A stretch of DNA of 51,544 nucleotides. Source: a virus. The stretch spans positions 1-51,544 of IMG/VR virus record IMGVR_UViG_3300036781_000812; one strand, given 5' to 3'. Shown here piece after piece: positions 1 to 51,544 of the stretch. The first letter of the stretch is position 1; each line of letters starts with the position of its first letter. The notes beneath the pieces are model-generated. The model was not told the DNA's origin, searched no databases, and worked only from the letters and a program-made list of their open reading frames with translations. The translations under genes were made by a program, and so were the position numbers.

Positions 1-231
1 ATGCGCGATGCGCAGGCTAGCGGCCACAGGCTCACGGTCGACCTCGATGGAGCGGTTGGTTACGCCTCGTCGTTTCTTGAGGAAGCGTTTGGTGGGTTGG
101 TGCGCGAACGCGGTTTTAGTTCTCAAGAAGTCGCCGCGTTGCTGATCGTCCGCGCTGGCCCGGTCTTTGAAAGCTATCGCGAGCTCATCCTCAAGTACGT
201 TAGGGAAGCTAAGCCGCGAGCTGCCAACTGA
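1..231 (+). CDS. STAS-like DUF4325 protein, 3' part
   Basis: The visible 76 residues match the C-terminal half of the STAS-like DUF4325 family: a 'VDLDG' strand, then 'SSFLEEAFGGLVRERGF', a signature I recognise for this family. Family members normally have more sequence before that strand, so the gene probably begins upstream of the window and the ATG at position 1 is likely internal. DUF4325 proteins often accompany ATP-binding or membrane partner proteins, but their function is unknown. The TGA at 229-231 overlaps the probable CTG start of the next gene, so the two look translationally coupled. Whether the pair is host or phage cargo cannot be decided here; it lies outside the integrase gene at the left edge of the prophage. 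Confidence 0.7.
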   Translation: MRDAQASGHRLTVDLDGAVGYASSFLEEAFGGLVRERGFSSQEVAALLIVRAGPVFESYRELILKYVREAKPRAAN

Positions 232-830
232 CAAACTGGGCCGTTACAAGCGCAAGCAGTCAGCTCGTCGACCCCGCCGCGCAAGCAATAGTCGGCCAAG
301 TAACTTCAAGTGATCTCTGGAAGCTAGTTCTCGCGGCGCTATTCGGTGCCGCTGCCTCGTTCATTGCCACTTCCGTCAAAGCGTCGCGTGATGACCAGAA
401 GGCCGTTTGCGACGAGTTCGCATCGGCCATACGAGAGACAGCTGATCTGGCCGCGGAATACTGGTTGCTCGACGGGACACAGCAAGGCCTCCCCTTGCTA
501 GAGGCGAGACTGATAGGCTCACAGGCATACCTAGCCAGCTACAATCTTCTGGCGGTTCGGTGGTTTTCACCGTCGATAAAACGGGAGGTCCTCGGAGCCC
601 TTGTCGAACTGTATGACAGCCTGACGGGAGGCGACTTCAAGAAGCCGCTTCGTCCCGTCGATCCGGACCGCGCTGTGAGTTGCCAAGTCAGCGCCGCTAC
701 GCTGGCAGTTCTTATCCACTCGCAAACGCTTAAGGCAATGTCGCTTCGGGCCCACCTCTTGCGTCTGATTTGGTGGTATCCACTGTGCAATTTCGTATCG
801 AATCTGTTTCGGTGGAACTCCGAAGGCTAA
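228..830 (+). CDS. membrane-anchored hypothetical protein with probable CTG start
   Basis: The frame is open from 213 to 830, but its first ATG/GTG/TTG is a TTG at 465, which would remove a convincing N-terminal membrane segment (about residues 28-45, 'LWKLVLAALFGAAASFIA', followed by a charged stretch). The only plausible earlier start is CTG at 228, which overlaps the DUF4325 stop in a CTGA arrangement that mirrors the usual ATGA coupling. From there the protein is 200 residues: one transmembrane helix, then a soluble, mostly helical cytoplasmic domain. I recognise no family. It is likely to act with the DUF4325 protein. It converges on the integrase gene with a 14-bp gap. The alternative is the 121-residue product from TTG 465. 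Confidence 0.55.
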   Translation: MTNWAVTSASSQLVDPAAQAIVGQVTSSDLWKLVLAALFGAAASFIATSVKASRDDQKAVCDEFASAIRETADLAAEYWLLDGTQQGLPLLEARLIGSQAYLASYNLLAVRWFSPSIKREVLGALVELYDSLTGGDFKKPLRPVDPDRAVSCQVSAATLAVLIHSQTLKAMSLRAHLLRLIWWYPLCNFVSNLFRWNSEG

Positions 831-844
831 GCCAAAGCGACTGA

Positions 845-2023
845 CTAGCCGGTGTGTCGGGCGCGCGCCATTCTCTCCATGGCCTCGCGCAGATGTGCGG
901 GATGGTGGTGGCCGTAGTTCTCGGTCAGGGTCTGAAGGTTCAGCCCGAAGTAGCCAGCGGCCGCCCATGGGTCCATGCCGGCTTGCATCGCCCAGGTGAT
1001 GGAGGTGTGGCGAAGGGTATGGGGCACGACCTTCTCGCCATGGAGCTTGCAGTCGGCGACCAGCAGCCTGAATGCCTTGTCCATGCGCTCCACGGGCTTG
1101 CCGTAGAACTCCACCGCAAACTTCTGGCCGTTCTTCTGCCAGCGGCGCATGTGCGCCAGCAGCGGGCCGGGCAGGGGGATTGGCGGCTGGCGCTTCTTGG
1201 TGGCGCGCACGCCGGCGCCGCGGCGGTGCCAGAGGCCGGCGTCGAGATCGATGTGGCCGCGGCCGAAAGCGCGCTCGAAGCTGGCGTTTAGAATGGCGGT
1301 TTTGCGGGTGCCGGTATAGGCGGCGATGAGGATCCAGCGCGCCAGGTGCTTGCGGCTTCCCCACTCGTCCTCCGCGCCGCTGCGGCCGTTTGACGAGCGG
1401 CGATGACGCCATGCGGCCCAAACGAGCTTTGCCACCTCATCGCGGGTCAGCCAGCGTTCCCGCGGCAGGGACTTTGGCGGTGTCCAGACCGGCACCGGCC
1501 GGTCGAGCAGCTGCTCGCGGTGCGCGTGGTTGATGGCCGCGCGCATCAGCTCGAGATCCATCTGCGCCGATCGGGTCGCGCCGACGAAGGTCACGTAGGC
1601 CTTGCAGGTGGCGGTACGGACGTCGGCGATCGTACCCGTCATCGTTGCGGCCGGCAGCTTCTGGTCGTGCATCGACTGCATGGCGGCTTCGGGATCGGTC
1701 CACCAGCTGATCAGCCGGCGCACGCGCGCCCCCGTCTCTTTCGGGCGGGCGTGCGCGGGGGCGATGTCGCGGGCGTAGAGCGCGATGATATCGGCGGTCA
1801 GGACCTGAGAGGGATCACCGTTCCGGATCGCGGGCTCGTACTTCTCCGCGAGGTAGCGGGCGAGGGCCTGCTCAGCGCTTCGACGGTCAGCAGGGCCGCA
1901 TCCCGTGCTACGCTTAGTCTTGCCGTCTCGGATGACCCAGACGGCCTGCTCGACGCCGGCGGCGCGCTCGCGCTCGGGCTGTAGCCAGAGGCGCGGGCCT
2001 TTGCCGATGGGACCTGTTGGCAT
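845..2023 (-). CDS. int: prophage tyrosine integrase
   Basis: This 392-residue tyrosine recombinase would integrate and excise the prophage. The N-terminal part resembles integrases of rhizobial prophages ('PRLWLQ...WVIRDG...STGCG'). A SAM-like core-binding domain follows, then the catalytic domain with Arg in 'TGTRKTAIL', Lys in 'TKKRQ', 'HTLRH' and the nucleophile Tyr in 'ENYGHH'. The usual second His/Trp position reads 'GYFGL', a mild departure. The start at 2023 is preceded by GGGAG. It is the last gene of the leftward operon, and its first 226 bp overlap the excisionase-like gene in another frame. No attachment core could be identified beside it. Confidence 0.93.
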   Translation of the reverse strand: MPTGPIGKGPRLWLQPERERAAGVEQAVWVIRDGKTKRSTGCGPADRRSAEQALARYLAEKYEPAIRNGDPSQVLTADIIALYARDIAPAHARPKETGARVRRLISWWTDPEAAMQSMHDQKLPAATMTGTIADVRTATCKAYVTFVGATRSAQMDLELMRAAINHAHREQLLDRPVPVWTPPKSLPRERWLTRDEVAKLVWAAWRHRRSSNGRSGAEDEWGSRKHLARWILIAAYTGTRKTAILNASFERAFGRGHIDLDAGLWHRRGAGVRATKKRQPPIPLPGPLLAHMRRWQKNGQKFAVEFYGKPVERMDKAFRLLVADCKLHGEKVVPHTLRHTSITWAMQAGMDPWAAAGYFGLNLQTLTENYGHHHPAHLREAMERMARARHTG

Positions 2024-2199
2024 TTGATGCGCATCTCCCTGATGGCGGCGCGGGTGACGAAGTCACGGCGGCCGATGCGCTCGATGACGAGATTGCCGCG
2101 CTCGGCTTCGGCGCGCAGCGTAGCGGGGCGGATGGCGTTTTTGAAGATCGCCTGGCAGGCCATGTCGAGCGTCAGCGGCTCGTCGTCATCGCCGCTCAT
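1798..2199 (-). CDS. excisionase-like DNA-binding protein overlapping int
   Basis: This 133-residue protein begins with a winged-helix/MerR-like excisionase pattern (about residues 8-60: 'LTLDMACQAIF', 'TLRAEAERGNL', 'TRAAIREMR'), as expected for a recombination directionality factor. The C-terminal half is Ser/Ala/Pro/Arg-rich and ends in 'VIPLRS'. Similar proteins with this low-complexity tail and a 'VI.LKS' end, encoded over the start of the integrase gene, are familiar to me from rhizobial prophages, so I take the 226-bp overlap with int as real rather than a missed stop. It starts within the ATGA overlap with the upstream ASCH-like gene. It should control excision. Function is inferred from position and the HTH-like region only. 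Confidence 0.65.
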   Translation of the reverse strand: MSGDDDEPLTLDMACQAIFKNAIRPATLRAEAERGNLVIERIGRRDFVTRAAIREMRIKCQQVPSAKARASGYSPSASAPPASSRPSGSSETARLSVARDAALLTVEALSRPSPATSRRSTSPRSGTVIPLRS

Positions 2200-2558
2200 T
2201 CGGGCCAGCCCCAGCGCACGATCACGCCTTCGAATGGTAGGCCGTGGGTTTTGTCGAAGAATGCGACGAATGCCTCGATGGTCTCGAAGCCATCATCGAT
2301 CGCGAGTTGCTCGGCCGCCGCGCGGGTGAGTTCGATGCCGGCGACGACGATGCCGGCCGCGCCGCCGAGGCGGATAGGCGTGACCGACAGGATCGTCGGA
2401 TCCTCGGCGACGAGCTTGCGGGCCGCCTTGGTACGGAGGCCCGTGTAGAGCTGCAGCTTCTTGCCAAGCGGGAACCGGTCGCGGGCGCGGATCGACATGC
2501 GCTTTTCGCGGCGCTCGACGGCGCTGGCGAATTCCTTTTTGAAGCCGAGCAGGGTCAT
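2196..2558 (-). CDS. ASCH-domain-like protein
   Basis: This 120-residue protein has the layout of small phage ASCH proteins: 'FKKEFASAVERREKRMSIR', then 'GKKLQLYTGLRTK', a central Val/Ile-rich barrel, and an end in 'GVIVRWGW'. The ASCH fold is PUA-like and is expected to bind RNA or modified nucleotides; the substrate here is unknown. The stop overlaps the excisionase-like start by 4 bp (ATGA), and its own start overlaps the preceding 51-codon reading frame in the same way. The chain of overlaps supports one leftward operon ending in int. Assignment rests on motif resemblance. Confidence 0.6.
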   Translation of the reverse strand: MTLLGFKKEFASAVERREKRMSIRARDRFPLGKKLQLYTGLRTKAARKLVAEDPTILSVTPIRLGGAAGIVVAGIELTRAAAEQLAIDDGFETIEAFVAFFDKTHGLPFEGVIVRWGWPE

Positions 2559-2710
2559 TTCACCATCTTACCCAGGGTCGCCTCGAGCACCAGCAGGCGC
2601 TTGATGGCTCCGGCGCTGCGGGCGCGCCAGAGAAGGTGCTGTGATGGAAACCCCTGCCATGCGAGCAGGGGTTTTTTGGACGAGGCCAGCCTGCCGCATC
2701 TGATCGTCAT
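2555..2710 (-). CDS. possible 51-residue protein, start uncertain
   Basis: A short leftward frame ends in an ATGA overlap with the ASCH-like gene. Its last 25 codons look coding ('RSAGAIKRLLVLEATLGKMVK'-like, amphipathic). The first ATG is at 2710, but that start would place the 2648-2677 terminator-like hairpin inside the gene, so either the N-terminal half is spurious or the hairpin lies within the coding sequence. No family is recognised. The overlap with its neighbour is the main support. Confidence 0.3.
   Translation of the reverse strand: MTIRCGRLASSKKPLLAWQGFPSQHLLWRARSAGAIKRLLVLEATLGKMVK
2648..2677 (+). terminator. AAACCCCTG hairpin with T-tract
   Basis: A perfect 9-bp inverted repeat (AAACCCCTG / CAGGGGTTT) encloses a 9-nt loop and runs into TTTTTT on the plus strand. 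It looks like a rho-independent terminator for plus-strand transcription; on the minus strand it would be a hairpin with a short T-run. The same stem with different 9-nt loops recurs at 7720-7747 and 29692-29720. Confidence 0.6.
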
Positions 2711-2815
2711 GGGTGAGGCACATCAGCCGTGCCCCTTGAGTCGGGAAGTGTCGCGTTGCATTGAAGCCTCCGCAGCTTCGGGTAAGGTTCGGAGTGGACA
2801 GAGGGGAGGGGGCGG

Positions 2816-3112
2816 ATGAACGACACCGATGGGCCGTGGCTCACGATGGAAACCGTCAGGCTCATCGGCCTGCGTGGAGGGCGCCTGCGAGCCGTTGCGA
2901 AGGTGAAGATGACGTTCTCCGGGACGGACATGGTGACCGTTACCGCAGCCATAGAAGTTGATCGCGATGCAGCCGTTCGAGACGTCGAACGCGCACTTCT
3001 AGAGGAAGCGCGGGCCGCCCTAACTCGCCTGGGTGTGCCGACGCTTCGTGTGATGGAGACAGCGCTTCTGTCGTGCCGGGAGGAGACGGCGATCTACGAG
3101 CCCCTGGACTGA
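2816..3112 (+). CDS. hypothetical protein, 98 residues
   Basis: This small rightward gene lies between leftward genes and follows a strong purine-rich Shine-Dalgarno stretch (GAGGGGAGGGGG, 2801-2812). The product looks like a compact alpha/beta domain: 'WLTMETVRLIGLRGGRLRAVAKVKMTF', a threonine-rich strand, then a long helix 'AAVRDVERALLEEARAALTRLG'. It has no recognisable motif. The last 173 bp overlap the 3' end of the opposing gene 2940-3500, so one of the two C-termini, or this gene itself, may be wrong. Its strand and own ribosome site suggest an independent lysogenic or moron-type gene. Confidence 0.45.
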   Translation: MNDTDGPWLTMETVRLIGLRGGRLRAVAKVKMTFSGTDMVTVTAAIEVDRDAAVRDVERALLEEARAALTRLGVPTLRVMETALLSCREETAIYEPLD

Positions 3113-3500
3113 GGAATTTATCGTTCTCCAGAACAGAGTCATGGGGATCGTCGTGGGCGGGGATGGCGTTGGCCGCACGGTCGGCATCGCGGTCGACGCG
3201 CTCGATTTCGGCAAGCAACAGCGCGGCGGCTTTGACCAAGTCGCCGCGTCGGGTGGTCGGCTTCCACCAATCAGGGGCCCACGGCCAGATCCCCTGTACA
3301 AAGGTCACGGGTCCGCTTTGGCTGGGGAGCCTGGCAGTATAGCGACGCTCGTAGTTCCCGAATGCATAGCAGGCCGCGGCCGCTGCGAGCTCGCCGTTGA
3401 CATGAGCGTCGTCGTGAGCATGGTCGAAGCCTTCGGCCTCGATCTGGCGCTCGCGCTCGCGCAGCACGTCCGCCACGGCGCGGATCGGGTGATTGTCCAT
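2940..3500 (-). CDS. hypothetical prophage protein, 186 residues
   Basis: The start at 3500 begins 'MDNHPIRAVADVLRERERQ', followed by 'EGFDHAHDDAHVNGELAAAAACYA' and 'WPWAPDWWKPTTRRGDLVKAAALLLAEIERVD'. This is a pattern I know from many alphaproteobacterial phages but have no function for. The acidic/His cluster (DHAHDDAH) might bind metal, which is a guess. The conserved part ends at about residue 110; the remaining ~75 residues are Pro/Arg-rich and overlap the opposing gene at 2816-3112, and may be read-through of little importance. It lies 8 bp downstream of 3509-3988 in the leftward operon under the repressor-controlled promoter at 4019-4047. Confidence 0.6.
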   Translation of the reverse strand: MDNHPIRAVADVLRERERQIEAEGFDHAHDDAHVNGELAAAAACYAFGNYERRYTARLPSQSGPVTFVQGIWPWAPDWWKPTTRRGDLVKAAALLLAEIERVDRDADRAANAIPAHDDPHDSVLENDKFLSPGARRSPSPPGTTEALSPSHEASAHPGELGRPALPLEVRVRRLERLHRDQLLWLR

Positions 3501-3508
3501 CTCGCCCC

Positions 3509-3988
3509 TCAGTTCGCGTTCTTGCTGAGCTGGTCGCGGGCGTAGTCGCCCATGTCGATGTGGTCGGGGCGGGGCGCACAGGCCTCGTCGAAGCGCTGCG
3601 CCAGGCGGCGGGCGATGAGCGGCCACAGGGCCTCGATCTGCGGGGCGGTGAAGTTGTGGAGTGCCAGACGGTCGCGCAAATCGGTGACGGCCGGCAGCAG
3701 CGGCGCAAGCGCGGTGACGCCCTGGGCGATCAGCTGCTCGCGCGAATAGGTGGGCTCGGGCGTGCCCTCGGCGACGATCTGCTGGGCGCGGCCGATATTG
3801 CCGCGCAGCTCGTCGAGGCTGAGGTCGCAGGTTTCGGGTTCGGCGTGGAAATTGTCTTCGGTACAAGTGCCGTCGATGCCGAAGCGGAAACGCTCGATGA
3901 CGAGCGCCATGCGGTTCGCGGCGTCGAGATGACGCCAGAGGATCGCAGGCGAGGCGGGGTCGGCTGAGTAGGATGCGGTGTTGAGCAT
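3509..3988 (-). CDS. hypothetical protein, first gene of leftward operon
   Basis: This 159-residue, mostly helical, acidic protein has no recognised family ('LWRHLDAANRMALVIERFRFGID', 'DLSLDELRGNIGRAQQIVAEG'). The start is well supported: GGAGGG lies 4 nt before the ATG, about 24 nt downstream of the expected transcription start of the operator-containing promoter at 4019-4047. As the first gene of the leftward early operon it occupies the position of lambda N and its neighbours, but nothing in the sequence shows antitermination activity. Confidence 0.6.
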   Translation of the reverse strand: MLNTASYSADPASPAILWRHLDAANRMALVIERFRFGIDGTCTEDNFHAEPETCDLSLDELRGNIGRAQQIVAEGTPEPTYSREQLIAQGVTALAPLLPAVTDLRDRLALHNFTAPQIEALWPLIARRLAQRFDEACAPRPDHIDMGDYARDQLSKNAN

Positions 3989-4018
3989 GGCGCCCTCCGG
4001 TGTTTGAGACTGGAGGGA

Positions 4019-4047
4019 AAGGTAGTGCGCTACTTATAGCGCGTCAA
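4019..4047 (-). promoter_or_regulatory. leftward early promoter (PL-like)
   Basis: On the minus strand TTGACG (4047-4042) and TACCTT (4024-4019) are separated by exactly 17 bp, and the spacer is filled by the operator at 4026-4043. The geometry would let the repressor block polymerase directly. It would drive 3988 leftward to int. This is read from consensus only. Confidence 0.6.
4026..4043. promoter_or_regulatory. repressor operator OL1
   Basis: TGCGCTA-CTTA-TAGCGCG is an 18-bp inverted repeat of 7-bp half-sites with a 4-bp spacer. It matches the copies at 4055, 5775 and 5833 and lies between the -35 and -10 elements of the leftward promoter. It is the likely binding site of the repressor encoded at 5071-5775. 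Confidence 0.7.
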
Positions 4048-4054
4048 TAGCGCG

Positions 4055-4072
4055 TGCGCTTAAAATAGCGCG
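4055..4072. promoter_or_regulatory. repressor operator OL2
   Basis: TGCGCTT-AAAA-TAGCGCG is a second copy of the operator. Its start lies 29 bp from the start of OL1, upstream of the leftward -35 element. The spacing of nearly three helical turns suits cooperative binding of two repressor dimers. Confidence 0.65.
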
Positions 4073-4075
4073 GCA

Positions 4076-4762
4076 TCAGCCTGGCGGCCAGTTGCACGTC
4101 TTCGTGATTCCCTCGAGCGCCGCCTTCATGCCCTTTGTGTCGAACACAGCCGTAATGGGACTCTCATTGTAGGGCGTTACGACCGCGACGAACTTGTCGT
4201 ACGCGGCCATTTTTTTCAGCAGGTCACCGGGCCACTCTGGAGCGAACGTGGCTTTTTCATCGGTGGACGTTGTCCATTGCTGCACGACCGCCTTTTGGTC
4301 GCCGATCCGGATCGTCACATTTTTCCAATTGCTGTCGAAATCGCCACTGTCACTGGCTAGGTAGCCGTTCCAGTTGATGTAGGCCTCGGTCTTGTTGGAC
4401 ATGCATCTCGCGACGAACACGACTGCTTCGCCGAAGGTGCCTTGGCCCTCTGTGGCGACAAGGCCGATGGTTTCAGTTCTGGTGTCGTCTACTGGGTTGG
4501 TGTCCGATTTCACTATCCACTGGCCAGTGTCGCCGGGTGTCGCCTCGGGTTCGACGGAGGACTCTGCCGAACTTGGCGAACTGACATCGGCGACAATTTG
4601 GTCACGGAGGTGATCGTAGCAGGGCAGGCGATCCGCATCGGAGGCAATTGCTGCGCAGATTCTGAAGGCTGCCTCGAGGGCCGTACTATCTGCGGCGATT
4701 GCACCACGTGCAGCCCCAGCGACGCAGATGGAAATAGCGGTGAACAGAATTGCCGTTTTCAC
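4076..4762 (-). CDS. exported VasI/TagO-like protein
   Basis: Taking GTG 4762 as the start gives 228 residues with a clean signal peptide ('KTAILFTAISICVAGAARGAIAAD'); the longer upstream reading is arginine-rich junk that overlaps the previous gene. The mature part resembles the VasI/TagO family first named for type VI secretion: 'RICAAIASDADRLPCYDHL', then 'WIVKSDTNPVDDTRTETIGL', a conserved Cys in 'FVARCMSNKTEAYINW', and 'RIGD...QQWTTSTDEKATFAP'. Prophages often carry stand-alone members whose role is unknown. It is coupled to the upstream gene by a GTGA overlap and is the last gene of the repressor transcript, so it should be expressed in the lysogen. A role at the host envelope is inference. 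Confidence 0.65.
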   Translation of the reverse strand: MKTAILFTAISICVAGAARGAIAADSTALEAAFRICAAIASDADRLPCYDHLRDQIVADVSSPSSAESSVEPEATPGDTGQWIVKSDTNPVDDTRTETIGLVATEGQGTFGEAVVFVARCMSNKTEAYINWNGYLASDSGDFDSNWKNVTIRIGDQKAVVQQWTTSTDEKATFAPEWPGDLLKKMAAYDKFVAVVTPYNESPITAVFDTKGMKAALEGITKTCNWPPG

Positions 4763-5049
4763 TGCACAGTCTCCTCGACGATGGTCTTGGATCCTCGGGT
4801 CAGCAGAGCGAACAATCCCAGGATCACCGCACCCGCGACCCAAACGAACATGACCATGGTACCGCCGATGAAGCCGCCGATAGCTCGGCCACTCTCCTCT
4901 GCAGTCGAGTGAACTGGCGTCTGGCTTACGGCGCCGAGCCCTGCAACCAACCACCAAAGCATAAGCGCGTTAAACGCCCAAAAAAGCAGCAAGAATACCC
5001 ATCCAAAGAAGCCGCGCTTGCGGGTCTCGCGTCTAATGATTTTTGCCAA
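4759..5049 (-). CDS. two-helix inner-membrane protein
   Basis: This 96-residue protein has a basic N-terminus ('MAKIIRRETRKRGFFG'), one hydrophobic helix (about 17-40), a short polar loop, a glycine-rich second helix (about 54-85) and a charged tail. Both termini are probably cytoplasmic. It has no enzymatic motif. It lies 21 bp downstream of the repressor and is coupled by GTGA to the exported VasI-like gene, so the three form one lysogenic operon. Superinfection exclusion would fit the location, but the sequence does not show it. Confidence 0.65.
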   Translation of the reverse strand: MAKIIRRETRKRGFFGWVFLLLFWAFNALMLWWLVAGLGAVSQTPVHSTAEESGRAIGGFIGGTMVMFVWVAGAVILGLFALLTRGSKTIVEETVQ

Positions 5050-5070
5050 TTGTTCCCCTCCGTTGATTGG

Positions 5071-5775
5071 CTAAATTCCGTAAAGCTCTCCGTCTGTCAT
5101 GACCTTGTGTACCTTCAGGCCGGGCCGAATGACGAAATCGAGTGTGGCCTTCGGATTGAACTGCTCGGTCCTCACCAACTTGGTTGTGACGGCGATCAGG
5201 CGCTTGATGAAGCCGCGCGCTTCGCCGTTATTGTTATCGGGCTCCTGCACCACGACGTAGTCGCCATTGCGGGCCTTCCGGGCGGGATGGACGAACACCA
5301 GATCGCCTGGCTCGAACTTTGGCGACATCGATTCGCCCTCGACATAGAGCGCGTAAATCTCGCCGATGCCGATCAGGCCGAACGGGCGACGCACATAGTC
5401 CACCACGTCGGGGGACAGCTGGAAAGCGCCTTTGCCGAGTTCCGACCCAGCTACCGTGCCGAGCACCGGCACGTCTTTGGGTAGCTGACCGATTGCCGGA
5501 AACGGGACGTCCGCAAAGCGCACATTGCCGGGGCCGTTTGGTGGGGCAACGCCGGTATCTTCGGCGGCTGTGCCGGACGTCAGCAGCCATTGCTCCGTGA
5601 CGTCGAGGCCAAACGCCAATTTGGTCAGGGTATCGCCTCGAGGATTGTCACTTGTGCCGTTCAAGACGTTGCGAATCGTGCTCTCGGGCAGTCCGGATTT
5701 TAACCCCAGTCCGCGAATGGACAGCTTGAGTTCCTTACGACGAGCGTCGATGCGATCAGCCAGATTCTCGTTCAT
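5071..5775 (-). CDS. LexA-type phage repressor (XRE HTH + S24 peptidase)
   Basis: This 234-residue protein is the prophage CI-type repressor. Residues 5-65 form an XRE helix-turn-helix ('LSIRGLGLKSGLPESTIRNVLNG'). A linker contains a possible Ala109-Gly110 self-cleavage site. The C-terminal S24 domain has Ser149 in 'GESMSPKFEPGDLVFV' and Lys191 in 'RGFIKRL'. RecA-stimulated self-cleavage, and hence SOS induction, follows from the family. No Shine-Dalgarno precedes the ATG, and a TATATT (minus strand, 5787-5782) just upstream suggests a leaderless mRNA. An operator overlaps this start, which implies autoregulation. Confidence 0.92.
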   Translation of the reverse strand: MNENLADRIDARRKELKLSIRGLGLKSGLPESTIRNVLNGTSDNPRGDTLTKLAFGLDVTEQWLLTSGTAAEDTGVAPPNGPGNVRFADVPFPAIGQLPKDVPVLGTVAGSELGKGAFQLSPDVVDYVRRPFGLIGIGEIYALYVEGESMSPKFEPGDLVFVHPARKARNGDYVVVQEPDNNNGEARGFIKRLIAVTTKLVRTEQFNPKATLDFVIRPGLKVHKVMTDGELYGI

Positions 5776-5792
5776 GCGTCAAATATAGCGCG
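5775..5792. promoter_or_regulatory. repressor operator at its own start codon
   Basis: TGCGTCA-AATA-TAGCGCG is the operator with one imperfect half-site. It covers the first base of the repressor ATG and the candidate -10 TATATT (minus strand, 5787-5782). Occupation here would shut off repressor synthesis, which fits weak-site autoregulation. Confidence 0.55.
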
Positions 5793-5825
5793 TTTCAGGT
5801 GCGCAGATCGCGCGCCATATTTAGC

Positions 5826-5855
5826 TTGACCATGCGCTAAAACTAGCGCAGCAAT
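5826..5855 (+). promoter_or_regulatory. rightward early promoter (PR-like) with operator OR
   Basis: TTGACC (5826-5831) is followed after 18 bp by AGCAAT (5850-5855), and the best operator copy, TGCGCTA-AAAC-TAGCGCA (5833-5850, a perfect inverted repeat), fills the spacer. The expected start of transcription is at or next to the ATG at 5862, which has no Shine-Dalgarno, so the first early mRNA is probably leaderless. The arrangement mirrors the leftward promoter. The -10 match is weak. Confidence 0.55.
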
Positions 5856-5861
5856 CAGCGC

Positions 5862-6134
5862 ATGACGCTTACAGATCGCCTTTTGCTGGTCACCGATACC
5901 TACTGCGCCGCCATCGGCCGCAGCAGATCGCGCATCTCCACGATCGTTTTTGGAGGAGGCGACCGGATCGATGGCATTGCCCAAGGCAAGGACCTCAATA
6001 CCCGCTCGTACGAAAAAGCGATGACGTGGTTCGCGGCCAATTGGCCGGAAGGCGTTGATTGGCCCGAGGGCGTCGAGCGTCCCGAGTTTCATGAGGCCAT
6101 CGCAGCCGTAGAACATCACGGGGCCGCGGCATGA
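5862..6134 (+). CDS. Cro-position early protein
   Basis: This 90-residue first gene of the rightward operon diverges from the repressor. The N-terminal half ('LTDRLLLVTDTYCAAIGRSRSRISTIVFGGGDRIDGI') has the rhythm of a small helix-turn-helix, and the C-terminal half is Trp/Glu-rich ('FAANWPEGVDWPEG'). I recognise it as a gene common at this spot in alphaproteobacterial prophages. Position and HTH-like start suggest a Cro-type anti-repressor regulator, but that is inference. There is no ribosome site before the ATG, and the predicted +1 coincides with it. Confidence 0.6.
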   Translation: MTLTDRLLLVTDTYCAAIGRSRSRISTIVFGGGDRIDGIAQGKDLNTRSYEKAMTWFAANWPEGVDWPEGVERPEFHEAIAAVEHHGAAA

Positions 6135-6460
6135 GCTGTTCATTCGGCATTCCCAAATTCCGCGCGATGAGAAGCGCTGCTGCAGCCTCGTCCCGCAGCA
6201 CGCTTCGCGCGGCGCAGGCCTGTGCTGGTTGGCGGCAGTCTCGCATAGAGGCTCGCTGCTCGCTGGTCCTCCTCCCTCGGGCCGAACAACTGGCGGGCGG
6301 TCGAGCGATCGGTTCTGGGCTCTGGCCCGGGCCAATCGCTCCGACCGTCCGCCTTTCTCATTTGCACGTCATGCATCGAAGGGGTCTCGAACAGAGCGCC
6401 GTTCCATTCGCATGGCCGAATCACGATGTCCCCCGCAACAATCGGAGGGTTTTGCCGTGA
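6131..6460 (+). CDS. possible early protein, Ser/Arg-rich
   Basis: This frame starts in an ATGA overlap with the preceding gene and ends in a GTGA overlap with the following CII-like gene, exactly as real genes in this operon do. The 109-residue product is Ala/Arg/Ser-rich, with little predicted structure and no family, and its composition resembles non-coding GC-rich translation. The two exact overlaps are the only positive evidence. If it is not translated, positions 6135-6456 are an untranslated stretch of about 320 bases. Confidence 0.35.
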   Translation: MSCSFGIPKFRAMRSAAAASSRSTLRAAQACAGWRQSRIEARCSLVLLPRAEQLAGGRAIGSGLWPGPIAPTVRLSHLHVMHRRGLEQSAVPFAWPNHDVPRNNRRVLP

Positions 6461-6954
6461 GACCGATGAAGCCACGCCAACCCGGCAGCGTGTTCGACGC
6501 GCTGGTGAAGTTCTTCACCCAGATCGGCGAGGCCGAGGGCTCGCCGGGGCAGGGGATCGAGATCGCGGCCAATTTCGAGGGCAAGAGCAAGTTCACGCTC
6601 ACCCATGAAATCGACCCCGACGACCAGAAGCATCGCCTGTCGCTGCTGAGCGCCGCGCGGCTGGCCGGGCGGTTCAAGGTGCCGGCGCTGGCCGAGTATT
6701 TCTCGACGCTGGCGGGGGGCACCTTCCTGCCGCTGCCGCGGCGGGACATCGCGCCGCGCTGGGCTGAACTGACCAGTGCGGCCATCATGGATATGGGGCG
6801 GTTCTCCAGCGAGATCGTCCAGGACCTCGCCGACGGCAAGATCAGCCGTGACGAGGCCGGCCGCATCATCATCCTGCTCGACGAGGTGCAGCGGCATGTC
6901 GCGGCGCTGCGGGCGATGGCTGGCGCCGTCGCGGCCGGGGAGGATCTGTCGTGA
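6457..6954 (+). CDS. CII-like (CP76-type) regulatory protein
   Basis: The start is GTG 6457, 7 nt after GGAGGG. The 165-residue protein contains a pattern like phage CII/CP76 regulators: 'KSKFTLTHEIDPDDQKHRLSLLSAARLAGRF', a helical run, then 'GGTFLPLP' and a C-terminal helical tail. Such proteins decide between lysis and lysogeny by activating repressor and integrase promoters. It is third in the rightward operon, as lambda cII follows cro. The match is by pattern only; a general nucleoid- or transcription-associated helical protein is the alternative. Confidence 0.5.
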   Translation: MRPMKPRQPGSVFDALVKFFTQIGEAEGSPGQGIEIAANFEGKSKFTLTHEIDPDDQKHRLSLLSAARLAGRFKVPALAEYFSTLAGGTFLPLPRRDIAPRWAELTSAAIMDMGRFSSEIVQDLADGKISRDEAGRIIILLDEVQRHVAALRAMAGAVAAGEDLS

Positions 6955-7130
6955 GTCCGGTCCTCATCGCCATCGATGCGCTGCTCCTCGACGCTGTCCT
7001 GGCGCTCGGCGCGTCCCTCTTCGTCGCGGGGGTCGTCGGCGGGCTGGTGACTCGCCATCGGCCGCGGTCGTCGGTCACGCGCCTCAAGTCGGGCCGTGCG
7101 TCAAGAATGGGAGGGCGCCATGTCCGTTGA
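6951..7130 (+). CDS. small single-span membrane protein, 59 residues
   Basis: A GTG start overlaps the previous stop (GTGA, 6951-6954) and the frame runs to TGA 7130. Residues 3-37 are strongly hydrophobic ('VLIAIDALLLDAVLALGASL', then 'FVAGVVGGLV'), followed by a basic tail ('RHRPRSSVTRLKSGRASRMGGR'). A single transmembrane helix with a cytoplasmic basic end is likely. The last 11 bp overlap the next gene. No family is recognised; the hydrophobic core and the coupling argue that it is expressed. Confidence 0.5.
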   Translation: MSPVLIAIDALLLDAVLALGASLFVAGVVGGLVTRHRPRSSVTRLKSGRASRMGGRHVR

Positions 7131-7368
7131 TGGCCCGCTCAAGATCCTGCTGCGGCGGTTTCCGGACAAGCCGGCGCGGCTGCATCTGCAGCGCTGGAAG
7201 CCGGACCATCCGGTGACGATCGCCTTCGACGTGGCCGAGCTCGACGAGATCGCGGCGGCGATCGCCGTGGCACGCGAGCAGATCGCCGTCGCGCCCAACA
7301 GCGCCTCGCCCAACAGCGTGCTCGACCTCGGCGCAATGGTGAAGCTCGATCGACAGGGTGCGCAATGA
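7120..7368 (+). CDS. hypothetical early protein, 82 residues
   Basis: This small alpha/beta protein ('LKILLRRFPDKPARLHLQRW', 'VTIAFDVAELDEIAAAIAVAREQIA') has no known domain. Its start has GGGAGGG upstream at 7110-7116, and its stop overlaps the methyltransferase start by 4 bp (ATGA). Its place directly before the adenine methyltransferase suggests they are made together. Confidence 0.55.
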   Translation: MSVDGPLKILLRRFPDKPARLHLQRWKPDHPVTIAFDVAELDEIAAAIAVAREQIAVAPNSASPNSVLDLGAMVKLDRQGAQ

Positions 7369-8957
7369 ACGACGATAACTCCATCGCGACGACTCCGATC
7401 CACGTGGAACAGCACCCTAGTGGGCGGCTGTCTCGCGAAGAGGCTCGCACCTCGCCGGGAGGGCTTGCGCTGTTCGAAGCGGCGAAGCGGGCACTGTCTG
7501 CTGCCCTGGCCGACGCCAAGCGCGTCGACGAGGTGATGGGCGTCCGCCTGCGGGTTGAGCAGATGGCGCTCCATGCCCGCCAGGCCAAGGATCGCGACCT
7601 GATCGCCGACGCAATGGAGCTGCAGCTGACCGCCGAGCGCAAGCTGGGCGAAATGCTGATCGTCGCCAAGGAAACCGGGCAGATCAGCCAGGGGGGACGG
7701 CCGCGCAAGGCTGGACATGAAACCCCTGACGGCGCGGCAGGGGTTTTCGACAAGGCGACATTGGCGCAGGCCGGAGTGACCTACAAGCTGTCGGCCAAGG
7801 CGCAGAAGCTGGCCGAATATGACGAGGATCGGTTCGCCGACGTGCTGGCCACCGCCCGGGCCAAGATCAAGGCCGGCGGCGCCGTGGTGGTCAATCCGAT
7901 CAAGGATCTGAAGACCGCCGACAAGCAGCTCCTGCGCGCGGTGAAGGAAGCGCAGCTCGCGGCGCGCCAGCAGGCGCTGCCCGACAAGACCTACGGCGTC
8001 ATTCTCGAAGATCCGGAGTGGCAATTCGAGACCTACAGCGCGGCGGGCATGTCGCGCTCGGCCGACAATCATTATTCGACGTCGACCACCGAGGTGATCG
8101 CGGCGCGGCCCGTGGGCGACCGGGCGGCAGCCGACTGCGTGCTGTTCCTGTGGGCCACGGTGCCGATGCTGCCGCAGGCGCTGCTGGTGATGGAGGCGCG
8201 CGGCTTTGCCTACAAGACGCATTTTGTCTGGGACAAGGTCGAGCCTGGCACGGGGTTCTGGAATCGTAACCAGCACGAATTGCTGCTCGTCGGCACTCGC
8301 GGCGATATCCCCGCGCCGGCGGCCGGCACGCAGTGGCCGTCGCTGATCGCTGCGCCCAAGGGGGCCCACAGCGAGAAGCCTGACTGGGCGTACGAACTGA
8401 TCGAGCACCATTTCCCCAACCTGCCAAAAATCGAACTCAACGCTCGACGCCGGCGCGACGGGTGGGACGCCTGGGGCTTCGAAGCCCCGGAAGATGAATC
8501 GCCTGCGGAGAGCACGCAGGCTGATGCGGCCGAAGTCTCGGCTCACGAGACCGACGCCCAAGGGGACGAAACCTCCAGAAGCGTTTCGTCCCCCGAGCTT
8601 CGGCCGGATGGTCCGGCTGAGGCGGGTGACGACAGCGCCGACCCGTTGTCGTCACCCGTTCTGAATTCCGAGACTGACCCCGGGGCGGGCGCCCCTGGGG
8701 TCATGGCGGGGGACGGGGAGGGCGAGGCCGTTGGTGCGCCGGCCCTTCCCAATCCTGCTTTTCTCGATGACGAGGCCAAGAGCGAACTGATCCGTCAAGG
8801 CTACGCGGTCGATCGGCCACTGATCGAGATTATGGCGCAGACCGGCCTCAGCAAGGACGCGGTCAAGTCCCGCGCCAAGCGGATGGGCATCGGCAGCCGC
8901 GATCGGCAGCGCCGAATGGCCAGCGACTTCACCACAAAGCAGAGGACGGCCCAATGA
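7365..8957 (+). CDS. MT-A70 N6-adenine DNA methyltransferase fused to a C-terminal HTH
   Basis: This 530-residue protein has three parts. Residues 1-200 are helical, of the kind that precedes MT-A70 domains in phage proteins ('QAKDRDLIADAMELQLTAERKLGEML', 'LSAKAQKLAEY'). Residues 205-365 form the MT-A70 methyltransferase, with catalytic motif Asp216-Pro-Glu-Trp219 in place of the usual DPPW, 'LFLWATV', 'THFVWDK' and 'GTGFWNRNQHELLLVGTRG'. After an acidic low-complexity linker, residues 460-515 resemble a GcrA-type helix-turn-helix ('LIRQGYAVDRPLIEIMAQTG', 'LSKDAVKSRAKRMGI'). It would methylate adenine in DNA, perhaps to escape restriction or to mimic CcrM-dependent control. A terminator-like hairpin lies inside the gene at 7720-7747. 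Confidence 0.82.
   Translation: MNDDNSIATTPIHVEQHPSGRLSREEARTSPGGLALFEAAKRALSAALADAKRVDEVMGVRLRVEQMALHARQAKDRDLIADAMELQLTAERKLGEMLIVAKETGQISQGGRPRKAGHETPDGAAGVFDKATLAQAGVTYKLSAKAQKLAEYDEDRFADVLATARAKIKAGGAVVVNPIKDLKTADKQLLRAVKEAQLAARQQALPDKTYGVILEDPEWQFETYSAAGMSRSADNHYSTSTTEVIAARPVGDRAAADCVLFLWATVPMLPQALLVMEARGFAYKTHFVWDKVEPGTGFWNRNQHELLLVGTRGDIPAPAAGTQWPSLIAAPKGAHSEKPDWAYELIEHHFPNLPKIELNARRRRDGWDAWGFEAPEDESPAESTQADAAEVSAHETDAQGDETSRSVSSPELRPDGPAEAGDDSADPLSSPVLNSETDPGAGAPGVMAGDGEGEAVGAPALPNPAFLDDEAKSELIRQGYAVDRPLIEIMAQTGLSKDAVKSRAKRMGIGSRDRQRRMASDFTTKQRTAQ
7720..7747 (+). repeat. intragenic AAACCCCTG hairpin
   Basis: AAACCCCTG (7720-7728) and CAGGGGTTTT (7738-7747) form the same 9-bp stem with a 9-nt loop seen in the intergenic terminators at 2648 and 29692, but here it falls within codons 119-128 of the methyltransferase gene. 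It may attenuate early transcription unless the phage uses antitermination, or be a chance recurrence of a mobile palindrome. Confidence 0.5.
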
Positions 8958-9934
8958 GCTTTTCCACCCACACGATCATCACCCCGGCCGACCTAGCGAA
9001 GGGTACCGGCTTTGCCGCGTCCCTCAAGAAACTCAAGTCTGCGCCAGCGACCTTGGTCTTCACGCTGCGACCGCCGGTCGCGGCTGAACTTGGCTGGGCC
9101 GGGCATGACCGGATCGAGGTCGCCATCGGCGACGAAGAGCACCACGGTCTTGTGCGACTTCGCAAGTCCGAGACCGGGACGGCGGCCCTGACGCAGCGTG
9201 AGGCGGGCGCCGGTGACGGCAAGCGCGGTGGGCCGTACTTCCAATTGAATCTCGGCTTCGTGCCGATGTTCGTCGACCGCTCGGAAGAAAAACGATGGGT
9301 GCTGTTCGACCAGGTCGAGGATGGCTGGGTCGAAGTCGTGCTGCCTGCCTGGGCCGACGAGACTGGCCCGCGAGCGCGGACCGAACGGCCGAGGCTAAGC
9401 GCCGGCGTCGCTGCACTGCCGCCGCCATCGAAACCGGCAGGGAAAGACATCACCGCCCGCATGATGGGCGATCCGCCCGCCGGTCGATCGGCTCTCGCGA
9501 CCTCCCCGCCAGCCTTGACGCGTGGCGATGCGCGCCGGCGCGCCGAGGCGCAAGAAGCGCTGGATTACGAACCGGACGAGGCGGCGGACTGGAACCGAAA
9601 GGCGGCCTCCGACAACCGCCTTGCCGATCTGATGCAGACCTTCGCGCTCACCCGCAGCGAGGGCCGACTCGTCGACGCATTGCTCGACGGCAAGCTGAAG
9701 TCTCGGGAGTCGCTGCATCGTGCGGCATATAGCGACGAGCCGACCGGCGGGCCCGACATCAAGATCATTGATGTCTTCATTTCGAAGATCCGCAAGAAGC
9801 TGAAAATCCGGATGGTCGAGATCGGCACCGTGCAAGGCACCGGCTACCGGATGGAACCGCCGATGGTGGCTCGGGTGATGGTTCTCAGCGGGGCTGTGGC
9901 CCCTGACCATGTCGACGACGGGGCTGCAGCGTGA
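8954..9934 (+). CDS. protein with C-terminal OmpR/CtrA-type winged helix
   Basis: This 326-residue protein has no receiver domain. Residues 1-140 form an unknown alpha/beta domain ('PADLAKGTGFAASLKKLKSA', 'ELGWAGHDRIEVAIGD', 'YFQLNLGFVPMF') that looks like a DNA- or ligand-binding module. A Pro-rich linker follows. Residues 225-300 are an OmpR-type winged helix: 'FALTRSEGRLVDALLDGKLKS', 'PDIKIIDVFISKIRKKLK', 'VEIGTVQGTGYRM'. Host CtrA uses the same fold, so the protein could compete at CtrA-type promoters; that is inference. It is coupled by ATGA to the methyltransferase and by GTGA to the GcrA-like gene. Confidence 0.72.
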   Translation: MSFSTHTIITPADLAKGTGFAASLKKLKSAPATLVFTLRPPVAAELGWAGHDRIEVAIGDEEHHGLVRLRKSETGTAALTQREAGAGDGKRGGPYFQLNLGFVPMFVDRSEEKRWVLFDQVEDGWVEVVLPAWADETGPRARTERPRLSAGVAALPPPSKPAGKDITARMMGDPPAGRSALATSPPALTRGDARRRAEAQEALDYEPDEAADWNRKAASDNRLADLMQTFALTRSEGRLVDALLDGKLKSRESLHRAAYSDEPTGGPDIKIIDVFISKIRKKLKIRMVEIGTVQGTGYRMEPPMVARVMVLSGAVAPDHVDDGAAA

Positions 9935-10335
9935 GCCCGGCCGCGGCGATTGCCGTCAGCAAGTCCAATCGGCGGCTCTCTGGGTCGACCAAGTCGCAGC
10001 TCGATGCTGTGCGCGACCTCGCGCCGATGAAGTTCGGTGCAGGCCTCGACGCGCCGCGCAAAACCGCGCCTGACGTTTCCCGGTTCGTATCGAAAGCCTT
10101 CATGCCACTCGCCGGTACGACACCTCTAGCGCTCGTCGACCTCGTGCCAGGCCAGTGCAAATGGCCGGTTGGGGATGGCCCCGTTCTCTTCTGCGGTTGT
10201 CCCGCTGAGGACCAGAGCGACGGCAGGCCGCCCAAGTATTGCCCCACCCACCTTGCGCTGAGCCGCCCTCACCCAGGATCGCCGGCGACCGTGTCGGAAC
10301 TGAAACTCCGCCAACTTGAAAGGATGTCACGATGA
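9931..10335 (+). CDS. GcrA C-terminal-domain protein
   Basis: This 134-residue protein lacks the N-terminal HTH of GcrA but has its signature C-terminal domain (about residues 65-115): 'LALVDLVPGQCKWPVGDG', 'FCGCPAEDQ', 'KYCPTHLALS'. In alphaproteobacteria GcrA binds the sigma70 region 2 through this domain and responds to CcrM methylation. A stand-alone copy next to an adenine methyltransferase and an OmpR-type winged helix suggests that the phage redirects host cell-cycle transcription. Start and stop overlap its neighbours by 4 bp each. Confidence 0.75.
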   Translation: MSPAAAIAVSKSNRRLSGSTKSQLDAVRDLAPMKFGAGLDAPRKTAPDVSRFVSKAFMPLAGTTPLALVDLVPGQCKWPVGDGPVLFCGCPAEDQSDGRPPKYCPTHLALSRPHPGSPATVSELKLRQLERMSR

Positions 10336-12251
10336 CCAAATCGATGACCGTGCCGCTCGACGAGCTTGAGCACGACCCCATTGCGATTGATGGCCACGAG
10401 CACCGGCTGACCCAGCTCGACGACCTGCTCGCCTCGCTGCCGCACAAGGGGCAGTTGCAGTCGTTGCGCGTGCGGCCGTTCGCCGGCAAGCCGCCCAAGA
10501 AGGGCAATGCGCCGAAGTGGTGGGTATCGGCGGGCAACCGTCGCCTCGCCACGCTGCGCAAGCTGCGCGACACCAAGGGCGCGGTCGAGGGCGTGACGGT
10601 TACTGGCGAGTTCCCGGTGCATGTGATCCTCGGCGACGAGGACGATGCCGGCGCGTACGAGTCGAGCCGCAGCGAGAACCTGATGCGGCTGCCGGAAACG
10701 CCGGTCGAGGAATTCCGGGCGTTCGCAAAGATGGCGAAGACGACGCCAGCCAAGGAAATCGCGTCGCGGTTCGGCGTGACGGTGAAGCGCGTCGAGCAGC
10801 GACTGAAGCTGGCCGCGTTGCACCCCGACGTGCTCGCCGCCCTCGAAGCTGGCAAGATCACCTTCGAGGCGGCGCAAGCCTTCACGATTGAGTCCGACCC
10901 GGCAAAGCAGGCGGCCTACCTAAAGAGGTCGCAAAGCTGGCAGCTTGCGCCGCATTCGATCAAAGCAGGGCTGACCGAAAAGCTGGTGCGCGGCAACAGC
11001 GAGCTCGCCAAGCTGATTGGCAAGAAGGCGTACGTCGCTGCCGGCGGTAAAATCCTCGGCGACGCGTTCGACGGCAAGTCACCCTCGTACTGGATCAGCT
11101 CGCAGATCATCACCAAACTGGTCGACGCGCATTGGGCCGAGCAGAAGGCCGCGTGGACTGAGGAGGGGTGGCTGTTTGCCGAGACGGCGGAATCCTTCGG
11201 CAAAAACGATGCTGGCTACGGCTGGGTCGCGCATCGTTTGCAGCGGCTGAAGCCGGCGCCCGTTTCGGTGTCCGACGAAGCCGCTGCGGATATCAAAATA
11301 CTCGAGGCGCGGGTCGCCGAGATCACGGCCGCGCACCCCTCTTTGGATGAGGACTTCGATTGGGGGACCTGGGAGGCAGAACACGGCGATGAACAGCCCA
11401 AAATCCCTGGCGAAATTGAAGAGGAATTCAACGCCGCAAGAAATCGTATCGATGTCATCACCGAGACCGCCGGCCATGCGTTCACCGCGGAGCAGAAGGC
11501 GGCGTCGGGGGTGGTGTTCTGGTCGGATGGATCGCAGCAAGTCCTGTTCGGTGTCGTGCGCCCGGGCGACAAGGTTTCGAAGTTGCTGACCGGCGAAGCG
11601 CCGCCCGCCAAGCCCGCCGCCGACCTGCAGGCGCCGGGCGCGCCGGTCTCGCTCGATCTCAGCCAGCGGATGACAGTGGCGCTGCAGGCCAAGGTGCGGC
11701 TCAACCCGGAACTGGCGCTGCGGATTCTTGTCGCATCTCTTCGTGCGCAAACACTTTCGCGCTATGACCGCGAAACGCCGGTCAAGATTATGGCGTCTTA
11801 TGTCGAGGCGAACCCAAACGATTTCGGCGGCGTGCCGATGGGCGCGACGCTGCTGGCGGTCGCCGACAAGAGTGTCGATGACCTGCTGGTCGATCTCGCC
11901 GATCTTGTTGCGCACAATCTAAGCGTGAAGGACGGTGTGGCCGGCGCGGGCAATGGCAAGCAGGCGTTGATCAGTCTGGTTGATCCGCGCGTGCCTTTCG
12001 ACCCTGACGCCTACTTCGCCGGCATCACCAAGCCCCTGATCCAGTTGGCCTGGCGCGACATGACCAGCCCGCTCGCCGGTCAAGGCAATCTCGCCGACGG
12101 CAAAAAGGGCGAAATGGCTACCAAAGCCGCCAACCAGGCGCGCGCCACAGGCTGGCTGCCGCCACAGCTCAGAACGCCGTCCTACGTTGGCCCTGAATTC
12201 GCGACGACGAAGGTGGCGCCGGCTTCCGAGCAACAGCAGGCGGCGGAATAG
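10332..12251 (+). CDS. ParB/Srx-domain DNA-binding protein
   Basis: This 639-residue ParB-like protein has an N-terminal ParB/Srx nuclease-like domain (residues 1-115: 'VPLDELEHDPIAID', 'GQLQSLRVRPFAG', 'WWVSAGNRRLATLRKL', 'SSRSENLMRLPETPVEEF'). A KorB-type HTH follows ('EIASRFGVTVKRVEQRLKLAAL', 'ITFEAAQAFT'), then a long helical C-terminal region typical of plasmid and phage ParB-like proteins. No partner parA is present, so a partition role for a plasmid prophage is unlikely; gene regulation or DNA nicking are alternatives. It is coupled to the GcrA-like gene by ATGA. Confidence 0.8.
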   Translation: MTKSMTVPLDELEHDPIAIDGHEHRLTQLDDLLASLPHKGQLQSLRVRPFAGKPPKKGNAPKWWVSAGNRRLATLRKLRDTKGAVEGVTVTGEFPVHVILGDEDDAGAYESSRSENLMRLPETPVEEFRAFAKMAKTTPAKEIASRFGVTVKRVEQRLKLAALHPDVLAALEAGKITFEAAQAFTIESDPAKQAAYLKRSQSWQLAPHSIKAGLTEKLVRGNSELAKLIGKKAYVAAGGKILGDAFDGKSPSYWISSQIITKLVDAHWAEQKAAWTEEGWLFAETAESFGKNDAGYGWVAHRLQRLKPAPVSVSDEAAADIKILEARVAEITAAHPSLDEDFDWGTWEAEHGDEQPKIPGEIEEEFNAARNRIDVITETAGHAFTAEQKAASGVVFWSDGSQQVLFGVVRPGDKVSKLLTGEAPPAKPAADLQAPGAPVSLDLSQRMTVALQAKVRLNPELALRILVASLRAQTLSRYDRETPVKIMASYVEANPNDFGGVPMGATLLAVADKSVDDLLVDLADLVAHNLSVKDGVAGAGNGKQALISLVDPRVPFDPDAYFAGITKPLIQLAWRDMTSPLAGQGNLADGKKGEMATKAANQARATGWLPPQLRTPSYVGPEFATTKVAPASEQQQAAE

Positions 12252-12272
12252 AAAACCTCAGGGGGTAGGGCG

Positions 12273-12941
12273 ATGACCATCGGGCACAATACCGGATCGG
12301 CGCAGGAATTGATGGCGTTCGTCGAACGTCGCGAAAAACTCGAATCGGACCGCCGCGATATCGGCGACGACATCAAGGTTGTGAACGCCGAGATCGCCGC
12401 GTCCGGTTTCGACCTCAAAACCTTCAATGCGATCGTCAAGATCCGCAAAGCCAAGCCGCACGACCTGCAGGAAGCGCAGGCGATGCTCGACATCTACCTG
12501 CACGCGCTCGGCATGGCGACGGAGCCCCCTCTGGCGCGCTTCATGAAGAATGCCGCGGTCGACAAGGCATCGCTCGACTCCATCCTTGAATACATGGAGC
12601 CGGCGGTGCCGCCGTCCGGAGCGGGACACATCGATGTCAACGTGGCCGGCAAGACCTGGCGGCTGACGCGCGACCTGTTCGGCGAGGTCTCCAAGCAGGA
12701 AGTCCTAGCCGGGCAGGGCGAGCGCAAGCCAGCGCCGGAAAAGCCGGGCAAGGCGCAGAAACCGCCAGTGCCCGACATCGACGAGGCTGGCGCTGCCGAT
12801 CTCGGTCGTGAGTACGCCCTCCAGAACCGCCCTGTCGTCGATAACCCGTTCCCGTTCGGCGATCCGCGCCGCGCCCGCTTCGATGAGGGCTGGCGCGAGG
12901 GGAACGGCGGCGATGGCATGGGTCCGGACGAGGACGACTAG
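12273..12941 (+). CDS. GapR-like (DUF2312) domain fused to an RMF-like tail
   Basis: This 222-residue protein starts with a GapR/DUF2312-type coiled coil: 'LMAFVERREKLESDRRDIGDDIKVVNAEIAASGFD', 'FNAIVKIRKAK'. GapR binds overtwisted AT-rich DNA ahead of replication forks in Caulobacter. The middle is unclassified, and the last 60 residues resemble ribosome modulation factor ('NPFPFGDPRRARFDEGWREG'), a small domain that binds ribosomes. Joining a nucleoid domain to an RMF-like tail is unusual outside phage genomes. Together with the ParB-like and AAA+ neighbours it points to a role in phage DNA replication or host take-over; no direct evidence exists. Confidence 0.7.
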   Translation: MTIGHNTGSAQELMAFVERREKLESDRRDIGDDIKVVNAEIAASGFDLKTFNAIVKIRKAKPHDLQEAQAMLDIYLHALGMATEPPLARFMKNAAVDKASLDSILEYMEPAVPPSGAGHIDVNVAGKTWRLTRDLFGEVSKQEVLAGQGERKPAPEKPGKAQKPPVPDIDEAGAADLGREYALQNRPVVDNPFPFGDPRRARFDEGWREGNGGDGMGPDEDD

Positions 12942-12944
12942 CCC

Positions 12945-13928
12945 ATGCGCACCGACCTCAATCGCTACGGCGATCTATTCCAGCCCGAAGAGGCGATCGA
13001 GCCGATCTTGAGCAAGCCGGTCCGCGGCGCGTTGCTGGAGTGGCTGACCGAGATCTTCGCTGAAGACGAACTGCAGAAGCTCGGCATCGGGCCGCGCAAG
13101 CGGGCAATCTTCGACGGCCCGCCGGGCGTTGGCAAGACCACGCTGGCGCATCATCTGAGTGCACGGCTCGGCCTGCCGATGCTGGCGGTGCGACCGGAGA
13201 AATTGATCAGCAAATATCTCGGCCAGACGGCCGAGCAGATCGGCAATTTGTTCGATGCGGCTGCGGCAGGCCTAGACCCTGATCGGGACGGCGGACAGCG
13301 TACACCCGTAGTGCTGTTTCTCGATGAGTTCGACGCCATCGGCCAGAAACGCCGCAGCGCCACCGAGTCCGGCGCCGAGGACGAGCGCAATGCGTATGTG
13401 AATACGCTGCTGCAGCGCCTCGAGCAGCACAAGGGCTTCGTCATCGCGGCCACGAACTTCGGCGGTCACATCGACCCGGCGATCTGGCGCCGCTTCGACA
13501 TGCATATTTCGCTCGAGCTGCCTGGCCCGTTCGAGCGCGAGCAGATCATCAAGCGCTATATCGCGCCGTTCGCCTTGCCGAAGTCGCCACTGAAGCTGCT
13601 GGCAGACGGGATGGAGGGTGCGGCGCCGGCGCTGATGCGGCAGTTCTGCGAGCACCTCAAGCGCCAGCTGGTGATCGGGCCCAAGCTCGGTCACGACATG
13701 GGCAAGGCCGCGGTGTTTGCGCGCCTGGTGGCGACGATCCAGCCGCATCCGGAATTGGCCAAGCCCCCGATGTGGGCCACGGCTGACGCGGACCACTCCC
13801 GCGACCGCGCCATCTCGTCGATCCCCTGGCCGTTACCCAAGGTCGGCGACCTGCCACCTGAGGAAATCGGGGGGGGCATGCCAATGGCTGACAGCACGGT
13901 CGTGCCGTTCGCCGGGAGGCGCGCATGA
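12945..13928 (+). CDS. AAA+ ATPase
   Basis: This 327-residue single AAA+ module has Walker A GPPGVGKTT (Lys64), Walker B 'VVLFLDEFDAIG' (Asp127-Glu128), sensor 1 in 'FVIAATNFG', and an arginine-finger region 'DPAIWRRFDMHISLELP'. It resembles the ATPases of the 26S/FtsH/Cdc48-type clade carried by many alphaproteobacterial phages and islands. Its substrate is unknown: it could load a replication protein or remodel a host factor. It starts 3 bp after the GapR-RMF stop and overlaps the next gene by 4 bp. Confidence 0.85.
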   Translation: MRTDLNRYGDLFQPEEAIEPILSKPVRGALLEWLTEIFAEDELQKLGIGPRKRAIFDGPPGVGKTTLAHHLSARLGLPMLAVRPEKLISKYLGQTAEQIGNLFDAAAAGLDPDRDGGQRTPVVLFLDEFDAIGQKRRSATESGAEDERNAYVNTLLQRLEQHKGFVIAATNFGGHIDPAIWRRFDMHISLELPGPFEREQIIKRYIAPFALPKSPLKLLADGMEGAAPALMRQFCEHLKRQLVIGPKLGHDMGKAAVFARLVATIQPHPELAKPPMWATADADHSRDRAISSIPWPLPKVGDLPPEEIGGGMPMADSTVVPFAGRRA

Positions 13929-14245
13929 GCGCCGGCTTTCATCGTCTCGGGACCAATGTCGAGGGCAAGGTCACAGGTTATCACGCCGCGAGCCTGCCGA
14001 TCGGCGTTGTCGTTGCCGGCAAGCCACTGCTACCGACGGCGCCGTCGCCGCGATCCACGGCTCCGAACCTCGCGGCAACGCTTGTCGATGGCGAGATCGG
14101 TGCGCCGGCGGCCCGTGATCGCAGAACCGCAAGGCTCAGCGGCTATACCGGCGACACGTGCACGAACTGTTTCTCATTGCAGATGAAGCGCAACGGCTCG
14201 TGTCTCGTCTGCGAGGCCTGCGGCGCCACGACGGGGTGCAGCTGA
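13925..14245 (+). CDS. stand-alone NrdJ-type C-terminal zinc ribbon
   Basis: The last 38 of the 106 residues read 'RLSGYTGDTCTNCFSLQMK' then 'RNGSCLVCEACGATTGCS', nearly the consensus of the C-terminal zinc ribbon of class II (adenosylcobalamin-dependent) ribonucleotide reductase NrdJ, with CxxC...CxxCxxC and the terminal GCS. No catalytic RNR domain is present. In NrdJ the tail carries redox cysteines that re-reduce the active site, so a free copy could serve the host enzyme in trans to raise dNTP supply; it might also be a re-used zinc ribbon. The N-terminal 65 residues show no motif. Confidence 0.72.
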   Translation: MSAGFHRLGTNVEGKVTGYHAASLPIGVVVAGKPLLPTAPSPRSTAPNLAATLVDGEIGAPAARDRRTARLSGYTGDTCTNCFSLQMKRNGSCLVCEACGATTGCS

Positions 14246-14517
14246 TGAGCATCGGCTTCACCGACCGCACTGGCCTGCCGCCGCAGACGGTGATTGCCGA
14301 TCGGCGTCGGATGGTGACGCTGGTCTGCACCCTGGTCCGCAGCACTGCCAAAGGCGTGCTCGTGCGTGACGATGCCGGCACCGAGGCCTGGCTGCCGCGG
14401 GTGTCCATCCAGATCGAAGACGGGATCAGTCGGCTGCGCATCACATTGCCGGCCTGGCTCGCCTTGGAAGCGAAGCTGTCGGCCGTTCCGACCGACGATC
14501 AAAAAACACTGTTCTAG
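14245..14517 (+). CDS. hypothetical protein, 90 residues
   Basis: A TGATG overlap with the previous gene fixes the start at 14245. The product is beta-rich ('RRMVTLVCTLVRSTAKGVLVRD', 'AWLPRVSIQIED', 'RLRITLPAWLALEAKL') and may form a small OB- or SH3-like barrel. It is the last gene of the early block, with the DGR targets starting 21 bp later, so it may share their transcript. No family is recognised. Confidence 0.55.
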   Translation: MSIGFTDRTGLPPQTVIADRRRMVTLVCTLVRSTAKGVLVRDDAGTEAWLPRVSIQIEDGISRLRITLPAWLALEAKLSAVPTDDQKTLF

Positions 14518-14537
14518 CAAACCTGGAGACTTGAACC

Positions 14538-15479
14538 ATGACGAAGACTTCTGTTGCCGAGCGACCCATCGTGGATTCGCTCTATTCGTTCGAGAAAACG
14601 CGCCCCGGCGCGCCGGCCTTTGATTTCGCCGCCGATGGCGCGTCGTTGATCATGGCCGGCGACGTTGCCCTGCTCGAGGGCGATGTGGCCTATGACTTGG
14701 CGGGAGGGCGGGTGCAGCTACCCGAACTGGTCGCCGGCCATGACTATGTCATTCGCCATGCCGACGGGTACCTCGAGGCTGTCGAGGCGACCGATGCCGC
14801 CCTCGCCGATGCGTCGACCGTTGGTGGCTTTCATTTCGCCCTTGGTGGCAATGCTGCCGGCCGGGCCGGTGGCGACACGGCGCCGGCGATCAACCCGGCG
14901 TCGATCTGGGACGTGTCGTTCCTGCCGGCGTGCCATGATCCGCGCGGCATGGCGTATGTGGCCGGCGTGCCGGGCAGCGAACATGTGGCGCCGTTCTGGG
15001 TCGATCTCTACCTGCTCAACGTCGACCACCTGGCGCGCGGCACCAGCGTCGCCGGTGCGGAGATTGCCGAAGGGCGCGAGCGCCGGCCGAAGCTGGCCGA
15101 TGGCAAGCAAGCGGTCAATCTCAATTATACAACCGCCGCTGCGATCATGGCGGCTCATGGCAAGGGGCTCCTGAGCCTCGCCGAATTCTGGGCCGCCGCC
15201 TATGGCGTGACAGAGAAAACCGCCACCGGCAGCAAGCCCGAACGGACCGCACTCGATATGCCGCGCACGTCGCGCTGCGGGATGATGCAGGCGGCGGGCA
15301 ATCTCTACGTCTGGGGCCATGACGGCGATCCGGACGTGCGGCGCGCGGCTATCTTCGGCGGCGGCTGGGTCGGTGGCGAGTTCGCCGGCTCCCGGTGCGC
15401 GTACGTCGATCTCTGGCCGGCCAGCTCGTACGGCTGGATCGGTGCGCGCGGCCGCAGTGACCACCTGCAGCTTGACTGA
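14538..15479 (+). CDS. DGR target protein 1 (C-type-lectin/FGE fold)
   Basis: This 313-residue protein is diversified by the retroelement. Residues 30-75 look like the small N-terminal module of Mtd-type DGR targets ('ALLEGDVAYDLAGG', 'LPELVAGHDYVIR'). Residues 90-313 form a formylglycine-generating-enzyme-like C-lectin fold: 'GGFHFALGGNA', 'CHDPRGMAYV', 'FWVDLYLLN', 'LLSLAEFWAAAYGVTE', 'MMQAAGNLYVWG'. The variable repeat VR1 encodes residues 267-308 (about 11 varied positions) and the frame ends just after the homology, as usual. It has no signal peptide. A Shine-Dalgarno-like GGAG lies 12 nt upstream. It should be a ligand-binding protein; whether it is virion-borne or intracellular is unknown, since it lies in the early region. 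Confidence 0.88.
   Translation: MTKTSVAERPIVDSLYSFEKTRPGAPAFDFAADGASLIMAGDVALLEGDVAYDLAGGRVQLPELVAGHDYVIRHADGYLEAVEATDAALADASTVGGFHFALGGNAAGRAGGDTAPAINPASIWDVSFLPACHDPRGMAYVAGVPGSEHVAPFWVDLYLLNVDHLARGTSVAGAEIAEGRERRPKLADGKQAVNLNYTTAAAIMAAHGKGLLSLAEFWAAAYGVTEKTATGSKPERTALDMPRTSRCGMMQAAGNLYVWGHDGDPDVRRAAIFGGGWVGGEFAGSRCAYVDLWPASSYGWIGARGRSDHLQLD
15336..15475 (+). repeat. DGR variable repeat VR1 with IMH
   Basis: Positions 15336-15461 align without gaps to TR 16906-17031. All 13 differences are at TR adenines (to G, T or C). The GC-rich 3' end (GGTGCGCGCGGCCGCAGTGAC) is identical to TR, and the next 14 bases (15462-15475) match VR2 but not TR, which is the expected form of the initiation-of-mutagenic-homology site. 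Confidence 0.95.
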
Positions 15480-15499
15480 GCTGGCGCGATAGCGCCGGC
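15480..15499 (+). promoter_or_regulatory. VR1 downstream hairpin with GATA tetraloop
   Basis: GCTGGCGC, loop GATA, GCGCCGGC: an 8-bp stem (one G-T pair) that starts 4 bases after VR1. Bordetella phage DGR targets carry a hairpin of this size with a GRNA loop just after VR that increases retrohoming. A T-run follows 13 nt later, so the hairpin could also take part in termination. Confidence 0.75.
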
Positions 15500-15540
15500 G
15501 TCTCCCCTTTTTTCATTTTCAAACCTGAGGACTTGAAACC

Positions 15541-16494
15541 ATGCAGACCGCAACGGCCGAAAAGGCCCCTGTCGGAGCAACGACCATCGCCAGCATCACC
15601 CGGGCGATCCGCGGGCCGGTGTTCGTGCCCACCGATCGGGGTGCGCTGGGCGTGCTCGCCGGCACGACTTTCCTGATCGATGGCGACAGCCATCTGTTCG
15701 ACTTCGCGACGCCGGTCATCCTGCCCGATCTGGTCGCTGGCACGGACTATGTCATTCGCCTCGTCGACAATGTGCTGCAGGCCAGTCCGGCTGAGAACAG
15801 CGTGCGCGACGGTAGCGTGTGGGGCGCCGATCTCGACGGGGTACTGGGTGGATTCCATTTTGCCCCCGGCGGCAATGCCACGGCCCGGGCCGGCGGCGAC
15901 GAATTGCCGGCGATCAACCCCTATTCGTGCTGGGATATCGGCTATCGGCCGGCTTGCGAGGACCCGCGCGGCATGGCGTGCATCGATGGCCGGTTCTGGT
16001 GCGACATCTATCTGCTGGGGTGCAACCCCTTCGTCGGCGGGAGCAGCCGCTTCGGCGTGGTGATCGCCGACGGCACCGACGTGCCGATGGATGAGACCGA
16101 CGAGCAGCCCTATGACAGCCTCGATCACCCGACCGCCGTGAAGATCTTTGGCATGCTCGGCAAGCAGTTGCTCGGGCCCGAGGAATTCTTCGCCGCCACC
16201 TATGGCGTGACCGAGGGCACGTCCATCGGCGAAGACCCGAAGATGACGAAGCTCGATGTCGCGCGCACCAGCAAATGGGGTGTGATGCAGGCGACCGGCA
16301 ACATGTCGACCTGGGGCAATGACGGCGACCCGGACGGCCCGCGCAACGCCTGGAGATTCGGCGGCAGCTGGGGCGTTGGCGGGTTCGCCGGCTCCCGGTT
16401 CGCGCGCGTCGATTACTGGCCGGGCTACTCGGCCGGCTGGGTCGGTGCGCGCGGCCGCAGTGACCACCTGCAGCTTGAATCGCCGGCGCGATAG
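15541..16494 (+). CDS. DGR target protein 2 (C-type-lectin/FGE fold)
   Basis: This 317-residue paralogue of target 1 lies 61 bp downstream of it. It shares the same layout: the N-terminal module ('TTFLIDGDSHLFDFATPVIL', 'LPDLVAGTDYVIRLVD'), then 'GGFHFAPGGNATARAGGDEL', 'CEDPRGMACIDGRFWCDIYLLG', 'LLGPEEFFAATYGVTEGTS', 'WGVMQATGNMSTWGNDGD'. VR2 encodes residues 273-308. Overall the two targets are similar but clearly diverged outside the VR, so the duplication is old and both genes have been kept. The start ATG at 15541 follows a GAGGACT ribosome site. Frame and reading up to the stop are intact, so it should be functional. Confidence 0.88.
   Translation: MQTATAEKAPVGATTIASITRAIRGPVFVPTDRGALGVLAGTTFLIDGDSHLFDFATPVILPDLVAGTDYVIRLVDNVLQASPAENSVRDGSVWGADLDGVLGGFHFAPGGNATARAGGDELPAINPYSCWDIGYRPACEDPRGMACIDGRFWCDIYLLGCNPFVGGSSRFGVVIADGTDVPMDETDEQPYDSLDHPTAVKIFGMLGKQLLGPEEFFAATYGVTEGTSIGEDPKMTKLDVARTSKWGVMQATGNMSTWGNDGDPDGPRNAWRFGGSWGVGGFAGSRFARVDYWPGYSAGWVGARGRSDHLQLESPAR
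16357..16478 (+). repeat. DGR variable repeat VR2 with IMH
   Basis: Positions 16357-16464 align without gaps to TR 16924-17031. All 14 differences are at TR adenines (14 of the 20 adenines in the aligned part). The 5' homology begins 18 bp later than in VR1. Bases 16465-16478 are shared with VR1 but not with TR, giving the IMH/IMH* difference. Confidence 0.95.
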
Positions 16495-16504
16495 CGGCCG
16501 GCGA
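16480..16504 (+). promoter_or_regulatory. VR2 downstream hairpin with GATA tetraloop
   Basis: A 10-bp stem with one bulged G (TCGCCGGCGC, loop GATA, then GCG-G-CCGGCGA) starts one base after the VR2 homology. The loop is the same as at VR1 although the flanking stem bases differ, which argues for selection on the structure. It overlaps the target 2 stop codon. Confidence 0.75.
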
Positions 16505-16516
16505 ACGACATTCCAG

Positions 16517-16894
16517 ATGATCAAGGCGAACGCCATCGTCCGCGATGAACGGTCCTCTTACGAGGGGATGGCGATCGTCGAGAAATACGAGGACTTCTTG
16601 AACTACGTCTACCCCAAGGTGCAAAACTGCCCGCGCAAGCACGGCGTCATTCGCGATGCCGTGCTCTCTGCTTTGCTCGAGCCGATCGCCGCCTTCTATG
16701 CCGCCGGCAAATCCAGCCAGGTGTCGCGCCTCTATCAGCTCGATGCCCAGCTGGCGACGCTGCGGTTCTGGTTGCGCTTCCTCTCCAATGACGCGCGAGC
16801 CGTCCTTACGACCCATCAGGCGGGCGAAGCGCTCCGCCGTCTCAATGAGGTCGGCAAGATGCTTGGCGCGTGGATCGGGAAGCTCAAGGGGTGA
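16517..16894 (+). CDS. avd: DGR accessory variability determinant (bAvd type)
   Basis: This 125-residue, all-helical protein matches the four-helix-bundle Avd/23S-IVP fold: 'YEDFLNYVYPKVQNCPRKHG', 'RDAVLSALLEPIAAFYAAGK', 'LYQLDAQLATLRFWLRFL', 'QAGEALRRLNEVGKMLGAWI'. Avd forms a pentamer that binds the reverse transcriptase and TR RNA and is required for cDNA synthesis. The start at ATG 16517 is preferred; longer readings extend into VR2 in another frame. It sits between VR2 and TR, the standard order, and the stop is 11 bp before TR. Confidence 0.88.
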   Translation: MIKANAIVRDERSSYEGMAIVEKYEDFLNYVYPKVQNCPRKHGVIRDAVLSALLEPIAAFYAAGKSSQVSRLYQLDAQLATLRFWLRFLSNDARAVLTTHQAGEALRRLNEVGKMLGAWIGKLKG

Positions 16895-16905
16895 ACGGGG
16901 AAATG

Positions 16906-17031
16906 ATGCGGCGCGCGGCTATCTTCGGCGGCAACTGGGACGATGGCGAGTTCGCCGGCTCCCGGTACGCGAACGTCGATAACTGGCCGGACAACTCGAA
17001 CGACTGGATCGGTGCGCGCGGCCGCAGTGAC
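16906..17031 (+). repeat. DGR template repeat (TR)
   Basis: This 126-bp non-coding template has 22 adenines, concentrated in AAC, GAC, GAT and TAC triplets when read in the VR frame. AAY codons give the broadest amino-acid range without stops when adenines are randomised. It lies between avd and the reverse transcriptase on the same strand as both VRs, and is followed by GACCAATATCTG where the VRs have CACCTGCAG. Confidence 0.96.
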
Positions 17032-17316
17032 GACCAATATCTGTTTGAAGGTATTTCCGCTCGGCGCCGGCCACGGCCTCGCCGGCTTCATACATCGCTC
17101 TTGCCCGTCTTCCTCTGGCTCAGGCCAACCGGTCGGCGGCGTGGAGTTGGTGGTCAGCCCGATCATCCTGCTTCGGCAAACACATTTCACGATCCGGTAG
17201 AACGGGGCGTAGCGCGGCATTCCTGGGGGACGCTCTGGCACTCGCCAACCGCTTTCCCCGTGCCGTGTCGAGACCCGCGGCCGGTATTTTTTCACCCATA
17301 TTGTCGCGGGCGTCAC
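17032..17316 (+). ncRNA. TR-RT spacer of the DGR RNA
   Basis: These 285 bp between TR and the reverse transcriptase contain no convincing gene. In Bordetella phage the corresponding stretch of the TR transcript binds the RT-Avd complex and primes cDNA synthesis, so this is expected to be a functional part of the DGR RNA together with the end of avd and TR. No fold was computed. Confidence 0.6.
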
Positions 17317-18309
17317 GTGGCGAAACATTATCGCAATCTCATCGGCCGCATTACGGCCGACAGCAACATGCGCGAGGCGCTGCGCCTCACCGCGCGTGGC
17401 AAACGGCTCACGCCGGGCTATCTCGACTTCAAGGAGTTCGAGCCGCTGAACCTCGAAGAGCTGGCGCGGGACATGCGCACCGGCGCCTACGTACCGGGTG
17501 AGCCGCACCAGTTCCAGATTTTCGACCCGAAGCTGCGCACGATATCGGCGCTGCCGTTTCGCGATCGGGTGGCGCAGCAGGCGCTGTGCCTCGTCATCGG
17601 CCCGCCGCTCGACCGCACGCTGCTGCCGCACTGCTATGCCTGTCGCACCGGCAAGGGCACCCATGCCGGCGTGCGCGACGTGCAGGCCACCATCCGCCGA
17701 CTCGAACATCTCGGCCAGCCGGTGTATTTCCTCAAGACGGATTTTTCGCGCTACTTCGCCTCGATCGAGCGGCCGGTGCTATGGCGGCTGATCGAAAAGA
17801 AGATCACCTGCCGCGCGACGCTGCAGCTGCTCGAAACCATGGTGCCGCGCGAGGGGATCGGGTTGCCGATCGGTTCGCTGACCTCGCAGATCCTCGCCAA
17901 TCTTTATACCGGCATGACGCTCGACCGGCTGCTGCAGCAGGGCCTCGGTGAGACCGACTGGTTTCGGTACATGGACGATCTCGTGGTGCTCAGCACCTCG
18001 AACGAGCATTTGCGCGGCCTGAAACAGCAGATTGAACACTATTCGGCCGACGAGCTGGGGCTGCGGTTTTCGAAATGGTCGATCGCGCCGGCGAGCCGCG
18101 GCATCAATTTCCTCGGCTATCGGATCTGGGCCAGCCACAAGCTGCTGCGTCGCGACAGTGTGGTGCGGGCCAAGCGCAAGATCGGCGCCTATCGCGCCGC
18201 CGGCGACTTCGACCGGCTCGAGCGGTTCCTTGGCGCATGGCTGGGCCATGCCGGACATGCGGACACCCGAAATCTCGTGCGTGCGCTGGGGGTGGGCGAT
18301 GGTGGCTGA
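17317..18309 (+). CDS. DGR reverse transcriptase
   Basis: This 330-residue retron/DGR-clade reverse transcriptase starts at GTG 17317; the open frame runs further upstream only because it crosses TR without a stop. Motifs: 'FRDRVAQQALCLVIGPPLD', metal-binding Asp142 in 'FLKTDFSRYFASI', the DGR-type motif 'IGLPIGSLTSQILANLY' (Ser190-Gln191), and catalytic Tyr218-Met-Asp-Asp221 in 'WFRYMDDLVVLS', followed by 'LRFSKWSIAPASRGINFLGY', the thumb/motif E region. There is no extra domain. It copies TR RNA with adenine-directed errors. All catalytic residues are present. Confidence 0.95.
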   Translation: MAKHYRNLIGRITADSNMREALRLTARGKRLTPGYLDFKEFEPLNLEELARDMRTGAYVPGEPHQFQIFDPKLRTISALPFRDRVAQQALCLVIGPPLDRTLLPHCYACRTGKGTHAGVRDVQATIRRLEHLGQPVYFLKTDFSRYFASIERPVLWRLIEKKITCRATLQLLETMVPREGIGLPIGSLTSQILANLYTGMTLDRLLQQGLGETDWFRYMDDLVVLSTSNEHLRGLKQQIEHYSADELGLRFSKWSIAPASRGINFLGYRIWASHKLLRRDSVVRAKRKIGAYRAAGDFDRLERFLGAWLGHAGHADTRNLVRALGVGDGG

Positions 18310-18613
18310 GTTTGCCGACGGCTTTGCCGAGCCGATCGTCTGGGGCGCGTCCGAAGGCTACACCATCGCCGAAATCGCGGCCGGCCTGGGTATTGCCGAA
18401 GCGCTGGTCATCGCCGTGATCGAGAGCCGATCGCCGGTGCGTTTTCCGCGTCCGCCGGCGCCAGCTCCGTTCAAGGCCCCGGTCAGGCGGCCGCAGCCGG
18501 TGTTGCTCAGCGTGCCGGCGCGGGTCGACCCGATGCGCAGGGATCCGCAATATCTGGCCTGGGCGCGGTCTCGCCTCGGCGCCGGCGAGCTGCAGAAGGA
18601 TCGGTCGATTTGA
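18299..18613 (+). CDS. small HTH-like protein downstream of the RT
   Basis: This 104-residue protein overlaps the RT end by 11 bp. Residues 20-42 read like a helix-turn-helix ('YTIAEIAAGLGIAEALVIAV'), followed by a Pro/Arg-rich tail. It also overlaps the following replication gene's TTG start by 4 bp. Its location recalls the small accessory genes next to some DGR RTs, but its HTH and coupling fit better with the replication gene that follows. Function unknown. Confidence 0.5.
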   Translation: MVAEFADGFAEPIVWGASEGYTIAEIAAGLGIAEALVIAVIESRSPVRFPRPPAPAPFKAPVRRPQPVLLSVPARVDPMRRDPQYLAWARSRLGAGELQKDRSI

Positions 18614-19569
18614 TCCTTCGTGCCGACATCATCGCTGCTCTCCAGCGCGCGGGCCTCGATGGCCCGCTTCTTGTCGCGGCGTGCTACGAGCTCGAGGCGC
18701 TGCCAGATATCGGGGGCCGGTCTCGCGAGTCCGGATCGCATCGGACCATACCGGACTCGAATGGGCCGGCGACGGCATTCAAGGATGAACAGACCGGACT
18801 CCAGAGTCCGGATCGGACCGTTGTCGTCGGTGGCCCAATCCATGCCAGCAGCTCGGTCAAGGCCGTGGCGCGTGCCGCGCTGCTCACCACCCCGGGATTG
18901 CGCCCCGGTGCGCGCCGGGTGGGCGGCGTCCTGGTCGAGTGCTTCAACCTCGGCAGCGGCCGCTGCGACCCGAGCAATGGCTATATCAGCGAGAAAACCG
19001 GGCTTTCCGAGCGATCGGTGCGACGGGCCATCGGCCAGCTCGAGGACGCCGGCCTGCTGCAGCGCCGTATCCATGGCGGCCGGCACAACACCAATGCGTA
19101 TGATCTCAAATGGGACGCGCTTGCCGGTATGGCGCAGCGCGCCGGCAACAGGGCCAAACCGGACTCGATGGGGTCAACCCGGACTCTGGTGGCCGCCGAA
19201 CCGGACGCCAGAGTCCGCCAAAACCTGAATCTGAAACAGATAGATAGATCTGTGGATGTGGTGAGACCTTTGCGCGCGAGCATTGGCCGACGGCCTAATC
19301 CGCGGCAGCGCGAGATGCTGATGGTCATGCCGTCGACGCAAATGGCTGTGGCCTTCGAAGAGGCGGTCAAAAAACGCGTCAGCGACGACGTCACGGCCCG
19401 CCTCGTCGCGCATGACCGCGCCGAACTGGTCCGTGTCTATCCGATGATACCGCTCGATTTATGGGACCAGGCCTACGCGGTGGAGCGGCAGCAGCGCGGC
19501 ACCGGCTGGCAGGTGGCGCTCGATGGCGTCCAGTGGACGGGACCACCGCGGACTGCCGTCGGCGGATAG
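18610..19569 (+). CDS. winged-helix replication-initiator-like protein
   Basis: This 319-residue protein starts at TTG 18610 in a TTGA overlap. Residues 95-160 are a winged helix of the kind found in phage and plasmid replication proteins: 'LVECFNLGSGRCDPSNGYISEK', 'TGLSERSVRRAIGQLEDAGL', 'LQRRIHGGRHNTNAYDL'. The C-terminal third is helical ('MAVAFEEAVKKRV', 'LIPLDLWDQAYAVERQQRG'-like). It lies between early and late genes, as lambda O does, and the coding sequence contains a cluster of CCGGACTC repeats (18727-19217), recalling origins nested in initiator genes. A transcription regulator is the alternative. Confidence 0.6.
   Translation: MILRADIIAALQRAGLDGPLLVAACYELEALPDIGGRSRESGSHRTIPDSNGPATAFKDEQTGLQSPDRTVVVGGPIHASSSVKAVARAALLTTPGLRPGARRVGGVLVECFNLGSGRCDPSNGYISEKTGLSERSVRRAIGQLEDAGLLQRRIHGGRHNTNAYDLKWDALAGMAQRAGNRAKPDSMGSTRTLVAAEPDARVRQNLNLKQIDRSVDVVRPLRASIGRRPNPRQREMLMVMPSTQMAVAFEEAVKKRVSDDVTARLVAHDRAELVRVYPMIPLDLWDQAYAVERQQRGTGWQVALDGVQWTGPPRTAVGG
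18727..19217. repeat. CCGGACTC/GAGTCCGG iteron cluster, candidate origin
   Basis: The 8-mer CCGGACTC or its complement occurs at 18727-18734 (inverted), 18751-18758, 18794-18801, 18804-18811 (inverted), 19159-19166 and 19179-19186, with a near copy at about 19201-19217. Two of these form a perfect 18-bp palindrome at 18794-18811. The copies lie in different reading frames, so they are DNA elements rather than a repeated peptide. They flank the winged-helix coding part. Confidence 0.6.
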
Positions 19570-19598
19570 GCAAGTAGGGGTATCGAAAGGGGTATTGA

Positions 19599-20213
19599 AT
19601 GGTCAGAAAGACGAAAATGGATGTGCTTGAGACCGAGCGCATGGTGTTGCACGAGCGTCACATCGAAAACCCTTTGACCACGGAAGGTTTGGTGAGCGCT
19701 GCCCTCGATGAGGGACGCAGCGAAGCGCGGTGGATGCCGCGCATGGTCAATCTGGTCACCCAGGTCGGTGGTCTAGCGCGGATGAAAGGGCTCAATGACG
19801 CGCAATTGGCGGCAGCGGGCCGCTACCGGGTGCTCTCGGACCGTGCCCTGATCGGTGCCACCCGCGCGATCGACTACGAGGCCGTCCGCGTGGACACATC
19901 AGCAGGTGGACGAGATGGAGTGGAGGACGGCGCAGCTGCGCGCCGGGAACTCCACTTCCTGCGCAGGCGCATCGGGCCGTTTAACGCACGAACATTAGAC
20001 CAGGTGGTATGCGACGAGATGAGCGTGCGGGATCTGGCGCGTAGCCACGGTGATGCAGGCGGCAACGGGCAGCTACGTGCACGCCGGCGGGTGCGAGAAG
20101 CGCTTGATGCATTGGTTGGCAGCATGGCGCGGGGTGATCGGCGAGTGCGCAGTGAGGGCGTAGCGGCAGACGATTGGGACGTGCCGGTTGACGATGCGTC
20201 GAAATGCGATTGA
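19599..20213 (+). CDS. hypothetical protein, possible late regulator
   Basis: This 204-residue protein begins with a basic N-terminus. A central segment contains 'LARMKGLNDAQLAAAGRYRVLSDRA', followed by 'LDQVVCDEMSVRDLARSHGD' and 'RARRRVREALDALVGSM'. The last part looks like an HTH joined to a helix, as in DUF6456-type alphaproteobacterial proteins and phage late-gene activators. It is the last gene before the terminase block and is followed by a terminator-like hairpin, the place where lambda has Q. Regulator function is inferred from position. Confidence 0.45.
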   Translation: MVRKTKMDVLETERMVLHERHIENPLTTEGLVSAALDEGRSEARWMPRMVNLVTQVGGLARMKGLNDAQLAAAGRYRVLSDRALIGATRAIDYEAVRVDTSAGGRDGVEDGAAARRELHFLRRRIGPFNARTLDQVVCDEMSVRDLARSHGDAGGNGQLRARRRVREALDALVGSMARGDRRVRSEGVAADDWDVPVDDASKCD

Positions 20214-20272
20214 CCGAATCGGGGCAATTCTGGTCTGAAGGGTGCAAGGTGCAGTGTTGCGCCCGATAATAG

Positions 20273-20305
20273 GCCCGCTGCGAGCAATCGTTGGCGGGCT
20301 TTGTG
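20273..20305 (+). terminator. candidate terminator before the late genes
   Basis: GCCCGC (20273-20278) pairs with GCGGGC (20294-20299), with an inner CGA/TCG pairing, followed by TTTGTGTTT. The hairpin is modest. It separates the early/replication region from the packaging genes and might be read through by a late antiterminator. Confidence 0.4.
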
Positions 20306-20394
20306 TTTGCAGAGCGCCGTTCCAATGGCCGAATGCAAAGTTGAGCCGGTAAGAGCGCTAAACCCCTTACCGCCTGGTAGGAGTTTTCCGCGGT

Positions 20395-21054
20395 ATGCCT
20401 TCGCTTGAGTCACAGGTGCGGGCGGTGCAGGCGAGGGTCGACAAGAACCTGAGGTTCGGCATCGCTCGCGGGCTGACGATGACCGCCAAACAAACGAGCC
20501 AGAAACTCTCGACGGAGATGCCTTCCATCTTCGACCGGCCGACACCATTCACGCGCCAAGCGTTCGCGATCACATCGGCGACGAAGTCGACGATGAAGGC
20601 GAGCGTGTTCGTGAAGGACCTGCAGGCACAATACCTGCAGCTCGAAGAGACGGGCGGGGCTCGGGCGCCGCAGCCCGGCAGTCCGATCAACCTGCCGGTC
20701 GAGCAGCGCACCAACGCTTATGGGAATATCGCGCGTGGTGCGATTGGTCGGGCCAAGCAATTGCCCAACACGTTCGTCTCCAATGGTTCGGGCCGCACCG
20801 GGCATCTGCCACCTGGGCTGTACCAGCGCCTCGGCAATGCCAAGGTGAAGGGCAAGGGCTCGAGGCGCGGACGCAAAGTCACGACGGGTCGCGGCAAGCA
20901 AAAGACGCGGCTCAAGCTGCTGGTCGCGTTTGAGAAACAGGCGGCATACCAACCGCGGTTCGGCTTTGCGACCCGCGCGCCGGCAGCGGCGAACGGCGTG
21001 CTGAAGGCGAACATCGAAAGTTCGATCGCCGAGGCCATGCGATCGGCCACATAG
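20395..21054 (+). CDS. minor tail protein Z-like protein
   Basis: This 219-residue basic protein has an N-terminal helical part ('LESQVRAVQARVDKNLRFGI', 'ARGLTMTAKQTSQKLSTEMP'), 'ATKSTMKASVFVKDLQAQYLQ', and a very basic loop ('GKGSRRGRKVTTGRGKQKTR') before a C-terminal helix. The layout resembles lambda gpZ-type minor tail proteins, which help complete tails. Its place upstream of the small terminase is odd for gpZ but occurs in mosaic phages. The match is by general pattern only; an unknown head-tail morphogenesis protein is the alternative. Confidence 0.4.
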   Translation: MPSLESQVRAVQARVDKNLRFGIARGLTMTAKQTSQKLSTEMPSIFDRPTPFTRQAFAITSATKSTMKASVFVKDLQAQYLQLEETGGARAPQPGSPINLPVEQRTNAYGNIARGAIGRAKQLPNTFVSNGSGRTGHLPPGLYQRLGNAKVKGKGSRRGRKVTTGRGKQKTRLKLLVAFEKQAAYQPRFGFATRAPAAANGVLKANIESSIAEAMRSAT

Positions 21055-21189
21055 GGCGACGGGGCCCCTGCGATCTCCACAGTCCTGAGGGTAATTTGGG
21101 ACCGCAGGGCTTGTGGGTAGAATATCGACCAAGTGATTGATCGATAAGGTGATTGTTGTTGTTCCACGGAAGGGACTGAGCGAACTCAA

Positions 21190-21846
21190 ATGGCTGACGA
21201 CGGGCTGACTGACGCGGAAATCGCTGCGCTCGTCGCCCGCCATCCATTGCCGGAGGGCGTGCCCGACGCCGTGCTCAACCGCGAGGAACTGGCCGAGGCG
21301 CTGGGCGCGTCCCTCAACACCGTCACAGCTTGGATCAATGCCGGCATGCCGGTGTCGGAGACCGGCCGCAACGGCAAGCCGTACGAGCTGAAGCTCTCGC
21401 ATTGCTTCGCGTGGAATGAGGCGCGCAAGCACAGCGAAGAATTGCGGAGCGATAATGCGCGCACCGCGATCGCCGCGATGCGCCTCGCCCTGGTCGGTGG
21501 CCGCAGCGGTGACTCGATCGAGGCGCTCGACCCGAAGCAGCGGCGCGATATCCTCACCGCCCAGCTCGCACATGAGCAGCTCGAAGCGGAGCGCAATCGG
21601 CTGCTGAAACGTGAAGATGTCCGTGAGCTGCTGGAGGCGGTCTTCGCTCTGGTCCGCGATACGCTGGATTCGGCGCCGGACCGCATCGAGAGAGAAGAGC
21701 CGACCCTGACGCCGAAGGCAGTGAACGCGCTGGTCGAGATCTGCGACGGCATCGCCGATGAGATGGCGCGAAAAATGGAGGCGTTCTGGACCGCACGGCC
21801 GGAACGCGGGCATGAGTTCATGAAGGAAGAACTTTTCGATGCTTGA
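21190..21846 (+). CDS. terminase small subunit (Nu1-like)
   Basis: This 218-residue protein carries an N-terminal winged HTH like lambda Nu1 and DUF1441 proteins ('VLNREELAEALGASLNTVTAWINAGMPV'), then 'YELKLSHCFAWNEARK' and a helical oligomerisation region ('QLAHEQLEAERNRLLKREDVREL'). It should recognise cos or pac DNA and recruit the large subunit. It overlaps terL by 8 bp. The 135-bp upstream gap contains no gene and may include the packaging site, though I could not identify one. Confidence 0.82.
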   Translation: MADDGLTDAEIAALVARHPLPEGVPDAVLNREELAEALGASLNTVTAWINAGMPVSETGRNGKPYELKLSHCFAWNEARKHSEELRSDNARTAIAAMRLALVGGRSGDSIEALDPKQRRDILTAQLAHEQLEAERNRLLKREDVRELLEAVFALVRDTLDSAPDRIEREEPTLTPKAVNALVEICDGIADEMARKMEAFWTARPERGHEFMKEELFDA

Positions 21847-23986
21847 GCATCAGGCCTGGCGCCGGTTCTTGCCCGACCTGCCGCCGCCGGAATTCTGCGA
21901 TCCTGCGCTTGTTGTGCGCCAGGCGCTGCCGGCGCTCAGGCCGCTGCGGCGGATCAATGTGCCCGACTGGGCGGAGGCAGAGCGCTATCTTTCGGGAACG
22001 ACGTTTCAGGGGCGGTGGCGGAATGACTTCGCTCCCTACATGACGGAGCCCTCGGCACAGATCACTTCGCGCAAGTACAGCGCGGTCGGCTTTGCCGGTC
22101 CGGCGCGTACCGCGAAATCGGAAAGCCTGGTCCTCAACACGATCGGACACGGCATCGCCTGCAAGCCACGGGACATGCTGGTCGTTTGCCAGACGCAGGA
22201 ATCGGCGCGGCAGTTTTCGGAGCGCAAGCTGGCGCCCATGCTGCGAGCGAATCCGCCGCTCAGCGGAAAACAGATGTCGGGCCGCGGGTCGGACAATCTG
22301 CACGAGAAGAAATTCGCCGGCGGAATGGACCTGCAGATCCGCTGGCCGGTGATCGGCAATTTCAGCCAGAACGAATATTTCACCGTTCTGATGACCGACT
22401 ACGACCGCTTTCCCGACGATATCGACGGGGAGGGCGACGGCTTCTTCCTCGCCCGCAAGCGCGTCCAGCACGCCGGTTCGCTCGGCATGGTTGTGGTCGA
22501 GAGTTCGCCTGGTCGGCCCATCGAGCGCGACGACTGGACGCCGGCGACAGTGCATGAGGCGCCACCCTGTGGCGGCATCCTCGGCATTTTCAACCAGGGA
22601 ACGCGCGGCAAGTTCTATTGGCGCTGTCCGCACTGCGGCGACTGGTTCCAGCCGCTGTTCGAACGCCTGCACTGGGAGACCAAGGACAGTCCTGTTGAAA
22701 GTGCGCGCACGGCCGTCATGATTTGCGCGTCGGGCTGCGTTATCGGGGCGGACTGGAAGAGTCGCCTCAACGCGGCCGGTAAGTGGCTGCATGAAACTGC
22801 CGCTGGCGATGCGGTCTGCGAGATCGACGATCCGACCGTCCGCGATACCGAGACGGTGTCGTATTGGTGCGAGGGGCCGGTCGCGGCAATGCAGAGCTGG
22901 TCACAGCTCGTCTCGCGATATCTCGATGGCAAGGCCGAGTTCGACGAACGCGGCGACGAGAAGTCGCTGAAGGCAACAATCAATCTCGACCAGGGCCGTC
23001 CGCACCTGCCGATGATCCGCGTCGTCGGCGACGGCCTGGTCAGCGATGCGTTGAAAGCCGCGGCCGAGCGCTATCCTCTGGGCTTCGCACCGGAGGGTAC
23101 GCGGTTCATTACTCTGCAGGTGGACGTGCAGGAAAACCGGTTCGTAGTTTCGGCTGAAGCCTGGGGCCACGAGCTCGAGCACTGGTTGATCGACCGCTAC
23201 GACATCGTGCAGCCGCCGGAAGATGGTGCGCGTCGCGCCATTGACCCTGGCCGGTACAAAGAAGACTGGCTGGCGGTGAAGCGGCTTCTCGACAAGCCTT
23301 ATCCTGTGACAGGATCCGGTGGGCTGGCCCTGTTGCCGCGCGCGCTCATTGTCGACAGCGCGGGCGCGGCCGGCGTGACCGCAAACGCCTATGCGTTCTA
23401 CCGCGACATGCGTAAGGCGGGCCTCGGCGCCCGCGTGTTCCTGTCCAAAGGCAAGGGCGGTCTTGATCGGCAGCGCGTTCTTTATGCTGCGCCGGAAAAG
23501 GTTCTGGGCACGCGGCTGAAGCGTCGCACCGATCTGCGGATCGTGCAGTTGGGCACCGACCTGATCAAGGATGAGGTGGCGCTCACCCTGACCCGGAAAC
23601 TGCCCGGACCCAACGCATATCACCTGCCATCGGCGCTCAGCGACAATGTGTTCGGCGAGTTCTGTGCCGAGGTTCGGACGGAGAAGGGCTGGCGGGAGCG
23701 GAAGAGCGGACTGCGCAACGAGTCCCTCGACCTTGCAGTCATGGCGCGCGGCCTGGTGATCGTGCTCAAGGCCGAGAAGATCAACTGGCAGGCGCCGCCG
23801 GCATGGGCCGGCAATCTTGCGTCCAACCCCTATGCCGTTCGTCTCGGAGAGTTTGCGCCGACTGCCGCACCTTCCGCGACTGCCGCGTCGATTAACGCCG
23901 CGCCGGTGGCAGCGCCGGCCGCGACACCCGTTCCGCGCAAGCGCGCGGCGACAACGATTACGCGTTCGAAATTCCTCTCACGCTGA
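21839..23986 (+). CDS. terminase large subunit (lambda GpA family)
   Basis: This 715-residue packaging motor (lambda GpA is about 640) has an N-terminal ATPase with the deviant P-loop 'GFAGPARTAKSESLVLN' and 'MLVVCQTQESARQFSERKL', a central 'VLMTDYDRFPDDIDGEGDGF' (Walker B region), a zinc-binding segment 'FYWRCPHCGDWFQPLF', and a C-terminal RNase H-like nuclease ('ITLQVDVQENRFVVSAEAWG', 'ALIVDSAG', 'ESLDLAVMARGLV'). The tail beyond residue 680 is Ala/Pro-rich. It starts inside the small subunit gene. Confidence 0.95.
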   Translation: MLEHQAWRRFLPDLPPPEFCDPALVVRQALPALRPLRRINVPDWAEAERYLSGTTFQGRWRNDFAPYMTEPSAQITSRKYSAVGFAGPARTAKSESLVLNTIGHGIACKPRDMLVVCQTQESARQFSERKLAPMLRANPPLSGKQMSGRGSDNLHEKKFAGGMDLQIRWPVIGNFSQNEYFTVLMTDYDRFPDDIDGEGDGFFLARKRVQHAGSLGMVVVESSPGRPIERDDWTPATVHEAPPCGGILGIFNQGTRGKFYWRCPHCGDWFQPLFERLHWETKDSPVESARTAVMICASGCVIGADWKSRLNAAGKWLHETAAGDAVCEIDDPTVRDTETVSYWCEGPVAAMQSWSQLVSRYLDGKAEFDERGDEKSLKATINLDQGRPHLPMIRVVGDGLVSDALKAAAERYPLGFAPEGTRFITLQVDVQENRFVVSAEAWGHELEHWLIDRYDIVQPPEDGARRAIDPGRYKEDWLAVKRLLDKPYPVTGSGGLALLPRALIVDSAGAAGVTANAYAFYRDMRKAGLGARVFLSKGKGGLDRQRVLYAAPEKVLGTRLKRRTDLRIVQLGTDLIKDEVALTLTRKLPGPNAYHLPSALSDNVFGEFCAEVRTEKGWRERKSGLRNESLDLAVMARGLVIVLKAEKINWQAPPAWAGNLASNPYAVRLGEFAPTAAPSATAASINAAPVAAPAATPVPRKRAATTITRSKFLSR

Positions 23987-23991
23987 GCACC

Positions 23992-24201
23992 ATGGCTTTC
24001 ACCCAGACTGAAATCGACGCGCTGAAGGCGGCGATCGCCCAGGGTGCACTCCGCGTGCGCTTTGGTGATCGTGAGGTGATGTACCGGTCGCTCGCCGAGA
24101 TGCTGCAGACGCTGTCGATGATGCAGGCCGAGGTGGCGGGGGCAACCGGTCAGCGGCGGACGCGCCAGGTGCGGTTCGTGACCGGGAAGGGGCTGCGCTA
24201 A
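23992..24201 (+). CDS. head-tail joining protein gpW-like
   Basis: This 69-residue protein, of nearly the same length as lambda gpW (68), has the gpW form: 'FTQTEIDALKAAIAQGALRV', 'FGDREVMYRSLAEMLQTLSM', then a basic tail. gpW binds below the portal and prepares heads for tail addition. It lies between terL and the portal, as in lambda, with 5 bp to the former and 1 bp to the latter. Confidence 0.9.
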   Translation: MAFTQTEIDALKAAIAQGALRVRFGDREVMYRSLAEMLQTLSMMQAEVAGATGQRRTRQVRFVTGKGLR

Positions 24202-24202
24202 C

Positions 24203-25732
24203 ATGACGGCGAAGATCATCCCGGCACCGCAGGCGGCGGTTCGGTTCCGCATCAAAGGGACCGGCGTTTATGTACAGCCGGTTGCCTATGGGGGGTATCA
24301 GGCGGGCTCGACCAGCCCGCGGCTCAGCCGTTGGATCCCGCCCTCGAGCGGCCCGAACCAAATGCTCGACGGATCCTTCGAGATGTTGCGGTCGCGGTCT
24401 CGGGACGCTGTTCGTCAACTCGGCTATGCCGAAACCGGCGTCGAAGTGCTGGTCACCAATATCGTCGGAACCGGGATCAAGCCACAATTCTCGACGCCGG
24501 ACTCCGCGTTCAACCGGGTCCTGGCTGAGGCCTTCCTCGCGTGGACGGACGAGGCCGATGCCGATGGCCGCCTCGACTTCTATGGCCTCCAGGCCTTGGC
24601 GGTACGTTCGATGGTGGAGGGAGGGGATTGCTTCTCTCGGCTGCGCACCCGGTTGCCGCAGGATGGGCTGTCGGTGCCGTTCCAGATTCAGGTCGTGGAG
24701 TCCGAATTCTGCCCAGTCGATAAAAACAACGCGCCGCGGACCACGGGTAATGCGGTGCGGTGCGGCGTGGAGTTCGACAGCATCGGCCGGCGGGCCGGCT
24801 ACCATTTGTTCAAGTCGCACCCCAACGACCAGAACTTTCTGACCACTTTTGGTCTCGGTGAGACGGCCTTTGTGCCGGCGACCGAGATCGCGCACCTGGC
24901 GATGCTGACCCGACCCGGCATGGTGAGGGGCGAACCCTGGCTCACCCGGGCGCTGGTGAAGCTGCACGATCTCGACAAGTACGATGACGCGCAGCTCGTT
25001 AGGCAGCAGATCGCGGCGCTGTTCACCGGCTTTGTCCACGACGATGATCCGGACGAGACCGATCCGGTGTTTGCTGGGCAGGGCGAAGCGGATGAAGGCG
25101 GCGTGGCTCTCGCTGGCCTCGAGCCTGGCACCGTGCAGATGCTGCCGTCTGGCAAGACAATCGAATGGTCGGAGCCGCCCGACCCGGGCAACAATTATAT
25201 CGACTTCGGCCGGGCCCAGTTGCGGGCGGTCGCGAACTCGCTTGGCATTCTCTATGAGCAGCTGAGCGGCGACTATGAAAAGATCAACGATCGCACCTTC
25301 CGCGCCGCGGTCAACGAGTTCCGCCGGCGGTGCGCCGTGTGGCAGCATCATGGAGTCGTGTTCCAGTGGTGCCGGCCGGTCATTCGCCGGTGGGTCGAAC
25401 TCGCCGTCCTCTCGGGCAGGATCACGCCGCCGGCGGGGATCACGGTCGGCATGATCGCACGGCCGAAATGGGTGCCGCAGGCCTGGGCCTACATCAACCC
25501 AGTGCAGGATGTGCAGGCGCGCCAACTCGAGGTGCGAGCGGGATTCAATTCCCGCCGGAACGTTGTCTCGGAAGGCGGCGAAGACGTCGAGCAGATCGAC
25601 GATGAGATCGCGACCGACAATGAGCGCGCCGATGCGAAGGGCCTGATCTTCGATTCCGATCCGCGAAAGACCAGCACCGCCGGCGTCGCGGCCGGTCAGG
25701 ACGACGACCCGGCGCCGCGCGCCACGAACTGA
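24203..25732 (+). CDS. portal protein (lambda gpB family)
   Basis: This 509-residue portal protein (lambda gpB is 533) carries family features along its length: 'SRSRDAVRQLGYAETGVEVL', 'NIVGTGIKP', 'ALAVRSMVEGGDCFSRLR', 'PATEIAHLAMLTRPGMVRGE', 'PGNNYIDFGRAQLRAVANSL', 'GILYEQLSGDYEKINDRTFR', 'FQWCRPVIRRWVELA'. Twelve subunits form the DNA channel at the capsid vertex. The C-terminal end is acidic and low in complexity. It is followed after 10 bp by the head maturation protease. Confidence 0.95.
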   Translation: MTAKIIPAPQAAVRFRIKGTGVYVQPVAYGGYQAGSTSPRLSRWIPPSSGPNQMLDGSFEMLRSRSRDAVRQLGYAETGVEVLVTNIVGTGIKPQFSTPDSAFNRVLAEAFLAWTDEADADGRLDFYGLQALAVRSMVEGGDCFSRLRTRLPQDGLSVPFQIQVVESEFCPVDKNNAPRTTGNAVRCGVEFDSIGRRAGYHLFKSHPNDQNFLTTFGLGETAFVPATEIAHLAMLTRPGMVRGEPWLTRALVKLHDLDKYDDAQLVRQQIAALFTGFVHDDDPDETDPVFAGQGEADEGGVALAGLEPGTVQMLPSGKTIEWSEPPDPGNNYIDFGRAQLRAVANSLGILYEQLSGDYEKINDRTFRAAVNEFRRRCAVWQHHGVVFQWCRPVIRRWVELAVLSGRITPPAGITVGMIARPKWVPQAWAYINPVQDVQARQLEVRAGFNSRRNVVSEGGEDVEQIDDEIATDNERADAKGLIFDSDPRKTSTAGVAAGQDDDPAPRATN

Positions 25733-25742
25733 GGACCACGAC

Positions 25743-26906
25743 ATGGCTGCTATTGTTGAGGACGGAAAGCTTCGGCTCTCCGGCTACGTCGGCGACTATT
25801 ATTATAGCGACGGCTTCACCTCCGACGACGTCGTGATGGCGCTCGCCGAGATCGACGACGCTGCCGATCTAGATGTGCACATCAATTCTCCCGGTGGCAT
25901 AGCCACTGAAGGCTCGGCCATCCACGCGCTGCTGGTCGCTCGCAAGGGCGTGACCAACATCGTCATCGAAGGTATCGCGGCGTCGGCTGCCTCGTTGATC
26001 GCGATGGCCGGTGCAGCGCGTACGATGTCGGCCGGTGCCGTGTTGATGATCCACGATCCCAGCGCGATCACCATGGGCACCTCGGCCGATCACGCCAAAA
26101 GCATCGAAGGCCTCGAGGCGCTCGCGACCTCCTATGCGCGGGTCTACGCCGACGCCTCGGGCAAGACGGCCGATGAGTGCCGGGTCGTGATGAAGGACGA
26201 AACCTGGTTCACGCCGGAGCAGGCTGTTGCCGCGGGTTTTGCGACCGGCACGACCGAAAAGCCGCAGGCGGTCGCGGTCGCAGCCTTTGATTATCGCCTT
26301 TATGCGCATGCCCCCAGCGAGCTTCGGGCCATGGCGCAGAGCAAGAATTGGTCGCTTCGCGCGCCCGATAACCCGGCGGTTTCCGCCGCTCACCCCAGTC
26401 AAACCCCGGAGAAATCCATGCCGACTGAAAAAGAACGTGCGGACCAGCTTGCCGCCGACAACACCAAGCTGACGGCCGATATCGCTGCTCTCACCGCCGG
26501 ACAGACTGCGGCCGTCACGGCGGCTGCCACCTCGGCCGCGGCGATCGTCGACCTCTGCGCCAAGGCCGGTGTTCCGACCATGGCGTCGGTGCTGATCGTC
26601 GAAGGTCTCACGGTCGAGCAGGCCAAGGCGCGCGTCGACAACACCAGCAATATCCGCTCGGCGGTCGAGCTGGCGCGGAAATCGTGCCCGACGATGGCAG
26701 CCGACCTCGCCGACACGTTCATCGCCGCCGGTCTGACGATGGACCAGGTCCGCGCCAAGCTGTTCGAAACGATGACGGCGGCCCAGTCCCCCGAAATCCG
26801 CAGTGCCCATCAGGCTGGACCCGGCGGCGACGAAGCCGCGATGGCTGCGGCGGGCATCGTCGCCGCCTATCGCGGCCTCACCGGCACCCAGAAGAGGAGC
26901 GCCTAA
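25743..26906 (+). CDS. ClpP-type (S14) head maturation protease with scaffold tail
   Basis: This 387-residue protein plays the part of lambda gpC. Residues 10-190 form a ClpP/crotonase-like serine protease: 'DVHINSPGGIATEGSAIHAL', nucleophile Ser81 in 'EGIAASAASLIAMAG', His104 in 'VLMIHDPSA', then 'DETWFTPEQAVAAGFAT'. The remainder (226-387) is an Ala/Lys-rich coiled region likely to act as scaffold. An in-frame ATG with its own ribosome site at 26418 may produce that part alone, as lambda Nu3 is nested in C. Confidence 0.88.
   Translation: MAAIVEDGKLRLSGYVGDYYYSDGFTSDDVVMALAEIDDAADLDVHINSPGGIATEGSAIHALLVARKGVTNIVIEGIAASAASLIAMAGAARTMSAGAVLMIHDPSAITMGTSADHAKSIEGLEALATSYARVYADASGKTADECRVVMKDETWFTPEQAVAAGFATGTTEKPQAVAVAAFDYRLYAHAPSELRAMAQSKNWSLRAPDNPAVSAAHPSQTPEKSMPTEKERADQLAADNTKLTADIAALTAGQTAAVTAAATSAAAIVDLCAKAGVPTMASVLIVEGLTVEQAKARVDNTSNIRSAVELARKSCPTMAADLADTFIAAGLTMDQVRAKLFETMTAAQSPEIRSAHQAGPGGDEAAMAAAGIVAAYRGLTGTQKRSA
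26418..26906 (+). CDS. possible nested scaffold protein (Nu3-like)
   Basis: ATG 26418 lies in the protease frame, preceded by GGAG at 26408-26411 with a 6-nt spacing. The resulting 162-residue product is a helical Ala-rich protein ('TEKERADQLAADNTKLTADI') with a coiled-coil start, as expected of a scaffold. Lambda Nu3 arises by the same kind of internal start in C. Whether it is used cannot be told from sequence alone. Confidence 0.5.
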   Translation: MPTEKERADQLAADNTKLTADIAALTAGQTAAVTAAATSAAAIVDLCAKAGVPTMASVLIVEGLTVEQAKARVDNTSNIRSAVELARKSCPTMAADLADTFIAAGLTMDQVRAKLFETMTAAQSPEIRSAHQAGPGGDEAAMAAAGIVAAYRGLTGTQKRSA

Positions 26907-26907
26907 T

Positions 26908-27576
26908 ATGCCCGCATCGTTCAAATCCGAAGGCACGTTTACGCCCGACGGCATCCTCGCCGGCGAGGACAATCTCCAGACCCGGCAGATCACGCTCCTC
27001 TCGGGCGAAAACCGCAAGCGCGGCAGCGTGCTCGGCAAAATCGCCGCTGGTGCAGCGTCGTCGGCCGCCAAGGGCGGCGGCAACACGGGCAACGGCACGC
27101 TGACGATGGATGCCGGCACGCCGGTTCGCAGCGGCGCGAAGGTCGGCGTATACCAGGTTCGGTTCGTCGCCGCGGCCACCAATAACGGCACGTTCCGCGT
27201 GACCGACCCCGACGGTTTCGTGCTCGGCGATGTCGTCATGGCGGGGGGTGCCGGCGCCTTCGACAATGACGTTAAGTTCGCGGTCGCCGATGGCGCCACC
27301 GACTTCGTCGTAGGCGATGGTTTCGACATCACCGTCGCGGCCGGCTCGAGCAAATATAAGCTCAGCGCTGCGGCCGGGGTTGATGGCTCGCAGGTCCCCG
27401 CAGTGATCCTCGCCGAGGATTGCGACGCCTCCGGCGGCGACAAGGTGACGGTCGCCTATTTCGGCGGCGTGTTCGACGAAAACGCACTCACCTATGGCGC
27501 GGGCCACACCGCGGCATCCGCACGGGAGCCCCTCCGCGACGTGGGCATCAAACTCCAGTCCAGCCTCACGAGGTAA
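26908..27576 (+). CDS. head decoration protein (gpD-like) with inserted domain
   Basis: This 222-residue protein is twice the length of lambda gpD (110). The N-terminal part ('TFTPDGILAGEDNLQTRQIT', 'LLSGENRKRGSVLG') and C-terminal part ('CDASGGDKVTVAYFGGVFDE', 'NALTYGAGHTAASAREPLRD') match gpD. Between them about 100 residues form a Gly/Thr/Val-rich beta domain ('VYQVRFVAAATNNGTFRVTD', 'PDGFVLGDVVMAGG') that would project from the capsid surface. It starts 1 bp after the protease stop. Confidence 0.87.
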   Translation: MPASFKSEGTFTPDGILAGEDNLQTRQITLLSGENRKRGSVLGKIAAGAASSAAKGGGNTGNGTLTMDAGTPVRSGAKVGVYQVRFVAAATNNGTFRVTDPDGFVLGDVVMAGGAGAFDNDVKFAVADGATDFVVGDGFDITVAAGSSKYKLSAAAGVDGSQVPAVILAEDCDASGGDKVTVAYFGGVFDENALTYGAGHTAASAREPLRDVGIKLQSSLTR

Positions 27577-27583
27577 ATGCACC

Positions 27584-28615
27584 ATGGTCGATCTCTATAG
27601 CCCCGCGGTGCTCAACCGCGTTGTCCAGGACTTGAAGGGCGACACGCAGTCGTTCCTTCTCGACACGTTCTTCCCCGAGATCTCGGTCTCGCTTACGGAA
27701 GAAATCTACTTCGACGTTCTCGCCGGCAAGCCCCGCTTGGCGCCGTTCGTCTCGCCGCTGGTCGAGGGCCAGATCGTGCAGTCCCTCGGCTACACGACCA
27801 ACTCGTTCAAGCCCGCCTACATCAAGGACAAGCGGGTGTTCGAGGACGGCAAGGCGATCCGCCGGTCACCCGGCATGCCGATTGCCGGACCGATCGATCC
27901 GATGCAGCAGCGCCAGGTGGCGATTGCGTCGGAGAGTGCCGACCAGCTAGCGATGCTGACGCGGCGTCAAGAATGGATGGCGGCGGCAGCGCTGCTCACC
28001 GGCCGGGTCACGATCACCGGCGAAAAATATCCGACCGTCGTCGTCGACTTCGGCCGCGACGCCAGCCTCACCGTGACGCTGTCGGGGGCGGATCTGTGGA
28101 GCGCCGGTACGTCGACGCCGCTTGAAGATTTGGAGACCTGGGCGGGGCTTATCCGCACGGCCTCGGGCGCAAATGCCGTTGACGTCGTGATGGCCCAGGA
28201 TGTCTACACGGCGTTCCGCAGCAATGACGACGTCAAGGAACTGCTCGACAAGTCGGTTGGCCTCAGTGCCCGGACCAACCTCGATATCGGTCCCGACTCG
28301 ACGCGTGCCGGCGCGACCTACAAAGGAACGGTCGGCGACTTCCGCATCTGGGTCTATTCCGACAGTTACGTCGACGAGAGTGGCGCTGTCGGCAAGTACG
28401 TCCCCGATGGCTATCTCGCCATGGCGTCCACCCAGCTCGAGGGTGTCCGCCACTACGGTGCGATCCGTGACGAAGCTGCCGGCTTCCAGGCTCTCGACTA
28501 TTTCTCGAAGTCGTGGACCCAGCCCGACCCGGCCGCTCGCTACCTGTTGCTGCAGTCGGCGCCGCTCGTCGTGCCGTACCGCATCAATGCCACGCTCGGC
28601 GCGAAGGTGCTCTGA
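27584..28615 (+). CDS. major capsid protein (lambda gpE family)
   Basis: This 343-residue protein (lambda gpE is 341) matches the Phage_cap_E family: 'LLDTFFPEISVSLTEEIYFD', 'PRLAPFVSPLVEGQIVQSLG', 'PAYIKDKRVFEDGKAIRRSP', 'DVVMAQDVYTAFRSNDDVKE', and a C-terminal 'LQSAPLVVPYRINATLGAKVL'. The start is ATG 27584, following an AGG-containing leader. A strong UUCG hairpin after the next gene may keep its mRNA stable. Confidence 0.95.
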   Translation: MVDLYSPAVLNRVVQDLKGDTQSFLLDTFFPEISVSLTEEIYFDVLAGKPRLAPFVSPLVEGQIVQSLGYTTNSFKPAYIKDKRVFEDGKAIRRSPGMPIAGPIDPMQQRQVAIASESADQLAMLTRRQEWMAAAALLTGRVTITGEKYPTVVVDFGRDASLTVTLSGADLWSAGTSTPLEDLETWAGLIRTASGANAVDVVMAQDVYTAFRSNDDVKELLDKSVGLSARTNLDIGPDSTRAGATYKGTVGDFRIWVYSDSYVDESGAVGKYVPDGYLAMASTQLEGVRHYGAIRDEAAGFQALDYFSKSWTQPDPAARYLLLQSAPLVVPYRINATLGAKVL

Positions 28616-28929
28616 TGATGAAGATGATCGCGAGCCATACCGTCAAGCATGACGGCAAACACCATGCGCCCGGCGCCGAGTTCGACGTGAAGGATGAGGC
28701 GGACGTCAAGCGGCTGACGCTCCTCGGCGCGGCGGTTCGCAAAGTGCGCACCGTCGCCGTCGATGATGACGACAGCCCCAAGACGCCGGCGCAGGTCATC
28801 GCCATGGCCGACGCCGAAGACGTGTCGTTCAAGGGGTTCAAAGCGGCGGCGGCGAAGCTGCTGGGCGACAAGGTGCCGGCCAAGAAGGACGACATCATCA
28901 CAGCTCTGAAGGCGCTCCCTGTAGCGTGA
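28615..28929 (+). CDS. gpFI-like head protein
   Basis: This 104-residue protein starts in a TGATG overlap with the capsid gene. Residues 1-45 form a small beta domain ('KMIASHTVKHDGKHHAPGAE'), typical of short proteins next to capsid genes. The C-terminal 40 residues resemble a SAP/Rho-N-like helical module ('VSFKGFKAAAAKLLGDKVPA'). Lambda has FI, a packaging-assisting protein, at this spot. Similarity is by position and size. Confidence 0.5.
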   Translation: MMKMIASHTVKHDGKHHAPGAEFDVKDEADVKRLTLLGAAVRKVRTVAVDDDDSPKTPAQVIAMADAEDVSFKGFKAAAAKLLGDKVPAKKDDIITALKALPVA

Positions 28930-28936
28930 ATCATGG

Positions 28937-28958
28937 GGGCGCGGCTTCGGCCGCGCCC
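28937..28958 (+). terminator. UUCG-tetraloop hairpin after the capsid genes
   Basis: GGGCGCGGC-TTCG-GCCGCGCCC is a perfect 9-bp stem with a UUCG tetraloop, without a long T-tract. It lies between the highly expressed head genes and the head-tail joining genes. It is a likely RNA stabiliser or partial terminator that lowers downstream expression. Confidence 0.65.
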
Positions 28959-28980
28959 ATCCTTCTAGGAGGAACCCAGA

Positions 28981-29270
28981 TGGATTTCAGCCTGCTGAAT
29001 GCAACGGTCCTCAAGACCTTCGGCGACACTCTGCCGATTACCATCAACGGGTCACCGGTCGAGGCCATTTATGACTCGCGGCACTATCCGGCCGAGGATG
29101 GCGAAAGCGGCAGCTCCGACCGCATCACAACGATTTCGGTCAAGACTGTCGACTTGCCGGCGATCGACGACGCAACGGTGATCGTCGCGCGCGGGCTGTT
29201 GTATCGCGTGTGGGACAAACGGCCGGACGGCGAAGGCATGACAGCCCTAGTACTGGAGCGACGTTCGTGA
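28981..29270 (+). CDS. head-tail joining protein (gpFII-like)
   Basis: The 95-residue beta-rich product ('FGDTLPITINGSPVEAIYDS', 'VDLPAIDDATVIVARGLLYR', 'VWDKRPDGEGMTALVLE') resembles the Phage_attach family, which includes lambda gpFII, the connector between head and tail. ATG 28981 follows a strong AGGAGGAA ribosome site, so the longer reading from 28926 is rejected. The end overlaps the next gene by 4 bp (GTGA). Confidence 0.75.
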
Positions 29271-29692
29271 CGCACAAGAGACAGCTGATCCGTGACGCCA
29301 TCGCGGCCAGAGTGGGGACCGTGGCGATGCTCGCGGGGCGGGTGGCATCGACGCGAACCCGACCGACCGACGTATCAGAACTTCCCTGCGCGATTGTCTA
29401 TACGATTTCAGAAACGTCGGATGTGTTCAGCGTCAGCGGTACGCTGGTACGGACACTGACGGCGGCCGTGGAGCTGCGCATCTCGGCTGCCGACGCCATA
29501 GATGCGGCGCTGGACATGCTTTGCGAGTCGGTCGAGCAGGCCATCGCCGCGAGCCGCCGTCTGGGTGGCAAGGCGATCAACTGCGTTCTCACATCCACCG
29601 TCGTTGGTCTCGATGGCGAGGGTGAAACGCGCCAGGCGCTCGCCACGCTGACCTATACTGTCACCTATACGACCGACGGCAACGGGGACTGA
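29267..29692 (+). CDS. tail terminator (gpU-like)
   Basis: This 141-residue protein, from GTG 29267, has an alpha/beta layout like lambda gpU: 'KRQLIRDAIAARVGTVAMLA', 'PCAIVYTISETSDV', 'AAVELRISAADAIDAALDML', 'TLTYTVTYTTDGNGD'. gpU caps the growing tail tube and fixes its upper end. It is followed by two terminators in tandem. Confidence 0.7.
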   Translation: MTHKRQLIRDAIAARVGTVAMLAGRVASTRTRPTDVSELPCAIVYTISETSDVFSVSGTLVRTLTAAVELRISAADAIDAALDMLCESVEQAIAASRRLGGKAINCVLTSTVVGLDGEGETRQALATLTYTVTYTTDGNGD

Positions 29693-29720
29693 AAACCCCT
29701 GCCGACCGGTCAGGGGTTTT
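29692..29720 (+). terminator. terminator, AAAACCCCTG stem
   Basis: AAAACCCCTG (29692-29701) and CAGGGGTTTT (29711-29720) form a perfect 10-bp stem around a 9-nt loop and end in T. It is the third copy of the palindrome seen at 2648 and 7720. It overlaps the gpU-like stop codon. Confidence 0.75.
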
Positions 29721-29730
29721 GACGCTCAAC

Positions 29731-29755
29731 GGCTCGCTTCGGCGGGCCATTTTCA
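29731..29755 (+). terminator. second terminator, UUCG-loop hairpin
   Basis: GGCTCGC-TTCG-GCGGGCC forms a 7-bp stem with a UUCG loop, followed by ATTTTCATTT. Ten bases after the preceding hairpin, it makes a tandem pair that divides the head from the tail genes. Confidence 0.65.
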
Positions 29756-29768
29756 TTTGGAGGGATCA

Positions 29769-30014
29769 ATGACCGAAGTCGTTTATTCGACCGAGATGGT
29801 CGCAGGCCTCGAAGGCCGCACCTTTCGCAATCCGCGGCACTTCCTGAAGCCGGAGCCGGCGGCGACCAAGGTCTATGTCGCACCGGGTTGGCCCAAGATC
29901 GTTGCCGCCTATGAGGCGCTGAAGATCCCGGTGTCGCCGCTCGACGAACTGCAGCCGATCGTCACTACACCGCCGGCGAAGGCGCCTCGGTCGGTCGCAC
30001 CCGACGCCAACTAA
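29769..30014 (+). CDS. hypothetical tail-region protein, 81 residues
   Basis: This short protein starts at ATG 29769 after GGAGGG. It has a basic centre ('GLEGRTFRNPRHFLKPEPAA') and a Pro/Thr-rich end. It has no known domain. It lies directly after the tandem terminators and before the tail tube gene, so it may be a small tail-assembly factor with its own promoter region. Confidence 0.55.
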   Translation: MTEVVYSTEMVAGLEGRTFRNPRHFLKPEPAATKVYVAPGWPKIVAAYEALKIPVSPLDELQPIVTTPPAKAPRSVAPDAN

Positions 30015-30034
30015 CCCCAATTGAAAGGAGGCCG

Positions 30035-30520
30035 ATGATGGCCATTACTACTGCTTCCGGCAGCAAAATCTACATCGGGCCGGTCCGACCCGCGACCTGT
30101 GATACGGCGGTCGAATACGCGGCCCTGACGCCGTGGGTGGAATTTGGCGAGGTCGAGACACTGGGCGAGTTCGGCGACCAGTCGGCGGACGTCACGTTCA
30201 CGGCAATCGGCAATGCGCGTGTGCGTCACTCCAAAGGCGCGAACGATGCAGGCGTGTTGGCTCTGACCTGCGGACGTGACCCGCTCGACGCCGGACAGAT
30301 TGCCGGTCGCGCCGCGGCGGCAACGAAGTTCGAATATGCTATCAAGATCGTGGCGGCCGACGCGCCGGACGAGGACTATCTCGACAGCGTGTACTATTTC
30401 GGCGCCCTAGTGCAGTCGGCCCGCGACAACTACGGCAACAACGACAACGTGGTGCGCACTACGTTCAATCTCGGCATCAACACCGAGATCGTCGAAGTTC
30501 CTGCGGACGAGGCGCCGTAA
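30035..30520 (+). CDS. major tail tube protein (gpV-like)
   Basis: This 161-residue protein has the beta-sandwich pattern of siphophage tail tubes: 'ASGSKIYIGPVRPATCD', 'WVEFGEVETLGEFGDQSADV', 'TFTAIGNARVRHSKGANDAG', 'RTTFNLGINTEIVEVPADE'. Stacked hexamers form the tail. It begins with two adjacent ATG codons behind GGAGG. It overlaps the following gene by one base. Confidence 0.85.
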   Translation: MMAITTASGSKIYIGPVRPATCDTAVEYAALTPWVEFGEVETLGEFGDQSADVTFTAIGNARVRHSKGANDAGVLALTCGRDPLDAGQIAGRAAAATKFEYAIKIVAADAPDEDYLDSVYYFGALVQSARDNYGNNDNVVRTTFNLGINTEIVEVPADEAP

Positions 30521-30930
30521 TGGACCTCGCGACGCTCGAACCCAAGCCAGGTGCTACCATCACGCTCCGCCACCCCGTCAGCGGTGAGCCGCTCGTCGAT
30601 GACAAGAATGTGCCGGTCACCATCGATATCGTCGGCGTGGATTCGCCGCAGTTTCAGACCCGGCGCCGGTCGATCGCCAACAAGCGCCTGACGGCGGCCG
30701 GTAACCGCAAGTCGCGGATGACCGCTGAGGATCTCGAAGTCGAGGCGATCGGCACGCTGGTCTCGTGTGTCACCGGATGGTCCTCCAATCTGGAACTTGG
30801 CGGACGTCCGCTCGAATATTCGCGCACCAACGCCCGTGAACTATTGACCCGCCTGGCGTGGGTGCGCGAGCAGATCGACGAGGCGATTGCCGACCGGGCA
30901 AATTTCTTGCCGGCCTCGGCGACGAGCTAA
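30520..30930 (+). CDS. tail assembly chaperone gpG-like
   Basis: This 136-residue protein occupies the place of lambda gpG, between tail tube and tape measure. It contains a beta start ('ATITLRHPVSGEPLVDDKNV'), a basic middle ('TRRRSIANKRLTAAGNRKSR') and a helical end ('ELLTRLAWVREQIDEAIADR'). A canonical A-AAT-TTC slippery site lies at codons 127-129, eight codons before the stop, so a minority of ribosomes would shift to the -1 frame and make the gpGT fusion. Confidence 0.85.
   Translation: MDLATLEPKPGATITLRHPVSGEPLVDDKNVPVTIDIVGVDSPQFQTRRRSIANKRLTAAGNRKSRMTAEDLEVEAIGTLVSCVTGWSSNLELGGRPLEYSRTNARELLTRLAWVREQIDEAIADRANFLPASATS
30900..30906 (+). promoter_or_regulatory. programmed -1 frameshift slippery site
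   Basis: AAATTTC in the gpG frame reads GCA-AAT-TTC, the X-XXY-YYZ form required for a -1 slip. Continuing in the -1 frame from CTT (30906) joins the downstream open frame that ends at 31286. Lambda G/GT uses the same mechanism at the same relative place. Confidence 0.88.
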
Positions 30931-31286
30931 TCGCCCACGCCGAGGCCGCCTCGACACGTGGCTGGAAGGGCGACATTCCACCTCTACCGCCGGAGCTCGA
31001 GCATCTCTGGGATGCCTTCCGAAGCCTCAACGGGCGCCGTCAAATTGGGATGGATGCCAACCCGCTTACCTCCAGCGAAATCGAGGCCTTTGCGCGGTTG
31101 TCCGGCGTGACGTTCATGCCCTTCGAGTTCGAACTGATCTGCGCGCTCGACGACAGGGTGCGGGCGATCGGGGCGAAAAAAACATCGTCGGCACCGAACG
31201 AGGTGCCGGCGGAAGACGGCGCTGGGGTCAGCGCCATGATGAGGGGGCTTGGTGCGAAGCCTCGCAAAGCGCGTGCGGCAAAATAA
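30900..31286 (+). CDS. gpT-like extension, made as gpG-T frameshift fusion
   Basis: The -1 frame after the slippery site encodes about 126 residues ('LAGLGDELIAHAEAASTRGW', 'LEHLWDAFRSLNGRR', 'LTSSEIEAFARLSGVTFMPF', 'EFELICALDDRVRAI'). It has no good start of its own; the nearest ATG/GTG lie in the gpG region without a ribosome site. Translated as a fusion it gives about 255 residues. In lambda the T part binds tail tube subunits while G binds the tape measure, so the ratio set by frameshifting matters for tail assembly. The tape measure gene starts 11 bp later. Confidence 0.85.
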   Translation, partial: KFLAGLGDELIAHAEAASTRGWKGDIPPLPPELEHLWDAFRSLNGRRQIGMDANPLTSSEIEAFARLSGVTFMPFEFELICALDDRVRAIGAKKTSSAPNEVPAEDGAGVSAMMRGLGAKPRKARAAK

Positions 31287-31297
31287 GGGAGGGGCCG

Positions 31298-33517
31298 ATG
31301 GTTGATCTGCTTAAGCTCGATATCCTGGTGCAAGGCGCGCAGGTCGACAGTGCGGCAAAAAAGCTCGACGTGCTGTCGGTCGCCGCACGCGGTGTGGATC
31401 TCGCAACATCGAGAATGATCTCGACCGTGGGCAAGCTGGTTGCCGCCTATGCGACATGGTCGGTGGTCGAGAGCATCGTCCACAAGTTCATCACCTCGAC
31501 CGAGGAGGCGGAAAAGGCCCAGCAGCAACTGGCAACGGCCGTGCAGGCAACTGGCGGAAAGGCCGGCTACTCTGTCGACCAGCTCATGCAGCTGGCGACG
31601 GGGCTAGAGCACGTGACCGCGTATGGTGATGAGGCCGTCGAGGGGGCGCAAGCGCTGCTGCTGACCTTCACCCGGGTTGGCCACGACACGTTTCCCAGGG
31701 CGACGGAGGCTGTCCTCGACATGGCCACGGCCCTCGGCATGGATCTGGACAGTGCTGCACGCCTGGTCGGACGGGCGTTGAACGATCCGATCAAGGGCGT
31801 ATCGAGCCTGTCCAGGACCGTTGGCACGTTCGACGCGAGCGAGCGCGCGGCGATCAAGTCGATGGTGGAGCATAACAATGTCGCCGGCGCGCAGGCGCTC
31901 ATCCTCGACAAACTCGAAGGTAAATTCGGCGGGGCAGCGCAGGCCGCCAGAGGCACCCTCGGCGGCGCGTTGTCCGCCCTCGATGAGGCGTTCGGTGACC
32001 TGTTCGAAAGCACAGGATCGGGCTCTGACCAGTTGCGCGGCTCGGTGGAGAGCCTGATCAAGACATTCCAGGATCCGCAGTTCATCCAAGCGGTGCAGGG
32101 ATTCGGGTCGCTCATCTTCGGGATGATCACCATGGTGGCGAATGGCATCAGTGCCACCTGGGGCCAGTTGAAGAGTTTTCTGAGCTGGTTACAGGCCCAG
32201 GCCAATACCGGCCACACCGCCTCAGCCGTCGAGGCGCAACTGGAGCAGGAAAAGGCCGCTCTCGCCAAGCTTGAGGCAGATCGGGACGCGAACAACGCCA
32301 CGTTCGCTGCGTCCCAGCACGACACGTCGCTGGGCGGCTTCTTCAATGGAATGGGCGCGGTGCTGGGCAATACGCTCAGCGGCGCCGACAAGGCGATCGC
32401 CATGCGGAAGCAAGGCATTGCCAGTCTCGAAGCGCAGCTCGCGAAATTGAACCAGCCCGGTAATATTCCGAACCTGCCGGTGATTGCCGGCGGCGCGACA
32501 GGCCTCGTACCCAAGAGCGGTGGCGGAGGTGGCGGCGTTGATCTGACCGATGATCAGATCAAGGAGATGGAACGGCAGGCCAAGGCCTACGACCAACTAA
32601 CGCTGTCGATGAAGCAGAAGACCGCGACGTCGATGCTGGAACAACAATCCATCGGACTGTCTGCGGACGCCGTGACCCAGCTCACCAATCGACAGGACGT
32701 GCTGCAGGCGGCCGAGAGCAAGGGGATTGCGCTCGACAGTATGGCCGCAGACGGCACGCGGACCAAGCGGCAGGAACTGGTGGGATACGCCGATCAGCTG
32801 ACCGCCACGGAGATCGCTACGCGCCGGCTGAGTGACGCCTACTCGACCGACCGCGACATATTCAAGGGGTTCTTCAGCGATATGGCCGACAACCAGCGGC
32901 AGGGGCAGGGTTTCTGGGAGTCGGTAGCGAACGCCGGGATCGCAGCTCTCAATAAGCTCGAAGACAAAATGATTGACCTTGTCACAAGCCAGGCATGGGA
33001 CGCCTTGTGGAGCGGCGGCGGTCAATCGAGCGGGGCGACTGGCGGGGTTGCCAACTGGATTTCGACACTTCTGGGTGGGCTATTCGGCGGCGGTTCTGGC
33101 GCTACGGGAAGTGCATTCACCGGGGGTTGGGGCGCTGCCGGACTGCACGCTGCGGGTGGCTACATTTCGGGCTCCGGGACTGGAACGTCGGACAGCATCG
33201 CCGCGCGATTGTCCAACGGTGAGTTTGTGGTGAATGCCGCGTCGACGGCGGTCTACCGACCGCAGCTCGAGGCGATCAATGCGCGCTTTGCCAGCGGCGG
33301 ATTTGTGGGCCCCGCCGCGAACAGTAACCTATCCGCGCCGAGCGTCTCAATCGTCTTCGGGGACATCAACTTGCAGGGTAGCTCGGGCAATGCGGTGCAG
33401 GACGACGCCTATGTTGCGAAGGTGGTGGGTGGGCTGCGGACGATGGTGCGCAAGGAAGTGCTCGATGCGTTCGATCGACAGAGCCGCATCGGCGGGCGAT
33501 TGAACCAGGTCGCCTGA
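31298..33517 (+). CDS. tail tape measure protein
   Basis: This 739-residue protein (lambda gpH is 853) would set tail length. It starts at ATG 31298, 7 nt after GGGAGGGG; upstream extension would run through gpT. It is largely helical, with an N-terminal coiled region, hydrophobic patches near residues 40-65 and 255-290, a Gly-rich break near 400-410, and C-terminal 'AAGGYISGSGTGTSDSIAAR', 'LSNGEFVVNAASTAVYRP', which is a typical tape measure end. The last 45 residues contain 'SAPSVSIVFGDINLQG'. Confidence 0.9.
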   Translation: MVDLLKLDILVQGAQVDSAAKKLDVLSVAARGVDLATSRMISTVGKLVAAYATWSVVESIVHKFITSTEEAEKAQQQLATAVQATGGKAGYSVDQLMQLATGLEHVTAYGDEAVEGAQALLLTFTRVGHDTFPRATEAVLDMATALGMDLDSAARLVGRALNDPIKGVSSLSRTVGTFDASERAAIKSMVEHNNVAGAQALILDKLEGKFGGAAQAARGTLGGALSALDEAFGDLFESTGSGSDQLRGSVESLIKTFQDPQFIQAVQGFGSLIFGMITMVANGISATWGQLKSFLSWLQAQANTGHTASAVEAQLEQEKAALAKLEADRDANNATFAASQHDTSLGGFFNGMGAVLGNTLSGADKAIAMRKQGIASLEAQLAKLNQPGNIPNLPVIAGGATGLVPKSGGGGGGVDLTDDQIKEMERQAKAYDQLTLSMKQKTATSMLEQQSIGLSADAVTQLTNRQDVLQAAESKGIALDSMAADGTRTKRQELVGYADQLTATEIATRRLSDAYSTDRDIFKGFFSDMADNQRQGQGFWESVANAGIAALNKLEDKMIDLVTSQAWDALWSGGGQSSGATGGVANWISTLLGGLFGGGSGATGSAFTGGWGAAGLHAAGGYISGSGTGTSDSIAARLSNGEFVVNAASTAVYRPQLEAINARFASGGFVGPAANSNLSAPSVSIVFGDINLQGSSGNAVQDDAYVAKVVGGLRTMVRKEVLDAFDRQSRIGGRLNQVA

Positions 33518-33864
33518 TGGATACCTTCAACCCGGCATGGCCGCCGACTGTTGGGCAGCTGGCTCGAGAGGTCACGCCCCGTATTCTGACGGCGTCATTT
33601 GGTGATGGCTACAGGCAGGAGGCCGGCGACGGTCTCAACGCGATTGCCCGCTCGATGGACCTAGGATGGTCGGTGCTTGAGCTGACCGACGCCGACGACA
33701 TCGAGGCATTCTTTGAAGCCCACCGTGGCTATCAGGCTTTCCTATGGACGGCACCAAACGAAGCCGTCCAACGCAAATGGAAATGTACCACCTGGTCCCG
33801 GCAGGCCGCTCAGGCGCTGCAGGACTCAATCACCGCCCACTTCGAACAAGTCTTCGATCTGTAA
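33517..33864 (+). CDS. minor tail protein M-like
   Basis: This 115-residue protein matches the Phage_min_tail family (lambda gpM): 'PRILTASFGDGYRQEAGDGL', 'NAIARSMDLGWSVLELTDAD', 'DIEAFFEAHRGYQAFLWTAP', 'KWKCTTWSRQ'. It forms part of the tail tip. The start lies in a TGATG overlap with the tape measure stop. Confidence 0.88.
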   Translation: MDTFNPAWPPTVGQLAREVTPRILTASFGDGYRQEAGDGLNAIARSMDLGWSVLELTDADDIEAFFEAHRGYQAFLWTAPNEAVQRKWKCTTWSRQAAQALQDSITAHFEQVFDL

Positions 33865-33873
33865 GGAAACTCC

Positions 33874-34278
33874 ATGACGTTCAAGTTCTCAACTGCCGTG
33901 AAGAACGGCATGCTCGATGCTGTTGAGACGGCAATCGGCACCGCCGCCATCCTCAAGATTCGCACCGGCGCCGCGCCGACCAACGTATCAGACGCCGACA
34001 CCGGGACGGTGCTCGCTACCCTCAACCTGCCGACAGACTGGATGGCCGCGGCATCTGGCGGGGCAAAAGCCAAGTCGGGCACCTGGGAGGATACTGCCGC
34101 CGACAACACCGGCACTGCCGCACACTTCCGTATCTATGCATCTGACGGCACGACGGTGCATATGCAGGGCAGCGTGACCGCGACCGGTGGCGGCGGCGAT
34201 ATGACCCTCGACAACGTCTCGGTCACCTCCGGCCAGGACGTGACCATCACCAGCTTCACGCTGACGGCCAGCAACTAA
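33874..34278 (+). CDS. tail structural protein, beta-rich
   Basis: This 134-residue protein has 'GMLDAVETAIGTAAILKIRT', 'GTVLATLNLPTDWM', 'AAHFRIYASDGTTVHMQGSV', 'GGDMTLDNVSVTSGQDVTIT', a pattern common in small proteins of siphophage tail tips. It is free of signal peptide and membrane segments. It lies between M- and L-like genes and is probably a virion protein; no precise lambda counterpart is seen. Confidence 0.55.
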   Translation: MTFKFSTAVKNGMLDAVETAIGTAAILKIRTGAAPTNVSDADTGTVLATLNLPTDWMAAASGGAKAKSGTWEDTAADNTGTAAHFRIYASDGTTVHMQGSVTATGGGGDMTLDNVSVTSGQDVTITSFTLTASN

Positions 34279-34307
34279 GCCTCCGGGTTCACATCGAGGG
34301 CTAATCG

Positions 34308-35510
34308 ATGGCAGGCTTTGGCGCGCTCGGCGAGCTGCCGCTCGGCGATAGTGGCGCACCGAGTACCATCAGCGGCGTTGTCGCGATCACCCTCGCGGCC
34401 GTCACGGCGTCGACCGCAGGCGCCGTCAAGGTTGCGGGCGCGCTGGCGGTTACGCTGGCCGATGTCAGCCCTTCGGCCGCTGGTGCGGTCAAAGTCGCCG
34501 GCAGCGTCAGCATTACGCTTGCCGACGTCACCAGTGTCGCCGGCGGCACCATCAAGGTGCAGGGCGCTGCCGACATCACGTTGGCCGATGTCGCAGTGCT
34601 CGCATCCGGCGGCAATGCGCCTGTCACCGGCGTGGTGGCGATCACCATTGCTGACGTGGTGGCCAGCGCAACGGCGACGGTTGCCATCCGCGGCCTGGCC
34701 TCGATCAACCTGGCGGACGTCACCGCGAACGCGGCAGGCGGCATCCGGATCAGCGGTACCGCGAGCATCACGCTCGACGACGTCACGCTGTTTGCGGCGA
34801 GTTCGCAGCCGGTCGGCCTGACTGCACTCGTTCAGGGTTTCGAGCTTGATGACTATGTCGAGCTGTACGAGCTCGACGCGAGGTCACTTGGCGGCGACAT
34901 CACTCGGTTCACGTCATCGGCCTTTGAGACTGGGCCCGTGCGGCGCGGTGGCAATGACTACCTGCCGATGCCAGTCGAAACTGAGGGTTGGGAATGGTCA
35001 GGCCGGGGACCTCTGCCGACGCCAATTCTTAGGGTAGCGAACGTCAGCCTCGCCTTCGGTGCGGCTGTCATTGCTTTCGGCGATCTGCTCGGCGCGACCG
35101 TGACCAGGATCAGGACATTTCGGCGATATCTCGATGGGCAGCCGCTTGCCGACAGCACCGCATGCTTCCCGCTCGACATCTACCGGATCGATCGGAAGCG
35201 CCTCTACACCAAGGTGGTGATCGAGTGGGAGCTTGCTGCGGCGACCGACCAGCAGGGCGTCTACCTGCCGCGTCGGCCGATCCTGCGCAACGCCTGCACC
35301 CATCGCTATCGGATCTGGACCGGCACCTCGTTCGACTACACCGAGGCCACCTGTCCTTACGCCGGTGATGACTATTTCGACGCGAACGGCCGGCCGACCA
35401 CTGCGGCCGGCGATCGCTGCGGCAAGAAGCTTTCGGACTGTAAGCTGCGTTTCGGCACGGCGCCGCTCCCAACCCGCGCTTTTCCGGGCGTGGCGAGGAT
35501 ACCAGCCTAA
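34308..35510 (+). CDS. tail tip protein L with added N-terminal repeat domain
   Basis: This 400-residue protein is a fusion. The C-terminal ~230 residues match lambda gpL ('LVQGFELDDYVELYELDARS', 'RCGKKLSDCKLRFG'). They contain four cysteines (330, 349, 371, 378) in the order known from lambda gpL, which binds an iron-sulfur cluster. The first ~165 residues consist of six to seven 20-24-residue repeats of the form 'VAGSVSITLADVTSVAGGTI', Ala/Val/Thr/Gly-rich, predicted to stack as beta structure. Lambda gpL is 232 residues and lacks this part. The repeats could mediate surface contact or trimer packing at the tail tip. Confidence 0.8.
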   Translation: MAGFGALGELPLGDSGAPSTISGVVAITLAAVTASTAGAVKVAGALAVTLADVSPSAAGAVKVAGSVSITLADVTSVAGGTIKVQGAADITLADVAVLASGGNAPVTGVVAITIADVVASATATVAIRGLASINLADVTANAAGGIRISGTASITLDDVTLFAASSQPVGLTALVQGFELDDYVELYELDARSLGGDITRFTSSAFETGPVRRGGNDYLPMPVETEGWEWSGRGPLPTPILRVANVSLAFGAAVIAFGDLLGATVTRIRTFRRYLDGQPLADSTACFPLDIYRIDRKRLYTKVVIEWELAAATDQQGVYLPRRPILRNACTHRYRIWTGTSFDYTEATCPYAGDDYFDANGRPTTAAGDRCGKKLSDCKLRFGTAPLPTRAFPGVARIPA

Positions 35511-35529
35511 CAACTTGGAAGGATGCTCC

Positions 35530-35808
35530 ATGAAGACCACAGACGGCGTTCGCGCCGCAACACTCGTTGCTACGCTCATCAAGCGCGATCTCGACCTCGA
35601 TGTTGATGCGGAGCGGCTTGCCGTGTTCGTAAAGGACAACTGGAAAGCCATCGCGCCCGCCGCTCATGCCATGCACGAGCAGGAGGATCGCACCAAGGCG
35701 GTAGAAATCGGCAAAGACGAGTTCAGGCCGTTGGCTGATGTCGTCCGCGCGATCGTGCGGGACGAGGTGCAAAAGCTCCTCCGCGTGGGCGGCGTTCTCC
35801 GCGCATAA
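35530..35808 (+). CDS. hypothetical tail-region protein, 92 residues
   Basis: This helical, charged protein ('TLVATLIKRDLDLDVDAERL', 'EFRPLADVVRAIVRDEVQKL') has no recognised domain. Its start follows GGAAGG. It overlaps the gpK-like gene by a single base (TAATG), so it belongs to the tail operon and may be a small assembly factor. Confidence 0.55.
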   Translation: MKTTDGVRAATLVATLIKRDLDLDVDAERLAVFVKDNWKAIAPAAHAMHEQEDRTKAVEIGKDEFRPLADVVRAIVRDEVQKLLRVGGVLRA

Positions 35809-36521
35809 TGTTCAGCCCCGTGGTCGAGCAGACAGCGCGAGCCCATGCGCTCGCCACGTGGCCGGAAGAGAGTTGCGGCATCGTCGCCGGTGGCGTGTTC
35901 GTCCCCGTGCCCAATGAGGCGGAGGACAAACTCAATTGCTTCCGGCTACCATCGAGCGTCTGGACCGAGCACCAGCTCGAGGCGGTGATCCATTCGCATA
36001 TCGCCCAGCGCCATCCGCAATGGCCGAGCGCTGCCGACATGCGAGGGCAGATGGATTCCGCGCTGCCATGGGGCATCGTCTCGACCGACGGCGAAACCGC
36101 GACCACGCCGCTCTGGTTCGGTGACTTCGTGCTCGACGAGCCGCTGATCGGTCGGGTGTTCCAGCCCGGCATCCGCGACTGCTATTCGCTCTACCGCGCC
36201 GCCTTTTGGCAGCAGCGCGGCATCAAACTGCTCGACTTCCCGCGCGACGATCTGTGGTGGACCAAGGGCAGCGACCTCTTCCGCACCGGCTTTGCCGAGG
36301 CGGGCTTTGCCGAAGTGCTACTCGCCGGTCGGCAGCCGATTGAAGTCGCGCGGCCGGGCGACATGGTGCTGATGGCGATCCGCTCCGATGTCCCGAACCA
36401 TTGCGGTCAGGTGATCGAGGGCGGGCTCGTCCTGCATCACCTGTCGCATCGTCTCTCCCGCCGCGAGCCATTCGGGCCGTGGCAGGCACACACCACCCAC
36501 GTTCTCAGGTACCGCGATTGA
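35808..36521 (+). CDS. tail assembly protein K (JAB/MPN + NlpC/P60)
   Basis: This 237-residue, two-domain enzyme resembles lambda gpK. The N-terminal JAB/MPN metalloprotease-like domain has Glu20/21, 'IHSHIAQRHPQWPSAADMRG' with His62, His64 and Asp77. The C-terminal NlpC/P60 peptidase has Cys125 in 'GIRDCYSLYRAAFW', 'VARPGDMVLMAI' and His198 in 'NHCGQVI'. The second domain would cleave peptidoglycan stem peptides during DNA entry or tail assembly. All expected catalytic residues are present. It precedes the I- and J-like genes, as in lambda. Confidence 0.88.
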   Translation: MFSPVVEQTARAHALATWPEESCGIVAGGVFVPVPNEAEDKLNCFRLPSSVWTEHQLEAVIHSHIAQRHPQWPSAADMRGQMDSALPWGIVSTDGETATTPLWFGDFVLDEPLIGRVFQPGIRDCYSLYRAAFWQQRGIKLLDFPRDDLWWTKGSDLFRTGFAEAGFAEVLLAGRQPIEVARPGDMVLMAIRSDVPNHCGQVIEGGLVLHHLSHRLSRREPFGPWQAHTTHVLRYRD

Positions 36522-37135
36522 CCGAATTCGTTCGCGACATTCACCTGCACGGAGCGCTCGGCGAGCGCTTCGGGCAGTTGCACCGGCTTGCCGTTGCGTC
36601 GCCCGCTGAGGCTGTGCGCGCGCTCGCGCTGCAGCTCCGCGGCTTCCGTCAGGCGATCGAAGCGGGGCGGTGGAAGATTATTCACGGGCCGATCGATGCG
36701 GGTGCGGAGTTGGGTGAACGCGAGCTGAAGTTCGGGCTCGGCCGGCTGGCACTGCACATCGTGCCCGTGCTCGCTGGCGCCGGCATCGATCTTGGCGCCG
36801 TCGGCAAGATCGTCGGCGGTCTCGCCATCGCGGCTGCGGCTTTCGCATTGGGACCGGCAGGGTTTCTCGGCGCCGACGCCATCCTCAGCGGGACGATTGC
36901 CCAGGCTGGCATCGGCATCGGCATTTCGATGTCGCTGGGTGGCGCGACCTCGCTGCTGACGGCCAAGCCTGTCGCGGCCAATGGCCGGGGCGGTGTCGAC
37001 GAGCGCGCATCCTTCATCTTCAACGGGCCGGAGAACGTCTCAGCGCAGGGCGGTGCCGTGCCGATCGTCATCGGTCGCATGCTGGTCGGCTCGGTCGTCG
37101 TCTCCGCTGGGCTGGCTGCGGAGCAGGCGCCGTGA
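36518..37135 (+). CDS. tail assembly protein I-like
   Basis: This 205-residue protein starts at TTG 36518 in a TTGA overlap with gpK. It has an N-terminal ubiquitin-like region ('TEFVRDIHLHGALGERFGQL', 'ASPAEAVRALALQLRGFRQA'), a Gly/Ala-rich hydrophobic stretch (about 85-150) and a C-terminal 'NVSAQGGAVPIVIGRMLVGS', which is the lambda gpI pattern. gpI helps gpJ fold and leaves the mature tail. The TTG start is supported by the overlap. Confidence 0.82.
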   Translation: MTEFVRDIHLHGALGERFGQLHRLAVASPAEAVRALALQLRGFRQAIEAGRWKIIHGPIDAGAELGERELKFGLGRLALHIVPVLAGAGIDLGAVGKIVGGLAIAAAAFALGPAGFLGADAILSGTIAQAGIGIGISMSLGGATSLLTAKPVAANGRGGVDERASFIFNGPENVSAQGGAVPIVIGRMLVGSVVVSAGLAAEQAP

Positions 37136-40100
37136 TCGGACCAATCGAAGGGCAGGGCGGCAAGGGCGGGAGCTCCTCGTCCTCGACCCCCACCGAAGCA
37201 CAGAACACGCTGCGTTCGACGTCGACCGCGCGCGTCATCGACCTGGTGTCCGAGGGCGAGATCGTCGGTCTCGTCGATGGCCTCAAGAGTGTGTTCTTCG
37301 ACGGCACGCCGCTGGTCGACAGCACGGGTCGGTCGAACTTCGCCAATGTGACCGTTGACGGCCGCACCGGCACGCCGGATCAAGCCCCGCTCGACGGGTT
37401 TCCTGATGTCGAAGCGGAAGTCTCGGTTGGGCTCACTGTCCTGCAGGCGACTCCAGTGGTGCAGACCATCGGTGACACCAATGCGGATCGCGCCCGCGTC
37501 ACCGTGCGCATCCCGGCGTTGTGGACCGCCGACAGCAAGACCGGCAACGTCAACCCCGGCTCGCTGGCGCTGAAGATCGAGGCGAAGTCGGCGGCTGGCG
37601 CATACCAGTTGATGGTCGATGAGACCATTCAGGGCAAGTGCGTCGCGCCGTATGACAAATCCTATGCCTTCAATGTCGCCGACCTCGGCGCTGGGCCGTG
37701 GAGTGTCAAAGTCACGCGGGTTTCGCCTGATTATGACTCGGTCTCGCAGGCGGGGGACCTGGTGTGGTCGAGCTATACGACGATCATCGACCATCGCCTG
37801 ATCTATCCCGACAGCGCGCTCTTCGGCACGATCTGCGACGCGCAGTCGTTCGGCGGCCGCATCCCCAAGCGATCGTTCCTGATCGATGGCATCAAGATGC
37901 AGGTGCCGAGCAACTACGACCCGGTCGCCCGCACCTATGACGGGATCTGGGACGGCACGTTCAAGACGGCCTTTTCGAACAACCCCGCTTGGGTGTTCTA
38001 CATGGTCGCAACCAACAAGCGCTTCGGCCTGGGCGAGTTCCTGAGCGCGTCGCAAACGGACAAGTGGAACCTCTATCAGATCGGCGTCTACTGCGACGGC
38101 CAGGTCCCCGACGGTCTGGGCGGCATGGAGCCGCGCTACACCTGCAATGGCGTGATCGCCGATCGAGATGACGCCTATCGGGTGCTCACCTCACTCGCGA
38201 GCGTCTTTCGCGGCATGGTCTACTGGTCGAGCGGCACGGTTGTTGCCACGGCCGACATGCCGTCCGATCCCGTGAAGCTGGTCAACCAGACCAATGTCGT
38301 CGACGGCACGTTCTCCTACGAGGGGCAGGCGCTCAAGGCGCGGCACAGCGTGGTGCTCGTCACATGGAACGATCCCAGCGACAACTACCAGCCTAACATC
38401 GAGGTGGTCGAAGACGCCGAGCTCATCGATAAGTTCGGGTACAGGCCACTCGAAATCACCGCGATCCTCTGCTCGTCACGCGGGCAGGCGCGGCGGTCGG
38501 GCAAATGGGTCCTCGAGACGGAAAAGGACGAGAGCGAGGCGGTCACGTATGCCTGCTCCTGGGATCACGCGGACCTCTTCCCGGGCAACCTCATCGACCT
38601 CGCGGACCCGGCTTATGCTGGCCTGCGCATGGGCGGCCGGCTCACGGCCATCATCGACCTCAAAACTCTGCAACTCGACGCCGAAGTCGATCTGATCAGC
38701 GGTCAGGTCTATTCGCTCGATGTGGTCATGCCCGACGGCTCGATCGCGACGCGCACCGTGTCGGGCGTCGTCGGGACTACCGATGTCATCCCGCTGATGG
38801 ATGACCTGCCGAAATCACCGCTGGCTGGGGCCGTGTGGGTGCTGACATCTTCGGAGATTGCTCCGCGCCCGTTCCGCGTCCTCGGGGTCAACCAGACCGA
38901 CAAGCACCTGTTCTCGGTCAGCGGTCTGCTGCACTCCCCAGGTAAGTACGACCGGGTCGAGAATGACCTGATCGTCGAGGACCCCACCTACACTGCCCTG
39001 CCGGCCGGGCCGCTGCGTTCCCCTGGCAGCATCCAGACGAGCCAGTACCTCTACCGCGCGGTCGACGCCGTCGCCGGCACCCTGTCCGCGAGCTGGGGCA
39101 AGTCGTCGGACGCGCGCGTCGTGCGGTTCGAGCTGCAGGCAGCCCGCAACGGCCTCGACTTCGTGCGGGTCTATCTCGGCGAGAACACCGGGTTCGACCT
39201 GACGGACATCGCGCGGACCGAGACGACGATTTCTCTTCGGGTGCGCAGTCTCGACACCAATGGACGCACCTCAGCCTGGGTCGCCGCGACCGGCATCGCG
39301 CTAGACATGTTCACCGCGGCGCCGGCCGATATCACTGGCCTGCACGGCGCGGCGATTGGCGACACGACGTTGCTGTCGTGGGCGGCGTCGACGAATCGCA
39401 ATGCCGACCACTACGTGGTGCGCTACAGCTCGGCCGTGACCTCCGCGAGCTGGGGCGCGGCGCAGGAGGTATCGAACAGCCTGTCGAGCCCCAATGCTTC
39501 TGTCGCTACCCGCAACGGCACCTATCTGGTCAAGGCGGTCTCGCTGGCCGGCATCGAAAGCGCCAATGCCGCCGAGTACGTCACCGGCGGACAATTGGCA
39601 GTGCTGAACGCAGTCGAGGTCGTCAACGACGCGCCAACGTGGGCAGGGACGAAAGTCCACACGGTGGTCGACACCGGCACGCTGAAACTCGAGGAAGGCT
39701 TTACTGAGGGCACCTATATGCTCGGGAGCGGCGTCGACCTCGGCGCCATTTACACCTCGCGCGTGAGCGTGGACCTGACGGTATTCGGCGAGAGCCGCGA
39801 CGACACTATGACGTCGTGGGCGACGCTCGCGGAGGTTGAGACGCTTTCGGGCGTCGGTTCCTCCAACTGGTCTGTGCTGTTCGAGGAACGACACACGGAT
39901 GACGATCCGGCCGGCTCGCCGGCCTGGTCGGAGTGGGCGCCGCTTTCCGTCAACGACATCAGCGCGCGAGCTTTCGACCAGACCCGAGTGACGCTGAAGT
40001 CGGTGTCCGAAAACATCACCCCAGTCGTCAGCGAAGCTGCGGTGACCATCGACATGCCGGACCGTCACGTCGCCGACAAGGACATCACGTCGGGCACAAG

Positions 40101-40311
40101 CGGCGGCGGCTTCCAGATCCTGTTCGATCCGCCGTTCCACTCTCTCAAGGGCGTGACGGTCTCGTACACCCAGCTGGCTGCCGGCGATCACTACAAGTGG
40201 CTGAGCAAGGACAACGAGCAGGCGACCATCGTGTTTTACGACGCCAGCGGAACCGTAGTCAGCCGCTCCTTCGACTTCGACGCAATCGGCTACGGCCTGC
40301 AGGCGAGCTAA
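37132..40311 (+). CDS. host specificity protein J (central tail fibre)
   Basis: This 1059-residue protein (lambda gpJ is 1132) has the conserved N-terminal region 'LRSTSTARVIDLVSEGEIVG', 'LVDGLKSVFFDGTPL', a long baseplate-hub-like middle ('VTYACSWDHADLFPGNLIDL'), fibronectin-III-like segments near residues 630-830, and a C-terminal part that would form the receptor-binding tip. It overlaps gpI by 4 bp. The C-terminal end carries no homology to the DGR template. Confidence 0.93.
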   Translation: MIGPIEGQGGKGGSSSSSTPTEAQNTLRSTSTARVIDLVSEGEIVGLVDGLKSVFFDGTPLVDSTGRSNFANVTVDGRTGTPDQAPLDGFPDVEAEVSVGLTVLQATPVVQTIGDTNADRARVTVRIPALWTADSKTGNVNPGSLALKIEAKSAAGAYQLMVDETIQGKCVAPYDKSYAFNVADLGAGPWSVKVTRVSPDYDSVSQAGDLVWSSYTTIIDHRLIYPDSALFGTICDAQSFGGRIPKRSFLIDGIKMQVPSNYDPVARTYDGIWDGTFKTAFSNNPAWVFYMVATNKRFGLGEFLSASQTDKWNLYQIGVYCDGQVPDGLGGMEPRYTCNGVIADRDDAYRVLTSLASVFRGMVYWSSGTVVATADMPSDPVKLVNQTNVVDGTFSYEGQALKARHSVVLVTWNDPSDNYQPNIEVVEDAELIDKFGYRPLEITAILCSSRGQARRSGKWVLETEKDESEAVTYACSWDHADLFPGNLIDLADPAYAGLRMGGRLTAIIDLKTLQLDAEVDLISGQVYSLDVVMPDGSIATRTVSGVVGTTDVIPLMDDLPKSPLAGAVWVLTSSEIAPRPFRVLGVNQTDKHLFSVSGLLHSPGKYDRVENDLIVEDPTYTALPAGPLRSPGSIQTSQYLYRAVDAVAGTLSASWGKSSDARVVRFELQAARNGLDFVRVYLGENTGFDLTDIARTETTISLRVRSLDTNGRTSAWVAATGIALDMFTAAPADITGLHGAAIGDTTLLSWAASTNRNADHYVVRYSSAVTSASWGAAQEVSNSLSSPNASVATRNGTYLVKAVSLAGIESANAAEYVTGGQLAVLNAVEVVNDAPTWAGTKVHTVVDTGTLKLEEGFTEGTYMLGSGVDLGAIYTSRVSVDLTVFGESRDDTMTSWATLAEVETLSGVGSSNWSVLFEERHTDDDPAGSPAWSEWAPLSVNDISARAFDQTRVTLKSVSENITPVVSEAAVTIDMPDRHVADKDITSGTSGGGFQILFDPPFHSLKGVTVSYTQLAAGDHYKWLSKDNEQATIVFYDASGTVVSRSFDFDAIGYGLQAS

Positions 40312-40314
40312 TCC

Positions 40315-41193
40315 ATGGCACAGTTTGACTTCGACACCATCGATCCGGACACCATGTCCGGCACCGACTTGGCGGCGCTGCTCGGAAACTTCCGCAACGC
40401 GATCTACTCGTCCAACTCGGGCGGGACGGCACCAACCTATGCGGTCGGCGGCACATTCTGGGTCGACGACAGCGACGCCGATTATTGGCCGGTCGGCATC
40501 TTCGACGGCGCCGCATGGGCCGGCCCGATCTTCGTCATCGACACGGTCAACCATCGGCTGCTCAATCCCATGGGCGGCGGGCAGGAGACGCTTACTGCCG
40601 CGTCGACGACGGATCTCTGGTCGACGGCCGAGAGCAACATCATTGTCTCGGGCAATACGGCGATCACCAAGCTTGCGGGCTCAGGCGCCAACGTCGGTAC
40701 CGAAAAGACGGTGGTGTTCACCGGCGCGCCAAAGCTGACCTATCACGCGACCCAGCTTATCCTTCCTGGCGGCATCGACCTCACCGTGGAGGTGGGCGAC
40801 AGCGCCAAGGTCATGGCGCTCGGCTCCGGCAATACGCGGGTCATTTCGTACGCCAGGGCAAGCGGCATTCCAGTCGCCGAGACGCCCGGTCATCGCAAGG
40901 TCCAGACCAAGACAGCCGACTATACCGCGGCGCGAGCCGCCGACGTCGGCTCGCTGATCCGGTTCGATAAGGCGACGGCGTTGACGTTCACGCTGGCTAC
41001 GACTGCGGGGCAGGGTTGGAAGGTCGGCGACCGCATCGACTTCTCGCAGGTCGGAGTAGGGCAACTGACGCTCGCCGGCGCATCGGGTGTGACGGTCAAC
41101 GGCAACCTCAAGACGGCTGCCCAATGGTCGGCTGGGACCGCCGAGTATGTCGACGCCGACACCTGGGATATCTACGGGTCGATGAGTCCATGA
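40315..41193 (+). CDS. tail fibre protein
   Basis: This 292-residue protein begins with an N-terminal attachment-like part ('DPDTMSGTDLAALLGNFRNA', 'TYAVGGTFWVDDSDADYWPV', 'GIFDGAAWAGPIFVIDTVNH') common in phage fibres, followed by beta-rich repeats and a C-terminal 'GDRIDFSQVGVGQLTLAGAS' module also typical of fibres. It lies 3 bp after gpJ and overlaps the next gene by 4 bp. Confidence 0.72.
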   Translation: MAQFDFDTIDPDTMSGTDLAALLGNFRNAIYSSNSGGTAPTYAVGGTFWVDDSDADYWPVGIFDGAAWAGPIFVIDTVNHRLLNPMGGGQETLTAASTTDLWSTAESNIIVSGNTAITKLAGSGANVGTEKTVVFTGAPKLTYHATQLILPGGIDLTVEVGDSAKVMALGSGNTRVISYARASGIPVAETPGHRKVQTKTADYTAARAADVGSLIRFDKATALTFTLATTAGQGWKVGDRIDFSQVGVGQLTLAGASGVTVNGNLKTAAQWSAGTAEYVDADTWDIYGSMSP

Positions 41194-41924
41194 GCAATTT
41201 CATGCTTGGGGCGATCAGCGGCAAACCAGCCGTCGAGCGCATCATCCATCTGAGCCCAGCAATCGGGGGCGTCTCGGATTGGGATCTGGACATCAAAGGG
41301 CCGCTGACAGTCCCGTCGACCGGCTACACTCTGACGTGGGACAGCTCTTTCGGATTCACTGCGGAATTGTGGTCTGGCGCCGGCGCAGCCGGTGGCTGCA
41401 CCGGCGCTTCAGCTCCTAATCGCGCCGGATCGGGTGGCGACAGCTCCTTTGACGTCATGTCGTGCACGGGCGGCGAGGGCGGCGAAAACTCGAATGCTCC
41501 GGGCAAGCTCGGCGCGGGCGGAAAACTCGGGGGCATCGCTACCGGAGGCGACATCAACCTCAACGGCAACGATGGAGGCGACGGTGGCAGTTCCGGCACG
41601 AGCGGCAAAGGCGGCACGGGCGCGGCTGCTCCTAACGGCGGCGCTGCTCGCAGCGGGCCAACGACGACCGGCGGCGCCAATGGCAGCAACGGCAATGGTC
41701 CGGGGGGCGGCGGTTCAGGCGCCGCATCTGGCGTCAGCATCGCGCCGGCAAACAGAGGCGGCGGCGGCGGGCGCTCTGGAGCCTGTGCCAAGAAGGTCTA
41801 CCCGGCCGGGGTAATCACCACGACGCCGAAGAGCCCGATCATCGGCGTTGGCGGCGCTCATACCACAACGGCGGTTGTCTACGCCGGCGGCGATGGCGCG
41901 GCCGCCAAACTCGTCATCACCTGA
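41190..41924 (+). CDS. glycine-rich tail adhesin
   Basis: In this 244-residue protein residues 65-205 are extremely rich in Gly, Asn, Ser and Ala with many G-G, G-N-G and G-G-G turns, resembling the polyglycine-II sandwich of Salmonella phage S16 gp38 adhesins. Such tips bind the host receptor through loops between glycine strands. The N-terminal 60 residues ('HLSPAIGGVSDWDLDIKGPL') would attach it to the fibre encoded upstream. Start in an ATGA overlap. Confidence 0.65.
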   Translation: MSNFMLGAISGKPAVERIIHLSPAIGGVSDWDLDIKGPLTVPSTGYTLTWDSSFGFTAELWSGAGAAGGCTGASAPNRAGSGGDSSFDVMSCTGGEGGENSNAPGKLGAGGKLGGIATGGDINLNGNDGGDGGSSGTSGKGGTGAAAPNGGAARSGPTTTGGANGSNGNGPGGGGSGAASGVSIAPANRGGGGGRSGACAKKVYPAGVITTTPKSPIIGVGGAHTTTAVVYAGGDGAAAKLVIT

Positions 41925-41934
41925 GGATCGATTC

Positions 41935-43155
41935 ATGGCTTTCGCGAACACGGTCAAATTCACCGCCGGCAACTCGGGCACGCCCGACTTTTCCGATGGT
42001 ACTGCCGGCAGCACCTTCCGCAACCTTTCCGGCGGTGCGGTCAGCGGCCAGACTTACTCCTATCGGGCCGTCAACGGTACCGAGTGGGAGAATGGGCAAG
42101 GTGTCTACAATGGAACGACGCTCGCCCGCACCACGATATTCGAAAGCTCGACCGGATCGAAGGTGAGCTTCACTGCTGCGCCGACGGTGATCCTGACGCC
42201 GCTGAAGTTCGACCTCGACGCCGACCAGCAGCGGCAGAATGCCCTGCTCAACATGGCGAACCTCAGCAAGGCGTTGGGCAGTTCGCTGCGGGTCCTGGAG
42301 ACCTTCGCCGATGGCTATAAGGGCACCGACGGAATCAATGCTGGGGCGAGTTCGAACGTCGACACGTCGCATACGGCGGCGAGCGGTTATGTCGGACCCG
42401 CTATCGTGCCAACGACGACGCAGATCGGATCAAATCCCACTTCCTCAATTTCATTGTCTGGGGGTTATGTGGTCATAGACCGCAGCGTGGCCCTCACTAC
42501 GGGTTGGATGCTCACAAAAATTGGCATCTATCTCTCAGGCGCCCAGACCGTGACCTTGAAGGTCGCCAAACGAAATTCCTCCGGGAATTATGACTTTCCC
42601 GTATCGCAGAGCTTGGTGCACCCTGGAGGCGGCTGGGCCGACCTTACTCTTTCCTCGCCATATACAGTGCCATCCGGGGGCAACTACTATGTCGCTGTTT
42701 ACGCGAACGGGACTGTAAACCTGGGTGCAACGGCGGCGCTGCGAGCCTACAAAACGCCGGGCGACGCTACCGGAAGTGGTGTGGCCGGGTTCACCGAAGA
42801 CACGGCCACGCTTCCCGTCATGAGGGTTGTCCATGACCCGTTGCCACAAAACATGACACTGGCTACTGCCGCCCAAACCGCCGATGCTAGCGTAGCAAAT
42901 GGCCGCGTGCTCCTCGAAATAGATCCCATCGACAGCACTGCGCTCAATACCGATCTAACCGTTGAGGTCACATGTGACGGTGGCTCGCATTGGGCCACGG
43001 CGACGCTGGCGAGCCTTGGAAAAGGGCAGGATGGGCGAACGGTTGTCGAGACTGCCGACACGGCCTGCACTGCTGGAACCAGCTTCGCGGCTCGGATCAA
43101 GACGCTGAACAACAAGAGCGTCAACGTTTATAAAGCAGCAGTGGCGGTGCACTAA
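41935..43155 (+). CDS. tail fibre or accessory tail protein
   Basis: This 406-residue protein has an N-terminal segment seen in phage fibre proteins ('GTEWENGQGVYNGTTLARTT', 'IFESSTGSKVSFTAAPTVIL'), a linker helix ('LLNMANLSKALGSSLRVLET'), and C-terminal jelly-roll-like beta domains. The middle domain (about 150-300) has lower GC and somewhat different codon use from its neighbours, which suggests an exchanged receptor-binding module. It is the last of the late tail genes. Confidence 0.65.
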   Translation: MAFANTVKFTAGNSGTPDFSDGTAGSTFRNLSGGAVSGQTYSYRAVNGTEWENGQGVYNGTTLARTTIFESSTGSKVSFTAAPTVILTPLKFDLDADQQRQNALLNMANLSKALGSSLRVLETFADGYKGTDGINAGASSNVDTSHTAASGYVGPAIVPTTTQIGSNPTSSISLSGGYVVIDRSVALTTGWMLTKIGIYLSGAQTVTLKVAKRNSSGNYDFPVSQSLVHPGGGWADLTLSSPYTVPSGGNYYVAVYANGTVNLGATAALRAYKTPGDATGSGVAGFTEDTATLPVMRVVHDPLPQNMTLATAAQTADASVANGRVLLEIDPIDSTALNTDLTVEVTCDGGSHWATATLASLGKGQDGRTVVETADTACTAGTSFAARIKTLNNKSVNVYKAAVAVH

Positions 43156-43165
43156 GCTAGTTGGC

Positions 43166-43378
43166 CTACCACTGGCTGGCGCCCCACTCTTCCATCGTCT
43201 CGGGGTCCTGCCTGTACTCCCATCGGCCGAGGCGCTTGCGACGCCACAGCTGACCGGCGCTGGCCGCCCGCGAACCATCCACAAGTCGCACCGGAAATGG
43301 CGCGACCCATTTGTGCCAAAGCCTGACGTCGGCCGGCTGCTGTCGGCCCAAATAGCCATCGATCAATCTGGCGAACAT
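43166..43378 (-). CDS. small hypothetical prophage protein, minus strand
   Basis: This 70-residue, Trp/Arg-rich protein ('MFARLIDGYLGRQQ', 'LWHKWVAPFPVRLVDGSRAA', 'QLWRRKRLGRWEYRQDPETM') resembles short proteins found at the same place in related prophages. It is encoded against the surrounding late genes, between the fibres and the endolysin, and so is probably expressed from the lysogen. ATG 43378 is preferred to the longer reading at 43441, which would overlap the endolysin start. Confidence 0.5.
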   Translation of the reverse strand: MFARLIDGYLGRQQPADVRLWHKWVAPFPVRLVDGSRAASAGQLWRRKRLGRWEYRQDPETMEEWGASQW

Positions 43379-43439
43379 GCTCTGACCTAAGCGGATAGAC
43401 ACCGCGTGGTCAATCACCACCACATCGCAGGAGACTACC

Positions 43440-43976
43440 ATGGACGCTTCCGTACCTCGCGGGGCGGCGCTGCTGCTCGCGTTTGTCTACTCGTTCGAAT
43501 CCGGCAACGACTACACCGTCGTCTACGGCCATCACCAGAGCACGCTTGCGAAGCCGATCACCGCTATGACGCTGGACGAACTGGCCGCGTCGCAGAAGGT
43601 GCTGGCGAAGCGCTACGGCTCATCGGCGGCCGGCGCGCCGCAGTTCATGCCACCCACCATTGCGGATCTACGGGTGAGCATGAAGCTGACCGGCAAGGAA
43701 GTGTTCTCGCCATCGCTTCAGGACCGCATGGGCTACGCGCTGCTGCAGCGCCGGGGCTACGCGAAGTTCAAGGCCGGCCAGATCAGCGTCGAGACGTTCG
43801 CCAAGAACCTCGCGATGGAATGGGCCTCGCTGCCCGTCCTCGTCACCACGCAGGGCCAGCACCGCAAGGTCGCGGCCGGCGAGACCTACTACGCGGGTGA
43901 CAAGCTCAACCGCGCGCTCGTCGCACCCGACAAGGTGCGCACCATCCTCGCCAAGGTGCTGGCCGCCGCCAGCTAG
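43440..43976 (+). CDS. endolysin, GH104/lambda R-like muramidase
   Basis: This 178-residue protein has the N-terminal pattern of lambda R-type enzymes: 'LLLAFVYSFESGNDYTVVYG' with the catalytic Glu in ESG, then 'QKVLAKRYGSSAAGAPQFMP' and 'LQDRMGYALLQRRGYAKFKA', 'NLAMEWASLPV'. It has no signal peptide, so it would need a holin. It cleaves the glycan backbone of peptidoglycan at the end of the lytic cycle. GAGGA-like sequence precedes ATG 43440. Confidence 0.75.
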   Translation: MDASVPRGAALLLAFVYSFESGNDYTVVYGHHQSTLAKPITAMTLDELAASQKVLAKRYGSSAAGAPQFMPPTIADLRVSMKLTGKEVFSPSLQDRMGYALLQRRGYAKFKAGQISVETFAKNLAMEWASLPVLVTTQGQHRKVAAGETYYAGDKLNRALVAPDKVRTILAKVLAAAS

Positions 43977-44080
43977 GCCAACCCCCGCGCCAGCATCACC
44001 AGCACGGCAATCCCCGCGAGGCACAGCGCCACGATCATCACGATCTGAGCGAACGTCCTGAGCATCGTGCCAGCCTGAGA

Positions 44081-44107
44081 AAAAGCCCCGAGCGCGAGCC
44101 CGGGGCT
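44081..44107 (-). terminator. AGCCCCG hairpin, T-tract on the minus strand
   Basis: AGCCCCG and CGGGGCT form a 7-bp stem with a 10-nt loop. On the minus strand the stem runs into TTTTTCTC, the form of a leftward terminator. It might stop transcripts that run leftward across the lysis genes, or have a role as an RNA hairpin in the rightward mRNA after the endolysin. Confidence 0.45.
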
Positions 44108-44193
44108 GAGTAGGGGGGAGTCATTTCACTCCCGCTCAACATCGATCCGCGCCGGCGGTTCCGGCAAATCCCAACATAATCGGAGACTATCCA

Positions 44194-44697
44194 ATGCGCA
44201 CCTTGCTCAAGGTGGCGGCGATTGCTGCTGCCATCGTTCTCGCTGCCATGCCCGCGCTCGTGCCGGCTGTCGCCTTCGCCCAAGAGGCGACCACGACCAG
44301 CACCACCGTCGATCTCAGTCCGATCCTCACCCAGTTGTCGACGGTGTTCGTCGATATCGTCGTCGGTCTGCTCGGCATCGTCGGGCTGTGGCTCGCCTCG
44401 ATCCTTAAGGCCAAGTGGGGCATCGATATCGAGGCCGGTGTTCGCGACATCGAGGCCAATCATCGCGACGCGCTGCACTCGGCAGTCGAGACCTGGACGA
44501 ACGCAGCGATCGCCAAGTTCGGGCCGAACCTCAAGATCACCAGCGACAACGCCGTTCTGAGCTTCATCCTCAATGGGGTGAAGAGCTCGGCGCCGGAGGC
44601 AATCAAGGCGCTTCAGGTTGCCGACAGCTGGATCATCAGCAAGGCGGCCGGACTCGCGGGCGTGACGCCGGTGATCCCCGTCGCGGCGGCACCGTGA
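44194..44697 (+). CDS. holin-like membrane protein
   Basis: This 167-residue protein has an N-terminal signal-like hydrophobic segment (about 5-29), a polar Thr-rich stretch, and a second hydrophobic helix (about 47-70, 'VFVDIVVGLLGIVGLWLASI'), followed by 'KAKWGIDIEAGVRDIEANHR' and a soluble helical tail. This layout resembles long holins (LLH type) of phages. It sits directly after the endolysin and before the spanin genes, which is a lysis context. The start follows a GGAG at a good distance. Confidence 0.6.
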   Translation: MRTLLKVAAIAAAIVLAAMPALVPAVAFAQEATTTSTTVDLSPILTQLSTVFVDIVVGLLGIVGLWLASILKAKWGIDIEAGVRDIEANHRDALHSAVETWTNAAIAKFGPNLKITSDNAVLSFILNGVKSSAPEAIKALQVADSWIISKAAGLAGVTPVIPVAAAP

Positions 44698-44906
44698 ACG
44701 TCTCGCTCGCCCTGACCCTGTTCAAGATCGCGGTGACCATCATCGCCGCGATCCAGAACTCGGCCGTCTATCAGCAGGGAAGGAAGGCCGCCTATGCGGA
44801 CATGGATGACGAACAGAAAGCCCGCCTGGCGCTGGCTGAGGCTGCTCGGGCTGATGCCGATATTTTTGCCGATGGCAGCGTGCACGACCCTCGGCAGCGC
44901 GATTGA
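44694..44906 (+). CDS. inner-membrane spanin subunit (Rz-like)
   Basis: This 70-residue protein from GTG 44694 (GTGA overlap) has one N-terminal membrane helix ('LALTLFKIAVTIIAAIQNSA') and a charged helical outer part ('ARLALAEAARADADIFADG'). The lipoprotein gene 44794-45042 is embedded in its 3' half in the +1 frame, the hallmark of Rz/Rz1 pairs. It is shorter than lambda Rz (153 residues), which leaves some doubt about spanning the periplasm. Confidence 0.6.
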   Translation: MNVSLALTLFKIAVTIIAAIQNSAVYQQGRKAAYADMDDEQKARLALAEAARADADIFADGSVHDPRQRD

Positions 44907-45042
44907 GGTACATTACCTCGACACGTCCTGCACTGCCTTCCGGCCGATCACCTATTCGAGCCATGACACGCCCGAAACGGTGACCGAGATCAGGGCGCAC
45001 AACCGGGTCTACGACCGGCTGTGTCCCGTCGCAACGCCCTAG
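44794..45042 (+). CDS. outer-membrane spanin lipoprotein (Rz1-like)
   Basis: This 82-residue protein has a basic start, a hydrophobic signal and a lipobox 'LPMAAC' with Cys30 as the lipidated residue. The mature part ('CTAFRPITYSSHDTPETVTE', 'IRAHNRVYDRLC') matches short lipoproteins I recognise from rhizobial phage lysis cassettes. It starts behind AGGAAGG inside the Rz-like gene in another frame and extends 136 bp beyond it. Together they would fuse inner and outer membranes in lysis. Confidence 0.7.
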   Translation: MRTWMTNRKPAWRWLRLLGLMPIFLPMAACTTLGSAIEVHYLDTSCTAFRPITYSSHDTPETVTEIRAHNRVYDRLCPVATP

Positions 45043-45065
45043 ACCTCTGACCTGAAAGGCGGGAC

Positions 45066-45479
45066 ATGCCGACCGACGACAATCACCACGACGAGCACGA
45101 TCACGCCCGCCGCCGCCAGCTTTCGGCAGAGGAACGCCTCGAGCTGGTGGAGCGCGATCTGCGCAGCCACGCCCGATCGCTGACCGTCCTGACCAACACC
45201 ATCAAGAGCGCGAGCGACAGCTTCTCCGACAAGCAGCTTGAGCAATTGAAGGAAGCTGTCTCGGAGGCCTTCGCGGGCGTCGGGCTTCGGGTCGACGATC
45301 CCGACCACATTGACGATGCCCGTGAGGACTTCCGGTTCCTTCGCCGCTTTCGCCAGACATGGGACGGCGCAGCCAACAAGGTCGGCGGGACTGTGCTGGT
45401 CGCAATCGTCGGGGTGGCGCTGACCATCATCGGCGCCGGCTTCTGGGCCTGGCTCAGCAACAACCTGCCGCACAAGTAG
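45066..45479 (+). CDS. tail-anchored membrane protein, XhlA-like
   Basis: This 137-residue protein begins with a His/Asp-rich N-terminus and a coiled-coil region ('ERLELVERDLRSHARSLTVL', 'DKQLEQLKEAVSEAFAGVGL') and has one C-terminal membrane helix ('GGTVLVAIVGVALTIIGAGF'). The layout is that of XhlA-type holin-associated proteins. It lies in the lysis cassette after the spanins. AAAGGCGGG precedes the ATG. A second holin or anti-holin is a fair guess. Confidence 0.5.
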   Translation: MPTDDNHHDEHDHARRRQLSAEERLELVERDLRSHARSLTVLTNTIKSASDSFSDKQLEQLKEAVSEAFAGVGLRVDDPDHIDDAREDFRFLRRFRQTWDGAANKVGGTVLVAIVGVALTIIGAGFWAWLSNNLPHK

Positions 45480-45490
45480 GATCATCACCC

Positions 45491-45880
45491 ATGCTCAATC
45501 TCGCCGCCCGGCTCACCGCCGGGGCGTATCTGCTCGTCGTCGTGGTGCTGATGTTCGGTGTGGCCGGTGGCTTCGCTGCCGAGTGCCCGGGCACCTACGT
45601 CGTCACCTCCTGGTACGGCGCCGAATCCGGGAACCGCACCGCCAATGGCGAGCGCTTCGACGGCTCCAGCTTCACCGCCGCCAGCCGAATGCTGCCATTC
45701 GGGACCCGGTTGCGTGTCACCTACAGAGGTCAAAGCGTCTTGGTTATCATCAATGACCGCGGGCCGTACATCAAGGGGCGCTCCCTCGACCTCAGCCGCG
45801 CCGCTGCACGCCGGATCGGCCTCATCGCCGCCGGCGTCGGTAGGGTGTGCATTGAGCCGGTTGCCCGCGCGCCGCCGTAG
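45491..45880 (+). CDS. RlpA-like double-psi beta-barrel protein
   Basis: This 129-residue protein has an N-terminal signal peptide (about 1-28) and a mature RlpA-like barrel: 'VVTSWYGAESGNRTANGERF', 'FTAASRMLPFGTRLRVTYRG', 'VLVIINDRGPYIKGRSLDLS', 'AAARRIGLI'. Some RlpA proteins are lytic transglycosylases acting on naked glycan strands; the conserved acidic residues around 'NDRGP' are present. It could add a periplasmic glycan-cleaving activity to lysis or be expressed at the envelope of the lysogen. Last gene before a strong terminator. Confidence 0.8.
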   Translation: MLNLAARLTAGAYLLVVVVLMFGVAGGFAAECPGTYVVTSWYGAESGNRTANGERFDGSSFTAASRMLPFGTRLRVTYRGQSVLVIINDRGPYIKGRSLDLSRAAARRIGLIAAGVGRVCIEPVARAPP

Positions 45881-45923
45881 TGCTTAGCTGCACCCGTCAG
45901 TCCTACCCGGACAGACCTCCAAA

Positions 45924-45962
45924 GCCCCGCCGGCGCCCCCGCACCGGCGGGGCCTTTCGTTT
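45924..45962 (+). terminator. strong terminator at the end of the lysis cassette
   Basis: GCCCCGCCGG (45924-45933) and CCGGCGGGGC (45944-45953) form a perfect 10-bp stem with a 10-nt loop, followed by CTTTCGTTT. It closes the late operon and probably marks the end of the phage genes. Confidence 0.8.
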
Positions 45963-46023
45963 GTGAAGCAACTCGGTCGCAGCGCGCGGATTAGCTCAAG
46001 GCCGGTGTGACGCTCATCGGTGA

Positions 46024-46062
46024 GGACCCTCGCCGAGCTACCGCACGGCGGGGGCCTTTTTT
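46024..46062 (+). terminator. second terminator
   Basis: CCCTCGCCG and CGGCGGGGG pair over 9 bp (one G-T) with a 10-nt loop and run into CCTTTTTT. It lies 62 bp after the previous terminator and upstream of the DUF6894 gene; the prophage end may fall between or near the two. Confidence 0.65.
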
Positions 46063-46141
46063 GTTTCTGCCGGCAGGGATACTCATTCAACCCACTCTGA
46101 AACTATGCGGCTGCCGGACGGGATCGGCGTACAACGCCCCG

Positions 46142-46375
46142 ATGCCCCAGTTCTATTTCCACGTTCGGCAAGACCGAGTTCTTTTTGAGGACAAGCGCGG
46201 CGGTGTCTTCTCGGACCTCCGCGCTGCGTGGGATTGGGCCCTTGCGGATGCTCGCATAATGCTGCAGCAGGGCGAAGTCAGCAGCCCACCGGATCGATGC
46301 TGGATGGAAATTTGCGACACGACGGGAGCGACTATCGCGTCATTGCCATTCGATCGAGTGACGCAGCTCAACTAG
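46142..46375 (+). CDS. DUF6894 family protein
   Basis: This 77-residue protein matches the DUF6894 pattern 'MPQFYFHVRQDRVLFEDKRG', 'FSDLRAAWDWALADARIML', 'WMEICDTTGATIASLPFDRV'. Rhizobiales genomes carry many copies scattered on the chromosome; the function is unknown. Its presence suggests that host sequence has begun here. It is followed by its own terminator. Confidence 0.75.
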   Translation: MPQFYFHVRQDRVLFEDKRGGVFSDLRAAWDWALADARIMLQQGEVSSPPDRCWMEICDTTGATIASLPFDRVTQLN

Positions 46376-46390
46376 CCCTTAGCGCCTAAT

Positions 46391-46423
46391 GACCCCTCTG
46401 CCTTGATCGGCGAGGGGTCTTTT
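46391..46423 (+). terminator. terminator after DUF6894 gene
   Basis: GACCCCTC (46391-46398) and GAGGGGTC (46412-46419) form a perfect 8-bp stem with a 13-nt loop, followed by TTTTGC. Confidence 0.7.
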
Positions 46424-46439
46424 GCTGCTCCGCGAGGCG

Positions 46440-46766
46440 CTATCCGCCGAGCTGCTCGATGCGGGCCCTCGTAGCTCCCATTGCCGCGCGGATGTCTTTG
46501 ATCCGTCCGTGTTGGACTATCTCACTAGGTTGGCCGACAAGAGCGCCGTCCAGCCGCCGTTCGATCCGTTGTAGGGCCGCCTGTGCTGCTGCAGCGCGCA
46601 AAAGCAGCTCGCGCCTATCGGCTTCGCTGACATTCATGCGGTGGGCCGCAGCCGCGATCCGCGCAGCTTCCTGATTGAGGTGAGAAATCTCTGACAGCAT
46701 CGGCGAGATGATCTCGCTCGCCGCGCGCATCTGCTCATGCAGTGGGTTTGTTTGCCGCAGTCCCAT
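46440..46766 (-). CDS. hypothetical helical protein, 108 residues
   Basis: This all-helical protein ('EQMRAASEIISPMLSEISHL', 'NQEAARIAAAAHRMNVSEAD', 'AAQAALQRIERRLDGALV') could form a coiled-coil. It has no recognised family, signal or membrane segment. It is encoded on the minus strand and converges with the DUF6894 gene across a terminator. Probably a host gene. Confidence 0.5.
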   Translation of the reverse strand: MGLRQTNPLHEQMRAASEIISPMLSEISHLNQEAARIAAAAHRMNVSEADRRELLLRAAAAQAALQRIERRLDGALVGQPSEIVQHGRIKDIRAAMGATRARIEQLGG

Positions 46767-46881
46767 GCGAAGATCCTTAGTTTCCGCAGGCCAAATAATT
46801 AGCGCGCGGAGCGATGCCGATCAAGACCGCTCTCGGGTTTGTCAAATCTCGATCCGGTTAACAGGGTCGCCGGGTCGGCGA

Positions 46882-47253
46882 TCAGTGGGGATAGGTCGCC
46901 GCCATCTCCCGCATCGAATCCGCGACAGTCGCCAATCCATAGGGCTTGGAAAAGAACAGGCTGCCATCGGGCATGTCCGTCACCTCGATCAGCCGCTTTC
47001 CCGACGTCACGACTATCCGCACTGGCGGCCAGCGGCTGCGGACGAATTGCGCCAGCTTCAACCCATCCATCGACCCTGGCATGTCGATGTCGGTGAACAG
47101 GATGTGGATATCGGGATGCGCCGTCAGGACGGCAATTGCCGCATCTGCGTCGGCGGCCTCGTAGACTTCGAAGCCTTCGTCCTCCAGGTGAAGGACGGTG
47201 CTGAACCTGATTAGGGCTTCGTCCTCGACGACCAGTACCGCGATCACAGGCAA
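46882..47253 (-). CDS. single-domain response regulator (CheY-like)
   Basis: This receiver domain of about 123 residues has no output domain: 'VLVVEDEALIRFSTVLHLED' (acidic pocket), phospho-acceptor Asp in 'ILFTDIDMPGSMDGLKL', Thr/Ser in 'RIVVTSGK' and Lys in 'LFFSKPYG'. TTG 47253 has a GGAGGA at good spacing; GTG 47247 is the alternative. Such stand-alone regulators in Rhizobiales often follow HWE/HisKA_2 kinases, but no kinase is in the window. Probably a host gene. Confidence 0.82.
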   Translation of the reverse strand: MPVIAVLVVEDEALIRFSTVLHLEDEGFEVYEAADADAAIAVLTAHPDIHILFTDIDMPGSMDGLKLAQFVRSRWPPVRIVVTSGKRLIEVTDMPDGSLFFSKPYGLATVADSMREMAATYPH

Positions 47254-47358
47254 GACGCGCTCCTCCGTGGGGCCCCCGGCGCGCGTTGTCGAGGTTACCA
47301 GCAATGCGACAACGGCCCGAACGATCCATCACATGGTAGACGAGCGTCGCGGTGCGCA

Positions 47359-47655
47359 TCACTCCAACTCGGGTACTGGCCCGTGCTTGAAGAGCACTTC
47401 CGGCTCCCCGAATTCGCCACGGTCGGGTCGGACGGTTCGTTTCCACGCGATGGCGGCGACGTGCGTTGCCGCCGCGAGCTCGGCCGCCGCGATAGCGCGG
47501 CGCTCGTCCATCATCTCGCGCGGCTCGTATGCCGGCACGATATCGCCCTCGTCGTTCCTGTCGAAGGCCCACTGGACGTAAAGCGTCTGCGGCGGAGCCT
47601 TCGGCTCGGGCGTTACGCCGGTGCTGACGCCACGGTCGCTGGGTGCGTTCATCAT
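47359..47655 (-). CDS. hypothetical protein of a rhizobial family
   Basis: Starting at ATG 47655 or 47652, the 98-residue protein reads 'TLYVQWAFDRNDEGDIVPAY', 'EPREMMDERRAIAAAELAAA', 'THVAAIAWKRTVRPDRGEFG', 'EPEVLFKHGPVPELE'. I recognise the pattern from rhizobial genomes without a known function. The longer open frame upstream reaches into the SRAP remnant and is not likely to belong to this gene. Confidence 0.6.
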   Translation of the reverse strand: MMNAPSDRGVSTGVTPEPKAPPQTLYVQWAFDRNDEGDIVPAYEPREMMDERRAIAAAELAAATHVAAIAWKRTVRPDRGEFGEPEVLFKHGPVPELE

Positions 47656-47732
47656 GCGCCTTACATGCGAGTCGTGACCGGGGCCGTTCGCCATCCTGCC
47701 TCCTATGCCACCCGTGGTGTGATCTTCGAACT

Positions 47733-47914
47733 TCATCGGGACCAGCTCGACGCCGTTGCCGGCCGCCCGGACCGCGCTGGCCGTCTCACCATCCTGATGC
47801 TGGGGCTGCTGGCGAGATCGGCCACGCCCTGCCACGAAGGCAGGTCGAGCCCTTCACGCGCCATGATCCGCGCGTACTCCTCCATTGCGTCTCGAATTCG
47901 TACTCGTTGCACAT
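47733..47914 (-). pseudogene. broken SRAP (YedK/HMCES-like) gene fragment
   Basis: Three frames together spell the N-terminal part of an alphaproteobacterial SRAP protein. Frame 1 gives 'MCNEYEFET' with the catalytic Cys2 (from 47914). Frame 2 gives 'AMEEYARIMAREGLDLPSWQ', 'GVADLASSPSIRM'. Frame 3 gives 'ETASAVRAAGNGVELVPMKF' (to about 47730). Intact relatives have these segments in one frame and continue for about 130 more residues, which are missing here. At least two frameshifts and a deletion are therefore needed to explain it. SRAP proteins protect abasic sites in single-stranded DNA by cross-linking through Cys2. Confidence 0.7.
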
Positions 47915-47916
47915 GG

Positions 47917-48144
47917 CTAGTAGACCAGGCCGGACTCCGGCCGCGCATCAAGTGGAATGTTACGCTCTTCGAATTGCTCGCGATACGCCGCGGCCTTCTC
48001 GTAGGCGGTCAGCATGTCGAAGCCGACCAAGCGCTTGCCGTTAAGCTTCACCACGTCCCGCGGGTTGTCGACGTTGAAAACGCCGTAGGAATTGCCGTTG
48101 CCCTCTTCTGTCCGGATGACGATCAGTCTCAATTCCGTTGCCAT
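47917..48144 (-). CDS. hypothetical protein, 75 residues
   Basis: This small alpha/beta protein ('TELRLIVIRTEEGNGNSYGV', 'FNVDNPRDVVKLNGKRLVGF', 'YEKAAAYREQFEERNIPLDA') has no known domain. It lies immediately upstream of the SRAP remnant on the same strand. Its start is 58 bp from the LexA box, so it could be SOS-controlled, divergently from 48255. Confidence 0.55.
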   Translation of the reverse strand: MATELRLIVIRTEEGNGNSYGVFNVDNPRDVVKLNGKRLVGFDMLTAYEKAAAYREQFEERNIPLDARPESGLVY

Positions 48145-48201
48145 TTACACCTTCGCGTCCCTGAAAGACGGTACTGCCGAACCGTGATGAGGGCAAATCT
48201 T

Positions 48202-48216
48202 GTTCTTATTTCGTTC
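48202..48216. promoter_or_regulatory. alphaproteobacterial LexA (SOS) box
   Basis: GTTC-TTATTTC-GTTC matches exactly the GTTC-N7-GTTC direct repeat recognised by LexA in alphaproteobacteria. It lies between the divergent genes 47917-48144 and 48255-49009, next to the remains of an SRAP (SOS-associated) gene. Confidence 0.72.
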
Positions 48217-48254
48217 TCATCGTATGACTTGCGACTTTCCGCCCGGAGGTCCGC

Positions 48255-48425
48255 ATGTCGCTCGCTGTTATTCCGACCCAAGCCAACCGCATCCGCGCGC
48301 TTCACGCAGCAGTCCCAGAGTTGAACAACCGAGAGATTGCGGCCCGTCTCGGGCTACACTGGCATCTCGTCGACCTGGCGTTGAGCAAAGGCGACACACG
48401 GCGGCGCAAGTCTGTTGCGAAGTGA
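48255..48425 (+). CDS. 56-residue HTH-like protein
   Basis: This short gene has a clear GGAGGT ribosome site 4 nt before ATG 48255. The product reads 'MSLAVIPTQANRIRALHAAV', 'PELNNREIAARLGLHWHLVD', 'LALSKGDTRRRKSVAK': a helix-turn-helix (residues 21-45) with a basic tail. It lies 38 bp after the LexA box and its TGA overlaps the GTG start of the next gene, so the two form an operon. Confidence 0.65.
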   Translation: MSLAVIPTQANRIRALHAAVPELNNREIAARLGLHWHLVDLALSKGDTRRRKSVAK

Positions 48426-49009
48426 GCTATCGCCTCGTTCCCCCGGAGACACCGCTGCGCGCTTACGCGGCGCCAGTTTTGCGGATCGATTGCGCCCGCT
48501 GCAGACGCAATGCGCCCGATGTCCAGGTCGCCAAATTGATCCAGAGGTTTGGCGCGGACACGCCGATCGCCGAGGTGGCGCGGCAGATTACCCTGAATAG
48601 CGCCAAGCCTTGCGGGTTGGCCGAATCCGGCCATTGCAATGCGCGAGCCTGGGAGCCGCCCGTCTGGATGTGGGCCAGCCTGGATCACGCGCTCAAGGGA
48701 AAGTGGCTTGCCCGGCTACGCTGCCGCCGACATATCGCGGCGATGAAGGCGACGACGTCGTGCCCCGAAGTCGTGCTCCTCGATGTGGAGACGCTGCACT
48801 CCGCCTTTGGCTATGACTTCAAGCTCGAGGCGCTGCGGACGCGGATGAGCTGCCCGCGCTGCCATACCCGGGTGGTTGAAATCGAATGGATCGTGCCCGA
48901 GCCGACACCGGATCCCTATGCGCCGGCCGCCGCAGAGCCCCCGTTGCGGTTCAGGCCGACGAGAGCTGCGCAGGGCAGGGCGAAATTCAGGATCGTCGAA
49001 GGGAAGTAG
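48422..49009 (+). CDS. cysteine-rich protein of a possible SOS operon
   Basis: From GTG 48422 (GTGA overlap with the HTH gene) the product has 195 residues. It contains two likely zinc-binding regions: 'RIDCARCRRNAPDV' near the start, and 'MSCPRCHTRVVEIEWI' near residue 150. Between them lie 'VAKLIQRFGADTPIAEVARQ' and Cys/His residues in 'CGLAESGHCNAR' and 'LRCRRHIAAM'. I do not recognise a named family. With the HTH protein and the upstream LexA box it could take part in the damage response. The longer reading from 48200 has no support. Confidence 0.6.
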   Translation: MSYRLVPPETPLRAYAAPVLRIDCARCRRNAPDVQVAKLIQRFGADTPIAEVARQITLNSAKPCGLAESGHCNARAWEPPVWMWASLDHALKGKWLARLRCRRHIAAMKATTSCPEVVLLDVETLHSAFGYDFKLEALRTRMSCPRCHTRVVEIEWIVPEPTPDPYAPAAAEPPLRFRPTRAAQGRAKFRIVEGK

Positions 49010-49050
49010 CGGGTCACGGCGACAACTCTGTCGGTAACCCTGTCGGCGTG

Positions 49051-49082
49051 AAAAAGCCCGACCTCACGAAAGGCCGGGCTTT
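49051..49082 (-). terminator. terminator of the tRNA-Pro gene
   Basis: AAAGCCCGACC and GGCCGGGCTTT pair around a short loop; on the minus strand the stem is followed by TTTTTCACG. It lies 3 bp beyond the 3' end of tRNA-Pro. The T-run at the other side may also serve the plus-strand gene 48422-49009. Confidence 0.7.
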
Positions 49083-49084
49083 GT

Positions 49085-49161
49085 TGGTCGGAGTAGAGTG
49101 ATTCGAACACTCGACCCCCTGCTCCCGAAGCAGGTGCGCTACCAGGCTGCGCTATACTCCG
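49085..49161 (-). tRNA. tRNA-Pro (anticodon CGG)
   Basis: On the minus strand a 77-nt cloverleaf is visible: acceptor CGGAGTA/TACTCCG, D arm GCGC...GCGC, anticodon stem CCTGC/GCAGG with loop TTCGGGA (anticodon CGG), T arm GAGTG-TTCGAAT-CACTC, then A-CCA encoded in the gene. It is intact. Its 3' end faces the prophage, but no second copy of the 3' end was found near the left integrase. Confidence 0.95.
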
Positions 49162-49296
49162 ATAAGGTCCCGACGCGGACTTGGTCCGGCGGATTGGCCG
49201 GGGTTATAGCGGCGAGTTCCCGGCGTTTCAAGCGCTCATCCGCGCCATTCCGGTTCCGTTGCGCGTCCCCCCCGGAACGTGTAGGAACCGCGCCGT

Positions 49297-49371
<75 letters not shown>

Positions 49372-49450
49372 GCCGACATCCGGATCCTCGCTGAGCCCTT
49401 GCTATCCGGGGCCTCGTCTCTTTCGCCTGCCATTCGGCATCCGAAAGATA

Positions 49451-49481
49451 CCCAGCACTGGGTCACACGCCTGGGTCACAC
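49451..49481. repeat. CTGGGTCACAC direct repeats upstream of the second integrase
   Basis: CTGGGTCACAC occurs at 49458-49468 and 49471-49481, and CCCAG-CA-CTGGG at 49451-49462 is an inverted repeat sharing the same core. They lie just before the integrase start and may be binding sites for the recombinase, an excisionase or a regulator. Confidence 0.45.
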
Positions 49482-49492
49482 TGAGGTGACAC

Positions 49493-51544
49493 ATGGCTCT
49501 CGGCCCAAATCTGCTTCGTCGCGGCGCGGTTTACCATTGGCGCAGACGCATCCCCAGCCAGCTTGTGCCTTTCATAAAGGCAACGCACCTTCGGATCAGC
49601 CTCAACACAAAGGATTCGAAAGCGGCCCGGTATCTCGGCGCCCAACTCGATGCGATCGCGATGGACATTTTTGGCGCGCGGACCACACAAGGCATGAGCA
49701 AGGAGCAGTTGGCGCACCTGTTCAGGTCTGCACATCTCCAGCACCGAAAGAAGCTGGATTTGCTGGCTGATATCGAGCGTGGTCATCCCACAATGGAGCG
49801 GTCCCAACTACTCGCTCTCGAACTCGCCCGCGGCGAGGCCTATCGTCTGCTGTCCGAGCGCGGCGCCAACGCGCAGATCGATGCTGCATATTTGCAGCGC
49901 CTCGACGACAGGGGCTACGACGCCCGAGGCGTTGCGCGGATCCTCGAGGAACTCGAAGCTCTTCGGGATCCTGCTGGCATCCATTTTTCGATGTCGAAGC
50001 TGAGGGGGCTTATCGAGGCAGCCGGCGCACCGGCCAGCTCGATCAATCTGGCACAGGCGCTGCCGGTCTACTTGCGCGCCATGGCCGAAGCGCTGCTCAC
50101 CGCGCCGCAGCGATACGGTGCCCAACCAACCGATGCGGTCGACTTCGCGGCTTTGCTTGCGAACACCGAGCAGGAGACGGTTGTTGAGAAGCCTGCTGTT
50201 GCCGTCAGGCGCGAAACCGCGCTCGAACCAGCGGGTGTGGCACCGGTGCCAACCGTCTCGTCATCTGCGTCTGCGTCTGCGGCTTCGGCGCCCGCGCCCG
50301 ACCCGAGTACCGACGGGCGCGTTGAAACGATCGCCCGCAAGCTCATCGACAGGAAGGTCAACGCCAAGTCCAACGCAGCGCTAAGGGCCGAGCCCGGGAC
50401 TCAGCACGAGGCACGCGCCAGGGCCAAGGGCTGGGATGACAAGGCCGTGCGGCAGGCCGAAGGCATTTTCGACCTGTTCGGTCGCTTCCTCCGCGAAGAG
50501 CACGGCTTCGACGATCTCGCTTTGCTGCGCCAGCGACACCTTGCCGGTTTCGAGGAGTTCCTGCGGCAGCTCAACAGCAATTTCGGCAAGAGCCCGAAGG
50601 ACAAGAGCCGAACGATTGCAGATCTGCGCGCCGTGGCCGCCGAGGTCGGTCCAAAAGTCGGGACCCTGCTGCCGGGGACCCTCAATCGCCACCTGACCTA
50701 CCTGGGTCAGCTCATCCGTCACGCCAAAGCGGCGGGTGTTGTCATGGCCCCCGATCTGTCTACCGAAGTCCTGCGCGCGGAGCAGCCCGATCGCAGCCGC
50801 AACCTTCGCGCGGTTCCGGCTGGGCAGGCGGTGGCAGCCCTCTTTCATGGCCCCGCCTTTACCGGCTGCGCGGCGTGGGATCGGCCCAGTGAGCCCGGGG
50901 ACTATGTCTACCACCGGGCGCTCTATTTCGTGTCGCTGCTCAGCGTCTATAGCGGGGGGCGCCGGGAGGAGTATTGCGGTTTGTCGGTCGACGATGTCGT
51001 GGACGACGCCCCCGATCCTTACGTCATGATCCGCTTCAATGACATCCGTCGGCTGAAGAACGGCCAGTCCATCCGCTCGCTCGCTCTCCATCCGGAGCTC
51101 ATCCGTCTGGGGTTCATCCCCTATGTCCGCGCCATGCGCGAGCTGGGCTATCATCGCCTCTTTGAGGACCTCTACTCACCGACAAGCAGGAGCCCGATGG
51201 GTGATCGATACTACGACGAGTTGCTCCCTGCTTTGCGCGGCGCAGGAGTGACCCCGCACCAACTTCGCCATTTCTTCAACGATGCCCTCAAGCAGCAGGA
51301 GGTGGCCAGAGAGTTTCGTGCCGATCTGCTTGGCCACGTGGGCGAGGGTGAGACCGACGAACGCTACTGCAATCCGACGCATATAAGACTTCAGCTGAAG
51401 CAGCTTGCCAAACTCCCAATTGTCTCTGCGCATCTAGAGGCGAGACCAATACTGCTTCTGCCATGGATTGCCGAGCGCCGCGTCGCCCCCTGGTCGAGGG
51501 CGGCTGCAGCCGAGGCGACAGGAATACATCAAAAGCCAAGCTAA
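49493..51544 (+). CDS. large tyrosine recombinase beside tRNA-Gln
   Basis: This 683-residue site-specific recombinase is unrelated to the left integrase. Residues 1-60 resemble the DUF6538-type N-terminus ('LLRRGAVYHWRRRIPSQLVP'). A long variable region contains a Ser/Ala/Pro linker near 260-280. The SAM-like core-binding domain covers roughly 310-430, and the catalytic domain has Arg490 in 'SGGRREEYCGL', Lys in 'RRLKNGQSIRSL', His589-x-x-Arg592 in 'PHQLRHFF', 'LLGHVGEGETDERY' and Tyr625. It is complete, ending at the last base of the window. Its position 121 bp after tRNA-Gln suggests it serves an integrative element lying to the right. Confidence 0.9.
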   Translation: MALGPNLLRRGAVYHWRRRIPSQLVPFIKATHLRISLNTKDSKAARYLGAQLDAIAMDIFGARTTQGMSKEQLAHLFRSAHLQHRKKLDLLADIERGHPTMERSQLLALELARGEAYRLLSERGANAQIDAAYLQRLDDRGYDARGVARILEELEALRDPAGIHFSMSKLRGLIEAAGAPASSINLAQALPVYLRAMAEALLTAPQRYGAQPTDAVDFAALLANTEQETVVEKPAVAVRRETALEPAGVAPVPTVSSSASASAASAPAPDPSTDGRVETIARKLIDRKVNAKSNAALRAEPGTQHEARARAKGWDDKAVRQAEGIFDLFGRFLREEHGFDDLALLRQRHLAGFEEFLRQLNSNFGKSPKDKSRTIADLRAVAAEVGPKVGTLLPGTLNRHLTYLGQLIRHAKAAGVVMAPDLSTEVLRAEQPDRSRNLRAVPAGQAVAALFHGPAFTGCAAWDRPSEPGDYVYHRALYFVSLLSVYSGGRREEYCGLSVDDVVDDAPDPYVMIRFNDIRRLKNGQSIRSLALHPELIRLGFIPYVRAMRELGYHRLFEDLYSPTSRSPMGDRYYDELLPALRGAGVTPHQLRHFFNDALKQQEVAREFRADLLGHVGEGETDERYCNPTHIRLQLKQLAKLPIVSAHLEARPILLLPWIAERRVAPWSRAAAAEATGIHQKPS

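Follow-up and report, generated by a model that had tools for sequence, protein, structure and literature searches.

A BPP-1-like retroelement cassette with two Mtd-like target genes and an open reading frame through its template repeat

Introduction

The diversity-generating retroelement (DGR) of Bordetella phage BPP-1 is arranged as mtd-avd-TR-brt and has a single target, mtd, which comes after a putative tail-fibre gene and encodes the receptor-binding protein Mtd (major tropism determinant). Its VR is followed by a hairpin with a GRNA loop; such loops, on stems of 7-10 bp, are conserved in phage DGRs and required in BPP-1 (PMC3240598). The spacer RNA between the template repeat (TR) and the reverse transcriptase (RT) gene recruits RT-Avd and primes the cDNA (PMC12875486). 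At its avd stop, BPP-1 offers the TR no start codon, and the VR frame of the TR closes 29 nt ahead of brt.

DGRs with two targets are already known as a kind, and those with multiple targets form between a seventh and a quarter of all known DGRs. Multi-target elements make up about one seventh in PMC3521204, DGRs with several VRs 28.6% in PMC6642488, and two-target DGRs about 13% as quoted in PMC10743442, according to which phage data are limited. In these elements (PMC3521204; PMC6642488; phage cases in PMC10743442), one TR serves several duplicated targets, as in the phage described here. In the nd4/nd12 phage cases, the paired targets differ in topology (a tentaclin and another), whereas both targets described here are Mtd-like and stand in tandem.

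Another layout concerns the TR itself. Structural group 3 of DiGReF comprises DGRs whose TR overlaps the annotated RT ORF (PMC3521204); there it is reported as a cassette layout, with the TR inside an ORF running into the RT, an arrangement shared by the phage described here. Vibrio phage VP58.5 has the group 3 layout, and its ORF begins with an ATG overlapping the avd stop. The overlap of TR and RT ORF has been catalogued since 2012; what is worth following up is a translatable template. The searchable literature, subscription papers lying outside it, yielded no account of translation of a DGR template, only the group 3 layout statement in PMC3521204. Preservation of the frame, avoidance of stops and the link of a start codon to the avd stop were tested in the present analysis.

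The phage and its DGR cassette

The virus record IMGVR_UViG_3300036781_000812 is an IMG/VR entry of 51,544 bp, analysed over its whole length (hereafter the window). It encodes an integrase (845-2023, minus strand), a CI-like repressor, terminase, portal, head protease, major head protein, tape measure, a lambda J-like tip protein, an endolysin and a spanin; from this gene content, the phage looks like a temperate lambda-like siphophage. The DGR cassette is flanked by an AAA ATPase gene and a gene of replication-initiator type; its order is mtd1-mtd2-avd-TR-spacer-RT, with every part on the plus strand:

14538..15479, +: mtd1, first target, Mtd-like receptor-binding (tail) protein, 313 aa, VR at the 3' end (PHROG 11262, Pfam mtd_2nd)
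15336..15461, +: VR1, 13/126 differences from TR, every mismatch at a TR adenine
15480..15499, +: hairpin 3' of VR1, 8-bp stem with one G-T pair and a GATA loop (GRNA type), a DGR target-site element (by folding)
15541..16494, +: mtd2, second target, Mtd-like, 317 aa, VR at the 3' end (Pfam, PHROG, PDB, Foldseek)
16357..16464, +: VR2, 14/108 differences from TR, every mismatch at a TR adenine
16480..16504, +: hairpin 3' of VR2, GATA loop, one bulged base (-13.5 kcal/mol, z -3.7)
16517..16894, +: avd, accessory variability determinant, 125 aa (Pfam bAvd 6e-29; PDB 4dwl E 1e-29)
16891..16908, +: possible starts of the TR frame, namely GTG in the GTGA at 16891-16894 (overlapping the avd stop), ATG at 16903 and ATG at 16906
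16906..17031, +: TR, template repeat (TR/VR alignment), whose VR codon frame reads MRRAAIFGGNWDDGEFAGSRYANVDNWPDNSNDWIGARGRSD
17032..17316, +: spacer (Sp) RNA between TR and RT, 285 nt, TR frame open for all 95 codons
17149-17284, +: conserved spacer core with covarying structure, alignable with the BPP-1 spacer
17317..18309, +: RT, DGR reverse transcriptase of 330 aa that starts with GTG and shares the TR reading frame

The RT matches PDB 8ub7 (the BPP-1 bRT complex, E 2e-101), Pfam RVT_1 and PHROG 1423 and is intact, with both YMDD and the DGR-type IGSLTSQ motif; the avd ORF is intact as well. These motif and family matches confirm the RT with intact YMDD and the avd of the preliminary description, whose coordinates, those of the TR included, are correct. 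Its ORF list omits the starts that overlap the avd stop, as well as the open frame linking TR and RT. The spacer contains conserved RNA blocks alignable with BPP-1 and covarying helices (18 of 33 predicted pairs). With BPP-1, the window shares gene order, an Mtd-type target, bAvd, adenine-only changes and an RT of 50% identity.

The features of a BPP-1-type DGR found in the window are the TR/VR adenine pattern, a DGR-class RT with an intact active site, Avd, targets of C-type-lectin fold with a C-terminal VR, the IMH with GRNA-loop hairpins, and a structured spacer RNA. The cassette is very probably a complete BPP-1-type DGR with two targets and one template in a temperate lambda-like phage, a confidence that applies to this best explanation as a whole, and it appears to be a working one.

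The targets (14538-16494) lie upstream of the replication-initiator-like and terminase genes and far from the tail genes (30-43 kb), unlike the position of mtd in BPP-1. Near the right end, a tRNA-Pro gene (minus) and a tRNA-Gln gene (plus) at 49085-49371 are followed by a second integrase-like ORF of 683 aa (49493-51544). The region may belong to the host or to an adjacent element, and att repeats were not recognised. Matches in a defence-gene scan of window proteins of uncertain function, the right-end integrase ORF included, were to RT and methyltransferase models only, and Rfam at gathering thresholds gave two tRNAs in the window and no DGR RNA family. Close phage records were none besides BPP-1-type DGRs, with RT identity of at most 50%, and an RT-based scan of genome contigs returned distant relatives only. 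Among 398 genomes of a single phylum, seven RTs at 35-40% identity were found besides the known one; these seven were left out of later analyses.

Target genes and hairpins

Both targets are homologs of the BPP-1 Mtd, which makes more specific the C-lectin fold ascribed to them earlier. The first matches the PHROG 11262 tail protein (E 2e-66) and, at cut-off, Pfam mtd_2nd. The second matches Pfam mtd_2nd (4e-10), PHROG 11262 (1e-73) and, by sequence, PDB Mtd entries 1yu0-1yu4 (E ~1e-43); its model, with a mean pLDDT of 78 and low confidence in the VR part, matches Mtd in Foldseek at ~1e-24 with a TM of 0.68. About the first 65 residues of BPP-1 Mtd have no match in the window Mtd. Because the match begins near residue 65, the N-terminal beta-prism is missing or replaced.

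Both hairpins fold, that of VR2 imperfectly, with one bulge. GRNA-loop hairpins occur within 70 nt of 89 of 108 VRs of the family, compared with 1 in shuffles and 0/72 downstream of TRs.

Of the 67 related loci in which 3 kb or more of sequence precedes the RT, 32 carry two Mtd-type targets with VRs, a lower bound, and 33 carry one. Upstream of the VR, the paralogs of 35 two-target loci share 64% identity; within the VR, identity is 35% at A positions and 100% at non-A positions, the latter partly by construction of the search.

Adenine-specific differences at two VRs

The TR/VR comparison was recomputed on the raw sequence, ungapped. Against TR 16906-17031, with 22 adenines, VR1 has 13 differences in 126 positions, and against TR 16924-17031, with 20 adenines, VR2 has 14 in 108; every one is at a TR adenine (hypergeometric p 2.9e-12 and 2.8e-13, respectively), with substitutions to G, T and C. 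The earlier count of 27 differences, all at TR adenines, is reproduced. Since the next-best ungapped TR match in the window reaches just 59/126, there are exactly two VRs, and no further one was found.

Over the shared 108 bases with their 20 adenines, nine are altered in both VRs, three in VR1 only and five in VR2 only. Most of the adenines altered in both have different outcomes in VR1 and VR2, so the two VRs were mutated independently of each other. Beyond position 17031, the copies differ at non-A positions (GACCACC in both VRs, GACGACC in TR), which is the expected IMH/IMH* boundary.

An ordinary gene conversion among VR1, VR2 and TR, in a cassette that is now a relic, could also make the three copies alike, as all of them fall inside 1.7 kb and their similarity would suffice for recombination. 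Conversion would not, however, confine the differences to the adenines of one copy, and identity between mtd1 and mtd2 of the window is only about 61% immediately 5' of the VR against 100% at VR non-A positions. A relic is at odds with the intact RT, avd, spacer and hairpins.

The 5' edge of VR2 is 18 nt shorter than that of VR1. In both the window phage (16339-16356) and its relative L004 (5055-5066), the VR of the second target begins later than that of the first, and the 5' end of the TR matches the first target only, as if the TR descended from or tracked mtd1.

Rewriting of both targets in related phages

L004, the nearest relative found (RT 86% identical), carries the same mtd pair. In a tree of the targets without their VR part, the mtd1 genes of the window and L004 group together (support 0.95), as do the two mtd2 genes (1.0). 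Because each target joins its L004 counterpart, the paralogs are older than the split between these phages. Their TRs differ at seven non-A positions, and at 7/7 each of the four VRs agrees with the TR of its own phage; L004 VR1 has one non-A change, T to C. Agreement of this kind between VRs and their own TR, in paralogs older than the phages, is to be expected only if both targets were rewritten by cDNA of their own TR after the divergence.

A second pair, L073 and L074, differs by about 7% outside TR and VRs. Their TRs are identical (0/123 different), and their VRs differ at 0/98 and 0/99 non-A positions and at 10/24 and 18/24 A positions, which shows that in related phages the VRs turn over while the TR stays constant. 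Such turnover tells further against a relic or conversion. Homing is not constant, since L058 and L059 have diverged at 12 sites elsewhere and have identical VRs. For the window itself, the comparison shows past homing into both VRs; recent turnover is seen in its relatives only.

The targets of another phage, L005, are identical past the VR through the hairpin (3326-3386 and 5176-5236). Retrohoming would not copy beyond the VR through the hairpin, so this stretch suggests recent gene conversion or duplication of target-site elements and is a point in favour of conversion. With all of these observations together, conversion and decay are a very improbable account of the window cassette. The reading as a complete DGR serving two targets holds, on adenine-only differences at both VRs, GRNA-type hairpins and lineage-specific sharing of non-A bases, and so does that of past adenine-specific retrohoming at two loci from one template, both VRs following their own TR.

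An open frame through the template into the RT gene

The VR codon frame of the window TR remains open from the avd stop through the TR, the 285-nt spacer and the RT as far as the RT stop. Of 72 loci, 64 keep the TR frame free of stops up to the RT start; an in-frame start codon overlaps the avd stop in 56, and most others have one a few bases further. Clustering at 85% RT identity, with five outgroup clusters dropped, left 34 clusters, the window included. The TR frame is open in 32 of these against 14.1 expected from dinucleotide shuffles (p 2e-11, which overstates independence, the clusters still being related). Read in the TR frame, the spacers have 2 stops in 2377 codons, whereas their two remaining sense frames have 38/2352 and 53/2358.

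The RT is in phase with the TR in 29 of 34 clusters, where 39% would be expected from independent segments (p 4e-8, relatedness ignored). Among the five out-of-phase clusters, the TR frame ends in an ATGA on the RT start in three and just past it in one. Counting openness of the RT frame instead was rejected: where the phases differ, it is mostly the TR frame that stays open. Spacer segment lengths between conserved blocks span all classes modulo 3, and changes in two segments compensate. None of the 34 clusters places the invariant UAG of the spacer RNA in the TR frame.

Openness could be an accident of high G+C and of the TR copying coding sequence, the template not being translated. Spacer G+C in the clade is about 62-75%, at which open frames are common; substitutions in the spacer show no codon-position bias (338/322/331) and the peptide no conservation, and BPP-1 manages without an open frame. 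The scarcity of stops in one frame only, the excess of open clusters, the compensating lengths and preferred phase, and the avoidance of the invariant UAG all speak against chance, as does the open TR frame of distant records (RT identity ~33-40%) with G+C down to 42%; an accident is therefore unlikely. Since substitutions favour no codon position, what is conserved seems to be openness of the frame, i.e., passage of ribosomes, rather than a peptide. We consider it probable, with moderate confidence, that the template RNA is translated, with ribosomes restarting at the avd stop, crossing TR and spacer, and reaching the RT in frame or at an overlapping start.

Alternatively, the RT would truly begin at the avd stop, with TR and spacer encoding a functional N-terminal domain. 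RT records in several phages and plasmids are annotated in this way, and VP58.5 has no in-frame ATG, GTG or TTG ahead of the RT domain other than the ATG at the avd stop, so its RT would carry the translated TR unless an unusual start is used. The clade of the window, unlike VP58.5, also keeps a separate RT start codon, in 34 of 34 clusters (ATG 29, GTG 3, TTG 2). This conservation, the clusters whose TR frame ends on or just past the RT start, and the lack of amino-acid-level constraint in the spacer make an N-terminal domain doubtful in the clade.

DGRs outside the clade

Fifteen other DGRs from phage and plasmid records, several with 42-53% G+C at the locus, were compared. Where a start codon is present at the avd stop, the path into the RT is open (or open to within 3 nt) in seven of eight; where it is absent, in one of seven (Fisher p 0.01). 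Several, like BPP-1, have neither the start codon nor the open path. The open frame from avd stop to RT, at 16891-17316 in the window, is also present in L099, L100, L103, L104, L106, L109 and L110. Open TR-spacer frames occur in the window clade and in the VP58.5-type lineage and are often annotated as the RT N-terminus or a hypothetical protein; in Aeromonas phage phiWae15, the TR/spacer stretch is annotated as a separate hypothetical protein between avd and RT. An Ideonella plasmid (L102, 3388-6787) carries two adjoining avd-RT pairs in tandem, in a prophage-like region.

Proposed mechanism and implications

By analogy with BPP-1, spacer priming, the RT-Avd complex, cDNA integration and the place of Mtd at the tail-fibre tip would apply here too. 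The RT-Avd complex would bind the structured spacer RNA and copy the adjacent TR RNA to cDNA, with misincorporation opposite TR adenines during the synthesis. The cDNA would then replace the VR of either tandem Mtd-like gene, both of which carry a 3' IMH and a hairpin as marks; one template would in this way diversify two paralogous adhesins. Less certain than these steps, ribosomes may begin again at the avd stop or close to it, translating TR and spacer before they either enter the RT in frame, as in the window, or restart at the RT start codon. RT output would thereby be coupled to translation of an RNA that is also the template. The simplest benefit would be that the RT is translated and the mRNA protected despite ~0.4 kb of template RNA ahead of it. 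Translation and cDNA synthesis might also compete for the one RNA, leading to self-limitation of the mutator, which is distinctly less probable than translation of the template itself.

The window holds a clean two-target DGR, and comparisons involving L004 and the pair L073/L074 are evidence of continued rewriting of two receptor-binding paralogs from a single template. If the template is translated, the DGR RNA would not be simply noncoding, and its spacer would have to fold for RT-Avd and yet let ribosomes pass. The limiting by a phage of its own mutator would then become directly testable, with relevance for engineered DGRs that express TR and RT separately. If it holds, competition between RT translation and cDNA synthesis for one RNA could give a built-in control of the mutation rate.
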